This document shows, in pieces, positions 1-64,000 of a stretch of DNA of 64,000 nt. Position 1 is the first letter of the stretch. Every line of letters starts with the position of its first letter. The notes under the pieces were generated by a model, which had not been told where the DNA came from, did no database searches, and saw only the letters and a program-made list of their open reading frames with translations. The stretch lies in contig SVAS01000002.1 of the NCBI GenBank assembly GCA_015059285.1, positions 66,572-130,571 on the forward strand, in the 5' to 3' direction. A program made the translations under genes and the position numbers. Source of the DNA: Bacillota bacterium. Its GTDB lineage: Bacteria > Bacillota_I > Bacilli_A > RF39 > UBA660.

Positions 1-1448
1 CCACTAATTGTTTCAAGCAATTCTTTTTTTGTAGATAGGTATGTTTCTTCTTTTGGAAGCATTAGGTTATAACCTCCTGCTGCTCCTCTTGGTACGATAG
101 TTATTTTTTGAACATCATTAGCACCTTCTAATTTAATACCAATGACAGCATGACCTGCTTCATGATAAGCAACAACTTTCTTTTCTTTTTCTGTATATTT
201 ATGACTTTTTTTTGCAGGTCCCATTAAAACTCTATCATGAGCTTCATCTATTTCTGACATAGTAATAGCATCTTTATTTCTTCTAACTGTTAATAAGGCT
301 GCTTCATTAAGTAAATTTTCTAAGTCAGCACCACTAAATCCAACTGTTCTTTTTGCTATATTAGAAAGTTTAACCCCTTTAGCAAAAATTTTACCTTTAG
401 CATGAACTCCAAGAATTTCTTCTCTGCCTTTTACATCAGGCAAATTAACTGTAACTTGTCTATCAAAACGGCCTGGACGAAGTAATGCTGGATCTAATAC
501 ATCTGGACGGTTAGTAGCAGCTATAATTATTATTCCTTCATTTGCTCCAAAGCCATCCATTTCAGTTAATAATTGGTTTAATGTTTGTTCTCTTTCATCA
601 TGTCCACCACCTAAACCAGCACCTCTTTGACGTCCCACTGCATCTATTTCATCAATAAATATCAAACAAGGTGCAGTTTGTTTTGCTTGTTTAAACATAT
701 CTCTAACACGGCTTGCTCCAACTCCAACAAATAGTTCTACAAATTCAGAACCGCTTATATAGTAAAAAGGAACATTTGCTTCACCGGCAACTGATCTAGC
801 AAGTAATGTTTTACCAGTCCCTGGAGGCCCTACAAGAAGAACTCCTTTTGGAATTCTAGCTCCTAGTTTTTGAAACTTATTAGGATTTTTTAAAAAATCA
901 ATAAGTTCTGCTACTTCTTCTTTTTCTTCAGTAAGACCAGCTACATCTTTAAATGTAACTTTCTTTTGACCACTACTAAGACGAGCTCTACTTCTACCAA
1001 AATCCATTGATTTGTTTGCGCCACCCATTTGTCTTGTTATAAAGAAAAAAGCAAAACCTAGTAATACTACCATTGGTAAAATATTAACTAAGAAAAACAT
1101 AAATGCACTTGAATCTGGGTCATTTACAGTTGTTAATTTGAAACTATGTTCTTCTTGTTCACTTAATATCTTATTCATGATTTCTTCAGATAAAGGAACT
1201 CTAATAAAGAATGTTTCATTTTCATTATAACCTTCTAATTTCCCTTTTAATTCATATACACTCGCACCATTTCTAGGTACTATTGTCATCTCTGTAACTT
1301 TCCCTTCGTTTAAAGATGATACGAATTTATCATAGGTAAGAACATTTACTTTTTGGTTTAAAATATCCATGAAATAAACAATACCTATTAAAAATAAAAA
1401 TAAGAATAAATAAGGTAGTACCCCTCTTTTTACAGCTTTTTTATTCAT
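1..1448 (-). CDS. ftsH: ATP-dependent zinc metalloprotease FtsH (C-terminus cut by window edge)
   Basis: Reverse-strand translation contains [13 protein letters not shown]..., Walker [29 protein letters not shown], and HEAGHA zinc motif; open through position 1. Confidence 0.95.
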
Positions 1449-1462
1449 GAATTAATTCCTCC

Positions 1463-2791
1463 TTAATAATACTTAAGTATTATATCATATTTTCCTTGTT
1501 TTGTTTTATCAAATTTAGATTTTTTTAATCCTGGCAACCAAACAATGTTTTCATTACTATCAACAACAATAGGCCAAATATCTCTTTCTTCTTTGGTAAC
1601 TTTACTATCTATAAAAATGTCATTTATTTTTTTTCTACCAACCATTCCTAAAACATGCATTTTGTCTCCATCTTTTCTACTTCTTACATGTAATGGAAGT
1701 TTTACTTCTTTGCTATCTAAATAACAAATATAATTATTTGTTTCTTCACTTTCTTCTAAAAACTCTATGTTTTTACCATTTGGTAAATTAACATGTTCAA
1801 TTAATTCAATTTCATATTCACTATTTGAAATAGGATTTTCAATTAAAACTAAATTATTATATGTTTTTCTAGCTTGAATATTATTTGGTAAATGAACTAA
1901 AGAATTAGCTTTTTTAGAATGAATTAATTCATACAATATTTCAGCGTGTCTATCTGTTATTAACATCAAATCATCTTGATAAATATGTTCTAAAATATAA
2001 TAAATTATTTTCATTTGAATAACGTGATCTTCTTCTTTAAATTTTTCTATATTTAAAATACTATCTGGATATATTACATTTATCTTTTTTTCAACTTGTT
2101 TGTCTATATAATTATTATATTCTAATAATGTTTTACTAAATTTATAAAACTTTTGATGAACATTTTTTTCTTCTTTTTTTAATTCTGGAACAATATATTT
2201 ACGAAAACGATTTCGTGTATACACATCTTTTTTGTTTGATGAATCTATCGCATATGGTATGGTATTATTTTTACAAAACTCTAATATTTCTTCTTTTGTT
2301 ACATGGATAAGAGGTCTTACTATTTTATAATTATCAGCATCTACTATTTTAGAAAATCCACTATATCCTTTTAGAGTAGATCCTCTAACAATACGCATTA
2401 AAATAGTTTCTATTAAATCATCTCCATGATGAGCCGTAAATAAATATTTAGCATGATATTTTTTTATAATATTTTTAAAAAAATTATAACGTTTGGTATG
2501 CGCTTCGCTATGAAAATTATCATCGCCATAATCCTCTATAACCATCGTTTCAAAAATTATATTATTATTTCGGCAATACTTTTCCACAAACTCTTGTTCT
2601 TCTTTTTGACCTATTCTACCTGTATTATGGTTCACATGTGCACACACAATTTCTATGTCTATTGCTTTTTTTAACTTCAACAAAAGATATAACAAAGACA
2701 TAGAATCTGGACCACCTGATGTTGCCACTACTAAAAAGTCCCCATACTTAATATTTAAATCATTAAATAAAAAACTATATGCTTCTTCCAT
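1463..2791 (-). CDS. tilS: tRNA(Ile)-lysidine synthase
   Basis: SGGPDSMSLLYLL PP-loop motif; adjacent to ftsH as in Bacilli. Confidence 0.93.
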   Translation of the reverse strand: MEEAYSFLFNDLNIKYGDFLVVATSGGPDSMSLLYLLLKLKKAIDIEIVCAHVNHNTGRIGQKEEQEFVEKYCRNNNIIFETMVIEDYGDDNFHSEAHTKRYNFFKNIIKKYHAKYLFTAHHGDDLIETILMRIVRGSTLKGYSGFSKIVDADNYKIVRPLIHVTKEEILEFCKNNTIPYAIDSSNKKDVYTRNRFRKYIVPELKKEEKNVHQKFYKFSKTLLEYNNYIDKQVEKKINVIYPDSILNIEKFKEEDHVIQMKIIYYILEHIYQDDLMLITDRHAEILYELIHSKKANSLVHLPNNIQARKTYNNLVLIENPISNSEYEIELIEHVNLPNGKNIEFLEESEETNNYICYLDSKEVKLPLHVRSRKDGDKMHVLGMVGRKKINDIFIDSKVTKEERDIWPIVVDSNENIVWLPGLKKSKFDKTKQGKYDIILKYY

Positions 2792-2798
2792 AATTCAC

Positions 2799-3449
2799 CT
2801 ACCAATTTATTTTTTCTATATTATTTTTTTCTAAAAAATTATTAATTTTTGAAAATGGCTTACTTCCAAAAAATCCTCTATAGGCTGATAAAGGCGAAGG
2901 ATGAACTGCTTCTAAAATTAAATGTCTTCTATTCGTGATTAAGTTTTTTTTACTTCTAGCATAACTTCCCCATAATACAAATATTACTGGTTTTTCTCTT
3001 TCATTTAATTTAGATATTACCGCATCAGTAAATATTTCCCATCCTTTATCTTTATGTGATAAAGGTCTATCTTTTATAACACTCATGATTGAATTTAATA
3101 AAAATACACCTTGTTTAGACCAATCAGTTAAGTCATTTCCTTGTCTTTTTATACCTAAATCGTCTTCTAATTCTTTTAATATATTTTGTAAAGACGGTGG
3201 CCGAGGTACTGAATCATGTACAGAAAAAGAAAGTCCATGTGCTTCTTTATCACCATGATATGGATCTTGGCCTAAAATAACAACTTTTACTTCATCATAA
3301 TCTGTATATCTAAAAGCATTAAATATATCCGCATATGCAGGAAAACATCTTTTTGTTTTGTATTCATTTTTAACAAAAATACCTAATTTTTTAAAGTAAT
3401 CTTTTTTTACTTCATCTTTTAAAGCAATATCCCAGTTTTTATTAATCAT
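2799..3449 (-). CDS. ung: Uracil-DNA glycosylase family 1
   Basis: GQDPYHG and HPSPLSAYRGFFGSKPFS motifs. Confidence 0.97.
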   Translation of the reverse strand: MINKNWDIALKDEVKKDYFKKLGIFVKNEYKTKRCFPAYADIFNAFRYTDYDEVKVVILGQDPYHGDKEAHGLSFSVHDSVPRPPSLQNILKELEDDLGIKRQGNDLTDWSKQGVFLLNSIMSVIKDRPLSHKDKGWEIFTDAVISKLNEREKPVIFVLWGSYARSKKNLITNRRHLILEAVHPSPLSAYRGFFGSKPFSKINNFLEKNNIEKINW

Positions 3450-3651
3450 AATATCACAACCTATTAATATTTTATCAAATAGTATCTTTTAAATCTATAC
3501 AATTATCAAAATATTAAATGAATTAAAAGATTGGTATCACTTTACCATACACCTATAAAAAAAACAAATGCATATTTTTTGTTTTCTTTATAAATTTTTT
3601 CACGCAATATAAAATTTGGTATATATAAAATTAAATTTTATACAAATAGCT

Positions 3652-4959
3652 TTAATTATTTTTTTTGTTTTTATAAAAATTTAATTCAAAAAAAACATCT
3701 TCTTTTAATTTAAAAAGAGCATATATATTAATAATTGCTAGAAAAGCTACTAAAATATCTACAAAAGACCATAAAAAACTTGAGGATAAAATACACCCTA
3801 AAAATAAAACTATCAAAGAACTTATTTTTAATAAATTTAAGTGTATTGGTTTTATTTTTTCAATAAAGTACTTTAGACTAGATTCCCCATCATAATAACC
3901 TGTTAGAATGGTTGTAAATGAAAATAATAAAACTGATATAAACAATAAAATGTTACCAACTGAACCTAAATGATACTGAAATGCATATTGGGTTATTTCA
4001 ATTCCATTAACATCAGTTAATACTAATTCTTTATAGTTAGACGTCATGACTATAATTACTGTTGAAGTGCAAATTAATAATGTTGTTATATAAATACCCA
4101 ACATTTGGATATATCCTTGCGAAGCAGGACTATTAGTAGATGAAGTTGAAGATGTAATGCTCCCCGTTCCTAAACCCGCTTCATTTGAAAATATTCCTCT
4201 TTGCATTCCTATTATAATTGAGTAAAATATTCCACCATAGATAGATTTAAAAGTAAATGCAGATGTTATTATTTCCTTAAATATATTGGGTATTAAAGTA
4301 ATATTTTTTATGCTTACAAAAACAGCTATTCCAATATAAAGTAAAGTCATAATAGGCACTAATTTAGATGAAAAAGACGCTATTTTTTTAAGTCCACCAT
4401 ATATAATTAATGATGTTATTAATACTAATAATATTCCTATTATAAATTTTGGTATATTAATTATTTCTACAAAAGATTTAGTGATCGTATTACCTTGTAT
4501 ACCTACAAAACCTCCCACATAACTAACAAGTATTAATAAAGCGTATAAACTTCCTAACCATGTTTTTTTTAAACCTTCTTTTATATAATAAGACGGACCT
4601 CCCTTATACTCATTACCATCTTGTTTTCTATAAATTATACCTAAAACTGTTTCAGAAAAGGTATTTGAAGCAGATAAAAAAGCACTTATCCACATCCAAA
4701 ATATGCTACCAGGTCCTCCTATATATAAAGCCAGAGAAACTCCTGCTATACTTCCTACACCAATTCTAGAACCCAAAGTCATAAAAAAACTTTGAATGGG
4801 AGTTATGCCTCGCTTTTTATTTTCCTTTTTTATTAGATTTTTAAACATCTGTTTAAAATCAAATTGAACACCCCTAAGTTTAAATGTAAAGTAAATTCCT
4901 GATATAAAAATAAGGGCTGATGCTAAAGCCCAAACTAGTTTATTTATTATTTCTAACAT
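3652..4959 (-). CDS. Sodium:alanine symporter (AGCS) family transporter
   Basis: RGITPIQSFFMTLGSRIGVGSIAGV...GGPGSIFWMW...GGPSYYI; many TM segments. Confidence 0.88.
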   Translation of the reverse strand: MLEIINKLVWALASALIFISGIYFTFKLRGVQFDFKQMFKNLIKKENKKRGITPIQSFFMTLGSRIGVGSIAGVSLALYIGGPGSIFWMWISAFLSASNTFSETVLGIIYRKQDGNEYKGGPSYYIKEGLKKTWLGSLYALLILVSYVGGFVGIQGNTITKSFVEIINIPKFIIGILLVLITSLIIYGGLKKIASFSSKLVPIMTLLYIGIAVFVSIKNITLIPNIFKEIITSAFTFKSIYGGIFYSIIIGMQRGIFSNEAGLGTGSITSSTSSTNSPASQGYIQMLGIYITTLLICTSTVIIVMTSNYKELVLTDVNGIEITQYAFQYHLGSVGNILLFISVLLFSFTTILTGYYDGESSLKYFIEKIKPIHLNLLKISSLIVLFLGCILSSSFLWSFVDILVAFLAIINIYALFKLKEDVFFELNFYKNKKNN

Positions 4960-5004
4960 ATTATCACCAATATCATTTTATTATATACTGGTGTCTATAT
5001 ATGT

Positions 5005-5835
5005 CTATTTAAGATGATTGGCTATTTCTACAAATAATTGAAGTGATATTTGTTCTGCCCGAACACTTAAATCCATATTATGTTTTTTTAATATTTCTTC
5101 TACTTTTTCAAGATTATAACCTTTCAAATTATTTCTTAATGTTTTTCTTTTTTGTTTAAAACTATCGCGAATTAAATTAAAGAATAACATATTATCTTCA
5201 AGTTTTAATAAGCTTTCTTTTTTCTTAAATTCAACTACAATACTATCTACATTAGGCTTTGGTAAAAATACATGTTTACTTACATCCATAATTTTAGATA
5301 TCTCAAAATAATATTGCAAGAATATAGATAAAGAACTATAATCTTTTGACCCAGGTTGTGCTTTAAAACGATCTCCCACTTCTTTTTGTACCATAACAAC
5401 AATTTTATCTACATTTATATTATCCTCTATTATTTTCATAATAATTGGCGTTGTTATATAGTAAGGGAGATTAGCAACTACATATAATTTTTTATATTCA
5501 TACTTTTTTAAATTTTCATTAATATTTACTTTTAAAAAATCTTGATATATAACTTCATAATTACTATAATTTTTTAAATTTTCCTCTAATATTGGTTTTA
5601 GTTTTATATCTATTTCATAACACAAAACATTTTTAGCTTTTTCACAAAGTTTATAAGTAAGCGAACCTGCTCCGGGACCAATTTCTATAACTAAAGTATC
5701 TTCATTAACACCCGATTTATTTACAATGCTATTAATTATATTTTCATCTACAATAAAGTTTTGACCAAAATTTTTTTTAAAATTAAATTGTTTTTCATTT
5801 AATTTTTTTTGCATTTTTGTAGGAGAATATTCCAT
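5005..5835 (-). CDS. rsmA: 16S rRNA dimethyladenosine transferase
   Basis: KKNFGQNFIVDENII, EIGPGAGSLT, NLPYYITTPI motifs. Confidence 0.96.
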   Translation of the reverse strand: MEYSPTKMQKKLNEKQFNFKKNFGQNFIVDENIINSIVNKSGVNEDTLVIEIGPGAGSLTYKLCEKAKNVLCYEIDIKLKPILEENLKNYSNYEVIYQDFLKVNINENLKKYEYKKLYVVANLPYYITTPIIMKIIEDNINVDKIVVMVQKEVGDRFKAQPGSKDYSSLSIFLQYYFEISKIMDVSKHVFLPKPNVDSIVVEFKKKESLLKLEDNMLFFNLIRDSFKQKRKTLRNNLKGYNLEKVEEILKKHNMDLSVRAEQISLQLFVEIANHLK

Positions 5836-5850
5836 TTAATCACATCCATA

Positions 5851-6756
5851 CTAATCATTATTTTTTATAGAAGTTGCGGCGATTGCAGCTTCTCCTATAG
5901 CGGTAGATATTTGATATACTTTTTTACTTACAATATCTCCACACGCATAAATTCCCTTTATATTAGTTTGCATATCTTCATCTACTTCAATATACCCATT
6001 TTTTGTTTTTATATTTAAATTTTTTAAATAATTTATATCAGGATCAAAACCAATGTAGATAAATAATCCTTTTACATTTAGTTCTTTATTATTTAAATCA
6101 ACGCTATCTAAAACATTATCTTTTTCATTAATATTAGTAACTTTACTATTAAATAATATTTCTATATTAGATTTTTCTTTTATTTTAGATTGTAAAATTT
6201 CATCCGCTTTTAATTTATCACTTCTATTTATAATATAAACTTTTGAAGTAATATTAGATAAATATAAAGCTCCTGTTAAAGCACTATTTCCTCCACCTAC
6301 TAAAGCAACTTCTTTATCTTTGAAAAAACTGCCATCACAAATAGCGCAATAACTGATTCCATGTCCTATTAATTTTTCTTCATTAGATAGTCCTAGTTTT
6401 CTAGGAGTACGACCTGTTGCTAAAATAATATTTTTAGTTTTGAATTCATCCCTATTTGTTTTTACTATTTTTTCTTCACCATTACATACAATTTCCACTA
6501 CATTACCATATTTATACTCAATTTGTTGATTTTTAATTTGTTCATAAATAGAAAGAGCTAAATCGGTACCATTTATTTTCGTAAATCCAGGATAATTCTC
6601 AATTTCTGTTGTTTTATTTAATACTCCACCTGGCATTTCTCGCTCTATGAGTAATACATTTATACCCGACCTTTTTAAATAAAGAGCAGCGGTCATTCCA
6701 GCTACTCCTGCTCCAATTACTATACAATCATAACTATTCATCGTCATCATCTCCAT
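5851..6756 (-). CDS. trxB: Thioredoxin reductase-like FAD/NAD(P) oxidoreductase
   Basis: GAGVAGMTAALYL; CAICDG redox motif; GIYACGDI. Confidence 0.92.
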   Translation of the reverse strand: MEMMTMNSYDCIVIGAGVAGMTAALYLKRSGINVLLIEREMPGGVLNKTTEIENYPGFTKINGTDLALSIYEQIKNQQIEYKYGNVVEIVCNGEEKIVKTNRDEFKTKNIILATGRTPRKLGLSNEEKLIGHGISYCAICDGSFFKDKEVALVGGGNSALTGALYLSNITSKVYIINRSDKLKADEILQSKIKEKSNIEILFNSKVTNINEKDNVLDSVDLNNKELNVKGLFIYIGFDPDINYLKNLNIKTKNGYIEVDEDMQTNIKGIYACGDIVSKKVYQISTAIGEAAIAATSIKNND

Positions 6757-7537
6757 TATATAAGTTTTGGAATTTAGAACCTTTATTTAAAGTTAAAAAC
6801 ATTATTAAACCTATAATTACCATTAAAAATGAAACTAATTGAGCCATTTTAATACTACCTAACATTAAACTATCTGTACGCATTCCTTCTATGAAAAATC
6901 TACCAACACCATACCAAATAAGGTATAAAGATGTTAATTGCCCTACTTTTAAATAACTATACTTGCGCATTAAAACTAAGAAAGAAAAACCTAATAAACA
7001 CCAAATAGATTCATAAAGAAACGTAGGATGATAATAAAATCCGCCTATATGCATTCCTTCTATTATGAAATCAGGAATAAATAAATTATGAAGTGTTTGT
7101 AAAGTGGTGATAGCCCCATGCGCTTCACTATTAAAAAAGTTTCCCCATCTACCAATTGCTTGTCCTAATATCAACCCTATAACAATAAAGTCTAAAATAC
7201 GCAAAGTCTTAATTTTATATTTTTTAGTATAGAATATAATGAAAAGCAATCCAGCTATTAAACCACCATGAATAGCAAGTCCTCCTTCCCATACCTTAAA
7301 GATACTTATGGGATCTTGCATATAATAATCAAAATTAAATATTACATAATATAATCTGGCCCCTATTAAAGCAATAGGAATAAGATAGAAAAACAAATTA
7401 ACCATGAAATTTTCTGGTATTTTAAATTTTTTTGCTTCTTTTAATACAATTAAGCCTCCTAATAAAATTGCTAAAAACATTATAACAGAATACCAATAAA
7501 TTTTTATTGAACCAAACGATATTAATATAGGGTTCAT
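6734..7537 (-). CDS. lgt: Prolipoprotein diacylglyceryl transferase
   Basis: GGLAIHGGLI, GRWGNFFNSEAHG motifs, multi-TM. Confidence 0.95.
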   Translation of the reverse strand: MNPILISFGSIKIYWYSVIMFLAILLGGLIVLKEAKKFKIPENFMVNLFFYLIPIALIGARLYYVIFNFDYYMQDPISIFKVWEGGLAIHGGLIAGLLFIIFYTKKYKIKTLRILDFIVIGLILGQAIGRWGNFFNSEAHGAITTLQTLHNLFIPDFIIEGMHIGGFYYHPTFLYESIWCLLGFSFLVLMRKYSYLKVGQLTSLYLIWYGVGRFFIEGMRTDSLMLGSIKMAQLVSFLMVIIGLIMFLTLNKGSKFQNLYNGDDDDE

Positions 7538-7971
7538 TCTCTGTTCCCCCTTGCTAGTATAGGTTCAATAATCATAATATCCATTAATACATTCATAACA
7601 GATATTAATACAGCAACTATAAATGCAAAGAAAATTCCATTTATTTCAAAGTGAGAACCTAAAATAAAGTCAGTAACATGTAAAATAAAGACATTAATAA
7701 AAGGATAAAATAGCCCTAACGTTAATCCTGTAATAGGTAGTGTTAGCCAAACAATAATTGGTTTTACAGTTTTGTTTAATAAATAAATAATGATTGAAGC
7801 AAATAATCCCCAAATACCAAAATAACTATTATCTATATATATTGTCTTTTTAAAAATAATAGATACTATAATTAAAACAAGGGCATAAGCTACCATATGA
7901 ATTAACCAATCTATAAAACGATTTAAATGTGCTTTAGTGCTTGTTTTTTTATCCATAATAATAAGTTTCAT
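7534..7971 (-). CDS. Phage-holin family 4 (YvlD-type) membrane protein
   Basis: Four predicted TMs; LLNKTVKPIIVWLTLPITGLTLGLFYPFIN pattern typical of the family. Confidence 0.75.
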   Translation of the reverse strand: MKLIIMDKKTSTKAHLNRFIDWLIHMVAYALVLIIVSIIFKKTIYIDNSYFGIWGLFASIIIYLLNKTVKPIIVWLTLPITGLTLGLFYPFINVFILHVTDFILGSHFEINGIFFAFIVAVLISVMNVLMDIMIIEPILARGNRE

Positions 7972-8008
7972 ATATTCATCTCCTTATTTTATTATAACAC
8001 ACTTAACC

Positions 8009-9982
8009 CTATTTTTCACTTTTCATTTCAAACAAAATGTCTCTTAATTCTGTTGCCCTTTCAAAATCAAGATTTTTAGCAGCTTCTTTCATTTCTACTT
8101 CTATTTTAGTCATAAGTTTTTCTTTGTCTTTTTTACTCATTTTTGGTGTTTGTTTAATTTCTATTTCTTCTTTGTTACTTATTAATTCTCTTATTTCTTT
8201 AATAATTGTTTTTGGAATAATATTATGTTCTTCGTTATATTTTTCTTGTATTTCTCTTCTACGTTTAGTTTCATCTATAGCTATTTTCATAGAATTACTA
8301 ATAGTATCAGCGTACATAATAACTTTACCAGATGCGTTTCTAGCTGCTCTACCTATTGTTTGAATTAAACTTCTATCACTTCTTAAAAATCCTTGTTTAT
8401 CTGCATCTAATATAGCTATTAAACTAACTTCAGGAATATCTAATCCCTCTCTTAATAAATTAATACCAACTAGAACATCATATTTTCCAAGTCTCAAATC
8501 TCTAATAATTCTAAGGCGTTCTAAAGTTTTAATTTCGCTATGTAAATATGCGACTTTGATGTCTAATTTTTTTAGATATGTTGTAAGTTCTTCTGCCATT
8601 CTAATAGTTAAGGTTGTAATTAATGTTCTTTCGTTTTTACTAATTTGCTTATTAATTTCTTCTACTAAATCATCAATTTGATTTTTAGATGGGCGAACTT
8701 CTATAGTTGGATCAAGAAGTCCTGTTGGTCTTATTATTTGTTCTATTTTTTTATTGTTAGTTTTTTCTAATTCATATTCTCCTGGGGTTGCAGAAACAAA
8801 AATCACTTGATCTATCTTTTCTTCAAATTCATTAAATTTTAAAGGACGATTATCCATAGCACTTGGTAATCTAAAACCATAATCTACTAAAACTTGTTTT
8901 CTTGCTTGATCTCCGTTAAACATTCCTCTAATTTGTGGGACTGTTACATGGGATTCATCTATAACCAATAAGAAATCTTTTTTAAAAAAATCAATTAAAG
9001 TAGTTGGAGTTGCCCCCGGTTCTTTAAGAGCTAGAGGGCGAGAATAATTTTCTACACCTCTACAAAAACCTGTTTCTTCAAGCATTTCTAAATCATAATT
9101 TGTTCTTTCCATTAAACGCTGATATTCTAATAATTTATTTTCTTTTTTAAAATATTCTAATCTAGCTTCTAATTCTTCTCTAATATTTTTAATAGCAATT
9201 TTTAATTTATCCTCACTAGTAACAAAGTGACTGGCCGGGAAAATAGATATTGTTTTTTTATTTATTAAAGACTTTCCTGTTAAAGTATCAAATTCACTTA
9301 TTCTTTCTATTTCATCTCCAAAAAATTCAACGCGAATACCTTTACCATGTTGGTTAACAGGAACTAATTCTAATACATCTCCTTTAACTCTGAAACTTCC
9401 TCTTTTTAAATCCATATTATTTCTTTCATATAACATTTCAATTAACTTTTGTAAAACTAAATCTCTATCAATACTATCCCCAACAGTTAGTGTTAACATT
9501 TTTTTCTTATATTCTTCTATTTCTCCAATACCGTAGATACAAGATACAGACGCAACGACAATTACGTCATTATTATTTAATAGGGAAGATGTGGCAGAAT
9601 GTCTTAGTTCATCTATTTCGTCATTAATAGAAGCATCCTTTTCTATATATGTGTCAGTTTTTGCTACATAAGCTTCTGGTTGATAATAGTCATAATAAGA
9701 CACAAAATATTCTACATGATTGTTAGGAAATAATTCTTTTAGTTCTGAATATAACTGTCCAGCTAGAGTTTTATTATGAGCTAAAACTAAGGTCGGCTTA
9801 TTAATTTCTTTTATAACATTTGCGATTGTGAAAGTTTTTCCTGTACCAGTTGCTCCCAATAAAACTTGATGCTTTTCATCATTTTTAATACCTTCTACTA
9901 ATTTTTCTATGGCTTGTGGCTGATCCCCACTAGGTTTATATTTTGAGACTAATTCAAACATATCACACCTCTTTTCTAACAT
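8009..9982 (-). CDS. uvrB: Excinuclease ABC subunit B (likely start MFELVSKY a few codons in)
   Basis: [45 protein letters not shown] motif at C-terminus. Confidence 0.98.
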
Positions 9983-11146
9983 TTATTTTTCTTCTTTTTG
10001 TTTTTTTAAATAATCTTTATTTAGTTTTTTTATTAATTCATCTATAGATGAATAACTATATTTACTTTCACTTTCTAAACTTGGAGTATCACTTTCTAAA
10101 ATTTTAATAGAATTAAGATCCAAATTAATAGGATTAATTTCTTTAGTAGTTTCAAAGTGAATAATTTGGCCTTGGCTTGATTTTGTTCCAAACATAGCAA
10201 ACGACATTAAATCGGCGGCAAAACCTCCTGGTAATTTATAACAAATAGAAGGAACTGCTTTATTTTTAACATCATAGCCATATTCTCCCACTGGTCCATA
10301 TTTTATTTTTTCTTCTGGAAGGCTTTTACTAGGACATTGGTGTAATAAATCTTCACTTCTTTTAAATACCGTATTATATAAATATGTTCCGCTAGCGATT
10401 ATTGGATTACACTCTAAAACATCTACAATTGATTTTCCTAATTTGTTTTTACCAATATATAAATCAACAACATAAGATTTAGGAAAATCTGTTTTATTTA
10501 AGGTGTTTATTACTTCTTGTAGTTTTTCCATAATTACTTCTTTAATTGTTTCAAGTAAAAAATCATGAACTCGGGAAATATTATATATTTGTCCATTTAC
10601 AATAAAAGCTCTATATTCTAAAAGACCTTTTGAATCTTCAGCAATTTCTACAACATCACTGATAATAAAATCATCTTGTTTATGTTCCTCTAAAGCTTTG
10701 ATAAAAGGTTTTTCTTGTTCAAAAAACTGTTCTACTGAAATAATTTGACTATAATTTTTATTTTTTGTTTTAAAAAAGACACTATCTTTTCCAAATAAAT
10801 CAACAATTTTTTTAGGATTAGCTAAAATTTGTTCCCCTGTTAATATAATCTTTGTTCGATCTGTATTTAAATAATTGGGCCAATTCAAAGTCTTTTCATA
10901 ATCATCAATTCCAACTAAAGATAATCCTCCATGTTTAATTACAGCTTCTACTAATTTTTGAGCTTCCAACGCACCTGTTCTTGGAAAAATTTTTTTACCC
11001 TTAATCTCTATAACATTATCATCTTTATCATAAAACAAATCATTTTTTTCATCATAAAAAAGATAAACACCTATTTCTTTAGCATAATCCATTTCTAAAT
11101 CAAATAAACCTCTTTTTATAGAATAACAATAATACATATTTATCAC
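9983..11146 (-). CDS. ATP-grasp domain protein (R2K/DUF4343-like)
   Basis: FFKTKNKNYSQII...DDFIISDVVEI...EYRAFIVNGQIYNISR...IVDVLECNPI ATP-grasp pattern; own -10 TATAAT upstream. Confidence 0.6.
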   Translation of the reverse strand: MINMYYCYSIKRGLFDLEMDYAKEIGVYLFYDEKNDLFYDKDDNVIEIKGKKIFPRTGALEAQKLVEAVIKHGGLSLVGIDDYEKTLNWPNYLNTDRTKIILTGEQILANPKKIVDLFGKDSVFFKTKNKNYSQIISVEQFFEQEKPFIKALEEHKQDDFIISDVVEIAEDSKGLLEYRAFIVNGQIYNISRVHDFLLETIKEVIMEKLQEVINTLNKTDFPKSYVVDLYIGKNKLGKSIVDVLECNPIIASGTYLYNTVFKRSEDLLHQCPSKSLPEEKIKYGPVGEYGYDVKNKAVPSICYKLPGGFAADLMSFAMFGTKSSQGQIIHFETTKEINPINLDLNSIKILESDTPSLESESKYSYSSIDELIKKLNKDYLKKQKEEK

Positions 11147-11210
11147 ACTTTCTTTTTATTTAAAATTTGTTGTTATTATATCATTTATCAGAATAATTGA
11201 AAATACTAAA

Positions 11211-11232
11211 AAAAGCAGAAAACTGCTTTTAT
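11211..11232 (-). terminator. Rho-independent terminator after noc/parB
   Basis: Minus strand AAAAGCAGTTTTCTGCTTTTTTT. Confidence 0.75.
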
Positions 11233-12911
11233 TTGTTTATTTTAAAGATTACTTGATACATATCTTCAAAATCAAATTCTTCGGTATCTACTATATATCC
11301 CATTCTACTTAATTGTGCATCTAAGTCTCTAACCATATTAATAGCATTTTTTAAATTGCTTCCTGGGTTTACATAATTTACAACAGGTGGTTGATTATGA
11401 TTAATTTCTGGCATTTCTTCTTTTTCATTTAAAGTTGGAAATTCTAATTCTGCAATTGTATCTGAATAAAGATTAGGATCTGGTTCTACTGGAATTGGAT
11501 TTTCATGAATAGGATTATAATTATTTAATGGGTTTAAAACTGGTTGTGGCTCTATGTTTTGACTTTGCGTACTTTCTACAACAACATTGTTTTCTTCTTT
11601 ATTTTCAATAGTTAATGATTGTTGTGGATTTTCTAAATTTTCTAAAGATGGCAGATTGTTAACTGCTTCTACATTATTTAAACTACTTACATCTAAATTG
11701 AAATCAAAAGAACTTGCTTCCTCTTTTTTTACTTCTTCTTCCTCTGGAAATAAATTAAAGAATTTGCCTGGAACTAAAATGTCTTCAGCTCCCTCACTTT
11801 CTTCTTCAGTTTCTACTGGTAAAACTGGTGGAATTATATCTTGAGATGGTTCTAATAAATTTTCAACAGGGGCTAAAGGTTTTTCTGTGAAAATATCAGT
11901 CGCTTCCTTTTCTATTTTATTTATATCCATAAAACCAGGGTTATTAATATTTCTATCTTGTAATTCTTGTGGATTTTCTACAATCGGTTGCATTGGAATA
12001 TCCATTTTTGGTAAATCTAAGTTAGAATCTGTACTAGAAGTTAAGTTAAGTTCTTCTAAAGGTTCTTCAAAAACAGAAGTAGGTACTGGAGGAACTTTTG
12101 GTACTATAACTTCAGGGGTTGGATTAAATATAGCGGTCTTTTCTTCTGTTGGTAATACTTCTGGTATTTCATTGCCAACTATTGGTTGCGTTGGAATATT
12201 TAATGTTTCTATATTAGGACTAAAAACTTCTAAAGGTTCTACATTTAATTTTTCTACTTCATTTTTTTGTTCTATTGGTTGATTAAAGTTTAAAACTTCC
12301 ACATTATTATCATTATTAAGCATTTTATCAATCTCCTCATCAGTCTTTCTTACTGTTAATCTTTCGTTAATTATTTTTGTTAACAATTCTCTTTGCTTGT
12401 CTTGACTGGTTAATCTTAATAAAGAGCGGGCATGTCTTTCTGATATTTGTTCATTTAATAAAGCTTCTTGAACATCATCATCTAAATTCAATAAACGTAA
12501 TTTGTTAGCAATGGTTGATTGTGTCTTTCCTAATTTACTTGCCAAAATATCTTGAGTTAAATATCCCATATCTAAAATTTTCTTATAAGATATAGCTTCT
12601 TCTATTGGAGTTAAATCTTTTCTTTGAACATTTTCTATTAGGGCAACTTCTGCACTATCTTTTTCACTTAAGTCAGTAATAATAGCAGGAATTGTTGTTT
12701 TGCCAGCTAAAACACTTGCTTTATATCTTCTTTCTCCAGCAATTATTTCATATTTATCTCCAATTTTTCTTACTACAATCGGCTGAATAACACCATGACC
12801 TTTTATTGAATTAGCGAGCTCTTGAATAGATGCTTCACTAAATTTGATTCTAGGTTGAAACCTATTAGGCAATACATCATTTAAATCTAGTTCTACTACT
12901 TTTGTTTCCAT
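11229..12911 (-). CDS. noc: ParB-family nucleoid occlusion protein Noc-like, with long acidic/Pro-rich insertion
   Basis: VLPNRFQPRIKFSE, GHGVIQPIVVR, IAGERRYKA, LGKTQSTIANKLRLLNL, ISERHARSL; gene directly downstream of rsmG as noc is in Bacillus. Confidence 0.88.
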   Translation of the reverse strand: METKVVELDLNDVLPNRFQPRIKFSEASIQELANSIKGHGVIQPIVVRKIGDKYEIIAGERRYKASVLAGKTTIPAIITDLSEKDSAEVALIENVQRKDLTPIEEAISYKKILDMGYLTQDILASKLGKTQSTIANKLRLLNLDDDVQEALLNEQISERHARSLLRLTSQDKQRELLTKIINERLTVRKTDEEIDKMLNNDNNVEVLNFNQPIEQKNEVEKLNVEPLEVFSPNIETLNIPTQPIVGNEIPEVLPTEEKTAIFNPTPEVIVPKVPPVPTSVFEEPLEELNLTSSTDSNLDLPKMDIPMQPIVENPQELQDRNINNPGFMDINKIEKEATDIFTEKPLAPVENLLEPSQDIIPPVLPVETEEESEGAEDILVPGKFFNLFPEEEEVKKEEASSFDFNLDVSSLNNVEAVNNLPSLENLENPQQSLTIENKEENNVVVESTQSQNIEPQPVLNPLNNYNPIHENPIPVEPDPNLYSDTIAELEFPTLNEKEEMPEINHNQPPVVNYVNPGSNLKNAINMVRDLDAQLSRMGYIVDTEEFDFEDMYQVIFKINK

Positions 12912-12921
12912 ACAAAAACAT

Positions 12922-12990
12922 CCCTTCTTTATTCTTCTATATCTATAATACTATATCTTGGGAAATAATTCAAGAAAATATTTCCCAAAT
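12922..12990 (-). promoter_or_regulatory. noc promoter with overlapping inverted repeat TTGGGAAATA/TATTTCCCAA
   Basis: Minus strand TTGAAT-N17-TATTAT; perfect 10-bp inverted repeat at 12958-12967 / 12979-12988. Confidence 0.6.
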
Positions 12991-13002
12991 TTAAAATTAA
13001 TA

Positions 13003-13046
13003 AAAAAGACTACTATAAACAGTATTTATTATAGCGGTCTTTTCTT
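13003..13046 (-). terminator. Terminator between rsmG and noc
   Basis: Minus strand AAAAGACCGCTATAATAAATACTGTTTATAGTAGTCTTTTTT hairpin plus T tract. Confidence 0.65.
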
Positions 13047-13733
13047 AATTTCACTAAACTTTCTAGGATATTTATTGTTTGTTTTAGCGCTTTTTCTGAT
13101 TTTTAAAATTGTTCTTATACTTTCCTCTTTTGGTAGTTTAAACTCTTGATTTGTAATAATTTCTGAATTTAAAATTTTTAAGGCTGTTTTGCTTTCTATT
13201 ATTTCCTGGGAAATGTTGGCCTTCATTGGCAAAAAGAACCCGCCTTCTTTTAACATAGGCACTATGTATTCTAATAATATATTTAAAGGCGCAACTGCTC
13301 TTGCGGTTGCTAAATCATACTTTTCACGATTTTCTTTAGCATAATCTTCACTTCTTGCGTGAATTGCTTCTATATCTTTTAAATCAAGTTCTTTAATTAC
13401 CAATTTTAAAAACTCTATTCTTTTATTTAAAGAATCTAATAAAGTTATTTTTAATTTTGGAAAGGCTATTTTTAAAACAATTCCAGGAAACCCTGCTCCT
13501 GTACCAACATCAACTAATGTTAATTCTTGGTCTAAATCAATTACTTTATTAAGTGTTAAAGAATCATAGAAATGTTTTAAATACACTTGCTCTTTTTCTA
13601 TAATTGCTGTTAAATTAATTTTTTGGTTCCACTCAACTAATAATTCATAATATTTTTCTAGTTGATTTAATTGGTTTGAATTTAAAATTATATCCAAATT
13701 TAATATTTCATTTATAAATTCTTTTTCTGTCAT
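13029..13733 (-). CDS. rsmG: 16S rRNA (guanine527-N7)-methyltransferase
   Basis: [19 protein letters not shown] motif; next to mnmG. Confidence 0.96.
13201..13214. promoter_or_regulatory. Noc-binding-site-like palindrome ATTTCCTGGGAAAT
   Basis: 13/14 match to Bacillus NBS consensus ATTTCCCGGGAAAT. Confidence 0.6.
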
Positions 13734-15595
13734 TTATGATACTCCTTCTTTAAATAAATCATTAAAATAGAAATATCAGCTGGATTTACACCACTAATTC
13801 TTAGAGCTTGTCCAATAGAAGTTGGTTTAATTTCCTTTAATTTTTGTTTTGCTTCACTGGCTAGATTATGAATTACATCATAATTTATATCATCGGGAAT
13901 TTTTTTATTATCTAAATCTACCATTTTTAGAGCTTCTTTATTTGCTTTATTGATATATCCTTCATATTTTATAAATATTTCAACTTGATTAATAACTTCT
14001 TCGTCATAATTTATTTCATAAAAAGCTTGAAGACTTTTCATAGTAATTTCTGGTCTTTTTAATAAATCATATAAAGTGATTCCATCTTTTAAAGTTGCAG
14101 AATTTAAATTATTTAAATATTTATTAACTTCTAAAGTGGGGGTTAGTTTATTTGTTTTTAAAAATTTAATTAAGTTTTCAATATTTTCTTTTTTATTTAA
14201 GAATATTTTATATTTTTTTTCATCAATAAGACCTACTTTATACCCATATTCTCTTAATCTTAAATCTGCATTATCATGTCTTAAAAGTAATCTATATTCT
14301 GCACGAGATGTTAGTAATCTATATGGATCTCTTACCCCTTTAGTAACTAAATCATCTATCAATACACCAATATAAGCTTCATTTCTTTTTAAAATTAAAG
14401 GTTCTTCTCCTTTTAATTTTAAAGAAGCATTGATACCAGCAATTAATCCTTGACAAGCAGCTTCTTCATAACCGCTTGTTCCATTTATTTGTCCTGCTGT
14501 ATATAAATTTTCAACTATTTTTGTTTCTAGTGTTTGTTTTAATTGAGTTGGATAAATGGCATCATATTCAATTGCATATGCATATTTTAATATTTTAGCA
14601 TTTTCAAGTCCTGGCAAGCTATGAACCATTTTTTCTTGTACATCATAAGGCATACTAGTAGAAAATCCTTGAACATATATATCATCATAATAAATACTTT
14701 CTGGTTCTAAAAACAATTGATGTCTTTCTTTATCTTTAAAGCGAACCACTTTATCTTCAATAGATGGACAATATCTAGGCCCAACACTTTCAATATCATC
14801 AAGACCACCATACATACTAGATTTATTTAAATTGTCCATAATTATTTTATGAGTTTCATCTGTTGTATAAATTAAATGGCATGGCACTTGCTCTTCTATT
14901 TTATAATTTGGTTCTAAATCAAAACTAAACGTACGAAATACACTATCTCCATATTCTGGTTTTGCTTTACTAAAATCAATGCTATTTTTATCAATTCTTT
15001 GCGGCGTTCCAGTTTTTAATCTTATAATTTGAAAACCTAATTTTTTTAAGTTATCACTTAAATATAAACTTGGTCTTTCACCATGAGGTCCTTCTAGTTT
15101 TCTAGTGCTTCCAATCATTATATTAGCTTTAGTATAAGTTCCGGTAGTTAAAATAACTGCTTTCGCATATAGTTTTTTACCATTTTCTAAAATTACTCCT
15201 TGAATTTTGTTATTTTCTACTATTAAGTCTTCAACCATTGCTTCTTTTATTTCTAAATTATTTTGATTTTTTAATGTTTTTAACATTTCTTTAGGATAGG
15301 TAATTTTATCTGCTTGAGCCCGTAAAGCCTGTACTGCAGGTCCTTTTGCACTATTAAGCATTTTTATTTGTATTTGAGCTTTATCAGCATTTTTACCCAT
15401 TTCTCCACCCAAAGCATCTATTTCTCTTACAACAATGCCTTTAGCACTTCCTCCAATAGAAGGATTACATGGCATATCAGCTATATTATTAATGTTGCTA
15501 GTAATTAATAAAGTTTTATTATTAGTACGAGATGATGCTAAAGCAGCTTCACAACCTGCATGTCCACCACCTACAACTATAATATCATAATTCAT
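13730..15595 (-). CDS. mnmG: tRNA uridine-5-carboxymethylaminomethyl modification enzyme MnmG
   Basis: [24 protein letters not shown] motifs. Confidence 0.98.
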
Positions 15596-15602
15596 AATTC
15601 AC

Positions 15603-16967
15603 CTACTTTCCTAAACAAAATTGGCTAAATAATTGATCAATTAATTCTTCGCTATAATTTTGTCCTATTATTTCTCCTAATTTACTCCATGCTTCTTTTA
15701 TATCTATTTCTACCATATCTATAGGAATATTATCTTGTATACTACTTTTAGCTGTTTTTACTGCTTTCAAAGCTTCGTTTAAAAGAGCAATACTACGAGC
15801 ATTAGTTAAATATGTTACATCTGTTGTTTCTATTTGTTCTAAGTTATAAATTTCCTTTATTTTATTTTTTAAATCTTCAATACCTTGATTATTAATTGTA
15901 CTTATACTTATCATATTTTTCAAATCATAATCTTTTAAATTCAATTTTGTTTCTAAATCTATTTTATTAACAACTATAATATAATTTTTATCTTTTAATT
16001 TTGATAATATTTCTTCCTCTTCTTGAGTTAGTTCTTCATTATTATTTAAAACAAATAATACTAAATCTGATTTATCTATTAAATCTATACTCTTTTTAAC
16101 ACCAATACTTTCAACTAAATCACTAGTTTTTCTAATTCCTGCTGTATCTATAATATTAAAAATTATGCCTTCTATAATAATCGTTCCTTCTACTATATCT
16201 CTAGTTGTTCCGGCAATATCTGTAACAATTGCTTTTTCTTCGTTTAATAATTTATTTAATAAACTACTTTTCCCTACATTTGGTTTTCCAATAATACAAG
16301 TATCTATTCCTTCTTTAATTAAACGACTATTTTCACTGTTTTTTAATATTGCTTCAATCTTTAATTCTATATGATTAAGTTTGGGAAATAATTGTTCATT
16401 AGTTAAGACCTCTATATCTTCATATTCTGGATAATCAATATTAACTTCTATGTTTGCTAGCACTTCTATTATTTTTTTTCTAATGTCTTTTATCATTTGA
16501 GAAATATTTCCGCCTACTTGAGAAATAGCTAAATCACGCATTTTATCAGTTTTTGAATTAATCAAATCCATAATACCTTCTGCTTGCATTAAATCTATTC
16601 TACCGTTTAAATAAGCCCTTTTAGTAAATTCTCCTGGAGTTGCTAAACGACAACCATTTTGAAGTAATAATTGTAAAATTTTATTAGTTGTTGCAATACC
16701 ACCATGAGCATTTATTTCGATCACATCTTCAGTCGTAAAAGACTTTGGTCCTTTCATCAAACTAATTAATACTTCGTCTATTATTTTATCCCCTTCTACT
16801 ATATGGTTATAGTTAATTGTATGTGTTTTTAATGAATTAATATTTTTATTTTTTACGATTTTATTAACTATCTCTACCGCCTCATTTCCACTTATTCTAA
16901 TAATAGAAATGGCACCGACTCCTAAAGATGTTGAGATTGCGGCAATTGTATCATTCATTTTTATCAC
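15603..16967 (-). CDS. mnmE: tRNA modification GTPase MnmE
   Basis: GKPNVGKSSLLN, DIAGTTRD, C-terminal CLGK. Confidence 0.98.
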   Translation of the reverse strand: MIKMNDTIAAISTSLGVGAISIIRISGNEAVEIVNKIVKNKNINSLKTHTINYNHIVEGDKIIDEVLISLMKGPKSFTTEDVIEINAHGGIATTNKILQLLLQNGCRLATPGEFTKRAYLNGRIDLMQAEGIMDLINSKTDKMRDLAISQVGGNISQMIKDIRKKIIEVLANIEVNIDYPEYEDIEVLTNEQLFPKLNHIELKIEAILKNSENSRLIKEGIDTCIIGKPNVGKSSLLNKLLNEEKAIVTDIAGTTRDIVEGTIIIEGIIFNIIDTAGIRKTSDLVESIGVKKSIDLIDKSDLVLFVLNNNEELTQEEEEILSKLKDKNYIIVVNKIDLETKLNLKDYDLKNMISISTINNQGIEDLKNKIKEIYNLEQIETTDVTYLTNARSIALLNEALKAVKTAKSSIQDNIPIDMVEIDIKEAWSKLGEIIGQNYSEELIDQLFSQFCLGK

Positions 16968-17031
16968 TTCTTTTCTTTCTCAAATAAATTTCTTGTTTAT
17001 CATACCATAAAATATCAAGATTGACAAATAA

Positions 17032-17064
17032 AAAAGCAATAAGATTATTTCTTATTACTTATGC
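17032..17064 (-). terminator. Terminator of the Big2-repeat gene
   Basis: Minus strand GTAATAAGAAATAATCTTATTGCTTTTTT. Confidence 0.6.
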
Positions 17065-19341
17065 GTTTTTTCTTTTAATATAAATGATTAATCCTGCAAC
17101 AAAACATGATATTAATACTCCAAATATAATCAAAATATTTTTAGTATAATTTTGTTTTTCATTAATACTTTTTTCAGATAACCAATCTACTTTAGCTATA
17201 ATTGTTCCTTTATTATTTTTTTCATCCTCATATTTAAAAGTATACGTACCATTATTTTTAAAACTATAAGAATAACTATTTCCTTTAATAATTTTGCAAT
17301 TATCATTTTTAAATTTGATGGTCGCTATCACTACATTATTTACTTCATTATAATTTATGTATGGTAAACATTTTGTTTCAATTTTGCTTTCGTTATATAC
17401 ATAAACTGGTATTGATGTAAATATTTTGGTATCTGATATTTGAGCTGTTATAGTGGCTCTCCCTAAAGAATTAGCTGTTATTTCTCCAGTTTCTGATACC
17501 TTAACTATATTTTCATTTGAAGTTTTCCAAATTATATTTGGCTCTTTTAGAGTTTTAGGAAATATTTCTATATTTAAATTTTTAATTTCTTTTTCTTTTA
17601 TAAAAATTTTATCAGGAAGAATTTTAATTTCTTTAATTTCTTCCTTTTTTGAAACTTTTACTTTTATATTAGAATATATTTTACCATCTGGTGTTTTTAT
17701 AGTAATATCAGCTATTCCTTCTTTTAATCCTTTTATCTTTCCTTCTGCTGATACTGAAACTATTTTATTATCGCTACTAACAAAAATTACTTTCTTATCT
17801 GTTGCATTAGTTGGTAAAATTTTATATTCAACTGTTTTAGTTTCATCTATATTTAACGTTATTTCTTTTTGGGAAATATTAATTGAATTTATTGGAATTT
17901 TCTCTTCAGTTACTTTTACCTTTATTTTTGAAGTATAATTACCACTATCTGTTTGAGCAAGAACATTAGTCATTCCTGGTTTTATTCCAGTTATTATTCC
18001 GTTTTTTACTGTAGCAATACTTTCATCTTCACTTTTCCAAAGTATTTTTTTATTTGTTGCATTTTCTGGCGAGATTATTGATGTGATTATTTCTGTATCT
18101 CCAACATTTAAAATTACTTCTGTTTTTGATAATTTAAAATTAGTAATAGGAACTTCTTTTATATTTAATAAATAGGTGTCTAAAATATTATTTTCTTCAT
18201 TAAAAATTTGAATATTAGCGTTCCCTGTAGATATTGGTTTAATTAATAAATTATCTTCTTTTATTTCTATATTAGCTATATAAGGTGTAATTCCTATTTT
18301 TAATTTATTTATATGACTTTCTATAAACTTAATACTTATATCTTCTTCACCATAAGTAATATTTCCTGTATTTGTTTCAAATTTAAAATAAGGTTTTTCT
18401 AATATATAATTAGCAAAACTTTGTGAAACAATATCAATATCTGTTTGAGTTATATCATTAGATACATTTGGTATTAACATTCTTCTTATCATCGTATTAT
18501 TCAATAAATTTAAGGCATTACTTTTTATTATTTCTTCATTATTTCCCAATGCATTTCTAGCACTTTCAAATCTATTGGTAGAATTAGATGAACTAGTATT
18601 TATGCTATAATAATTTAATAAAGTATTATATAAATCCAAATTTAAATCATTTGTTAAATCTTTATATAAATTTAAAGCATCTAAATCAGCTAATGCATCA
18701 CTACTTGAAAAACTACTTGCACTATTTGTACCTAATAAGGAATTGCTATATTCTTGCAACGCATTTAAATCTGTTATTTGATTTTTCAATCTATAATTTA
18801 TAACTTCCTCTAATAAGGTCATTAAATCTCCCGCCCAACCGGCATAATCTGTGCTAGCAGATACAAATCCCATTTTAACTGTATCCCCATATTTAACATA
18901 TGCATTTAATGTTGCCATCATATGAATAAAATCTATTTCTTTCTTTAATATTTTATCTACTAAAATTTCATCTGTTTGAAAAATAGGAACGTTTTCTTGA
19001 GAAGTAACATATGTGATAAAGTTTTCATCTATATTCCCTAAAAGCATATTCCAAACTGAACCATTATATCTATCTTTTCTAATATATTGTAAACATAATT
19101 CAGTAACACTTAAAGAAAGATTATTTTCCTCTATATAATTTTCAGCTAAAGTTTGAAGTTGTTTTACTTTATTTAATACTATTTTATTTTGCTCATTTAT
19201 ATAATCATCACTAATTGAATAATTTGGATATGCAAATAGTGTTATTTTATTTTCTTTGATATTTAAAAATAAAATTGAAAAAAATGAACAAATCATTAAA
19301 CTAACAACTAAAACACTTAAAAATATATTCTTTTTTTCCAT
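17059..19341 (-). CDS. Surface-anchored protein: unassigned N-terminal domain plus three Big2 (Ig-like) repeats and C-terminal TM
   Basis: N-terminal signal/TM; repeated LNVGDTEIITSIISPENATNKKILWKSEDESIATVKNGIITGIKPG-type Big2 units; C-terminal ILIIFGVLISCFVAGLIIYIKRKNA. Confidence 0.75.
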   Translation of the reverse strand: MEKKNIFLSVLVVSLMICSFFSILFLNIKENKITLFAYPNYSISDDYINEQNKIVLNKVKQLQTLAENYIEENNLSLSVTELCLQYIRKDRYNGSVWNMLLGNIDENFITYVTSQENVPIFQTDEILVDKILKKEIDFIHMMATLNAYVKYGDTVKMGFVSASTDYAGWAGDLMTLLEEVINYRLKNQITDLNALQEYSNSLLGTNSASSFSSSDALADLDALNLYKDLTNDLNLDLYNTLLNYYSINTSSSNSTNRFESARNALGNNEEIIKSNALNLLNNTMIRRMLIPNVSNDITQTDIDIVSQSFANYILEKPYFKFETNTGNITYGEEDISIKFIESHINKLKIGITPYIANIEIKEDNLLIKPISTGNANIQIFNEENNILDTYLLNIKEVPITNFKLSKTEVILNVGDTEIITSIISPENATNKKILWKSEDESIATVKNGIITGIKPGMTNVLAQTDSGNYTSKIKVKVTEEKIPINSINISQKEITLNIDETKTVEYKILPTNATDKKVIFVSSDNKIVSVSAEGKIKGLKEGIADITIKTPDGKIYSNIKVKVSKKEEIKEIKILPDKIFIKEKEIKNLNIEIFPKTLKEPNIIWKTSNENIVKVSETGEITANSLGRATITAQISDTKIFTSIPVYVYNESKIETKCLPYINYNEVNNVVIATIKFKNDNCKIIKGNSYSYSFKNNGTYTFKYEDEKNNKGTIIAKVDWLSEKSINEKQNYTKNILIIFGVLISCFVAGLIIYIKRKNA

Positions 19342-19392
19342 TTACTACTCACCTATTCTAGATATAAGTTTAATTGTTAAAAGTATAAAAGT

Positions 19393-19420
19393 CAACAAAA
19401 AAACTTTAGATAAATATATC
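19393..19420 (-). terminator. Terminator downstream of jag
   Basis: Minus strand TTTAGATATATTTATCTAAAGTTTTTTT. Confidence 0.6.
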
Positions 19421-19427
19421 TAAAATT

Positions 19428-20042
19428 TTATTTTTCTTTACATCTAATAACAACATAACGATTTGGTTTTTCTCCAAAACTTTCTGTTTCTAACTCTTCT
19501 TTTTCTGAAACAATTGTATGAACAATTCTTCTTTCATAAGAATTCATTGGATCTAATTTGACTTCTATCTTTGTTTTTAATACATCTTTCATAATTTTTC
19601 TTATTTCTCGTTCTAAACGTTTTACTTTTTTATCTTTATAGTTAGATACATCAACACTAATACGGATATTAAAACCAATTTGATTGTTTACTGCTTGATG
19701 TAACAATAATTGAATTGCATTTAAAGTTTTTCCATCTTTTCCTATTATAATATTATTGTTATCACTAATAAGCATTATTTCATAATGATCTTCTTTTTCT
19801 CTAATTTCAGAATTAATAACAATACCCATAGTAGTTCCTAAATTTTTAATATATTCTTTAATATATTTTTTTACATCTTCTTTTTTTACTATTTCTAATA
19901 AAACTTTTTTACTTTTAAAAAGTTTTGCTTCTGTTTCTTCTTCTTTTATATAGATTTCTTCTAAATTTAAATTATTTTCTTCTAAATATTTATTAAGTAT
20001 TTCTTCTTTATTTTTTCCTTCTAATCTTACTTTATTTAGCAT
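19428..20042 (-). CDS. jag: Jag/KhpB-like KH-R3H RNA-binding protein
   Basis: IIIGKDGKTLNAIQLLLHQAVN KH motif, SYERRIVHTIV R3H; adjacent to yidC. Confidence 0.92.
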   Translation of the reverse strand: MLNKVRLEGKNKEEILNKYLEENNLNLEEIYIKEEETEAKLFKSKKVLLEIVKKEDVKKYIKEYIKNLGTTMGIVINSEIREKEDHYEIMLISDNNNIIIGKDGKTLNAIQLLLHQAVNNQIGFNIRISVDVSNYKDKKVKRLEREIRKIMKDVLKTKIEVKLDPMNSYERRIVHTIVSEKEELETESFGEKPNRYVVIRCKEK

Positions 20043-20961
20043 TTAACTTACTCCTTTTAACATATAGATTTTGTAAAACTGTAAAACCACTATTAAATAT
20101 CCAATATAGAGCTATTCCAGTAGATATTCCAAAAGACATAACAGAAATCATAATTACCATAACATTTGTCATTGTTTTCATTTGATCCGCTTGATCTTTA
20201 TTCATAGATGCTCCACTATTAAGTTTAAATGAAAAATATGTAGTTAAAACAACCAAGACAACAAATATTAAATAATAGTAGTTTCCTGCTTTAAGAGCTA
20301 CTAATGGACTTGTTCCTAATTGGAAAGGTCCTAAATTTTCTTCAAATATAACTGGTAAACGATTTAATGCTTCATAAAAAGCAAAGAAAAGTGGAATTTG
20401 AATTAATGAAAAAATACATCCAGACATAGGATTTATGTCATACTTTTTATAAATCATTAACATTTCTTGACTTTTTTGCATCATACTTTCTTGATCTGTT
20501 TTATTATTATATTTTTTTTCTAATTTATCTAATTCTGGTTTGGCTTTTTGTAAATTTTCTGATTGCATAGCTGTTTTTTTAGTTACAGGAACCATAATTA
20601 ATCTTATTAATAATGTTATTATAATGATTGCAAAACCATAATTCTTAGTAACTTTTCCTATTTTAATAATAAACCAAGCTAAAGGTTTTACAAAAATGGT
20701 TGTCCAAATTCCTTCATAACCACCAGAAGTCACTCTAAATTCTTCACATTCTGGTAATTCATCTATTTTTACTTCATATTTTTTATATAATTTTAAAGTT
20801 TCTTTATCCTTTGGCTTACATAATACATTTTCTGTTAAACTTTGGCCAGTAACAGGATTAGAAACAGCTTTTTTTTCTTCTGTTTTTAATATTTTTGTAC
20901 ATCCAGTCATAGTAATAGTTATAAATAACAAAACTATAATTAATAATTTTTTCTTTTTCAT
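20032..20961 (-). CDS. yidC: Membrane protein insertase YidC/SpoIIIJ (lipoprotein form)
   Basis: Lipobox MTGC; GCIFSLIQIPLFFAFYEALNR; adjacent to rnpA/rpmH. Confidence 0.96.
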   Translation of the reverse strand: MKKKKLLIIVLLFITITMTGCTKILKTEEKKAVSNPVTGQSLTENVLCKPKDKETLKLYKKYEVKIDELPECEEFRVTSGGYEGIWTTIFVKPLAWFIIKIGKVTKNYGFAIIIITLLIRLIMVPVTKKTAMQSENLQKAKPELDKLEKKYNNKTDQESMMQKSQEMLMIYKKYDINPMSGCIFSLIQIPLFFAFYEALNRLPVIFEENLGPFQLGTSPLVALKAGNYYYLIFVVLVVLTTYFSFKLNSGASMNKDQADQMKTMTNVMVIMISVMSFGISTGIALYWIFNSGFTVLQNLYVKRSKLNAK

Positions 20962-21299
20962 AAATTATTCTCCTTTAATATTTTTAAGTTATTAAAACTT
21001 TCTAATAAATTTTTTTGAAGTTCTTGAAAACTTATATTTAAAACTTCATTCCTTAATATTATAATACAATTAAAATTATTTTTATAGTCTTTTTTATCAA
21101 TTATATTTTTTAATCTTCTTTTATACTTATTTCTAGTGACCGCATTTCCGATTTTTTTCCCCACAGACAAACCAAAATGATAATAATTTTCTTCATTCCA
21201 TTCTAAATATATAAAAAAATATTTTGTTTTATACGGTTTACCATTTTTTATTATTCGGTTAAAATCTTCATTTTTTTTCAAAATATTTATTTTTTTCAT
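20958..21299 (-). CDS. rnpA: Ribonuclease P protein component (start MKKINIL; the longer ORF would run into the rpmH terminator)
   Basis: GLSVGKKIGNAVTRNKYKRRLKNII. Confidence 0.93.
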   Translation of the reverse strand: MKKINILKKNEDFNRIIKNGKPYKTKYFFIYLEWNEENYYHFGLSVGKKIGNAVTRNKYKRRLKNIIDKKDYKNNFNCIIILRNEVLNISFQELQKNLLESFNNLKILKENNL

Positions 21300-21318
21300 T
21301 ACAACACCTCTTTTAAAG

Positions 21319-21344
21319 TAAAAAACCACTGAAACTCAGTGGTG
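21319..21344 (-). terminator. Terminator between rpmH and rnpA
   Basis: Minus strand ACCACTGAGTTTCAGTGGTTTTTT. Confidence 0.75.
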
Positions 21345-21351
21345 TATTATT

Positions 21352-21474
21352 TTAGTGTGCTAATACTTTACGACCTTTTCTTCTTCTTCTTTTTATAATC
21401 GATGTCTTAGTACGTGCTAAAAATCCTATTTTTTTACTTCTTTTTCTATTATTTGGTTGATAAGTTCTTTTCAT
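21352..21474 (-). CDS. rpmH: 50S ribosomal protein L34 (40 aa, not in the ORF track)
   Basis: Minus strand [40 protein letters not shown]. Confidence 0.95.
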
Positions 21475-21479
21475 TGTCA

Positions 21480-21850
21480 CACCTCCTGAACTAAAAAAAT
21501 TTTTCGTTGCTCAATTAATTATATAGATAAAAGTCATTTTTGTCAAATATTTTTTTCTTTATTTTTATTATTGTTGAAAACTTTTGGGAAATAATACAAT
21601 TTTTGCTATATTTTTTATTTTTTCCACCAAAACCAACATTTTTTTCATATTATCTTATAATAGTTAATTCTATTTTTACACATAAGTGTGGAAAAATTAT
21701 TAACTTTTAAATGTTCAAAACTTTTTTTCCACTTTTTTGTGGATATAAGCGGTTTAATCTTATTTTATAACAAATTTTTTCCACAAATCTTATTTTTTTA
21801 TTGGCTTTTTTGATTTTTTAATGTAAAATGAGGTTAACGGGGATTGTGGG
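21480..21850. other. oriC: oriC, rpmH-dnaA intergenic part (DnaA-box-like TTTTCCACA/TGTGGAAAA)
   Basis: TGTGGAAAA 21687-21695, TGTGGATAT 21738-21746, TTTTCCACA 21777-21785; gene polarity switches here. Confidence 0.8.
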
Positions 21851-21859
21851 GTGAATGGT

Positions 21860-23206
21860 ATGGATATTCAAAACATTTGGACTTCTTTTTTAAATAAAAT
21901 AGAAGAATATTTAAATCCTATGCTATTTGAAGCTTGGTTTTCTGAAACTAAATTAATTGAATTAACAGAGGATAAAGCAAAAGTTTTAGTTCCTATGCAA
22001 GTTCATAAAAAGCATTTAAAAGAAAACTATAATGATTTGGTGGAAAATATTTTTAATGATATAACAGGTTCTAATTTTAAAATTGAATATGTTACTGATG
22101 AAGAGGTTAAACAAAACATTGTAATTGCAGATAAAGGTGTTCCTTCTAATAGAAATTTTGAATCAAATCTTGATCCTAGATATACTTTTGATAATTACGT
22201 AGTAGGGGAAAGTAATAAATTTGCCCGCGCTAATGCTTTAGCTGTTGCAGAAAAACCAGGACTTATGTATAATCCATTATTTATTTATAGTAATAGTGGT
22301 TTAGGAAAAACACATCTAATGCATGCTATTGGTAATTATATTGTGGAAAATAGTAATAAAAAAGTATTATACGTTACTAGTGAAAAATTTGTTAATGATT
22401 TTTTAAATATATGTAGAACAAACAAAAATGATAATAATTTTGAATTAATTGATGATTTTAAAGCAAAATATAGGGATGTTGATGTTTTAATGATTGACGA
22501 TATTCAATATTTAGAAATTGCCAACAAAACTCAACAAGAATTTTTTAATACATTTAATGAACTGCATAATAAAAACAAACAAATTATTATTTCATCTGAT
22601 AGATCTCCCGATGATTTAAAAAAATTAGAAGACAGATTAAGAACTCGTTTTAACTGGGGCCTTACGGTTGATATTTTACCACCAGACTTTAATTTAAGAA
22701 TGAATATTATAGATAAAAAAATACAAGCACATGAAATGGCTATAGATTTTCCACAGGATGTAAAAGAATATATTGCAAGTAATTGTACAAGCGATATTAG
22801 AAAACTAGAAGGAGCCATTACTCGGGTATTTGCTTATGCTACCATTATGAATGGAAGTAATATTACACTAGATCTTTCAATAGAAGCTTTAAAAGATTAC
22901 TTTGTTAAAAGTATCATTTCTAAAAATAAAATAGATCAAGTTCAACAATTAGTAGCAAGAAAATATAATATTACTGTAGAAGATTTAAAAAGTAAAAAAA
23001 GAAGTGCAAATATTGGAGTTCCTAGACAAATTGCTATGTACATATGTAGGAATTACTTAAATGAACCTCTAGCTCGAATAGGTAGTGAATTTGGTGGTAA
23101 AGACCATACAACAGTTATGCACTCTGTTGATAAAATTAAAAAAGAAATAGTGAAAGATATCAATTTAGCTGACACTATTCAAAATATAGTAAATCAAATA
23201 AAATAA
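21860..23206 (+). CDS. dnaA: Chromosomal replication initiator DnaA (start ATG 21860 or GTG 21851)
   Basis: YSNSGLGKTHLMHAIGNYI, DDIQ, GGKDHTTVMHSV. Confidence 0.99.
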   Translation: MDIQNIWTSFLNKIEEYLNPMLFEAWFSETKLIELTEDKAKVLVPMQVHKKHLKENYNDLVENIFNDITGSNFKIEYVTDEEVKQNIVIADKGVPSNRNFESNLDPRYTFDNYVVGESNKFARANALAVAEKPGLMYNPLFIYSNSGLGKTHLMHAIGNYIVENSNKKVLYVTSEKFVNDFLNICRTNKNDNNFELIDDFKAKYRDVDVLMIDDIQYLEIANKTQQEFFNTFNELHNKNKQIIISSDRSPDDLKKLEDRLRTRFNWGLTVDILPPDFNLRMNIIDKKIQAHEMAIDFPQDVKEYIASNCTSDIRKLEGAITRVFAYATIMNGSNITLDLSIEALKDYFVKSIISKNKIDQVQQLVARKYNITVEDLKSKKRSANIGVPRQIAMYICRNYLNEPLARIGSEFGGKDHTTVMHSVDKIKKEIVKDINLADTIQNIVNQIK

Positions 23207-23357
23207 ATCTGTGGAAAATAAAAATAAATAAACATAATTTTAAACAAAAAAAAGAATAAAAAAATAAGAAAAAATAATGTGAAAACACTCTTTTCCACAT
23301 TTTCCACATCTATAATAAAGATATTTAATAAAAAATAATAATATTTAGGAGGGTTTT
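23207..23357. other. oriC: oriC second part (dnaA-dnaN spacer), with two abutting TTTTCCACA boxes
   Basis: TGTGGAAAA 23210-23218; TTTTCCACA 23291-23299 and 23300-23308, followed by AT-rich stretch. Confidence 0.75.
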
Positions 23358-24479
23358 ATGAAACTTACAATTAAACAAAATAAATTAATGGAACATTTAA
23401 ATTATGTTATTAAAGGAATATCATCTAAAAATTTAATTCCAATATTAAACTGCATAAAATTTGAACTTACAAACGAAGGTTTATATTTAATGAGTACTGA
23501 TAATGAAATAGCTATTAAAACTTTTATTGATAAAAACGAAATTGAAAAAATTGATGAATTAGGTACCATAGTTGTTTCTGGAAAATATATTTATGATATT
23601 ATTAGAAAACTACCTAATGATAATATAAATATAGAAGAATTGGTAGATTCTAAATTAAATATTTATACATCAAATTCATCTTTTAATTTAAATTGCAATA
23701 ATGCTAATGAATTTCCTGATTTAGAATTAGAAGAAAAATCTAATCCTATTATAATTAATAAAAAGATATTTAAAAATATTATTAGTCAAACAATTTTTGC
23801 AACATCTACTCAAGAATCAAGACCTGTGTTAACTGGTATTAATTTTAAAATAACTGATAATATTTTAACTTGTACAGCAACTGATTCTTATAGATTGGCT
23901 AAAAAAATAGTAGAATTAAATGAAAAAATTGATGAAGAAGTAAATATAATAATTCCTACAAAAAACTTAAATGAACTTATTAGAATGTTTACAGATGATG
24001 ATGATAATATAGAAATGCATATATTTAATAATAAAGTAATATTTAAGTTTGGTTCTATTATAATGTTATCCAGAATCATTAACGGTACTTATCCAGATAC
24101 ATCTAAATTAATACCTACAGAATTTTTGTTAACAATTAAAGTAAAATTAAGTGATTTTTACAATTCAATTGATAGAGCTTCTTTATTAACTAACGAAAGT
24201 GATAAAAATACTATTAAATTAGAAAGTAAAGATAATATAATTATAGTTTCTTCAAATATTCCAGAAATAGGAAATGTAGAAGAAAAATTAATTGGTATTA
24301 AAAATATAGATGAAAATATTAAAATAGCATTTTCATCAAAATATATGATGGAAGCATTAAAATCACTAGATTGTGAAGAAATAGTTTTAAAATTTAATGG
24401 TGAAATAAAACCAATTATAGTTCAAAATCCAGAAAGTGATGATTTAATTCAGTTAATTTTACCAATTAGAACATATTAA
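23358..24479 (+). CDS. dnaN: DNA polymerase III beta sliding clamp
   Basis: Position after dnaA; TATDSYRLAKK, ending LILPIRTY. Confidence 0.98.
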   Translation: MKLTIKQNKLMEHLNYVIKGISSKNLIPILNCIKFELTNEGLYLMSTDNEIAIKTFIDKNEIEKIDELGTIVVSGKYIYDIIRKLPNDNINIEELVDSKLNIYTSNSSFNLNCNNANEFPDLELEEKSNPIIINKKIFKNIISQTIFATSTQESRPVLTGINFKITDNILTCTATDSYRLAKKIVELNEKIDEEVNIIIPTKNLNELIRMFTDDDDNIEMHIFNNKVIFKFGSIIMLSRIINGTYPDTSKLIPTEFLLTIKVKLSDFYNSIDRASLLTNESDKNTIKLESKDNIIIVSSNIPEIGNVEEKLIGIKNIDENIKIAFSSKYMMEALKSLDCEEIVLKFNGEIKPIIVQNPESDDLIQLILPIRTY

Positions 24480-24505
24480 AGAAAGAAAAAATCTTTCTTT
24501 TTTTG
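24478..24505 (+). terminator. Terminator after dnaN
   Basis: AAAGAAAGA-AAAAA-TCTTTCTTTTTTT. Confidence 0.7.
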
Positions 24506-24510
24506 TTATA

Positions 24511-24583
24511 CGACATAAAAAAACAAAATTCGACAAAATAAAAAGGTATAAAAAAAAGGATTTTTCGAAGTTTTGTCGAAAAA
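24511..24583 (+). promoter_or_regulatory. Putative operator array upstream of comK-like gene
   Basis: CGACA at 24511 and 24531 (20 bp apart); TTCGACAAAA 24529-24538 inverted with TTTTGTCGAA 24571-24580; TTTTTCGA 24561-24568 / TCGAAAAA 24576-24583. Confidence 0.45.
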
Positions 24584-24603
24584 TATTAATAGGGAGGTGA
24601 AGT

Positions 24604-25053
24604 ATGGAAAGTAACTATGAAATAAATAAGGGAACATTAGCTTTAATACCAATTAGTGATAAATTAACAAAAGTAATAGAATATGAACAAAGTTTTTTGA
24701 TAGCAAATTCAATTAATAAAATAATTGACACTAGTTGTAAAGCTTTTGGTAGTTCTTATCTTGGTAGAAGTGAAGGAACAAAGTCTTTATTAGGAGTAAA
24801 TTATAAAGCACCTATTATAATTAGTGAAGCAAAAAATATTATCTTTTTTCCAACATCATCACCAAGAGGTGATAAGTGTTGTTGGATTTCTTTGAATAAT
24901 ATTAAAAATTATAAAAAGTTAGATAAAAGTACAATTATAAATTTTATTAATAATAAAGAATTACAATTAGATATATCTAGTTTTGTTATTGAAAATCAAA
25001 TATATAAAGCTACAATGCTAGAGTCAAAACTTAGAAAACTAAATTTAACTTAA
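24604..25053 (+). CDS. comK: ComK-family competence transcription factor (short form)
   Basis: IDTSCKAFGSSYLGRSEGTKSLLGVNYKAPIIISEAKNIIFFPTSSPRGDKCCWISLNNI aligns along its length with B. subtilis ComK DRSCRFFGSSYAGRKAGT...KPPIMVDPSNQIFLFPTLSSTRPQCGWISHVHV. Confidence 0.88.
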   Translation: MESNYEINKGTLALIPISDKLTKVIEYEQSFLIANSINKIIDTSCKAFGSSYLGRSEGTKSLLGVNYKAPIIISEAKNIIFFPTSSPRGDKCCWISLNNIKNYKKLDKSTIINFINNKELQLDISSFVIENQIYKATMLESKLRKLNLT

Positions 25054-25079
25054 GATAATAATTATCTTAAGTTTTTTTT
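25048..25079 (+). terminator. Terminator after comK-like gene
   Basis: ACTTAAGATAAT-A-ATTATCTTAAGTTTTTTTT. Confidence 0.85.
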
Positions 25080-25184
25080 GTTTAAATTTAGTTTATTTAT
25101 GATATAATAGTTATGGGTATAGGTGTACTTAAATATAAGGTATTTTCCTAAAATGGGCAAAAAAAAGGAAATGGAGAGGGTTTA

Positions 25185-28228
<3,044 letters not shown>

Positions 28229-28240
28229 AGGTGATAATTT

Positions 28241-30703
28241 ATGGATAGATTAGAAAATAGTAATATAGTATCAGAAATGCAAAAATCATTTCTTGAATAT
28301 TCAATGAGTGTAATTATTTCCAGAGCAATACCTGATTTAAGAGATGGTATGAAACCAGTTCATAGAAGAATATTATATACAATGCTAGAATCAGGGTTTA
28401 CGCCAGATAAAGCATATGTAAAATGTGCAAAAACTGTAGGAGCAGTTATTGGTAACTATCACCCTCATGGAGATACAGCTGTTTATGATGCTATGGTTAG
28501 AATGGCTCAAGATTTTAGTTATCGTCATCCACTTATTGACGGACATGGTAACTTTGGATCAATTGATGGTAGTACAGCCGCTGCATATCGTTATACAGAA
28601 TCAAGAATTTCTAAAATAGCGATGGAATTGGTACGTGATATTAATAAGAATACAGTAGATTTTGAAGATAACTTTGATGCTTCAAGAAAAGAACCTGTGG
28701 TACTTCCTTCAAGGTTTCCTAACATATTAGTAAATGGAACAATGGGAATAGCAGTAGGAATGGCTACAAATATACCACCACATAATTTAGGTGAAGTAAT
28801 AGATGGATGTGTAGCTTATATAGACAATAAAGATATAGGTACACTAGAATTAATGCAATATGTTAAAGGACCAGATTTTCCAACCGGTGGCAGTATCTTG
28901 GGAAATAGTGGAATAAAAAAAGCTTTTGAGACTGGAAAAGGAACAATTTCAATAAGAGGTAAAGTTGATATCGTTGAAAAAAAAGATCGCTTTGAACTAA
29001 TCATCACAGAAGTTCCTTACCAAGTAAATACAACATCTTTAATTACTAAAATAGCTGAGTTAGTTAGAGATAAAGTAATTGAAGGGATTTCTGATTTAAG
29101 AGAAGAAACATCGTTTCAAGATGGTATGAAAATAGTACTTGAATTAAAAAGAGATGCAAATCCAAATGTTGTATTAAATAATTTATATAAACATACACCA
29201 TTACAATCTTCTTATGGAATAAATATGTTAATGTTGTATCAAGGAAAACCTCAAATAATGGGCTTAAAAGATATAATTTCTAATTATATTGACTTTCAAA
29301 AAGAAGTAATTTATCGTAGAACACAATTTGAATTAGACAAGGCAAAAAAACGTGCTCATATTTTAGAAGGATTGAAAATTGCCTTAGATAGTATTGATGA
29401 AGTTATTAAAATTATAAAAGAAGCAGATAGCGATGTTGAAGCAAAAGCAAAATTAAGTTCAAGATTTGGGTTAGATGATGTTCAAACAGAAGCAATATTA
29501 GAAATGCGTTTGCGTAAATTAACTGGATTGGAAAAAGAAAAAGTATTAGAAGAATTAAATGATTTACTAAAATTAATTGAACATTTAACAAATATTTTAA
29601 GTAGCGAAGAAAATATATTACAAGTTATAAAAGAAGAGTTGTTTGAAATAAAAGAAAAATACGCTGAGCCTAGAAAAACAATAATAGATATGTCAGCGAT
29701 TGATTTTATTGAAGATGAATCTTTAATTCCAGTTGAAGATATAGTTGTTACTTTGACAAACAAAGGATATGTTAAAAGAATAACAAGTGAAACATACCGA
29801 ACTCAAAATAGAGGAGGAGTAGGAGTTAAAGGAATGAGTACAAACGAAGAAGATTTCGTAGAAAATATTCTTTCCTTAACAACACATGATTATCTATTAT
29901 TCTTTACAAACAAAGGAAGAGTTTATCGTATAAAAGGTTATGAAATTCCATCATTTAATAGGCAATCTAAAGGGATTCCGATTATAAATTTATTACCTTT
30001 AGATAAAGAAGAAACAGTAAAAGCTATGTTAACTGTTAAAAATGAAGAAGAAAATCAATATATTGTATTTTGTACACAAAAAGGGTTGGTTAAAAGAACT
30101 GAACTAAAAGAATTTGAAAGTATAAGAGCTAATGGAAAAATAGCTATAACATTAAAAGAAGATGATGAATTAATTTCTGTTAAAAAAACAACAGGAGAAA
30201 ACGAAATTTTAATAGCATCTTCTAATGGTCGCATGATACGCTTTAAAGAAAATGAAATTAGAGTGATGGGAAGAACAGCTTCTGGTGTTAGAGGTATTGA
30301 CGTCGAAGATGGTTATTGTGTAGGTTGTGAAATAGCTGAAACAAATCAAGAAATTTTGGTTGTAACAGAAAGAGGTTATGGTAAGAAAACATCAATTGAA
30401 GAATATAGAATGACACATCGCGGTAGCAAAGGTGTTAAAGCATTAAATATAACTGAAAAAAACGGAAATATAGTATCTTTTAAAACATTGTTTGGTGATG
30501 AAGATTTGATGATAGTTACTAACAATGGCATTATTATTAGAATATCTTCTGAACAAGTTTCATCAACAGGCCGTGTAGCACAAGGGGTCAAATTAATAAA
30601 TTTAAAAGATGAACAAAAAGTAAGTACAGTTGCTAAAATAAAAAAAGATGAAAATGAAGAATTAGAAACAGAATTAAGCAACGAAACAGGAGACAATGAA
30701 TAG
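28241..30703 (+). CDS. gyrA: DNA gyrase subunit A
   Basis: AIPDLRDGMKPVHRRILY, GNYHPHGDTAVYD, AYRYTE. Confidence 0.99.
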   Translation: MDRLENSNIVSEMQKSFLEYSMSVIISRAIPDLRDGMKPVHRRILYTMLESGFTPDKAYVKCAKTVGAVIGNYHPHGDTAVYDAMVRMAQDFSYRHPLIDGHGNFGSIDGSTAAAYRYTESRISKIAMELVRDINKNTVDFEDNFDASRKEPVVLPSRFPNILVNGTMGIAVGMATNIPPHNLGEVIDGCVAYIDNKDIGTLELMQYVKGPDFPTGGSILGNSGIKKAFETGKGTISIRGKVDIVEKKDRFELIITEVPYQVNTTSLITKIAELVRDKVIEGISDLREETSFQDGMKIVLELKRDANPNVVLNNLYKHTPLQSSYGINMLMLYQGKPQIMGLKDIISNYIDFQKEVIYRRTQFELDKAKKRAHILEGLKIALDSIDEVIKIIKEADSDVEAKAKLSSRFGLDDVQTEAILEMRLRKLTGLEKEKVLEELNDLLKLIEHLTNILSSEENILQVIKEELFEIKEKYAEPRKTIIDMSAIDFIEDESLIPVEDIVVTLTNKGYVKRITSETYRTQNRGGVGVKGMSTNEEDFVENILSLTTHDYLLFFTNKGRVYRIKGYEIPSFNRQSKGIPIINLLPLDKEETVKAMLTVKNEEENQYIVFCTQKGLVKRTELKEFESIRANGKIAITLKEDDELISVKKTTGENEILIASSNGRMIRFKENEIRVMGRTASGVRGIDVEDGYCVGCEIAETNQEILVVTERGYGKKTSIEEYRMTHRGSKGVKALNITEKNGNIVSFKTLFGDEDLMIVTNNGIIIRISSEQVSSTGRVAQGVKLINLKDEQKVSTVAKIKKDENEELETELSNETGDNE

Positions 30704-30730
30704 GCGATTTATTTAAATCGCTTTTTTTTG
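30703..30730 (+). terminator. Terminator after gyrA
   Basis: GCGATTTATTTAAATCGCTTTTTTTT. Confidence 0.8.
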
Positions 30731-30751
30731 TTTAAAAACAAAAAAGCCACG

Positions 30752-30815
30752 TAAATACTAATGTTCCACGTGAAACTATAAATACTAATGTTCCACGTGA
30801 AACTATAAATACTAA
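30752..30815. repeat. Tandem 27-bp repeat carrying two parS sites (TGTTCCACGTGAAACT at 30762-30777 and 30789-30804)
   Basis: TAAATACTAATGTTCCACGTGAAACTA x2 plus trailing partial TAAATACTAA; core is one substitution from the parS palindrome TGTTTCACGTGAAACA inner region. Confidence 0.9.
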
Positions 30816-30857
30816 TAATTTATTTGATTTAAAATTAAAAATAGTATATATTATATA

Positions 30858-30934
30858 CAGCACAACATTTATATTTGAACCAGGTCAGAATCGGAAGATA
30901 GCAGCCTTAAGGATCACTAAATGTGTGTGCTTTT
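30858..30934 (+). ncRNA. ffs: Signal recognition particle RNA, small bacterial type
   Basis: ACCAGGTCAGAATCGGAAGATAGCAGCCTTAAGGATC core; outer helix GCACAACATTTA/TAAATGTGTGTGC followed by T tract. Confidence 0.92.
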
Positions 30935-30952
30935 TATTATGGTGGTGTTTTT

Positions 30953-31393
30953 ATGATGAAATATATGGAAATGGCTTTAGAAGAAGCAAAAAAGGCTTAT
31001 AAAAATGGAGATGTGCCTGTAGGAGCAGTAATTGTAAAAGATAATAAAATTATTTCTAAAGCTTATAACAAAAAAGAAAAAAACAATGTTTCTGTATATC
31101 ACGCGGAAATATTAGCTATTATCAAAGCATGTAAAAAATTAAAAACCTGGAGATTAGATGGTTGTTCTTTATATGTTACTTTAGAACCTTGTCTTATGTG
31201 TTCAGGAGCAATTATTCACTCTAGAATATCAAAAGTATACTTTGCCACTAAAAATGAAAAATTTGGTTATGTCTCTAGTATAGACAGTTTATTAAATAAA
31301 AAAAATAACCATAAAGTTGAAATAGAAGAAGGTTTATGCAAAAAACAAGCTCAAAGGATATTAATAGATTTTTTTAAAAACAAAAGGAAATAA
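30953..31393 (+). CDS. tadA: tRNA-specific adenosine deaminase (start reassigned inside the 30923 ORF)
   Basis: YHAEILAI, EPCLMCSGAI zinc motifs; upstream ORF extension overlaps SRP RNA. Confidence 0.95.
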   Translation: MMKYMEMALEEAKKAYKNGDVPVGAVIVKDNKIISKAYNKKEKNNVSVYHAEILAIIKACKKLKTWRLDGCSLYVTLEPCLMCSGAIIHSRISKVYFATKNEKFGYVSSIDSLLNKKNNHKVEIEEGLCKKQAQRILIDFFKNKRK

Positions 31394-31416
31394 TCAATTT
31401 ATTTCCTTTTATTGTT
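31382..31416 (+). terminator. Terminator after tadA
   Basis: AAAGGAAATAATCAATTTATTTCCTTTTATTGTTTT. Confidence 0.6.
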
Positions 31417-31460
31417 TTGGTTAAAATGTTATAATAAATAATGGATTAGAGGGTGACTTT

Positions 31461-33170
31461 ATGTATCAAGCTTTGTATAGAAAATATAGACCTTTAACTT
31501 TTGATGAAGTTGTTGGACAAGATGTTATCATTAGGACATTAAAGAATGCTGTTTTAAACAAAAAAATATCTCATGCTTATTTGTTTACAGGGCCAAGAGG
31601 AACAGGAAAAACAACTATTGCAAAAATCTTGGCTAAAACCATAAATTGTTTAAATTTAAACGATATGACGCCTTGTAACAACTGTGTAAGTTGTACACAA
31701 ATCAATCAAAAACAATCAACAGATATAGTGGAAATAGATGCTGCATCAAACAATGGCGTCGATGAAATACGTGAAATAAGAAATAAGGTGAATTTAGTAC
31801 CTTCTATTAGTAAATACAAAGTATATATTATTGATGAAGTTCATATGCTTACAACAGGCGCTTTTAATGCTTTATTAAAAACATTAGAAGAACCACCATC
31901 ACATATTATATTCATATTAGCAACTACAGAACCACATAAAATTCCTGCCACAATATTATCTCGTTGTCAAAGATTTGATTTTAAAAGAATTTCATCAAAT
32001 AAACTTGTAGAAAGATTAGAATTTATTAGTAAACAAGAAAAAATAGATATAGATAAACAAGCTTTGTTTGAAATATCTCGTATATCCGAAGGCGGAATGA
32101 GAGATGCTATAAGTATGTTAGATCAAGTTCTTTCATACTCTGAAGGGATGGTAACTCTAGAGGATGTACATGAGGTAAACGGAACGTTATCTCAAAAAGA
32201 CCTGGGTGAATTTATTGAAAATATTTTTGATAAGAACATTTTAGAAGTATTAAAATTGATAGATAAATATAATGATTTAGGGAAAAACATTATAAAATTA
32301 TCTGAAGAAATAATACAACTGTTAAAAAATATATTATTATATAAAACGGTTCCTAATTACTTTGATGATAAAGAATTAGAAGCTTTATATGAACGATTAG
32401 GAAATAATACGAAAGTAGAACATTTAATTAATTTGATAGACGAATTTAATAATAGTTTACCAAAATTAAAACAAAGTAATGATCCTAAACTTATTTTAGA
32501 ACTTTTAGTAATAAAATATATTAGTACTAACAATGAAATAAAAGTTCAAAATTCAGAACAAATTATAGAAAAAAAACAAGAAGTCAGTTCTAAAATAGAA
32601 CAAATAGATAAAATAAAAAAAGAAAAAGTAAAAAAAGAAACTAGTTTAGAACAAAAAGAAGAAAAGAAGATACAAGAAAATAAAACTTTAGAAAAAACAG
32701 ATGAATTTCATAAAAAAATTGATGAATTAAAAAACATAAGAATAAATAATACTTTAGCTGAGTTTAATAAACAGCACTTTTTATTTATAAAAGAGGAACT
32801 GGATAATATTAAAGATATGTTATTAAATCCTGATTATAGCGAATTTGTATCAACAATATTGGACGGTACATTAAAAGCCGCGAGTGATAAAAATTTAATT
32901 TTTGTATACAACACAGACACACTTTCAAATTATTTTAATGAAAATTTATTAATTATAGAAGAAATATTAGAAAACAATTACAATAAACATTATGACGCAA
33001 TAGCTGTTGATAATATTTCCTGGGAAATAATAAAGAAAGAATTTAATAGTAAAAGTAAACTATACGTATATCAAAAGGAAACTATTGATATCAAAGATTT
33101 GTTTAGTTCTCCAAAAGAAAGTGATGAATTAAATGATTTATTTGGAGAAATAATTGAAATTGTTAATTAG
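31461..33170 (+). CDS. dnaX: DNA polymerase III subunit gamma/tau
   Basis: YRKYRPLTFDEVVGQ, GPRGTGKTTIAKI, CNNCVSC zinc motif. Confidence 0.98.
   Translation: MYQALYRKYRPLTFDEVVGQDVIIRTLKNAVLNKKISHAYLFTGPRGTGKTTIAKILAKTINCLNLNDMTPCNNCVSCTQINQKQSTDIVEIDAASNNGVDEIREIRNKVNLVPSISKYKVYIIDEVHMLTTGAFNALLKTLEEPPSHIIFILATTEPHKIPATILSRCQRFDFKRISSNKLVERLEFISKQEKIDIDKQALFEISRISEGGMRDAISMLDQVLSYSEGMVTLEDVHEVNGTLSQKDLGEFIENIFDKNILEVLKLIDKYNDLGKNIIKLSEEIIQLLKNILLYKTVPNYFDDKELEALYERLGNNTKVEHLINLIDEFNNSLPKLKQSNDPKLILELLVIKYISTNNEIKVQNSEQIIEKKQEVSSKIEQIDKIKKEKVKKETSLEQKEEKKIQENKTLEKTDEFHKKIDELKNIRINNTLAEFNKQHFLFIKEELDNIKDMLLNPDYSEFVSTILDGTLKAASDKNLIFVYNTDTLSNYFNENLLIIEEILENNYNKHYDAIAVDNISWEIIKKEFNSKSKLYVYQKETIDIKDLFSSPKESDELNDLFGEIIEIVN
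33015..33028. promoter_or_regulatory. Noc-binding-site-like palindrome ATTTCCTGGGAAAT
   Basis: 13/14 match to NBS consensus, identical to the 13201 site. Confidence 0.6.
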
Positions 33171-33186
33171 AAAAGAGGAAGAAAAT

Positions 33187-33483
33187 ATGAACATTCAAGC
33201 AATGATGAAACAAGCACAAAAAATACAAAAAGACATGTTAGCTGCAAAGGAAGAAATAAATAATACCACATTTGAAGGAAAATCTTCTTTCGTTACAGTA
33301 AAAGTCAAAGGAAGTAAAGAAATTGAAACAATTAATATAGATACTGAAAGTATAGAAAAAGAAGATATTGAAATGTTAGAAGATATGTTAGTAGTTGCAA
33401 TAAATGATGCTATGAAGCAAATTGATAAAGAAACAGATAAAAAAATGGGTAAATTTACACAAGGAATGCCAGGTTTATTTTAA
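33187..33483 (+). CDS. ybaB: YbaB/EbfC nucleoid-associated protein
   Basis: MNIQAMMKQAQKIQKDMLAAKEE; between dnaX and recR. Confidence 0.95.
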   Translation: MNIQAMMKQAQKIQKDMLAAKEEINNTTFEGKSSFVTVKVKGSKEIETINIDTESIEKEDIEMLEDMLVVAINDAMKQIDKETDKKMGKFTQGMPGLF

Positions 33484-34085
33484 TGAATTATCCAACAACT
33501 ATTAAAAATTTAATTGAATGTTATAAAAAACTACCTGGAATAGGAGAAAAAACAGCTGAACGTTTAGCATTAGCAACTTTAGAAATTAATCAAGAAACTT
33601 TAGATGTTTTTGCAGATAGTATTTTAAACGTAAAACATAGAATTAAAAGATGTAAAAAGTGTAATAATTTATCAGAAGAAGAACTATGTGAACTTTGTCA
33701 AGACGAAAATCGTGATCAAAAGACTATATGCGTAGTTGAAGAACCAAAGAATGTTATTTTATTTGAAAAAGTAGGAACATATAAAGGTGTATATCATGTT
33801 TTAGATGGTTTAATATCACCTTTAGATGGAATAACGCCGGATCAAATAAAAATTGATTTGTTATTAGAAAGAATAAAAAATGATAATATTAAGGAAATTA
33901 TTATAGCGGTAAAGCCAAGCATTGAGGGAGAAACAACATCGTTATATATTCTTAAATTATTAGAAGGAAAAGATATAGTTATTTCTAAAATAGCGCATGG
34001 AGTACCTCTAGGAGCAGACATGGAGTATATAGATTCATTAACTTTAGAAATGGCTTTAGAAGATAGAAAAAAAATATCTGAGTAA
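33483..34085 (+). CDS. recR: Recombination protein RecR
   Basis: LPGIGEKTAERLAL, C4 zinc motif CKKCNNLSEEELCELC, TOPRIM. Confidence 0.97.
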   Translation: MNYPTTIKNLIECYKKLPGIGEKTAERLALATLEINQETLDVFADSILNVKHRIKRCKKCNNLSEEELCELCQDENRDQKTICVVEEPKNVILFEKVGTYKGVYHVLDGLISPLDGITPDQIKIDLLLERIKNDNIKEIIIAVKPSIEGETTSLYILKLLEGKDIVISKIAHGVPLGADMEYIDSLTLEMALEDRKKISE

Positions 34086-34121
34086 TCATAAAACCCTTAA
34101 TAATACATAAGTTTTATTGAG

Positions 34122-34319
34122 GTGGACAAATTGATAAAAAAAATATTTGTTATAACAAAAAAAATAGTATTTAGTGCTTTTTTAATATATGGCTTTAATT
34201 TAGTGGCATCCCCACTTAATTTAATAATTCCAATAAATTTTATTACTGTTGGGCTTATAACTGTTTTAGGTTTGCCAGCACTTCTTTCGTTAATTGCTAT
34301 TTTTTTAATAATTTTTTAG
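34122..34319 (+). CDS. bofA: BofA-like pro-sigma-K processing inhibitor family membrane protein (start GTG 34122 or TTG 34131)
   Basis: Position after recR; IYGFNLVASPLNLIIPINFITVGLITVLGLPALLSLI matches BofA pattern. Confidence 0.75.
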   Translation: MDKLIKKIFVITKKIVFSAFLIYGFNLVASPLNLIIPINFITVGLITVLGLPALLSLIAIFLIIF

Positions 34320-34332
34320 GTAGGTGATAAGT

Positions 34333-35265
34333 ATGTTAGATGAGTATAAATTAGAACAACCTGTAGTCTATCAAACATTAGTCAACTCAGTTAAAAAAAA
34401 TAAATTTTCTCATGCCTACTTATTTGAAACACATGGATTTTCTAAATCTTTAGACCTAGTTTTAGCGTTTGCAAAACTTCTTCTTTGCCCTAAAAACTAT
34501 AGCAACAACAAATTTTGTGGCAATTGTACACAATGTAAAACTATAGATGCTAATAACTATATAGAAATTAAAATTATACACCCTGATGGAATGTGGATAA
34601 AAAAAGAAGAACTTATAGATTTACAAAAGGAATTTTCAAAAAAAGCTCTTACTGGGACTAAAAAAATATATATAATTACAGAGGCAGATAAATTAAATAC
34701 GGCTTCAGCCAATTCAATTTTAAAATTTTTAGAAGAACCAGAAGAAAATATAATTGCTATTTTAATGGTTGAAAATAAATATCAGTTGTTAGATACGATA
34801 GTATCTCGTTGCCAAATTATATCATTACTTAATAATGATAATAAAAATTTAAAAACGTCTTATGAAAAAATATCTAACATTATTAATGATAAAAACTTAA
34901 ATGAAGAAAAACTGGATAATATAATTTATTTTATTAATTATTATGAAAAGAATGGTATGGATACACTTTTAAACACTCAAAAACTATGGCATCAATATTT
35001 TTCTGATAAAGAAATAATAAGTGATGCTTTTGAAATAATGAGTCTTTATTATATGGATGCTTTAAATTTATCATGCGGTTATCATTTGAATTTATTTGAT
35101 AAATATATGAAAGACTTAAAAGAAATTATTAATACAAATTCAATTGATAGTTTAATCTACAAAATTAATGTAGTTTTAAAATTAAAAGAACTTATAAGGT
35201 ACAATGTTAATAATAATTTATTATTGGACAAGCTTATAATAGAGTTAGAGGAGGCAAAAAAATGA
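34333..35265 (+). CDS. holB: DNA polymerase III delta' subunit
   Basis: HAYLFETHGFSKSLDL, SANSILKFLEEPEEN, IVSRCQII. Confidence 0.9.
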   Translation: MLDEYKLEQPVVYQTLVNSVKKNKFSHAYLFETHGFSKSLDLVLAFAKLLLCPKNYSNNKFCGNCTQCKTIDANNYIEIKIIHPDGMWIKKEELIDLQKEFSKKALTGTKKIYIITEADKLNTASANSILKFLEEPEENIIAILMVENKYQLLDTIVSRCQIISLLNNDNKNLKTSYEKISNIINDKNLNEEKLDNIIYFINYYEKNGMDTLLNTQKLWHQYFSDKEIISDAFEIMSLYYMDALNLSCGYHLNLFDKYMKDLKEIINTNSIDSLIYKINVVLKLKELIRYNVNNNLLLDKLIIELEEAKK

Positions 35266-36050
35266 TAGAAGTAATAGGGATTTCTTTTAAAGAACGTGGA
35301 AGAATATATTATTTTTTACCTAAAAATTTAAAATTAAAGAAAAACATTACTGTTGTGGTAGAAACTGAACGTGGGTTACAATTTGGTAAAGTTGTTACTG
35401 ATATAATTCAAATAGATGAAAAAAAATTTAAAGTCCCTTTAAAACCTATTGTTAGGATAGCTTCTAAAAAAGATTACGAAAATCATCGTAAAAATATTAA
35501 AGATGCAAATATCGCTTTAAAAAAATGTAAGAGTTTAGTTAATAAATATAATTTAGATATGCAAATCATTGATGCAGAATACACTTTGGATAGAGATCAA
35601 TTAGTTTTTCATTTTATAGCTGATAATCGTATTGATTTTCGTGTTTTAGCGAAAGATTTAGCGTCCACTTATAAAACAAGAATAGAGCTTAGACAAGTTG
35701 GTGTTAGAGATAAAGCTAAAGAAGTTGGTGGAATAGGACCTTGTGGCAGAAAATTTTGTTGCGCCTCATTTTTAAATGATTTTGATAGTGTCTCAATTAA
35801 TATGGCTAAAAATCAAAACATATCATTAAATCCAACTAAAATAAATGGCGCGTGTGGAAGGTTGTTATGTTGTTTAAATTATGAAGATGAAACATATAAA
35901 GAATGTCGTAAATGTTTACCAGAGATAGGTGATAAAATTAAAACAGAAGAAGGAACAGGAACAGTTATCGGTTTAGATATATTAAGTAAAAGTTATACCG
36001 TAGATATTCCAGAAGTAGGAAGAGTTAAAGTGAATAAGTCATGCAAATAA
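35262..36050 (+). CDS. ricT: PSP1-domain regulatory iron-sulfur protein RicT (YaaT)
   Basis: GGIGPCGRKFCCASFL, INGACGRLLCCLNYE cysteine motifs. Confidence 0.93.
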   Translation: MIEVIGISFKERGRIYYFLPKNLKLKKNITVVVETERGLQFGKVVTDIIQIDEKKFKVPLKPIVRIASKKDYENHRKNIKDANIALKKCKSLVNKYNLDMQIIDAEYTLDRDQLVFHFIADNRIDFRVLAKDLASTYKTRIELRQVGVRDKAKEVGGIGPCGRKFCCASFLNDFDSVSINMAKNQNISLNPTKINGACGRLLCCLNYEDETYKECRKCLPEIGDKIKTEEGTGTVIGLDILSKSYTVDIPEVGRVKVNKSCK

Positions 36051-36760
36051 AAAACTATTTATTAGGATATAAAAATATGTATATTATGCAAGATACAGAT
36101 ATGTTTAATTTTTCTTTAGATTCTGTTTTACTACCCAATTTTGTTACCATAAATAAAAATATTCAAAATATTCTTGATATTGGTTGCGGTAATGCTCCTA
36201 TACCTCTAATCCTCTCAACAAAAACAAAAGCAAATATTATGGGTGTTGAAATTCAAGAAAAAGTATTTGATTTAGCTATTAAATCTGTTAAGATTAATAA
36301 TTTAGAAAACCAAATAAAAATTGTTAATGGCGATATTAAAAAAATTTCTAAAGAATTAGAAACAGAAAGTTTTGATGTCATTACGTGCAACCCACCGTTT
36401 TTTAAAGTAAATGAAAATTCTAATATGAATGATAGTGAATATAAAAAAATAGCGCGTCATGAAATAACTTTAAATTTAGAAGATATTATTATGATAAGTA
36501 AAAAACTTCTTAAGAATAATGGCGTTTTAGGTATTGTGCATAGACCAGAAAGATTAGTGGAAATTATAGAATTAATGAAAAAACATAATATAGAACCTAA
36601 GAAGATGCGTTTAGTATACCCTAAAAAAGATAAAGAAGCCAATATCCTTTTAATAGAAGGAACTAAAAATGGTAAACCTGGATTAAAGATTTTACCACCA
36701 CTTTATTCTCACGATGAAGATGGAAGTTATACTATAGAAGTTCAAAAATATTTTGTTTAG
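36041..36760 (+). CDS. yabB: tRNA1(Val) adenine-N6 methyltransferase-like
   Basis: DIGCGNAPIPLILS, TCNPPFF. Confidence 0.88.
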   Translation: MQIKNYLLGYKNMYIMQDTDMFNFSLDSVLLPNFVTINKNIQNILDIGCGNAPIPLILSTKTKANIMGVEIQEKVFDLAIKSVKINNLENQIKIVNGDIKKISKELETESFDVITCNPPFFKVNENSNMNDSEYKKIARHEITLNLEDIIMISKKLLKNNGVLGIVHRPERLVEIIELMKKHNIEPKKMRLVYPKKDKEANILLIEGTKNGKPGLKILPPLYSHDEDGSYTIEVQKYFV

Positions 36761-36770
36761 AGGTGATAAA

Positions 36771-37607
36771 ATGTCTCAAAAGAGTTATAATAATACTCCT
36801 ACTTTGTATTTAATTCCAACACCTATCGGAAATATGGAAGATATCACTTTAAGAGCTATAAACGCTTTAAAAGAAGTAGAAGTTATTTTTTCAGAAGATA
36901 CAAGAGTTACAGGAATTTTATTAAAACATTTAGATATAAAGAAAAAATTAATTGCTAATCATGAACATAATGAACAAAAGAATTGTGAAATAGCTTTGTC
37001 TTATTTAAAAGATGGATATAATATAGGGTTAGTAACAGATAGAGGAACGCCAATAATTAGTGATCCTGGATATGGGATTGCAAAATTTATTATAGAACAT
37101 GGTTATAATGTAGTGGGTTTGCCTGGACCTACGGCTTTAATTCCAGCACTTATAGTATCAGGACTTAATCCTTCACCTTTTTTATTTTATGGATTTTTAA
37201 ATAATAAAGAACAAAAACGTATAAAAGAACTTGAAAGTTTAAAAAATATAAAAGCAACTCTAATTTTTTATGAGGCTCCTCATCGTTTGGAAAAAACATT
37301 AGATAATATGTTAAAAGTTTTGGGAAATAGAAATATTAGTATTTCCCGGGAAATAAGTAAGCGATATGAAGAAGTTTATCGTGGACAAATAGATGACATC
37401 AAAAAACAAATAGTAGACGCTAAGGGTGAATTTGTAATTGTTGTAGATGGTGATAACACTATAAAAACTTATGACAATTTGACAATTGATGAACATATTA
37501 ACCTTTATTTAGCGGAAGATATGAAGTTAATGGATGCCATAAAAAAAGTAGCTAAAGAAAGAAATGTTAGTAAAAGTGATATTTATAATGAATATCATAA
37601 AAGGTAG
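36771..37607 (+). CDS. rsmI: 16S rRNA 2'-O-ribose C1402 methyltransferase
   Basis: LYLIPTPIGNMEDITLRAI, LVTDRGTPIISDPG. Confidence 0.95.
   Translation: MSQKSYNNTPTLYLIPTPIGNMEDITLRAINALKEVEVIFSEDTRVTGILLKHLDIKKKLIANHEHNEQKNCEIALSYLKDGYNIGLVTDRGTPIISDPGYGIAKFIIEHGYNVVGLPGPTALIPALIVSGLNPSPFLFYGFLNNKEQKRIKELESLKNIKATLIFYEAPHRLEKTLDNMLKVLGNRNISISREISKRYEEVYRGQIDDIKKQIVDAKGEFVIVVDGDNTIKTYDNLTIDEHINLYLAEDMKLMDAIKKVAKERNVSKSDIYNEYHKR
37341..37354. promoter_or_regulatory. Perfect Noc-binding-site consensus ATTTCCCGGGAAAT inside rsmI
   Basis: 14/14 match; only CCCGGG noticed in the window. Confidence 0.75.
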
Positions 37608-37615
37608 ATGATAAT

Positions 37616-38173
37616 ATGAAATTAATAGTAGGGCTAGGAAATCCTGGAAAAGAATATGAAAACACAAGACATAATATTGGTTTTATGATGATAGATAATA
37701 TTTTAAGCGAGTTAAATATTACAAACGGAAAAGACAAAATGGGTGGAATATCATATGAAACTAATATCATGGGAGAAAAAGTAATATTTTTAAAACCTAT
37801 GGAATATATAAATCTTTCAGGAAATGTTATAAATAAATATATGCAGTTTTATAAAATTGCTATAGAAGATTTGTTTATCATTCATGATGATTTAGATTTA
37901 GAAGTGGGAAATTTTAAACTTAGAGAAAAAGGTGGTAGTGGCGGCCACAATGGTTTAAAAAATATTGAAAGTCATTTAAAAACAAAAGAATATAATCGTA
38001 TGAAAATTGGTATTTCAAATAATAAAAACATAGATACTAGAGATTATGTTTTAAGTCGTTTAACCAAGCAAGAAAAAGAAGAAATAAGTAAGATAATTAC
38101 TCTAGGACCAAATATTATTAAAGATTATTTAAATATGTCCTTTAGCAATTTAATGAATAAATATAATAAATGA
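37616..38173 (+). CDS. pth: Peptidyl-tRNA hydrolase
   Basis: VGLGNPGKEYENTRHNIGF, GGSGGHNGLK. Confidence 0.97.
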   Translation: MKLIVGLGNPGKEYENTRHNIGFMMIDNILSELNITNGKDKMGGISYETNIMGEKVIFLKPMEYINLSGNVINKYMQFYKIAIEDLFIIHDDLDLEVGNFKLREKGGSGGHNGLKNIESHLKTKEYNRMKIGISNNKNIDTRDYVLSRLTKQEKEEISKIITLGPNIIKDYLNMSFSNLMNKYNK

Positions 38174-38214
38174 TACTTTTGGTATCATTTTTGTAGTCTT
38201 AAGGAGGTGATCAA

Positions 38215-41200
38215 ATGTCTATATTTAATAATGTGGTAACATTTAATGAAAAAGAAACAGAAATTTCCGGTTTAACTAATGAATTAAAGGCAATATATAT
38301 TAATAGTGCTTTTAATCATACAAATAGTAATATTGTAGTAGTTACTAATAGTTTATATGAAGCTAGTAAATTTTATCAAATCTTATCTAATTATAATAAA
38401 AATGTGTTGTTTTTTCCTATGGATGATTTTTTAACTAGTGAGGCTTTAGCCATCAGTCCAGAATTAAAAATCACTCGTTTAGAAACATTAAATAATATTA
38501 TAGCAAGCAATAAGTCTGTTGTTATTACTAATTTAATGGGGTATTTGCGTTTTCTTCCTTCTTTAAATACTTATAAAAACAATAAGCTAACATTAAAGGT
38601 TAGCTCTGATTATAAAATTAACGAATTAGTAGAAAAATTATTTAAATTAGGTTATCAAAAAGAAACAATTGTTAATAAAACAGGAGAAATAGCTGTTCGT
38701 GGTTTTGTTGTGGATATTTTTCCTATTAGTAGCGATAATCCAATTAGAATTGAATTTTGGGGAGACACTATAGAATCTATTAGAATTTTTAATGTAGATA
38801 ATCAGTTAACAATTAAAGAAATAGATGAAATAACTATTCATTCTAATACTGAATTTTTAGTTAATGGAGATATTGATACTTTTAATTTAAAACAAAGAGA
38901 TATTATTAAGTATGAAAATAGGACAAGTCTAATAGATTATTTAGATAATCCCTTAGTATTTTTTAATGATTATTTAAATTTAGAAAATAGTTATAATATG
39001 TTATTAGAGGAAATGACAGAATATAGTATTTCCCAAGAAATAAGTGCAAATACTATTTATATGAACGATTTTTATGAAATATTACCTCAAAAGAATTATA
39101 GGTTTTTATCTTTTGATAATAAAATAGAAAATAATTATAGTTCTATTGAAATTGCTGACTTTATAGGAAATGATTTAGAAAATGCCTTTAACCAATACTT
39201 AAAACACTATGATAAAGTAGTAGTTTGTTTAAGTAACCGTTATAAAGTCAACAAAATTTTAGATACAGTAGATAATAATATATTAGTATTTACAAATGAA
39301 GAAGAGATTTTTGATCATAAGATAAATTTAATTGTTAAAAATATTAATAAAGGATTTATTTATAATAATGTGGTTTTCTTAAGTGAACAAGAGATATTTA
39401 AAACTAAAGAAAATGAAAATGTTTATAAAACAAATTTTAAGTTAGGTACTAAAATAAGGGATATCAATAAACTTCAAAAAGGGGATTTTGTAGTTCATAC
39501 TATTCACGGTATTGGAAGATACGAGGGTATAAAAACATTAACTAAAAACGGACTAAAAAAAGATTATCTTCAAATTGAGTATAAGGATAATGATAAACTT
39601 TATATTCCTGTTGAAAAAATTGAATTAATTAATAAGTATTCTTTTAAAGATGGATTTGTTCCTAAAATAAATAAATTAGGCGGGACTGAATGGATTAAAA
39701 CAAAACTAAAAGCTCAAAAAAAAGTAGAGGACATAGCTTTAGAACTACTTAAATTATATGCTTTAAGAGAAGCTAGTCGTGGATATGCTTTTCCAAAAGA
39801 TGATTTAGAGCAAATAGAATTTGAAAAAGAATTTAAATATACAGAAACAGTTGATCAACTAAAAGTTACAGAAGAAATAAAAAAAGATATGGAAAAAGCA
39901 CAACCTATGGATAGACTTTTATGTGGTGACGTTGGATATGGTAAAACAGAAGTTGCATTTAGAGCAATGTTTAAAGCTATAATGGGAGGCAAACAGGTTG
40001 CGCTTCTTTGTCCTACTACTATATTATCTAACCAACATTATCAGAATGCACTTGATAGATTTAAGTCTTTTCCAGTAAATATTGCGTTATTAAATCGTTT
40101 TGTTCCGAGTAAACAAATAGAAGAAAATATAGAAAAAATAAAAGAAGGAAAAACAGATATTGTAATTGGTACACATAGACTTTTGAGCGATGATGTGGAG
40201 TTTAAAGATTTAGGTTTACTGGTAATTGATGAAGAACAAAGATTTGGGGTAAAGCATAAAGAAAAAATAAAACAATTAAAAAACAATATAGATGTTTTAA
40301 CTTTATCCGCAACCCCTATACCTAGAACATTACAAATGTCTATGGCAGGGCTCAGAAGTCTTTCATTAATTGAAACACCACCAGTTAATAGATATCCTAT
40401 ACAAACTTATGTTTTAGCTCATAATAATCAAATCATCAAAGATGCAATTTATAAAGAGTTATCAAGAAAAGGCCAAGTTTTTATTTTATATAACAAAATA
40501 GAAGATATGAATGCTAAAGCAATAGAAATATCTAAATTAGTTCCAGATGCTAAGATAGTAACGGCTCATGGAAAAATGACTAAAACAGAACTTGAAGAAG
40601 TTATGTTTAAGTTTACTAATAAAGAATTTGATGTTTTATTATGTACAACCATTATAGAAACAGGAATTGATATACCAACGGTAAATACATTAATTATAAT
40701 TGATGCAGATCATTTTGGACTTTCTCAGCTATATCAAATTAGAGGTAGGGTAGGAAGAAGTAATAAGATTGCTTATTGTTACTTAATGTATAATAAACAA
40801 AAAATTCTTTCTGATATTGCTATAAAAAGATTAAATGCTATAAAAGAATTTACTGAATTAGGTAGCGGATTTGCTATAGCTATGAGGGATTTATCTATAA
40901 GAGGAGCTGGAGATATTTTAGGAAGTGAACAGGCAGGATTTATTGATACTATTGGTGTAGAACTTTTTATGGAAATGCTTAATAATGAAATAAAACAACT
41001 AAAAGGTGAAAAAATAGATGTAAAAAACCCAGATATACAACCTCTTTTAGATGTTGAAACAGCTATTGATGATAGTTATGTAAAAGAAGAAGAATTAAAA
41101 ATAGAAATTCATAAAAAAATCAATGAAATTAATTCTTATGAAAAATTACACGAAACTAAGATTGAATTAGAGGATCGTTTTGGTAATATAGGTGAAAATT

Positions 41201-41487
41201 TACTTATATATATGTATGAAGAATGGTTTGAAAAAATGGCTAACAAAATGGGTATTAAACAAGTCAAACAAACTAAAAATTTTATTGAGATTATGTTACC
41301 TGTTGAACTTACAGAAAAAGTTAATGGAGAACTTCTTTTTATAGAAGCTAGTAGAATAACTAGAATGTTTAGGTTTGCTTTAAGAAGCAAAAGATTAATT
41401 ATAACGTTAGACACTGTAAAATTAGAAAAACATTTTATATATTATTTGATTGAACTTATGGAAATAATTAATAAAGCAATACAATAA
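38215..41487 (+). CDS. mfd: Transcription-repair coupling factor
   Basis: GDVGYGKTEVAFRAMF, DEEQRFGV, RGRVGRS. Confidence 0.98.
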   Translation: MSIFNNVVTFNEKETEISGLTNELKAIYINSAFNHTNSNIVVVTNSLYEASKFYQILSNYNKNVLFFPMDDFLTSEALAISPELKITRLETLNNIIASNKSVVITNLMGYLRFLPSLNTYKNNKLTLKVSSDYKINELVEKLFKLGYQKETIVNKTGEIAVRGFVVDIFPISSDNPIRIEFWGDTIESIRIFNVDNQLTIKEIDEITIHSNTEFLVNGDIDTFNLKQRDIIKYENRTSLIDYLDNPLVFFNDYLNLENSYNMLLEEMTEYSISQEISANTIYMNDFYEILPQKNYRFLSFDNKIENNYSSIEIADFIGNDLENAFNQYLKHYDKVVVCLSNRYKVNKILDTVDNNILVFTNEEEIFDHKINLIVKNINKGFIYNNVVFLSEQEIFKTKENENVYKTNFKLGTKIRDINKLQKGDFVVHTIHGIGRYEGIKTLTKNGLKKDYLQIEYKDNDKLYIPVEKIELINKYSFKDGFVPKINKLGGTEWIKTKLKAQKKVEDIALELLKLYALREASRGYAFPKDDLEQIEFEKEFKYTETVDQLKVTEEIKKDMEKAQPMDRLLCGDVGYGKTEVAFRAMFKAIMGGKQVALLCPTTILSNQHYQNALDRFKSFPVNIALLNRFVPSKQIEENIEKIKEGKTDIVIGTHRLLSDDVEFKDLGLLVIDEEQRFGVKHKEKIKQLKNNIDVLTLSATPIPRTLQMSMAGLRSLSLIETPPVNRYPIQTYVLAHNNQIIKDAIYKELSRKGQVFILYNKIEDMNAKAIEISKLVPDAKIVTAHGKMTKTELEEVMFKFTNKEFDVLLCTTIIETGIDIPTVNTLIIIDADHFGLSQLYQIRGRVGRSNKIAYCYLMYNKQKILSDIAIKRLNAIKEFTELGSGFAIAMRDLSIRGAGDILGSEQAGFIDTIGVELFMEMLNNEIKQLKGEKIDVKNPDIQPLLDVETAIDDSYVKEEELKIEIHKKINEINSYEKLHETKIELEDRFGNIGENLLIYMYEEWFEKMANKMGIKQVKQTKNFIEIMLPVELTEKVNGELLFIEASRITRMFRFALRSKRLIITLDTVKLEKHFIYYLIELMEIINKAIQ
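39028..39041. promoter_or_regulatory. Weaker Noc-site-like sequence ATTTCCCAAGAAAT
   Basis: 12/14 match to NBS consensus. Confidence 0.35.
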
Positions 41488-41516
41488 AAAAGTTAAGTTT
41501 TAAACTTAACTTTTTT
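41486..41516. terminator. Bidirectional terminator between convergent mfd and ppaC-like genes
   Basis: AAAAAAGTTAAGTTTTAAACTTAACTTTTTT. Confidence 0.85.
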
Positions 41517-43146
41517 ATTTTTTTCCAATAACTTCCATAATATGTGGAATAACTTGTTTTTTTCTTGAAATTATACCATTTAAATAATATCCTTGTTTTA
41601 AATGTTCTACTTTTAAACAATTATTTAAAATATCTTCAGCACTTTCGTTATAATATACATATGAACCATTATTTAAAATGTCTGTTACTAATAATAATAG
41701 AATGTAGTAATCATTATTTTTAGCAATCTTTTCAATTAACTCAACATATGTTTTACTTGATTCTTCAAATTCTTCTGTATTAACTGTAGATATTTGACTA
41801 ACACCAACTTTTTTATTGTTAATAGTGAATGTTTTAAAATCTGTATATAAAATTTCTTCGTGATTTTTACCTTTCAAGATAGAACCGGCTTTAAACATTT
41901 GCATAGCATAATCATTCATGTCTACGTCTGCTATTTTAGCGAGTTCTAATCCTATTTCTTTATCTTTTTCAGTAGTAGTAGGGGATGCGAATAATAAAGT
42001 ATCGGAAATTAATCCAGAGAGCATTAATCCAGCCATTTCTTTAGGAATATCAACATTGTTTTCTTTATATAGCATATATATAATTGTATTAGTACTGCCT
42101 ACTGGCATATTTCTAAAGTTGATAGGCAAATTAGTACCAATGGTTCCTAATTTATGGTGATCAATTATTTCAACAATATCTGCTTCATCTAATCCATCCA
42201 CACTTTGTTCATATTCGTTGTGATCGACTAAAATTACTTTTTTTCTTTTTTTATTAGCAAGATCTGCAAGTTTAATAAGACCCAAACAATTATGATTTTT
42301 ATTAACAACAGGGAAATAACTAAAACGAGTTTTATTAGCAATTTCTACAAAGTCTTTAACATCTTCATTTTCATCAAAACAAATAATCTTATCTTTATTT
42401 ACAATTGTTTTAACATAATTTGCAAGTCCAATAAGTTTTGCTACTTTAAATGAAAAATATTCTGTTTTTATTATATTAACTTTATTAGTTTTAGCAAGAG
42501 CAATATGTTCATCTTTTATTCTACTACTACCCGTTAGAATAATTAATTTAACTTTACTTTTAATAGCATATTCAATAATACTATGTCTATCACCAACAAT
42601 AAGAATAGTATTTTCATCTAATTTAATGTTTTCTATGAATGTTGTACTTTTATAAGAAGCTATTAAAATGTTTCCTTTAATTTCTTCATTAAATTTTAAT
42701 AATCCTTTACCACTCAATGTTTCTACAACATTTTGGTAGGAAGTACACAAACATTCAAAATCTCCAGAAATTAAGTTTTTAGTAATATCTTTCATAGAAG
42801 TCATTCCTAAAAATTCATTGAAATCATCTACAATTGGCACATTACTTATCTTTTTATCATCCATATAGTTGTAAGTTGTAAATAAAGATTCATTTTCATT
42901 AATAGTGCAATTTTTCAAATAATTTAAATCTTTTATTTGTAACTTAACATCATTTAAATAGTCAGGAGTGTCTATCTTAAAATATTTTAAGACAAATTTT
43001 GTTTCGTTATTTATTTCGCCTAAAACCATAGGTATAGTGTTATTACCTAATTTGTTTTTTAAATAAGACAAGCTAATAGCGCTACAAACACTATCTGTAT
43101 CGGGTTTTTTATGCCCAAAGATAAAAGTTAAATCCATAAAAATCAC
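41515..43146 (-). CDS. ppaC: Manganese-dependent inorganic pyrophosphatase with CBS-DRTGG regulatory insert (DHH family)
   Basis: GHKKPDTDSVCSAI, VDHNE, DHHKLG, plus CBS-like inserts. Confidence 0.88.
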   Translation of the reverse strand: MIFMDLTFIFGHKKPDTDSVCSAISLSYLKNKLGNNTIPMVLGEINNETKFVLKYFKIDTPDYLNDVKLQIKDLNYLKNCTINENESLFTTYNYMDDKKISNVPIVDDFNEFLGMTSMKDITKNLISGDFECLCTSYQNVVETLSGKGLLKFNEEIKGNILIASYKSTTFIENIKLDENTILIVGDRHSIIEYAIKSKVKLIILTGSSRIKDEHIALAKTNKVNIIKTEYFSFKVAKLIGLANYVKTIVNKDKIICFDENEDVKDFVEIANKTRFSYFPVVNKNHNCLGLIKLADLANKKRKKVILVDHNEYEQSVDGLDEADIVEIIDHHKLGTIGTNLPINFRNMPVGSTNTIIYMLYKENNVDIPKEMAGLMLSGLISDTLLFASPTTTEKDKEIGLELAKIADVDMNDYAMQMFKAGSILKGKNHEEILYTDFKTFTINNKKVGVSQISTVNTEEFEESSKTYVELIEKIAKNNDYYILLLLVTDILNNGSYVYYNESAEDILNNCLKVEHLKQGYYLNGIISRKKQVIPHIMEVIGKK

Positions 43147-43242
43147 TCCTTTACCTAGCGTAACAATTATATCATAAAATGATTATAATAAGTATAAAAA
43201 AATCTAAATAACACAAAATATTATTTAGAAAGCGAGGTAATT

Positions 43243-43776
43243 ATGAAAGCAACTGGTGTTGTTAGAAGGATAGATGAGTTAGGTAGAATTGTTATTCCTA
43301 AAGAAATTAGAAAAACTTTAAGAATAAAAGAAGGTGAAAATTTAGAGATTTTTATTGATGAAAAGGAAAATATAGTTTTAAAAAAATATTCAACCATGAA
43401 TAAAATAGAGGATTTGGCGCAAAACTTTGTGGATGCTATTTATGCTTATTCTAAGCATAATATTATTATAACCGATAATGATAGTGTAATCGCAGTAGCA
43501 GGCAAATACAAGAAAAAATATTTAGATAAACAAATAAGTTCTTTTTTAGAAAAAATTTTATTAGAAAGGAAACAAATAATAGAAAAATATAATAAAAAAA
43601 TAAAGGTAATAGAAGACGATGAATTAGAGGGTACTTATATTATAAACCCTATTATATCTAATGGGGATATATTAGGTCTTGTTATTTTTTTTGATGATGA
43701 TGCCTTGATGGATGATGTAGATGAGCAAATTTGTCAGATTACTGCAAATTTTTTAGGTAAACATCTTGAAGATTGA
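43243..43776 (+). CDS. spoVT: Stage V sporulation protein T (AbrB-type regulator)
   Basis: MKATGVVRRIDELGRIVIPKEIRKTLRIKEGENLEIF plus GAF-like C-terminal half; follows mfd as in Bacillus. Confidence 0.88.
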   Translation: MKATGVVRRIDELGRIVIPKEIRKTLRIKEGENLEIFIDEKENIVLKKYSTMNKIEDLAQNFVDAIYAYSKHNIIITDNDSVIAVAGKYKKKYLDKQISSFLEKILLERKQIIEKYNKKIKVIEDDELEGTYIINPIISNGDILGLVIFFDDDALMDDVDEQICQITANFLGKHLED

Positions 43777-43794
43777 CTTTTGGTGTGCTATAAT
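43766..43794 (+). promoter_or_regulatory. Promoter TTGAAG-N17-TATAAT for the T-box operon
   Basis: -35 at 43766-43771, -10 at 43789-43794. Confidence 0.6.
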
Positions 43795-43799
43795 ACCGA

Positions 43800-44022
43800 C
43801 AAATGAGAGGTTTTGAAGGAAAGAAGAGCAAGATAGTTTTTAAGAGAGCCTAGATAGGTGAGAGCTAGGTAAATGATGCTTGTTTTGAATGGTTCCCGAA
43901 CTTTTTAGTCGATATGTAGGCTAAAACGTATATATGCGTTAAATAAAAGAGGTAAACAATAGTTTATAAATTAAGGTGGTACCACGTAATCACGTCCTTA
44001 TATAGGGCGTGTTTTTTTATGG
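43800..44022 (+). promoter_or_regulatory. T-box riboswitch leader, Met-type by context (possible AUG specifier at 43889-43891)
   Basis: T-box sequence AAGGTGGTACCACG 43973-43986; terminator CACGTCCTTATATAGGGCGTGTTTTTTT; metG downstream. Confidence 0.88.
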
Positions 44023-44029
44023 AGGATTT

Positions 44030-44503
44030 ATGAGAAAGTTTGAAAAAATAAGTTTTGATCAATTTAAAAAAGATATAATAGATGATGAAATGGTATATAA
44101 TAATTTAGAAATCCCAAAAAGAAGCACTAAAAATAGTGCAGGATATGATTTTAGAAGCCCTATAAGTTTGACAGTAAAACCTGGCGAATGCGTTAAAATA
44201 CCTACTGGAATAAAAGTGGAAATGAATTCAGATGAAGTTTTAATGCTTTATGTTCGTAGCAGTATGGGGTTTAAGTATAACGTACGGATGTGTAATCAAA
44301 CAGGGATTATTGATAGTGATTATTATAATAATTCAACTAATGAAGGACATATTTTTATTAAAATTCAAAATGAAGGTAATGAGGAATTTATTGTAAGTGA
44401 AGGAGATAAAATATGTCAAGGTATATTTATAAACTTTTTGACAGTTGATTTAGAAGAAGAAATTGAAAATGAAAGGGTTAGTGGCATAGGTTCTACTAAT
44501 TAG
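44030..44503 (+). CDS. dut: dUTPase-family nucleotide hydrolase
   Basis: RSTKNSAGYDFRSP, VRSSMGFKYNVRMCNQTGIIDSDYYNN, GHIFIKIQNEG motifs. Confidence 0.85.
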   Translation: MRKFEKISFDQFKKDIIDDEMVYNNLEIPKRSTKNSAGYDFRSPISLTVKPGECVKIPTGIKVEMNSDEVLMLYVRSSMGFKYNVRMCNQTGIIDSDYYNNSTNEGHIFIKIQNEGNEEFIVSEGDKICQGIFINFLTVDLEEEIENERVSGIGSTN

Positions 44504-44511
44504 GTGATAGA

Positions 44512-46047
44512 ATGGAAAAATTTTATATTTCAACAGCAATTGCTTACGCATCAAGTAAACCTCATATAGGAAATACTTATGAAATAGTTTTAGCAGATGC
44601 CATTGCACGTTTTAAAAGATGGCAAGGTTATGATGTATATTTTCAAACAGGGACTGATGAGCACGGTCAAAAGATTGAAGAAAAAGCGATAAATTCATCA
44701 AAAAATCCACAAGAATATGTTGATGAAGTAGCAAGCGAAGTAAAAAGAATTTGGGATGTAATGAACACAAGTTATGATAAATTTGTAAGAACAACTGATC
44801 CTAAACATAAAGAAGTAGTATCTAAAATTTTTAAAAAGTTATATGAACAAGGCGATATTTATAAAGGTAAATATGAGGGTTTATATTGTACTCCTTGTGA
44901 ATCTTTCTTTACTGAAAGTCAATTGGTAGATGGGAAATGTCCAGATTGTGGTAGGGAAGTAGAAAAAGCAGAAGAAGAAGCTTACTTTTTAAAATTAGAT
45001 AGATACGCTAAAAAATTAGAAGATTATATTGAAAAACACCCAGAGTTTATTGAACCTGTAAGTAGAAAAAATGAAATAGTTAATAATTTTATTAAACCTG
45101 GCTTACAAGATTTATGTGTTTCTAGAACATCATTCAAATGGGGTGTACCAGTTACTTTTGATGATAAACATGTTATATATGTTTGGATTGATGCTTTGAG
45201 TAATTATATTACATTTTTAGGTTATGATTTAGAACATAGTAGTGAAGAATTTAAAAAATACTGGCCAGCCGATATTCATTTGATTGGAAAAGATATCTTA
45301 AGATTTCATACTATTTATTGGCCTATTATGTTAATGGCATTGAATATTCCTTTACCTAAAAAGATTTTTGGTCATCCATGGTTGCTTTCTGGTGATGATA
45401 AAATGAGCAAATCAAAAGGGAATATTGTATATGCTGATGATTTGGTTAATCTTTTTGGAATAGATGCTGTAAGATATTACTTATTGCATGAAATGCCTTT
45501 TGGTCAAGATGGAACATTTACTTATGAATTATTAATAGAAAGAATTAATTCTGATTTAGCCAATGTTTTAGGTAATTTAGTTAATAGAACTATTTCAATG
45601 GCTAATAAATACTTTAATGGTAGTGTTAAAAACACTAAAAAGATAGAAAAAATAGATAATGATTTATTTAAAGTAATTGATAGTGCATACGTAAAGGTGT
45701 CAGAAAAAATGGAAGAACTTAGAGTGGCGGATGCTATAGATGAAGTATTTGAAATTTTTAGAAGAGCTAATAAATATATTGATGAAACCACTCCTTGGAC
45801 TTTAGCTAAAGAAGAAGAAAAACAAGAACGTTTAGAAACAGTTATCTATAATTTAATAGAAGCAATTAGACATGGAAGTATTTTATTACAATCATTCTTA
45901 CCTGACACATCAAAAGAAATATTTAGACAAATAAATATAAGTTTATTAAATAAAGAAGATGTTGTGGAAGAATATAATGTAATAGCTCCTACTCCAATAT
46001 TTGCTCGTATAGATAAAGAAGCAAAATTAAAAGAAATATTTGAATAA
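44512..46047 (+). CDS. metG: Methionyl-tRNA synthetase
   Basis: AYASSKPHIGNTYE, KMSKSKGN, Cys4 zinc motif CTPCESFFTESQLVDGKCPDC. Confidence 0.98.
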   Translation: MEKFYISTAIAYASSKPHIGNTYEIVLADAIARFKRWQGYDVYFQTGTDEHGQKIEEKAINSSKNPQEYVDEVASEVKRIWDVMNTSYDKFVRTTDPKHKEVVSKIFKKLYEQGDIYKGKYEGLYCTPCESFFTESQLVDGKCPDCGREVEKAEEEAYFLKLDRYAKKLEDYIEKHPEFIEPVSRKNEIVNNFIKPGLQDLCVSRTSFKWGVPVTFDDKHVIYVWIDALSNYITFLGYDLEHSSEEFKKYWPADIHLIGKDILRFHTIYWPIMLMALNIPLPKKIFGHPWLLSGDDKMSKSKGNIVYADDLVNLFGIDAVRYYLLHEMPFGQDGTFTYELLIERINSDLANVLGNLVNRTISMANKYFNGSVKNTKKIEKIDNDLFKVIDSAYVKVSEKMEELRVADAIDEVFEIFRRANKYIDETTPWTLAKEEEKQERLETVIYNLIEAIRHGSILLQSFLPDTSKEIFRQINISLLNKEDVVEEYNVIAPTPIFARIDKEAKLKEIFE

Positions 46048-46093
46048 ATGTGTAAAATGTTGTAAATTGTCGGTTAAAAAACATAAAAAACCT

Positions 46094-46147
46094 TTGAAAT
46101 CCTTACTATATCATGATATAGTGTTACTGATATAAAAAAAGTAAGGA
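46094..46147 (+). promoter_or_regulatory. Promoter TTGAAA-N17-TATAGT overlapped by perfect 18-bp palindrome ACTATATCATGATATAGT (46105-46122)
   Basis: -35 46094-46099, -10 46117-46122; flanking TCCTTACT 46100-46107 / AGTAAGGA 46140-46147 also perfect inverted repeat. Confidence 0.6.
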
Positions 46148-46153
46148 GAATTT

Positions 46154-46327
46154 ATGAAAAATAATAACAAAAACGTTTTATCGTTTGGCCTTTTTGGAAT
46201 TTTGCTTGTTGTTATTTGTTGTAATGCTTTATATAGTAAAAGTACTATTGATTTTATATATTTATTAATAGTATTTATATATTTTTGTAAGTATATATAC
46301 ATTAAGAAAAAATCTATAAGTGAATAA
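46154..46327 (+). CDS. 57-aa hydrophobic membrane microprotein, unknown
   Basis: SD AAGGAG then ATG; MKNNNKNVLSFGLFGILLVVICCNALYSKSTIDFIYLLIVFIYFCKYIYIKKKSISE; two hydrophobic segments. Confidence 0.65.
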   Translation: MKNNNKNVLSFGLFGILLVVICCNALYSKSTIDFIYLLIVFIYFCKYIYIKKKSISE

Positions 46328-46389
46328 AAGACTTATGGATTTTTATTTTGATTAAATGATTAGTTACATGATATAATTTAATGGGTGAT

Positions 46390-47145
46390 ATTATGATGAT
46401 AGATACACATTGTCATTTAGATGAATATAGCTTAGAGGAATTAGAAAAAGTCATAACTAAAATGCAAGATAATATTATTATAGTAAGCGGGACAAATGAT
46501 AAAACTAATTTGGATGTAATAAAATTTGTTAATAAATATAAAAATGTTTATGGGGTTATAGGTATTCATCCGGAATATGTGAATGAAGTCACTGAAAAAA
46601 GTTTTGAGATAATAGAAAAAAACATTAATAATCCTAAAATAGTAGGTATTGGGGAAGTTGGTTTAGATTATTATTGGATTAAAGATAATAAAAAAGAACA
46701 ACTTGAAATATTTATAAAACAAATAAAGCTTGCTAATAAATATAATAAAACATTAGTAATACATAGTAGAGAAGCGATTTCTGACACTTATAATATATTA
46801 AAACAATATTTAAAAACAAAAGCAGTTTTACATTGTTATAGTTCTAGCTTAGAAATGGCTAATAAGTTTATAGATTTAGGAATAAAACTTGGTATAGGTG
46901 GAGTAGTAACTTTTAAAAACTCTAAACAAATAAAAGAGATTGTAGAAAATATAGATTTAAAACATTTACTATTAGAAACAGATAGCCCATATTTAACCCC
47001 AGAACCAAATAGAGGGAAGAAAAATGAACCTTATAACAGCATTTATGTGGCTTCAAAAATAGCAGAAATCAAAAAAATATCTTTAGATGAAGTATTAGAA
47101 GTAACAACCACTAATGCTATTTCCCAATTTGACTTGATGCTATAA
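46390..47145 (+). CDS. tatD: TatD-family deoxyribonuclease (ORF track starts at 46381; start uncertain by a few codons)
   Basis: IDTHCHLDEY, GIGEVGLDYYW, VIHSREA, LLETDSPYLTPEP. Confidence 0.95.
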   Translation: MMMIDTHCHLDEYSLEELEKVITKMQDNIIIVSGTNDKTNLDVIKFVNKYKNVYGVIGIHPEYVNEVTEKSFEIIEKNINNPKIVGIGEVGLDYYWIKDNKKEQLEIFIKQIKLANKYNKTLVIHSREAISDTYNILKQYLKTKAVLHCYSSSLEMANKFIDLGIKLGIGGVVTFKNSKQIKEIVENIDLKHLLLETDSPYLTPEPNRGKKNEPYNSIYVASKIAEIKKISLDEVLEVTTTNAISQFDLML

Positions 47146-47190
47146 ATATGCTAAAATTTTAATGTATTACCAAAATTAAGAAGGTGAATT

Positions 47191-47886
47191 ATGAATATAT
47201 ATTTACTGCAATTGATAGGTAAATGGTTTAGTTTACTATTTATGTCTATTGCATCAATGTTTGGTACATTTGATTTATCAAAAGAAATAATTAATGTTAA
47301 TAATTATGATAAAGATAAAAGCTCAATGATTGTAAGTTCAGTCGTTGAATATGACACTATTATTAAGTATAATGAAGATCGTCCATTAAATAGTAAAAGA
47401 ACTTTAGTTAATGGTGAAAATGGTATTATATATCAAAATAAAAATGGTACTAAAATTAAGACTTTAAAAGAAAAAGTAGATGAAGTAATTGAAATTGGTA
47501 CTGGGAAATATGGTGAATATACTGGAACTTTAACATTATATGGACCTGACTGTGCAACTTGTGATGGTATTGGTGCCGTTGCCTGTGCTGTTGACGGAAA
47601 AACGTATAATTTAAAAACAGATGGTGTAAATTTTAATGATTCAGAATATGGTGAAGTTAGAATTTTAGCTGCTCCGTTAGAAGAATTTCCTTGTGGAACC
47701 GTAGTTGAAATTAATAATAGTGATATGACTAAAACATATGGAATTGTATTAGATACTGGTGGTGCTTTAGTTAACGCATATCAAAATGGTAATATATTAT
47801 TTGATTTAGCGCATTTAACTGAAACAGATTTACCACACGGTACTAATAAAAATACTAAATTTAGTGTAAGAAGATGGGGATGGTAA
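47191..47886 (+). CDS. YabE-like G5/3D-domain cell-wall protein
   Basis: G5-like RTLVNGENGIIYQ, 3D domain PCGTVVEINN...GIVLDTGGALV..FDL; after tatD as in Bacillus. Confidence 0.75.
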   Translation: MNIYLLQLIGKWFSLLFMSIASMFGTFDLSKEIINVNNYDKDKSSMIVSSVVEYDTIIKYNEDRPLNSKRTLVNGENGIIYQNKNGTKIKTLKEKVDEVIEIGTGKYGEYTGTLTLYGPDCATCDGIGAVACAVDGKTYNLKTDGVNFNDSEYGEVRILAAPLEEFPCGTVVEINNSDMTKTYGIVLDTGGALVNAYQNGNILFDLAHLTETDLPHGTNKNTKFSVRRWGW

Positions 47887-47942
47887 CCATCTTTTTAGTT
47901 TTAAAAAAATCAATTATATAGTATAATGTAAGTGGTGATATT

Positions 47943-48893
47943 ATGAGAAAAAAAGTTGTTGTATTAGGTGGGGGAACAGGATTATCTACTCTTTTAAGAG
48001 GGCTTAAAGATTTCCCTTTAGATATAACTGCTATTGTATCTGTTTGTGATGATGGAAAAAGTACAGGAAGACTTAGAAAAGAATTTAATACACCAGCAGT
48101 AGGTGATATTAGAAGAGTTTTAGTGTCTTTATCAGAGACAGAGCCTTTAGTAGAAGACCTACTTAATTATAGATTTAGAACAACTAGTGATTTAGATGGT
48201 CATACAGTTGGGAACCTACTCTTAACAGCAATGTCTAATATTACAGGAAATTTATCAAGTGGAATTGAGGCATTAAGTAAAGTACTAAATTTAAAAGGTA
48301 AAATACTTCCTTTAACAGAAGACAATGTTGTTTTAATGGGGAAAATGGAAGATGGAACTATTGTTGAAGGAGAACATAATATTACTTTATCAGATAAAAT
48401 TATTAAAGATGTTTATTATAAAGAAATACCAATTGTAAATGAAGAGGCTTTAGTTGAAATCAGAAAAGCAGATTTAATTATTTTAAGTATGGGGAGTATT
48501 TTTACAAGTATAATTCCTAATTTATTATGCAAAAGAATAATTAAAGAAATAGATAATAGTCAAGCAAAAATTATGTATGTTTGTAATTTGATGACACAAC
48601 CAGGAGAAACAGACAATTTTAATGTGAGTCACCATGTTAAACTATTAAATAAATATTTAGGAAAAAGAAAAATTGATATTTTGATTGCTAATAATGGTGA
48701 AATAGAGTTGGATTTAGTTAAAAAATATGAAACTTTAGAGCAAAAAGATCCTGTTTTACTAGATTTAGAAAATTTAAGTGATCTAGATTTAAATATTATT
48801 GAAGATAATTTTATAGCTATTGAAAATGAAACTATAAGGCATAATGTTGTTAAATTAGCATTCTATATTTTTTCAACATTATTAAATAAGTAG
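47943..48893 (+). CDS. yvcK: YvcK/GlmR family protein
   Basis: VVLGGGTGLSTLLRGLKDFP, VSVCDDGKSTGRLRKEF. Confidence 0.96.
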   Translation: MRKKVVVLGGGTGLSTLLRGLKDFPLDITAIVSVCDDGKSTGRLRKEFNTPAVGDIRRVLVSLSETEPLVEDLLNYRFRTTSDLDGHTVGNLLLTAMSNITGNLSSGIEALSKVLNLKGKILPLTEDNVVLMGKMEDGTIVEGEHNITLSDKIIKDVYYKEIPIVNEEALVEIRKADLIILSMGSIFTSIIPNLLCKRIIKEIDNSQAKIMYVCNLMTQPGETDNFNVSHHVKLLNKYLGKRKIDILIANNGEIELDLVKKYETLEQKDPVLLDLENLSDLDLNIIEDNFIAIENETIRHNVVKLAFYIFSTLLNK

Positions 48894-49811
48894 ATGTCTT
48901 TTACTAGTATAGTAAAAAATGAAGTAAGTAAACTTCATGTAGAAAAAATAGAAGCAATAGCGCTTTTATCTTCTATCATAACTCATAGTGAAAAAACAGA
49001 AAAGGTTATTAAAATAACTACAGAAAACTCATCTTTAGCCCGTACTATTTTTAAAGAAATAAAGGAAATGTTTGGAACAGTACCTAAAATAACAGTTAGA
49101 AAAGGTTACAATTATAATAAAAATTATATCTACATTTTGGAAATAAATAATAATGTTAAAACTATATTAAATTCTTTAGGTTTATATGCTGATGATATTT
49201 TAAATATTCCTAAAGATTATATTGTTGATGATATTGATTCTATTAGAGCTTATATTAGAGGTTTATTTTTAATATGTGGTAGTATTAATGATCCTAAAAA
49301 ATCAAGATATCATTTAGAGTTTTTAGTTAGTAGTGAAAAGTATGCAGAATTTATTATAAATTTATTAAATACATTTGATTTAAATAGTAAATATATTAAA
49401 AGAGACAATAAATATATGGTATATGTAAAAGAATCTGAAAAAATAGGTGATTTTCTTAGAATTATAAATGCTACTAATGCATTACTTTATTATGAGGATA
49501 TAAGAATATATAGAGATCATAAAAATATGACTAATAGACTTAATAATTGTGAACAAGCAAATGTAGATAAAATTGTTATGACTGCTAATAAACAAGTTAA
49601 TGATATTGAACTGATAAAAAACGAATGTGGATTAGATGTTTTAGATGATAAAGCTAGAGTGGTTGCTGAATATAGGTTAAAATATCGTGAAGCATCTCTA
49701 ACTGAACTTAGTGAGATTATTAGTATTGAAACAGGAACATCAATTACTAAATCAGGTATTCATCATAGAATGAAAAAAATAGAAGAAGTAGCAAGTAGAT
49801 TAAAAAGATAA
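48894..49811 (+). CDS. whiA: DNA-binding protein WhiA
   Basis: Position after yvcK; NRLNNCEQANVDK, C-terminal HTH. Confidence 0.95.
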   Translation: MSFTSIVKNEVSKLHVEKIEAIALLSSIITHSEKTEKVIKITTENSSLARTIFKEIKEMFGTVPKITVRKGYNYNKNYIYILEINNNVKTILNSLGLYADDILNIPKDYIVDDIDSIRAYIRGLFLICGSINDPKKSRYHLEFLVSSEKYAEFIINLLNTFDLNSKYIKRDNKYMVYVKESEKIGDFLRIINATNALLYYEDIRIYRDHKNMTNRLNNCEQANVDKIVMTANKQVNDIELIKNECGLDVLDDKARVVAEYRLKYREASLTELSEIISIETGTSITKSGIHHRMKKIEEVASRLKR

Positions 49812-49828
49812 GTGATTATCTTTTTTTG
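49803..49828 (+). terminator. Terminator after whiA
   Basis: AAAAAGATAAGTGATTATCTTTTTTT. Confidence 0.7.
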
Positions 49829-49892
49829 TAAACTTTACAATTGTTGATTGATAAGGATATATATTTATGTTATTCTTATACTAGGTGATAGT

Positions 49893-50855
49893 ATGCAAGA
49901 TAATGATATAATTAATTATGAAGAACTATCTAGAATTAAAGTAGATGGTATAGATCCTAAAATAAAAAATCAAGATGCAAGAAAAGTGTTTATTGCAGCT
50001 TCTGGTGATGAGTTTCAAAGAACCAGTGATTTTATGCTTGGTAATGATGATAAAAATTTAGAAGACGGAGAATATATTAATTCAGAAGAATTTTTACAAG
50101 CAGTAAGAACTGCTATACAAAAAGAAGAAGTAAAAAAAATAATTATTAAAAAAACGGGTAAAAAAATTAGCACAAAACATTTAGAAAAAATAATAGAAGA
50201 AGCTAAAAAATCAGGGAAAATTGCACTAAAAGAAAATGAAAAAATCAAAAATCAAGATGCAAGAACTGTATCAATTGAAACACCTTCCATGGAAACAGAA
50301 AAAACAGTGGCTGGTATGATGCTTGGAAAACAAGGGTCAGATTTGGCAAATGGAGAATATGTTAAAAAAGAAGAAATAGAATTTGAAGTTGTAAGTAAAA
50401 AGAAAGTTCCGGTAATATCAACAGTTCAAGAAAAAACACAACTTCCTCCTAATGCTGTAAAACTTATGAAAGGATTATCTACAGTAGCAGTTTCTGTAGG
50501 TTTAGTAGCATTGTTACCTTATATTATGCATGCAAATTCAGTAGCTTGGCATCACGTAGGTCCAAACGTACAAGAATTTTTACATACTGTTAATCTAGGT
50601 TTAGGAAAATTAATAGATGCCTCTTATAATGGATTAGGACTTTGGACAAGTATGGCAGGAAAAGCATTAAATGCAGATGCTCAAACAGCAAGTCTAGGTA
50701 TTGCTATTGGTACTTATGGAGTAACAGCAGCAGGTTTAACTAAAATTGTAGTAGATATAAAAAACGCGTATAATGCTATGAAAAATAAAATTAAGGGTGT
50801 TGCTTTAGAACCAGAAAAAACTAATGAAGAAGAATTAGGAGGAAAAGTTAGATGA
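49893..50855 (+). CDS. Uncharacterised membrane protein with two KNQDAR repeats
   Basis: KIKNQDARKVFIAASGDEFQRTSDFMLGNDDKNLEDGEYINSEE and KIKNQDARTVSIETPSMETEKTVAGMMLGKQGSDLANGEYVKKEE; hydrophobic C-terminal half. Confidence 0.7.
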   Translation: MQDNDIINYEELSRIKVDGIDPKIKNQDARKVFIAASGDEFQRTSDFMLGNDDKNLEDGEYINSEEFLQAVRTAIQKEEVKKIIIKKTGKKISTKHLEKIIEEAKKSGKIALKENEKIKNQDARTVSIETPSMETEKTVAGMMLGKQGSDLANGEYVKKEEIEFEVVSKKKVPVISTVQEKTQLPPNAVKLMKGLSTVAVSVGLVALLPYIMHANSVAWHHVGPNVQEFLHTVNLGLGKLIDASYNGLGLWTSMAGKALNADAQTASLGIAIGTYGVTAAGLTKIVVDIKNAYNAMKNKIKGVALEPEKTNEEELGGKVR

Positions 50856-51121
50856 ATGAAGAACTTATAATTACTCTTAATAATGGTCAAAGTTATAAAA
50901 TACTTGCAGAAGGGTTAGTAGAAGATAAAAAATATTGTTTTGCAGTACTTTTAACAAATGATGAAAAAGAAACGGAAGAGTATTTGTTTTTTGAAATGAT
51001 TAATAGAGACGGCAAAGAAATTATGAAATTAGTAGATAATAAAGAAACTAAAGAACAATTGTTAGTTTTATTCACTGCTAAGTATAGTCAAATGGTAGAA
51101 ACTTTAGGAGGTAGTGAATAA
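50852..51121 (+). CDS. Small acidic protein, possibly DUF1292-like
   Basis: ITLNNGQSYKILAEGLVEDKKYCFAVLL...EEYLFFEMINRDGKEIMKLV. Confidence 0.5.
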   Translation: MNEELIITLNNGQSYKILAEGLVEDKKYCFAVLLTNDEKETEEYLFFEMINRDGKEIMKLVDNKETKEQLLVLFTAKYSQMVETLGGSE

Positions 51122-51336
51122 TGTATGAAGCAGGGGAAATAATTACATTAGAAGAAACAGATTATGTAATTGTATCTATTTTAGAATGTAATAAAGTAAC
51201 ATATTTTTATCTAACAACATTAAATACTCCTATAAAAGTATTACTTGCTAAGAAAAATGATGATGATACAATAGATCTAATATCATCTAAAGAAGAAAGA
51301 GAGTATGTTTTAGCGCGATTTAATAGTTTAAATTAA
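51121..51336 (+). CDS. Small uncharacterised protein
   Basis: 71 aa ORF with GGTAGTGA SD-like context, overlaps the previous stop; IITLEETDYVIVSILECNKVTYFYL. Confidence 0.6.
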   Translation: MYEAGEIITLEETDYVIVSILECNKVTYFYLTTLNTPIKVLLAKKNDDDTIDLISSKEEREYVLARFNSLN

Positions 51337-51346
51337 TCTTAGTAAA

Positions 51347-51382
51347 ACTGTTGAAATAAATTTTTCAATAGTTTTTTTTCGC
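51347..51382 (+). terminator. Terminator before rplI
   Basis: AAACTGTTGAAATAAATTTTTCAATAGTTTTTTTT. Confidence 0.7.
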
Positions 51383-51453
51383 GGAAATAAAGTCAATTTA
51401 TCATTTCAAAAATGTAGTAAATATAGTATAATAGATATATCTGAGGTGATTAT

Positions 51454-51900
51454 ATGAAAGTTATTTTTATTAAAGATTTAAAAGGGCAAGGTAAAAGAGG
51501 AGAAATAAAAGTTGTAAAAGACGGTTATGGACAAAATTTTTTAATAAAAAATGGTTATGCTGTAATTGCTAATGAAGGTAATTTAAAACATTTAGAAACA
51601 GAAAATTTAAAAAAAGAAATAGAAGAAAAAACATTAATTCAAGAATGTGAAGCACTAAAGAAAAATTTAGAAAAAGTGAAATTAAAATTTAAAGTAAAAA
51701 CTGGAAATATGGATCAAGTTTTTGGGAGTGTAAGTACTAAACAAATTGTAACAGAATTAAAAAAATTAAATTTTAATATTGATAAAAAACAAATAAGTTT
51801 AGAAAATGGCTTGACTACTTTAGGATTTCACGAAGTTAAGATTGAACTTCATAAAAAAGTTAGTGCTATTATAAAAGTAGAGTTAGTAAAAGAAAGCTAG
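51454..51900 (+). CDS. rplI: 50S ribosomal protein L9
   Basis: [36 protein letters not shown]. Confidence 0.97.
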
Positions 51901-51908
51901 GTGAAGTT

Positions 51909-53255
51909 ATGGCTGAAAAGGTAATGCCACATAATATAGATGCAGAACAAGCTGTACTAGGGTCAATGTTTTTAAGCAAGTATGCAGCCCAAAAGTGTGT
52001 GGAAAATTTAACAGAAGATTTATTTTATTTAGATGCACATAATAAAATTTTTACTGTTCTTAAAGATTTATTAGAAAAAGGTACTCCAATTGATATTACA
52101 ACAGTTACTGCTTCTTTAGATGACCGTAAATGGTTGAAATCAATTGGTGGAGTTAGTTATATTACGGAATTAATAGATGGAGTTGCTTCTGCTGCTAATG
52201 TAGATGAATATATAAAAATAGTTAATGATAAAGCAATTCTTAGAAGACTTATTGAAGAAGCTACGAATATAGTTACAGATGGATATAACTCCACAGATTC
52301 TTTAACAGAAGTTTTGGATAAAGCAGAATCTAAAATTTTAAATGTTGTTAAAACAAGAAAAGGAACTAAATTTAGAACTATACAAGATGTCTTATTTAAA
52401 ACTCAAGCTGATTTGGAAAAATTAGCTCAAACAAAAGGAGAAATTACAGGAATTGCTAGCGGATTTTATGATTTAGATAAAGTTACTTCTGGTTTCCATC
52501 CTAATGAATTAATTATTATAGCTGCTCGTCCTGCTATGGGTAAAACTGCGTTTGCTTTAAATTTAGCAACTAACATTGCTATGAAAGATAATAAAACAGT
52601 AGCTTTATTTAATATGGAAATGGGTGCTGAACAGTTAGCTATGCGTATGCTTTCATCAGTAGGACAAATAGATGGTTATAAACTTAAAAGCGGACATCTT
52701 GAACATAATGATTGGAAACGTATTAATGAAGCGATTTCTCGTTTAGCAGACACCAAAATATTTATAGATGATACTCCTGGTATGACTATTAGTGAAATTA
52801 AAGCTAAATGTCGTAGACTTGCTAGTTCTAATGATGGACTTGGAATTGTTATAATTGACTACTTAACATTAATTCAAGGATCTAGTCGTTATTCTGGCAA
52901 TCGTCAACAAGAAGTATCAGAGATTTCTCGTGCGTTAAAAACAATGGCTATGGAATTACAAATTCCTGTAATTGCTTTAGCCCAACTTTCGCGTAATGTT
53001 GAAGGAAGAGAAGATAAACGTCCGTTATTAAGTGACCTAAGGGAATCTGGATCAATAGAACAAGATGCTGACTTAGTAGCGTTTTTATATCGTGATGATT
53101 ATTATACAAAACAAGTTTCAGAAAATCCTTTCGTTAGTGAAAGTGAATTCATTATAGCTAAACATCGTAATGGTCCAACAACTACAATAAATCTTTTATT
53201 TCAACGAAATACTAGTACGTTCGTTAATGTTGTAAAAAATGAAGAAAATAGGTGA
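51909..53255 (+). CDS. dnaB: Replicative DNA helicase DnaB
   Basis: PHNIDAEQAVLGSMF, ARPAMGKTAFALN, DYLTLIQG. Confidence 0.98.
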   Translation: MAEKVMPHNIDAEQAVLGSMFLSKYAAQKCVENLTEDLFYLDAHNKIFTVLKDLLEKGTPIDITTVTASLDDRKWLKSIGGVSYITELIDGVASAANVDEYIKIVNDKAILRRLIEEATNIVTDGYNSTDSLTEVLDKAESKILNVVKTRKGTKFRTIQDVLFKTQADLEKLAQTKGEITGIASGFYDLDKVTSGFHPNELIIIAARPAMGKTAFALNLATNIAMKDNKTVALFNMEMGAEQLAMRMLSSVGQIDGYKLKSGHLEHNDWKRINEAISRLADTKIFIDDTPGMTISEIKAKCRRLASSNDGLGIVIIDYLTLIQGSSRYSGNRQQEVSEISRALKTMAMELQIPVIALAQLSRNVEGREDKRPLLSDLRESGSIEQDADLVAFLYRDDYYTKQVSENPFVSESEFIIAKHRNGPTTTINLLFQRNTSTFVNVVKNEENR

Positions 53256-53259
53256 TAAT

Positions 53260-54720
53260 TTGAAAAAAATATCAACGATAATGTTAATTATACTTTTAAG
53301 TAGTGTAGTTTTTTTACTGGGATTTGAACATAATACTAGCGAAGAACCAAATACATACTATCAAGTATATTTAGATGATCAAGTCTTAGGTACGATAAGT
53401 TCTAAAAAAGAACTTGAAAGATATATTGACTTAAGAGGGGATTATATTAAAGAAAAATATAATGTTTCTAATGTATATGCTCCAAATGGACTAGAAATTA
53501 GAAAAGTAACTACTTATGATGATAAGTTATCTGATGTAAAAGAAGTATATTCTAAATTAGAAGAATTAAAACCTTTTACAATTACCGGTTATCAATTTTC
53601 TATAAAAAAAGAAGATGAAACAGAACTAGTTTATGTTACTGATAAAGAAATTTTCAAAGAAGCTTTAGAACAAACTATTACAACGTTTGTTGGTGTAGAA
53701 AATTATGAATTATATGTTAACGATGAACAAATAAAAATAGAAACAACTGGAACTTATATTGATAATGTTTATATAGATGAAACCATAACAATAAAACAAG
53801 TAAAAATTCCTGTTAATGAAACTATATATAATGATGTTTCATCTTTATCACAATATTTACTATTTGGAAGTAACTATGAAGCTAAAACTTATACTGTAAA
53901 ACTAGGAGATACCATTGAAACAGTATCGTTTAATAATAAAATAAATGTAGAAGAATTTTTAGTTGCAAATCCTGATTTTAAAAGTGCCGATAGTTTATTA
54001 TTTCCAGGACAAGAAGTCTCTATAGGAATCGTTAATCCTAGAGTTAGTGTTGTTGTTGAAACCACAACAGTAAAAGACCAAGAAACATCTTATCGTGTTG
54101 AAGAAAAGAAAGATGAAAACATGGTAATTGGTGATGAACAAGTTATACAAAAAGGTGAAAATGGTTTAGAAAGACTTACAATTAAAACTAAAAAAGTTAA
54201 TGGAACAACAGATTTAGTTGAAACAATTGGTAAAGAAGAGTTAAAACCTATGATACCAAAAATTGTATTAGTTGGTAGTAAATATCAATCTAGTGTTGGT
54301 GGAGCTTATTGGACTTGGCCTACAGAAAGTGGTTGGGTAATTACATCTAATTATGCATGGCGTTATAGTCCATTTACTGGTACTCGTGAGCACCATAAAG
54401 CTTTAGATATTTCAGGTCCTGGGTATGGTTCTAGAATATATGCTGTTAATAATGGTGTTGTAGAAACGGCTGGCTGGCATTATAGTTATGGTAATTATGT
54501 AATTATAAATCATAATAATGGATATTATACTTTGTACGCTCATATGACTTCATTAAATACAAGGAAAGGTGCAATCGTAGGACGTGGCCAAGTAATTGGC
54601 TATATGGGTTCTACTGGAGATTCTGTAGGGGTTCACTTACATTTAGAAGTTTGGGTAGGTGGTGCCCCTTGGGGTGGAGGAACTAATATAAATCCTTGTA
54701 GGTCGATTTTCTGGTGTTAG
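53260..54720 (+). CDS. Cell-wall peptidase: LysM + G5 + M23 (TTG start with AGGTGA SD likely)
   Basis: LysM YTVKLGDTIETVS; G5-like ETSYRVEEKKD...GENGLERLTI; M23 HHKALDISG...HLHLEVW. Confidence 0.85.
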   Translation: MKKISTIMLIILLSSVVFLLGFEHNTSEEPNTYYQVYLDDQVLGTISSKKELERYIDLRGDYIKEKYNVSNVYAPNGLEIRKVTTYDDKLSDVKEVYSKLEELKPFTITGYQFSIKKEDETELVYVTDKEIFKEALEQTITTFVGVENYELYVNDEQIKIETTGTYIDNVYIDETITIKQVKIPVNETIYNDVSSLSQYLLFGSNYEAKTYTVKLGDTIETVSFNNKINVEEFLVANPDFKSADSLLFPGQEVSIGIVNPRVSVVVETTTVKDQETSYRVEEKKDENMVIGDEQVIQKGENGLERLTIKTKKVNGTTDLVETIGKEELKPMIPKIVLVGSKYQSSVGGAYWTWPTESGWVITSNYAWRYSPFTGTREHHKALDISGPGYGSRIYAVNNGVVETAGWHYSYGNYVIINHNNGYYTLYAHMTSLNTRKGAIVGRGQVIGYMGSTGDSVGVHLHLEVWVGGAPWGGGTNINPCRSIFWC

Positions 54721-55472
54721 TAAGCGTTTTAGCTAGCGGCTCTAAAGGTAATTGTACTTACATTGAAACAAAAAAGCATAAATGTTTAATAGATGTAGGT
54801 ATGAATTTAAAATACATTAGTTCAAAGCTCGAAGAGATCAAAGTAAATATATCAGATATAGATATTGTATTTATTACACATACTCATATTGACCATATTT
54901 CAGGGCTTAAAAAATTAATAAAAGATACTAATGCTTGTATATATTTGACTGAAAAAATGTATGAAGAATTAGGTTATGAATTAAATAATTATTGCTTTAT
55001 TGAAGATAAAGTTATGTTAGATGATTTAGATGTGGAAGTTATAAAACTATCTCATGATACTGATGACATAAATGGTTATATTTTATCTAGTTATGAAAAA
55101 TCAATTGTATATATTACTGATACTGGTTATATTAATGTTAAAAATCATAACAAATTAAAAAACAAACATTTATATATTATGGAAAGTAATCATGATGTCA
55201 ATATGCTTATGAAAGGTAAATATCCATATCACATTAAAATGCGTATTTTAGGAGATAGAGGACATTTATCTAATAAAGATTCCGCAAATTATTTATCTAA
55301 GTTTATTGGAGATAATACAAAATATATTATTTTAGCTCACTTAAGTCATGAAAATAATGATGAAAACATAGCATTAAATAATTTAATAGAAGTATTAAAT
55401 GATAAAAATATTAATAACCCTAAAATTTTATTAGCAACCCAAGAAGATAGAACGGAACTAGTGGAAGTATGA
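54714..55472 (+). CDS. walJ: WalJ/YycJ metallo-beta-lactamase fold hydrolase
   Basis: LASGSKGNCTYIE, THTHIDHISGL. Confidence 0.9.
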   Translation: MLVSVLASGSKGNCTYIETKKHKCLIDVGMNLKYISSKLEEIKVNISDIDIVFITHTHIDHISGLKKLIKDTNACIYLTEKMYEELGYELNNYCFIEDKVMLDDLDVEVIKLSHDTDDINGYILSSYEKSIVYITDTGYINVKNHNKLKNKHLYIMESNHDVNMLMKGKYPYHIKMRILGDRGHLSNKDSANYLSKFIGDNTKYIILAHLSHENNDENIALNNLIEVLNDKNINNPKILLATQEDRTELVEV

Positions 55473-55924
55473 TAAAAATATTGTGTGTAGGTAAAATAAA
55501 AGAAAAGTTTTTTAGAGATGCTACAAGTGAATATCTAAAAAGAATAAGCAAATATTCTAAGATAGAAATAATTGAAGTAAATGATGTTGATTTAAATAAT
55601 AAAGAATTAAATTTAGAAAAAGAAAAAGATAATCTAATGAAATATATCAATGAAAAAGACTTTATTGTTACTTTAGAAATAGAAGGGAAACAATTAAGTA
55701 GTGAAGAATTTTCACAAATGATAGATAAAACACTTATTAATTATCCTAATATTACATTTATCATAGGTGGTTCTTATGGAATTCATAATGATATTAAAAA
55801 GAAAAGTAATTTAAAACTATCCTTTTCTAAACTGACTTTCCCTCATCAACTATTTAGAATAATTTTATTAGAACAAATATATAGAGGGTTTAAAATAGTA
55901 AAAAACGAAAGTTATCACAAATAG
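55469..55924 (+). CDS. rlmH: 23S rRNA pseudouridine1915 N3-methyltransferase
   Basis: FIIGGSYGIHNDIKKKSN...LTFPHQLFRIILLEQIYR. Confidence 0.95.
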   Translation: MIKILCVGKIKEKFFRDATSEYLKRISKYSKIEIIEVNDVDLNNKELNLEKEKDNLMKYINEKDFIVTLEIEGKQLSSEEFSQMIDKTLINYPNITFIIGGSYGIHNDIKKKSNLKLSFSKLTFPHQLFRIILLEQIYRGFKIVKNESYHK

Positions 55925-55939
55925 CTTTCTTTTTTTGTA
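55909..55939 (+). terminator. Terminator after rlmH
   Basis: GAAAGTTATCACAAATAGCTTTCTTTTTTTG. Confidence 0.6.
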
Positions 55940-55980
55940 TAAAATAAAATTATTTGTATCACTATTAAATAGGTGATGAT

Positions 55981-56502
55981 ATGAAAAATTTTATAATTAT
56001 ATTAGGAATATTACTTATTTATTTAGTTATTGGAAATATTAGTGTGGATGCGGTTAAAATACCAGATGAAGCTATTAGATTAAGAGTTTTAGGTAATAGT
56101 AATTCTAATTACGATCAAAATATAAAAATAAAAGTAAAAAATGAAGTAGAAAAGGAACTATTTAAACTATTAAAAGATACTAAAGGAATAGAAGAAGCTA
56201 GAAAAGTAATTGATGGAAATTTAGATAAAATTGATAAAAAAATTAATGATTTATTAATTAAAGAAAAATATACTTTAGGGTATAAATTAAATTTTGGACT
56301 AAATTATTTTCCTGAAAAAGAATTTAATGGAGTTGTATATGAAGAAGGTTTGTATGAATCTTTATTAGTAACTTTGGGTAGTGGTAAAGGGGATAATTGG
56401 TGGTGTGTTTTATTCCCACCTTTATGTTTATTAGAAGCGGAAGAAAGTGATAAAATAGAATATAAATTTTTTGTACAAGAATTAATTGAAAAATATTTAT
56501 AA
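55981..56502 (+). CDS. spoIIR: Stage II sporulation protein R
   Basis: IPDEAIRLRVLGNSNSNYDQNIKIKVKNEV and GKGDNWWCVLFPPLCLLE, hallmark SpoIIR motifs. Confidence 0.92.
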   Translation: MKNFIIILGILLIYLVIGNISVDAVKIPDEAIRLRVLGNSNSNYDQNIKIKVKNEVEKELFKLLKDTKGIEEARKVIDGNLDKIDKKINDLLIKEKYTLGYKLNFGLNYFPEKEFNGVVYEEGLYESLLVTLGSGKGDNWWCVLFPPLCLLEAEESDKIEYKFFVQELIEKYL

Positions 56503-56550
56503 TAATCATAAAAAGATCTTCTATAAATAATATTTTATAGGAGGTTTTTT

Positions 56551-57087
56551 ATGGATTTAATTATTTTAATAACAATAGCAGTAAGTCTTAGTATGGATGC
56601 CTTTTCTCTTTCTTTAGCGTATGGCACTTTAAATTTAAATAAAAAAGAAATTAACAAATTATCTTTTATTGTTGGTTTATATCATTTTTTTATGCCTCTT
56701 TTAGGAATGTTTTTAGGAGAAATAATATTAAATTTTATTCATATAAAACCTGATATAATTGTATTTGTAGTCTTGTTTTTTATAGGAATACAAATGATGG
56801 TTGAAAGTTTTAAAAAAGATGAAAAAATAGAAACCTTATCTAATATAGAACTATTTTTATTTGGATTAGCTGTTAGTGTTGATAGTTTTTCAGTAGGTAT
56901 TGGAATTAACTCTATTACTAATAATTTTATTTTAGCTTCTTTTATATTTTCTATATCCTCTTTTATTTTTACATATATAGGTTTAATCTTAGGTAAAAAG
57001 ATAAATGAAGTAATTGGTAAGATTGCAACATTTTTAGGTGGAATTGCCCTAATTATAATAGCTTTTATCTATTTATTTAAATTATAA
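56551..57087 (+). CDS. mntP: MntP-family putative manganese efflux protein
   Basis: SLSMDAFSLSLAYG and AVSVDSFSVGIGI repeats. Confidence 0.85.
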   Translation: MDLIILITIAVSLSMDAFSLSLAYGTLNLNKKEINKLSFIVGLYHFFMPLLGMFLGEIILNFIHIKPDIIVFVVLFFIGIQMMVESFKKDEKIETLSNIELFLFGLAVSVDSFSVGIGINSITNNFILASFIFSISSFIFTYIGLILGKKINEVIGKIATFLGGIALIIIAFIYLFKL

Positions 57088-57164
57088 TAGTAAAGTTATG
57101 TATAGTAGTATAAATGTTCATTGCCTTTTGAAATAAAAAAATATATAATAAAATTGGTGATAGT

Positions 57165-58016
57165 ATGTTAGAAAATATGAAAGAAATGCTATTAAAAGCA
57201 AAAGAACATAAATATGCGGTTCCTCATTTTAATATTAATAACTTAGAATGGGCAAAATTTATTTTGGAAGAATGTGAAAGTTTAAAAAGTCCTGTTATAT
57301 TAGGTGTTAGTGAAGGCGCAACTAAATATATGGGTGGTTATAATGTGGTTGCTGATATGGTTAAAGCCTTATTAAAATCGTTAAATATAACAGTTCCGGT
57401 AGCTTTACATTTAGATCATGGTAGTGATTTTGATAATTGTAAAAAGGCAATAGATGCAGGATTTACTTCAGTTATGATTGATGCTTCTAAGCATTGTTTA
57501 TCTGAAAATATTAAAATTACTAAAGAAGTTGTTGATTATGCCAATAAAAGTAACGTTAGTGTAGAAGCAGAAATAGGACATATTGGTGGAGAAGAAGATG
57601 GCGTTAATGGTGGCATTTTGTATGCTGATACATTTGAGTGTATAAAATTAGTTAATGAAACAGGCATAGATGCGTTAGCGCCTGCTTTAGGTAGCGTTCA
57701 CGGTCTATATAAAGGGGAGCCTAAATTGGCTTTTGATCGTATGGAAGAAATAGGAAATAAAACTAATATGCCTTTAGTATTACATGGCGGTACAGGAATT
57801 CCTGAAGCACAAATAAAAAAGGCTATTGAATGTGGAACCACTAAAATAAATGTTAATACAGAATTACAAATAGCTTGGACAAGCGGTGTTAGAAACCTTT
57901 TAAATAACGATGATAAAGTATATGACCCAAGAAAAGTTATTAAAGGTGGCGAAAAGGGCATGAAACAAGCTATCAAAGATAAAGTAGAATTATTCGGAAG
58001 TATAAATCAAGCTTAA
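57165..58016 (+). CDS. fba: Class II fructose-1,6-bisphosphate aldolase
   Basis: [47 protein letters not shown]. Confidence 0.96.
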
Positions 58017-58068
58017 ACACAAAAATAGACAAATTACATATTAATATAATAGCTTTGGAGGTTTTAGT

Positions 58069-59322
58069 ATGTTACAAATGAAAATAGAAGGGAATAGATT
58101 ACTTGAAGGAACTGTAAGAATTGGTGGTGCTAAAAATAGTGCAGTTGCGCTTATTCCAGCTTCGCTACTTTCTGATGGTATTGTTACTATAGATAATATT
58201 CCTAATATATCAGATATAGATGCTTTAAATGAAATTTTAGAATATTTAGGTGCTAAGGTAAGTAATCATGATGGAACTATGATAATTGATTCTAGCACTA
58301 CTATAAATAAAGAAATACCCGAACAAATATCAAAAAAACTTAGAGCTTCTTATTATTTTATGTCGGCTTTACTTGGCAAATATAAGCATGTAGAAATGTA
58401 TTTTCCAGGTGGATGTTCTATTGGAGCAAGACCCATAGATCAAACATTAAAAGGATTTAAAGCTTTAGGGGCAACTGTTAAAGAAGATGGAAATAAATTT
58501 ACTATTGATGCAGAAGAGTTAATAGGAGGACATGTGTATTTAGATATGCCTAGTGTAGGCGCAACTATTAATACAATTTTAGTTGCTGTTAAAGCTAATG
58601 GCGAAACTATTATTGAAAATGCTGCTAAAGAACCAGAAATTGTAAATATTACAACGTTCTTAAATAATATGGGAGCTAAAATAACTGGAGCTGGGACGAG
58701 TGTAATTAAAATAATTGGTGTAGAAAAATTAGGAAGTTGTTTTACTGAAGTTATTCCTGATCGTATTGAAGCTGGAACTTATATTATAGCTGGAGCCTTA
58801 ATGGGAAATAATTTAAGAGTAGAAAATATTATTCCTGATCATGTAGCAACCTTGACTTTAAAGTTAAAAGAGATGGGTGTAAAAATAGAAGTTGGAGATG
58901 ATTATGCAATTGTTTCTGCGTCAGAACATTTAAAACCAGTTAAAGTAAAAACCTTAGGTTATCCCGGTTTTCCAACTGACCTTCAACAACCTCTAACAAC
59001 ACTTCTTACTTTATGTGATGGGACTTCTATATTGGAAGAAACTATATATGAAAATAGATTTCAAAATGTAGAATATTTAAATAAAATGGGAGCCAATATA
59101 ATAATAAATGAAAGAAAAATAAAAATTAATGGTCCAACACAGTTGCATGCAGAAGAAGTAAAAGCAACCGATTTAAGAGCGGGAGCTTGTCTTATTTTAG
59201 CAGCATTAAAAGCTAGAGGGGAAACAACAATTACTAATATTGAGCATGTCTTAAGAGGATATGAAAATATTGAAGGTAAACTAAAAAGTATTGGTGCTAA
59301 AATAAGTATAGAACAAATATAA
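58069..59322 (+). CDS. murA: UDP-N-acetylglucosamine 1-carboxyvinyltransferase
   Basis: GNRLLEGTVRIGGAKNSAVALIPA, FPGGCSIGARPID. Confidence 0.97.
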   Translation: MLQMKIEGNRLLEGTVRIGGAKNSAVALIPASLLSDGIVTIDNIPNISDIDALNEILEYLGAKVSNHDGTMIIDSSTTINKEIPEQISKKLRASYYFMSALLGKYKHVEMYFPGGCSIGARPIDQTLKGFKALGATVKEDGNKFTIDAEELIGGHVYLDMPSVGATINTILVAVKANGETIIENAAKEPEIVNITTFLNNMGAKITGAGTSVIKIIGVEKLGSCFTEVIPDRIEAGTYIIAGALMGNNLRVENIIPDHVATLTLKLKEMGVKIEVGDDYAIVSASEHLKPVKVKTLGYPGFPTDLQQPLTTLLTLCDGTSILEETIYENRFQNVEYLNKMGANIIINERKIKINGPTQLHAEEVKATDLRAGACLILAALKARGETTITNIEHVLRGYENIEGKLKSIGAKISIEQI

Positions 59323-59326
59323 TAGA

Positions 59327-59350
59327 AGTAGAGAAATCTCTACTTTTTTT
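59327..59350 (+). terminator. Terminator after murA
   Basis: AGTAGAGAAATCTCTACTTTTTTT. Confidence 0.7.
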
Positions 59351-59360
59351 AGGAGGCAAT

Positions 59361-60077
59361 ATGAAAAAAATACTAGTTATAGTTTTAATAGTTGTTTCTG
59401 TTTTTGTTATATATTTAAATACAATAGATGAAAAAATATATTATTTATCTTTAGGAGATTCAATTGCTGCTGGTGTAAATTCTAGTGGTACTGATGAAAT
59501 GGGCTATAGTGACTATATTAAAAATTATTTAGAAAATAGAGATTTATTAGAAAACTATATTGATCAGTTTGCCGTTAGTGGATATAGGTCAATTGATTTA
59601 AAAAGAGATATTGAAGATAATAAAAAAATTACCATAAATGATAAAGAAGTAACTTTAAAAAATGCTTTAATTAAAGCAGATTTAGTAACACTTTCTATAG
59701 GGGCCAATGATTTTTTCTATTATATAAATGCTAATCCTATAGATGTGTATGATCACATTAATATGGTTATTAAAGATATTGAAAGTTTATTTGTTGTAAT
59801 TAGAAAGTACTGTAAAGAAGAGATAATTGTAATAGGTTATTATACTCCTTTTAAAGAACATGAAAATTTAGATAAATTAGATACCATTATTAAATTTGCT
59901 AATAAAAAATTAAAAGAACTATGTGAAGAATATAAAATGCAATATGTAGATATTTTTGATATGTTTAAAAATAATGATTATCTTCCAAACGCTAATGATA
60001 TACATCCTTCTATTCAAGGACATGAAGCTATATCTGAAGAAACAATAAAAGTAATTGATAAAACTATTTTCAAATGA
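59361..60077 (+). CDS. SGNH/GDSL-type esterase, membrane-anchored or secreted
   Basis: YLSLGDSIAAGVNSSG, SIGANDF, DIHPSIQGHEAI. Confidence 0.88.
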   Translation: MKKILVIVLIVVSVFVIYLNTIDEKIYYLSLGDSIAAGVNSSGTDEMGYSDYIKNYLENRDLLENYIDQFAVSGYRSIDLKRDIEDNKKITINDKEVTLKNALIKADLVTLSIGANDFFYYINANPIDVYDHINMVIKDIESLFVVIRKYCKEEIIVIGYYTPFKEHENLDKLDTIIKFANKKLKELCEEYKMQYVDIFDMFKNNDYLPNANDIHPSIQGHEAISEETIKVIDKTIFK

Positions 60078-60116
60078 TATACTTATATTAATAAAATATT
60101 GTTTTAGAGGTAATAT

Positions 60117-61241
60117 ATGAAAAAAAGTAGAAATAAAAAAACGAAGAAAAGAATGTCACTAATATTTGGAATAATTTTTATACTCTTATTATTAATTTTT
60201 ATAATAATTTATAGTGAAAAAGGAAATAAATTAGATATAAAACTAAAAGAAAAATTAATTGTTGAAATAAATGAAAAAGTTAAAATATCTGATTTTATAA
60301 CTGAAATTAATACAGGCGAAATGATAAGTGAAGATTTAGTTATTGACACTTCTAAACCTGGTAAACAAAAAATAACTATTCATATTAAACATCAAGAAAA
60401 AGTGCATAACTATAGTTTTGATATTGAAATAGTTGATACTAAAGGGCCTACTATTTTAGCCAAAGAAGAAGTAAGTATTTATGTGGGAAATGAAGTGGAT
60501 TTATTAAAAGATGTTAAAGTTACAGATAATTCTAAATCAGAAGCTAATAAAATAATAGTTGAAGGTAGTTATGATTTTAATAAAGCAGGAATATATAATT
60601 TAAAGTATGTAGCAACTGACTTATCTGGTAATAAAACTACTAAAGAATTTAGTTTAAAAGTTATAGAAGATGCAAATAATAAAGTTTTAACTACTTCTAA
60701 AGGATATACTTTAAAAATAAGTAATGGAGTTACTTATATAGATGGTATTTTGATTGCTAATAAGTCGTATTCCTTACCAAGTACTTATGGTGATGGCCTT
60801 ACAAAAGAAACAATAAATGCCTTTAATAGTATGCAGGCAGATGCTGCTTCTATTGGATTAAACTTATATAATAGTAGTGGATATCGTTCTTATTATGATC
60901 AACAATACATTTATAATAATTATGTAAAAAGAGATGGTCAAGCAGCAGCTGATAGATATTCTGCGCGTGCAGGTCACTCTGAACACCAAACAGGACTAGC
61001 TTTTGACTTAAATACTATTGATTGGTCTTTTGAGTATACAGCTGAAGGAATTTGGGTTAATCAAAATTGTTATAAGTATGGACTTATAATTAGATATCCT
61101 AAAGAAAAGGAAAATATTACTGGTTATATGTATGAACCATGGCATTTAAGATATGTAGGTGTAGATTTAGCTACAAAACTTTATAATAATGGTAATTGGA
61201 TTACCTTAGAAGAATACTTTGGTATTGATAGTAAATACTAA
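60117..61241 (+). CDS. VanY/LdcB-type D-Ala-D-Ala carboxypeptidase with Ig-like domain
   Basis: SSGYRSYYDQQYIYN, SARAGHSEHQTGLAFDLN, EPWHLRYVG. Confidence 0.9.
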   Translation: MKKSRNKKTKKRMSLIFGIIFILLLLIFIIIYSEKGNKLDIKLKEKLIVEINEKVKISDFITEINTGEMISEDLVIDTSKPGKQKITIHIKHQEKVHNYSFDIEIVDTKGPTILAKEEVSIYVGNEVDLLKDVKVTDNSKSEANKIIVEGSYDFNKAGIYNLKYVATDLSGNKTTKEFSLKVIEDANNKVLTTSKGYTLKISNGVTYIDGILIANKSYSLPSTYGDGLTKETINAFNSMQADAASIGLNLYNSSGYRSYYDQQYIYNNYVKRDGQAAADRYSARAGHSEHQTGLAFDLNTIDWSFEYTAEGIWVNQNCYKYGLIIRYPKEKENITGYMYEPWHLRYVGVDLATKLYNNGNWITLEEYFGIDSKY

Positions 61242-61255
61242 ATTTGAGGTGAATT

Positions 61256-61897
61256 ATGGAAGAGAAAAAATTATTTCCAAGTGTTTTTGGATGGATGTTT
61301 GTAGGATTATTAGTAACGTTCTTAACAGGTTTTTATGTTTCTAATAATGTTAATATGATTTATAACATAATAAATAATATGTGGTTAATTATATTAGTAG
61401 AATTTGCTTTAGTTATTATTTTATCTATTAGAGCATATAAAATGAACTATATGACTAGTATAATCTTGTTTGTTTTATATTCCTTTGTGACGGGGTTAAC
61501 ATTTTCATCAATTTTTATTGTTTATGAAATGAGTTCTATTATAAGTTTATTCCTAGTCTCAGCGATCATCTTTGGATTATTTTCATTACTTGGTTATAAG
61601 ACAAGATTAGATTTAACTAAGTTTTCCACCATATTATATATGATCTTGCTTGGAGGTATTGTTGTTACAATTGTTAATTTATTTTTAAATAATAGTATGA
61701 TAGAAATTGTTGTATCTTGGGTAATTCTTATTGTGTTTTTTGGGATTACTGCTTATGATATTCAAAAAATTAAAAGAATTTCATATCAAATTCAAGATCC
61801 TAAGAGAGTAACAATTATTTGTGCCTTAGATTTATATTTAGACTTTATTAACATTTTTTTAAGAATTTTAAGTTTATTTGGGAAAAGTAGAGATTAA
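61256..61897 (+). CDS. Bax inhibitor-1/YccA family membrane protein
   Basis: Seven hydrophobic segments; GITAYDIQKIKRI ... ALDLYLDFINIFLRIL signature. Confidence 0.9.
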   Translation: MEEKKLFPSVFGWMFVGLLVTFLTGFYVSNNVNMIYNIINNMWLIILVEFALVIILSIRAYKMNYMTSIILFVLYSFVTGLTFSSIFIVYEMSSIISLFLVSAIIFGLFSLLGYKTRLDLTKFSTILYMILLGGIVVTIVNLFLNNSMIEIVVSWVILIVFFGITAYDIQKIKRISYQIQDPKRVTIICALDLYLDFINIFLRILSLFGKSRD

Positions 61898-61983
61898 ACT
61901 TGCATAAGCAAAAAAAAGTTGTTATAATATAATGGCATTAAATTACTATGACTTTTATTAGTCATGGCGGAAGGAGAGTTAAA

Positions 61984-62193
61984 ATGAAAAAAGGAATTCA
62001 TCCAAATTACGTTGAAACAAAAGTAACTTGTGCATGTGGTAATACTTTTACTGTTAGATCTAATAAAGAACAGTTACATGTAGAAGTTTGTGACAAATGT
62101 CATCCTTTCTATACAGGAACTCAAGGTAAAGCAACTAAAGCAGGTCGTGTAGAAAAATTCAACCGTAAATATGGTTTAACAACAGAAAAATAG
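61984..62193 (+). CDS. rpmE: 50S ribosomal protein L31, zinc-binding type
   Basis: [26 protein letters not shown]...[11 protein letters not shown]. Confidence 0.95.
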
Positions 62194-62204
62194 CATTAAA
62201 ACGT

Positions 62205-62230
62205 AAACAGAACTTAAGTTCTGTTTTTAT
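62205..62230 (+). terminator. Terminator after rpmE
   Basis: AAACAGAACTTAAGTTCTGTTTTTATTTTT. Confidence 0.8.
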
Positions 62231-62267
62231 TTTTGCTTAATTGTAGTATAATTATAGTGGTGATAAT

Positions 62268-63407
62268 ATGTATAGAAATACATATGTAGAAGTAAATATT
62301 GATAATTTAAAATACAATGTTAATAAATTAATAAAAGAATATAGTGATTATAAATATTATTTTGGTGTAGTTAAAGCTAATTGTTATGGTCATAGTGATA
62401 AAATAGTAAAATATTTGGTTGAAAGTGGTATTAACTATTTAGCTGTTTCTTCTTTAGAAGAAGCTTTAAGAATTAGAAAAATGAAAATTAAAACACCAAT
62501 TCTTTGTTTAGAACCAATATCACTAGAACATATAGAAGAATGTGTTAAAGAAAGTATTACTATAACTATTCATGATTTTAGTTATTTTGAAAATTTAATA
62601 AAAAAGCAATATTTAAATAAATTAAAAGTACATATTAAAATAGATAGTGGTATGGGAAGATTAGGTTTTAAAAACTCTAATGAAGTTTACGAAATAGTTG
62701 AAAAAATCAGAAAAAGGGATGATATTTGTTTAGAAGGAATATATACGCATTTTGCGGATAATAAAAAAATTGATAAACAAATAAATAAATTTTTAGAAGT
62801 AACTTCATTAATAAACTTAAAAGAAATACCCATTGTTCACTTAGGTAAAAGTGGTACTTTGTTAAACTTTAAAAAAATACCTTTCGCAAATGGAATTAGA
62901 TTTGGATTAATTATGTATGGGTATAATCCAAATAACGAATATAAACATACAATAATTTCTAAATTATTAAAAAAAGACTTTAATAAACCTTTTGAATATA
63001 AAAGTGCATTTAAACTTTATAGCGAAATAGTGCAAATAAAAAAACTTAAAAAAGGTGAAAAAGTAGGATATAATGGTAATTATAAGGCTAAAGAAGATAT
63101 TGTTATAGGAATAGTCCCAATTGGTTATTCAGATGGATATATGCGTACTAATAAAAATAGTTATGTAGTTATTAATAATAAAAGATATCAAGTAATTGGC
63201 GATGTTAGTATGGGAATGATTGCTGTTAAATTAGATAATGGCGTTAAAATTTATGATAAAGTAACTTTGATAGGAGAAAGAATTTCAATTTTTGAAGTCG
63301 CATATCATAATCATACAATTATTTATGAGATAATGTGTTTAATAAATAACAATGTTCCAAGAATATTAGTTGAAAAAGGTAAAATAGTAGATATAGTAGA
63401 AGGGTGA
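62268..63407 (+). CDS. alr: Alanine racemase
   Basis: FGVVKANCYGH PLP lysine motif, KIDSGMGRLGF, GYSDGY. Confidence 0.95.
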   Translation: MYRNTYVEVNIDNLKYNVNKLIKEYSDYKYYFGVVKANCYGHSDKIVKYLVESGINYLAVSSLEEALRIRKMKIKTPILCLEPISLEHIEECVKESITITIHDFSYFENLIKKQYLNKLKVHIKIDSGMGRLGFKNSNEVYEIVEKIRKRDDICLEGIYTHFADNKKIDKQINKFLEVTSLINLKEIPIVHLGKSGTLLNFKKIPFANGIRFGLIMYGYNPNNEYKHTIISKLLKKDFNKPFEYKSAFKLYSEIVQIKKLKKGEKVGYNGNYKAKEDIVIGIVPIGYSDGYMRTNKNSYVVINNKRYQVIGDVSMGMIAVKLDNGVKIYDKVTLIGERISIFEVAYHNHTIIYEIMCLINNNVPRILVEKGKIVDIVEG

Positions 63408-63411
63408 TATT

Positions 63412-63846
63412 ATGAAAATAGGAATAGCCGCAGATCATCATGGCATAAAAGTAAAAGAAAACATAAAAAAATATTTAGAAAAAAAAGGTTATGAAGTAAT
63501 TGATTATGGAACCAATACTAGTGATAGCGTTGATTACCCTGAATATGCTTTTAAAGTGGCTAAATTATTAAAAAAAGAAGAAATAGAATTAGGAATATTA
63601 ATTTGTGGTACAGGAATAGGTATGTCTATTGCTGCTAATAAAATTAAAGGGGTTAGATGTGCATTAGTTCATAATTATAAAGAAGCAAAACTCGCAAAAG
63701 AACATAATCACGCTAATTGTTTAGCTATAAGTGCAAGTTTAAGTATGTTTAAAATAAAAGATATTTTAGATACTTTTATAAAAACTAAATTTTCTAAATT
63801 AGAAAGACATCAACGTAGAGTTGATATGTTAAATAATAATAAATGA
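63412..63846 (+). CDS. rpiB: Ribose-5-phosphate isomerase B
   Basis: IGIAADHHGIKVKE, GILICGTGIGMSIAANK. Confidence 0.95.
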   Translation: MKIGIAADHHGIKVKENIKKYLEKKGYEVIDYGTNTSDSVDYPEYAFKVAKLLKKEEIELGILICGTGIGMSIAANKIKGVRCALVHNYKEAKLAKEHNHANCLAISASLSMFKIKDILDTFIKTKFSKLERHQRRVDMLNNNK

Positions 63847-64000
63847 GTTTGAAATCTATTTTATACTTGTTTTCTGTACCTGTAGTTTTATTCGCACTAG
63901 ATAGTATAAATATAAATTCTATATTTAAAAAAAATAAAATATTACAAGCAAGATTATTTTATTTAATTATTACGCTAGGGCTTTCTTATTTATTAGTTAA
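63843..64000 (+). CDS. DUF1146 (YwzB-like) membrane protein, truncated by window end
   Basis: ATGA overlap with rpiB; MSLKSILYLFSVPVVLFALDSININSIFKKNKILQARLFYLIITLGLSYLLV. Confidence 0.65.
   Translation, partial: MSLKSILYLFSVPVVLFALDSININSIFKKNKILQARLFYLIITLGLSYLLV

Follow-up and report, generated by a model that had tools for sequence, protein, structure and literature searches.

A long-linker Noc with a candidate internal membrane-targeting motif and NBS around oriC in small-genome gut Bacilli

We found that a 64,000-nucleotide stretch of DNA (hereafter the window) from a Bacillota bacterium encodes a variant of Noc whose membrane-binding motif may well have been relocated into a long disordered linker, and which would act on the origin-proximal domain of the chromosome in cells lacking Min. 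We give this reading a probability of roughly 0.58. The evidence comes from the identity of the protein, from the family-wide loss of the N-terminal anchor, from two conserved motifs in the linker and from the crowding of NBS around oriC. The open-access papers searched contained no earlier account of a Noc with a long linker.

Identity and domain layout of the noc product

The gene and its product are organized as follows:
11229..12911, minus strand: noc, 560 aa (stop codon at 11229-11231)
12312..12911, minus strand: ParB-type N-terminal CTP domain and HTH DNA-binding domain (residues 1-200)
11367..12311, minus strand: acidic, Pro/Asn/Glu-rich disordered linker (residues 201-515)
11232..11366, minus strand: C-terminal domain, homologous to the Noc C-terminal dimerisation domain (residues 516-560)

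In a profile search, residues 4-198 matched ParB_N and HTH_ParB, and the CTP motifs GERR (59-62) and ENVQR (93-97) are kept among orthologs. The specificity residues read Q131/K137/N142/R159, where Q131 and R159 are base-reading, K137 is permissive and N142 is the equivalent of position 184. A first-pass annotation, made from the window's letters, had called the protein Noc on these grounds; the identity and the Q/K/N/R reading stand, but the published NBS-specificity set is Q/K/K/R, in which a single lysine at 179 or 184 is enough (PMC7383237). The equivalents of Q173 and R201 are both present, together with Lys/Arg at 179 or 184, as NBS reading requires. Among NCBIfam models, Noc (TIGR04285) ranked first for the 560-aa protein (E 1.1e-83), with a full-length score below the curated cut-off (280.6 versus 315 bits); the match stops at residue 203, as is expected given the long linker. 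The nearest solved proteins by sequence are Geobacillus and Bacillus Noc (crystal structures 7nfu/7ng0), and the nearest PDB fold is also Noc, with 53% identity to 7nfu. A profile-profile comparison of the C-terminal 45 residues with the C-terminal domains of Noc in other Bacilli families gave a match at probability 97.3 and E 2e-11. The genes mnmE, mnmG and rsmG lie upstream on the same strand, in agreement with the rsmG-noc order noted before. It is thus well supported that the protein is a true Noc ortholog, predicted to act as a DNA clamp that depends on CTP and is loaded at NBS.

The possibility that it is instead a second ParB working at parS was also considered. The ParB fold is shared, and two parS-like sites lie 18 kb away:
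30762..30804, plus strand: TGTTCCACGTGAAACT, a parS-like site in two direct copies 27 bp apart (30762 and 30789), downstream of gyrA

These two sites are presumably used by a canonical ParB. A parA gene and a parB gene (296 aa) occupy G000:C1:64.3-65.9 kb (parB at 64.3-65.1), a short way to the left of C1:66572, where the window starts, so that the protein, although described earlier as the lone member of its family, has a neighbor immediately beyond the window's edge. The canonical ParB carries the R..G specificity residues, whereas the combination of R173/G201 with an adjacent parA was not found for noc. Given the Q/R pair at both base-reading positions, the best match to Noc by sequence and by structure, the Noc-type C-terminal domain, the separate parA-parB pair and the strong over-representation of NBS, a second ParB is very improbable. 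Two further open frames with a ParB_N domain were seen in the same genome (G000:C3:180885 and C3:551455; 182 and 334 aa).

AlphaFold block means exceeded 80 over residues 1-200 and 90 over residues 521-560, the latter in line with the short folded C-terminus described at first pass. Most of the region ~201-515 had low values (31-60), the exception being residues 331-350 (77-80). The acidic disordered segment placed earlier at about residues 205-515 is therefore mostly of low confidence as proposed, but it holds two conserved motifs, one of them predicted to be helical.

The window's genome comprises 1.04 Mb in five contigs, and its nearest named relatives are uncultured, mostly gut, Bacilli/Mycoplasmatota metagenome-assembled genomes, including Candidatus Pelethosoma and Candidatus Faecisoma. 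In a ParB-domain tree (FastTree), the long-linker Noc family is monophyletic with three clades (support 99). With positive controls in place, MinC (PF03775) was absent from all 14 family genomes searched, including the window's. SepF was found in 13 of these 14 genomes, and the SepF sequences that were read have a typical anchor at the N-terminus. Noc was not found in five genomes of 91-96% completeness (G001, which belongs to the window's genus, G026, G089, G103 and G112), three of which also lacked exact NBS.

Missing N-terminal anchor and conserved linker motifs

The ParB fold of the window's Noc begins at residue ~4, with no helix ahead of it. An in-frame stop lies 13 codons upstream, with no ATG, GTG or TTG in between, and family orthologs start 13-22 residues ahead of PNRFQPR. 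An N-terminal amphipathic membrane-targeting helix was absent from every family ortholog examined, which makes this protein a variant and not a typical Noc. The earlier statement that the N-terminus has no membrane helix was thus confirmed and can be extended to a start position shared across the family; an upstream in-frame start encoding a helix, which had been named beforehand as a refuting condition, does not exist before the stop. A hidden helix behind an alternative start was rejected on the basis of the upstream frame and the starts in ~110 orthologs.

With one exception, Noc proteins of other Bacilli families have ~254-306 aa, and many of them open with anchors of the MNIFSNNKEK, VFNIFSRDDS, MFNLFTRDA or MGLFDFLG type, HRVFSFFSKDD being another example. 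Some short Noc of other families (~260-275 aa; L245, L249, L250, L254, L255, L260 and L261) start at the ParB fold without a visible anchor, which suggests that the anchor may simply be dispensable. In another Bacilli family, the Noc of L262 (G219:C1:112000-116261) has 681 aa, an N-terminal MALFNRKDK anchor and an acidic C-terminal tail of ~400 aa that closes with GFWNLFK. This is an independent case of a long extension, here with an anchor-like terminus.

The linker, first taken as a ~300-aa insertion peculiar to the window's Noc, is a family-wide trait, with a median length of 285 aa in 97 complete orthologs and a range of 76-537 in 148 sequences. A frameshift or a single bad assembly was ruled out as its source by dozens of unbroken orthologous frames from independent genomes. 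Its composition is rich in N, P and E. Two conserved motifs stand out:
11889..11942, minus strand: linker motif 1, NPGFMDINKIEKEATDIF (residues 324-341; pLDDT ~77-80, short helix)
11733..11771, minus strand: linker motif 2, PGKFFNLFPEEEE (residues 381-393), a putative membrane-targeting motif inside the linker

The full pattern of motif 2 is [GN][KR]F[FI]N, two hydrophobic residues and then acidic residues. [KR]FF was present in 61 of the 97 linkers versus 2.6 expected and a maximum of 8 in shuffled linkers, and [KR]F[FI]N in 53 of 97 versus 0.7 in shuffles; the control patterns FF[KR] and [DE]FF never occurred in the 97 linkers, at or below expectation. As [KR]F[FI], motif 2 was identified in 65 of 79 sequences of the window's clade and in 14 of 29 and 20 of 40 of the other two. 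Its presence in all three clades suggests that it is probably ancestral, although roughly one third of all linkers in the family, and half of those in two clades out of three, have no recognisable motif 2. It is short and acid-flanked, has a single basic residue, and showed no AlphaFold helix in the models of the window's Noc and an ortholog.

Several observations suggest that motif 2 may be a membrane anchor. First, the N-terminal segment of B. subtilis Noc is KHSFSRFFGLGEKEEE, whose order basic-F-F-small-L-acidic is that of motif 2 (KFFNLFPEEEE). Second, motif 2 looks like the anchors listed above for Noc of other Bacilli (VFNIFSRDDS, MFNLFTRDA and HRVFSFFSKDD) and like those with which SepF of the family's genomes begins (MGLNIKKWFKEEDED in the window's genome). 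Its hydrophobic moment is similar to those of known anchors, although this measure did not discriminate decisively. Third, when a matrix built on motif 2 was run over 27 outgroup Noc, the top hit lay ahead of the fold in 13 of them versus ~2 expected, with low scores; the matrix also scored >8 in 52 of 102 'other' ParB-like open frames, a set that contains unclassified Noc, and this absolute score was therefore not used. Finally, B. subtilis Noc binds the membrane via its first ten residues, of which K2, F5, R7, F8 and F9 were mutated, and its function requires DNA and membrane binding at once, a foreign amphipathic helix being able to substitute for its own (PMC4331003). We infer from this sequence evidence that motif 2 may be a membrane-binding motif that moved from the N-terminus into the linker. 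The suggestion that membrane recruitment may have been rewired thus gains support from a conserved anchor-like motif and a missing N-terminal anchor.

Motif 1 was seen in the window's clade alone, where 59 of 79 sequences have it; the 69 sequences of the other two clades do not. It is sharply conserved (NPGF..D..KIE..A.DI) and is the sole part of the linker with raised AlphaFold confidence, weaker in an ortholog (~71). Within the clade, its order and spacing relative to motif 2 (mostly 45-90 aa) are kept. Searches returned no match among solved structures, and only noc among the proteins of the same genome. Most likely, though only tentatively, motif 1 would dock a partner or the folded part of Noc itself.

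Protein binding by motif 2 is the main rival to membrane binding. Both motifs could be short linear motifs without direct membrane contact, with a membrane or divisome protein (SepF, FtsA, FtsZ or another) recruiting Noc via motif 2 and/or motif 1. Conservation does concern particular residues and not just hydrophobic character, with Gly/Asn ahead of Lys/Arg and Asn following FF, and in one subgroup the EDEAANMNM that follows motif 2, with its AANMNM tail, is conserved residue by residue, which suits protein as well as lipid binding. The sharp pattern and raised confidence of motif 1 fit as well, and the Noc proteins of S. aureus and B. subtilis are not interchangeable despite using the same sites, which implies species-specific partners (PMC5540599). 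However, B. subtilis Noc has no known partner and an unrelated helix can replace its anchor (PMC4331003), motif 2 has the basic-aromatic-aromatic-acidic layout of known anchors, and motif 1 occurs in no second protein of the genome. On balance, we consider recruitment by a protein unlikely, while giving it a substantial minority share.

A linker acting merely as a passive entropic spacer or condensate-promoting segment, in which the two motifs serve as stickers with no particular partner, seems improbable. Its N/P/E-rich composition and very variable length would suit such a role, as would the repeat expansion in one ortholog; however, motifs 1 and 2 are conserved far above composition, and their order and spacing are maintained. 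The ortholog in question, the Noc of L020, has tandem PSFETPVEQQPMEPVM repeats in its disordered linker.

NBS, half-sites and the origin domain

The relevant elements of the window are:
12951..12967, minus strand: TATTTCCCAAGATATAG in the noc promoter, a degenerate half-NBS flanked by -35 TTGAAT and -10 TATTAT
12979-12986, plus strand: second half-site of the promoter region, TATTTCCC
13202..13213, unstranded: NBS TTTCCTGGGAAA, inside rsmG
21330..21850, unstranded: oriC region between rnpA/rpmH and dnaA, with a switch in GC skew sign and a half-NBS at 21586
33016..33027, unstranded: NBS TTTCCTGGGAAA, inside dnaX
37340..37355, unstranded: NBS TATTTCCCGGGAAATA, a perfect palindrome, inside an rsmI-like gene

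The position of oriC was assigned by dnaA at 21851 and the GC-skew switch. Counting NBS at no more than one mismatch to TTTCCCGGGAAA, we identified three in the window's genome, all within 24 kb (chance about 0.0016) and ~8, 11 and 16 kb from the oriC/dnaA region. Across 117 genomes, TTTCCYGGGAAA gave 276 forward matches versus 2 for the reversed pattern. Most family genomes have 1-8 exact NBS, one having 22. Among the matches listed, all 77 NBS on the same contig as noc were within 33 kb of it; these include sites on a 1.04-Mb contig and in a single-contig 1.3-Mb genome, and fragmented genomes have NBS on other contigs too. Genomes without Noc tended to lack NBS (Fisher P 0.002).

Half-sites showed the same trend. 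TATTTCCC occurred 19 times in the 52 kb around oriC, where its frequency in the 560 kb of contig C3 that was read would predict 1.0; TATTTCCCA, which crowds the origin domain, was present just twice in that 560 kb. In the window as a whole, 20 copies of TATTTCCC were found (3033-51134) versus 3.5 expected from shuffles, densest around oriC, with the 560 kb of C3 nearly free of them. Exact and half-NBS are thus concentrated within tens of kb around oriC in the window's genome, and relative to noc in its relatives, with degenerate NBS possible elsewhere. From this distribution, DNA binding by Noc seems to be confined to the surroundings of the replication origin.

The noc promoter has sites of its own. 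In the window (12940-12990) and in orthologs, it contains one or two TATTTCCCAA boxes, one of them in the -35/-10 spacer. TTTCCCA was found upstream of noc in 70 of 78 cases in the window's clade and in none of 69 elsewhere; its position between -35 and -10 in the window suggests autoregulation, and the half-site is likely an autoregulatory operator.

Noc would load at NBS near oriC and slide with CTP across the origin domain, which it would coat because NBS and half-NBS are concentrated there. If motif 2 does bind membrane, its weak contacts, repeated over many flexible linkers, would hold this domain to the membrane in a multivalent way. Such tethering would keep the divisome off freshly replicated origins in cells without MinC. 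With no N-terminal helix to restrain, CTP control would act by clustering on DNA or by motif 1 docking. A broader proposal is that in all of this small-genome lineage of gut Bacilli Noc ceased to occlude division chromosome-wide and became an origin-domain membrane tether, with a CTP clamp, a compact field of NBS and half-NBS around oriC, mid-linker anchors and, in one clade, an extra docking motif; we regard this as tentative, with somewhat less than an even chance of being correct.

Comparison with known systems

Noc is a textbook CTP switch, in which CTP is thought to release an N-terminal helix held against the ParB domain. Here the helix is gone and a look-alike lies ~180 residues past the DNA-binding domain, so that the need for an autoinhibitory helix in CTP control of membrane binding becomes testable. 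Likewise, a compact origin-proximal NBS field sets anchoring of the origin apart from occlusion of division across the entire nucleoid, in cells without MinC.

Canonical ParB/Spo0J has a common ancestry and clamp mechanism with Noc but differs in its R..G residues, parS sites, ParA partner and short linker. The Noc proteins of B. subtilis and Geobacillus thermoleovorans (TIGR04285; PDB 7nfu, 7ng0, 7ol9 and 6y93) share with the window's Noc the ParB fold, CTP motifs, Q/R base-reading residues, genomic NBS, rsmG neighbor and homologous C-terminal domain, whereas the latter lacks the N-terminal amphipathic helix and alpha2 and carries two conserved motifs in a disordered linker of 315 aa. Exact NBS in the window's genome lie only within ~16 kb of oriC, whereas those of B. 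subtilis cover the origin-proximal two-thirds of the chromosome (PMC5540599). S. aureus Noc also works without a Min system and has the same NBS core; its NBS favor the half of the chromosome that contains the origin, with 40 of 41 loci lying within 700 kb of ori (PMC5540599). However, its domain layout differs, and its 41 sites are spread over ~1.4 Mb, whereas the exact sites of the long-linker family are clustered within tens of kb of noc/oriC.
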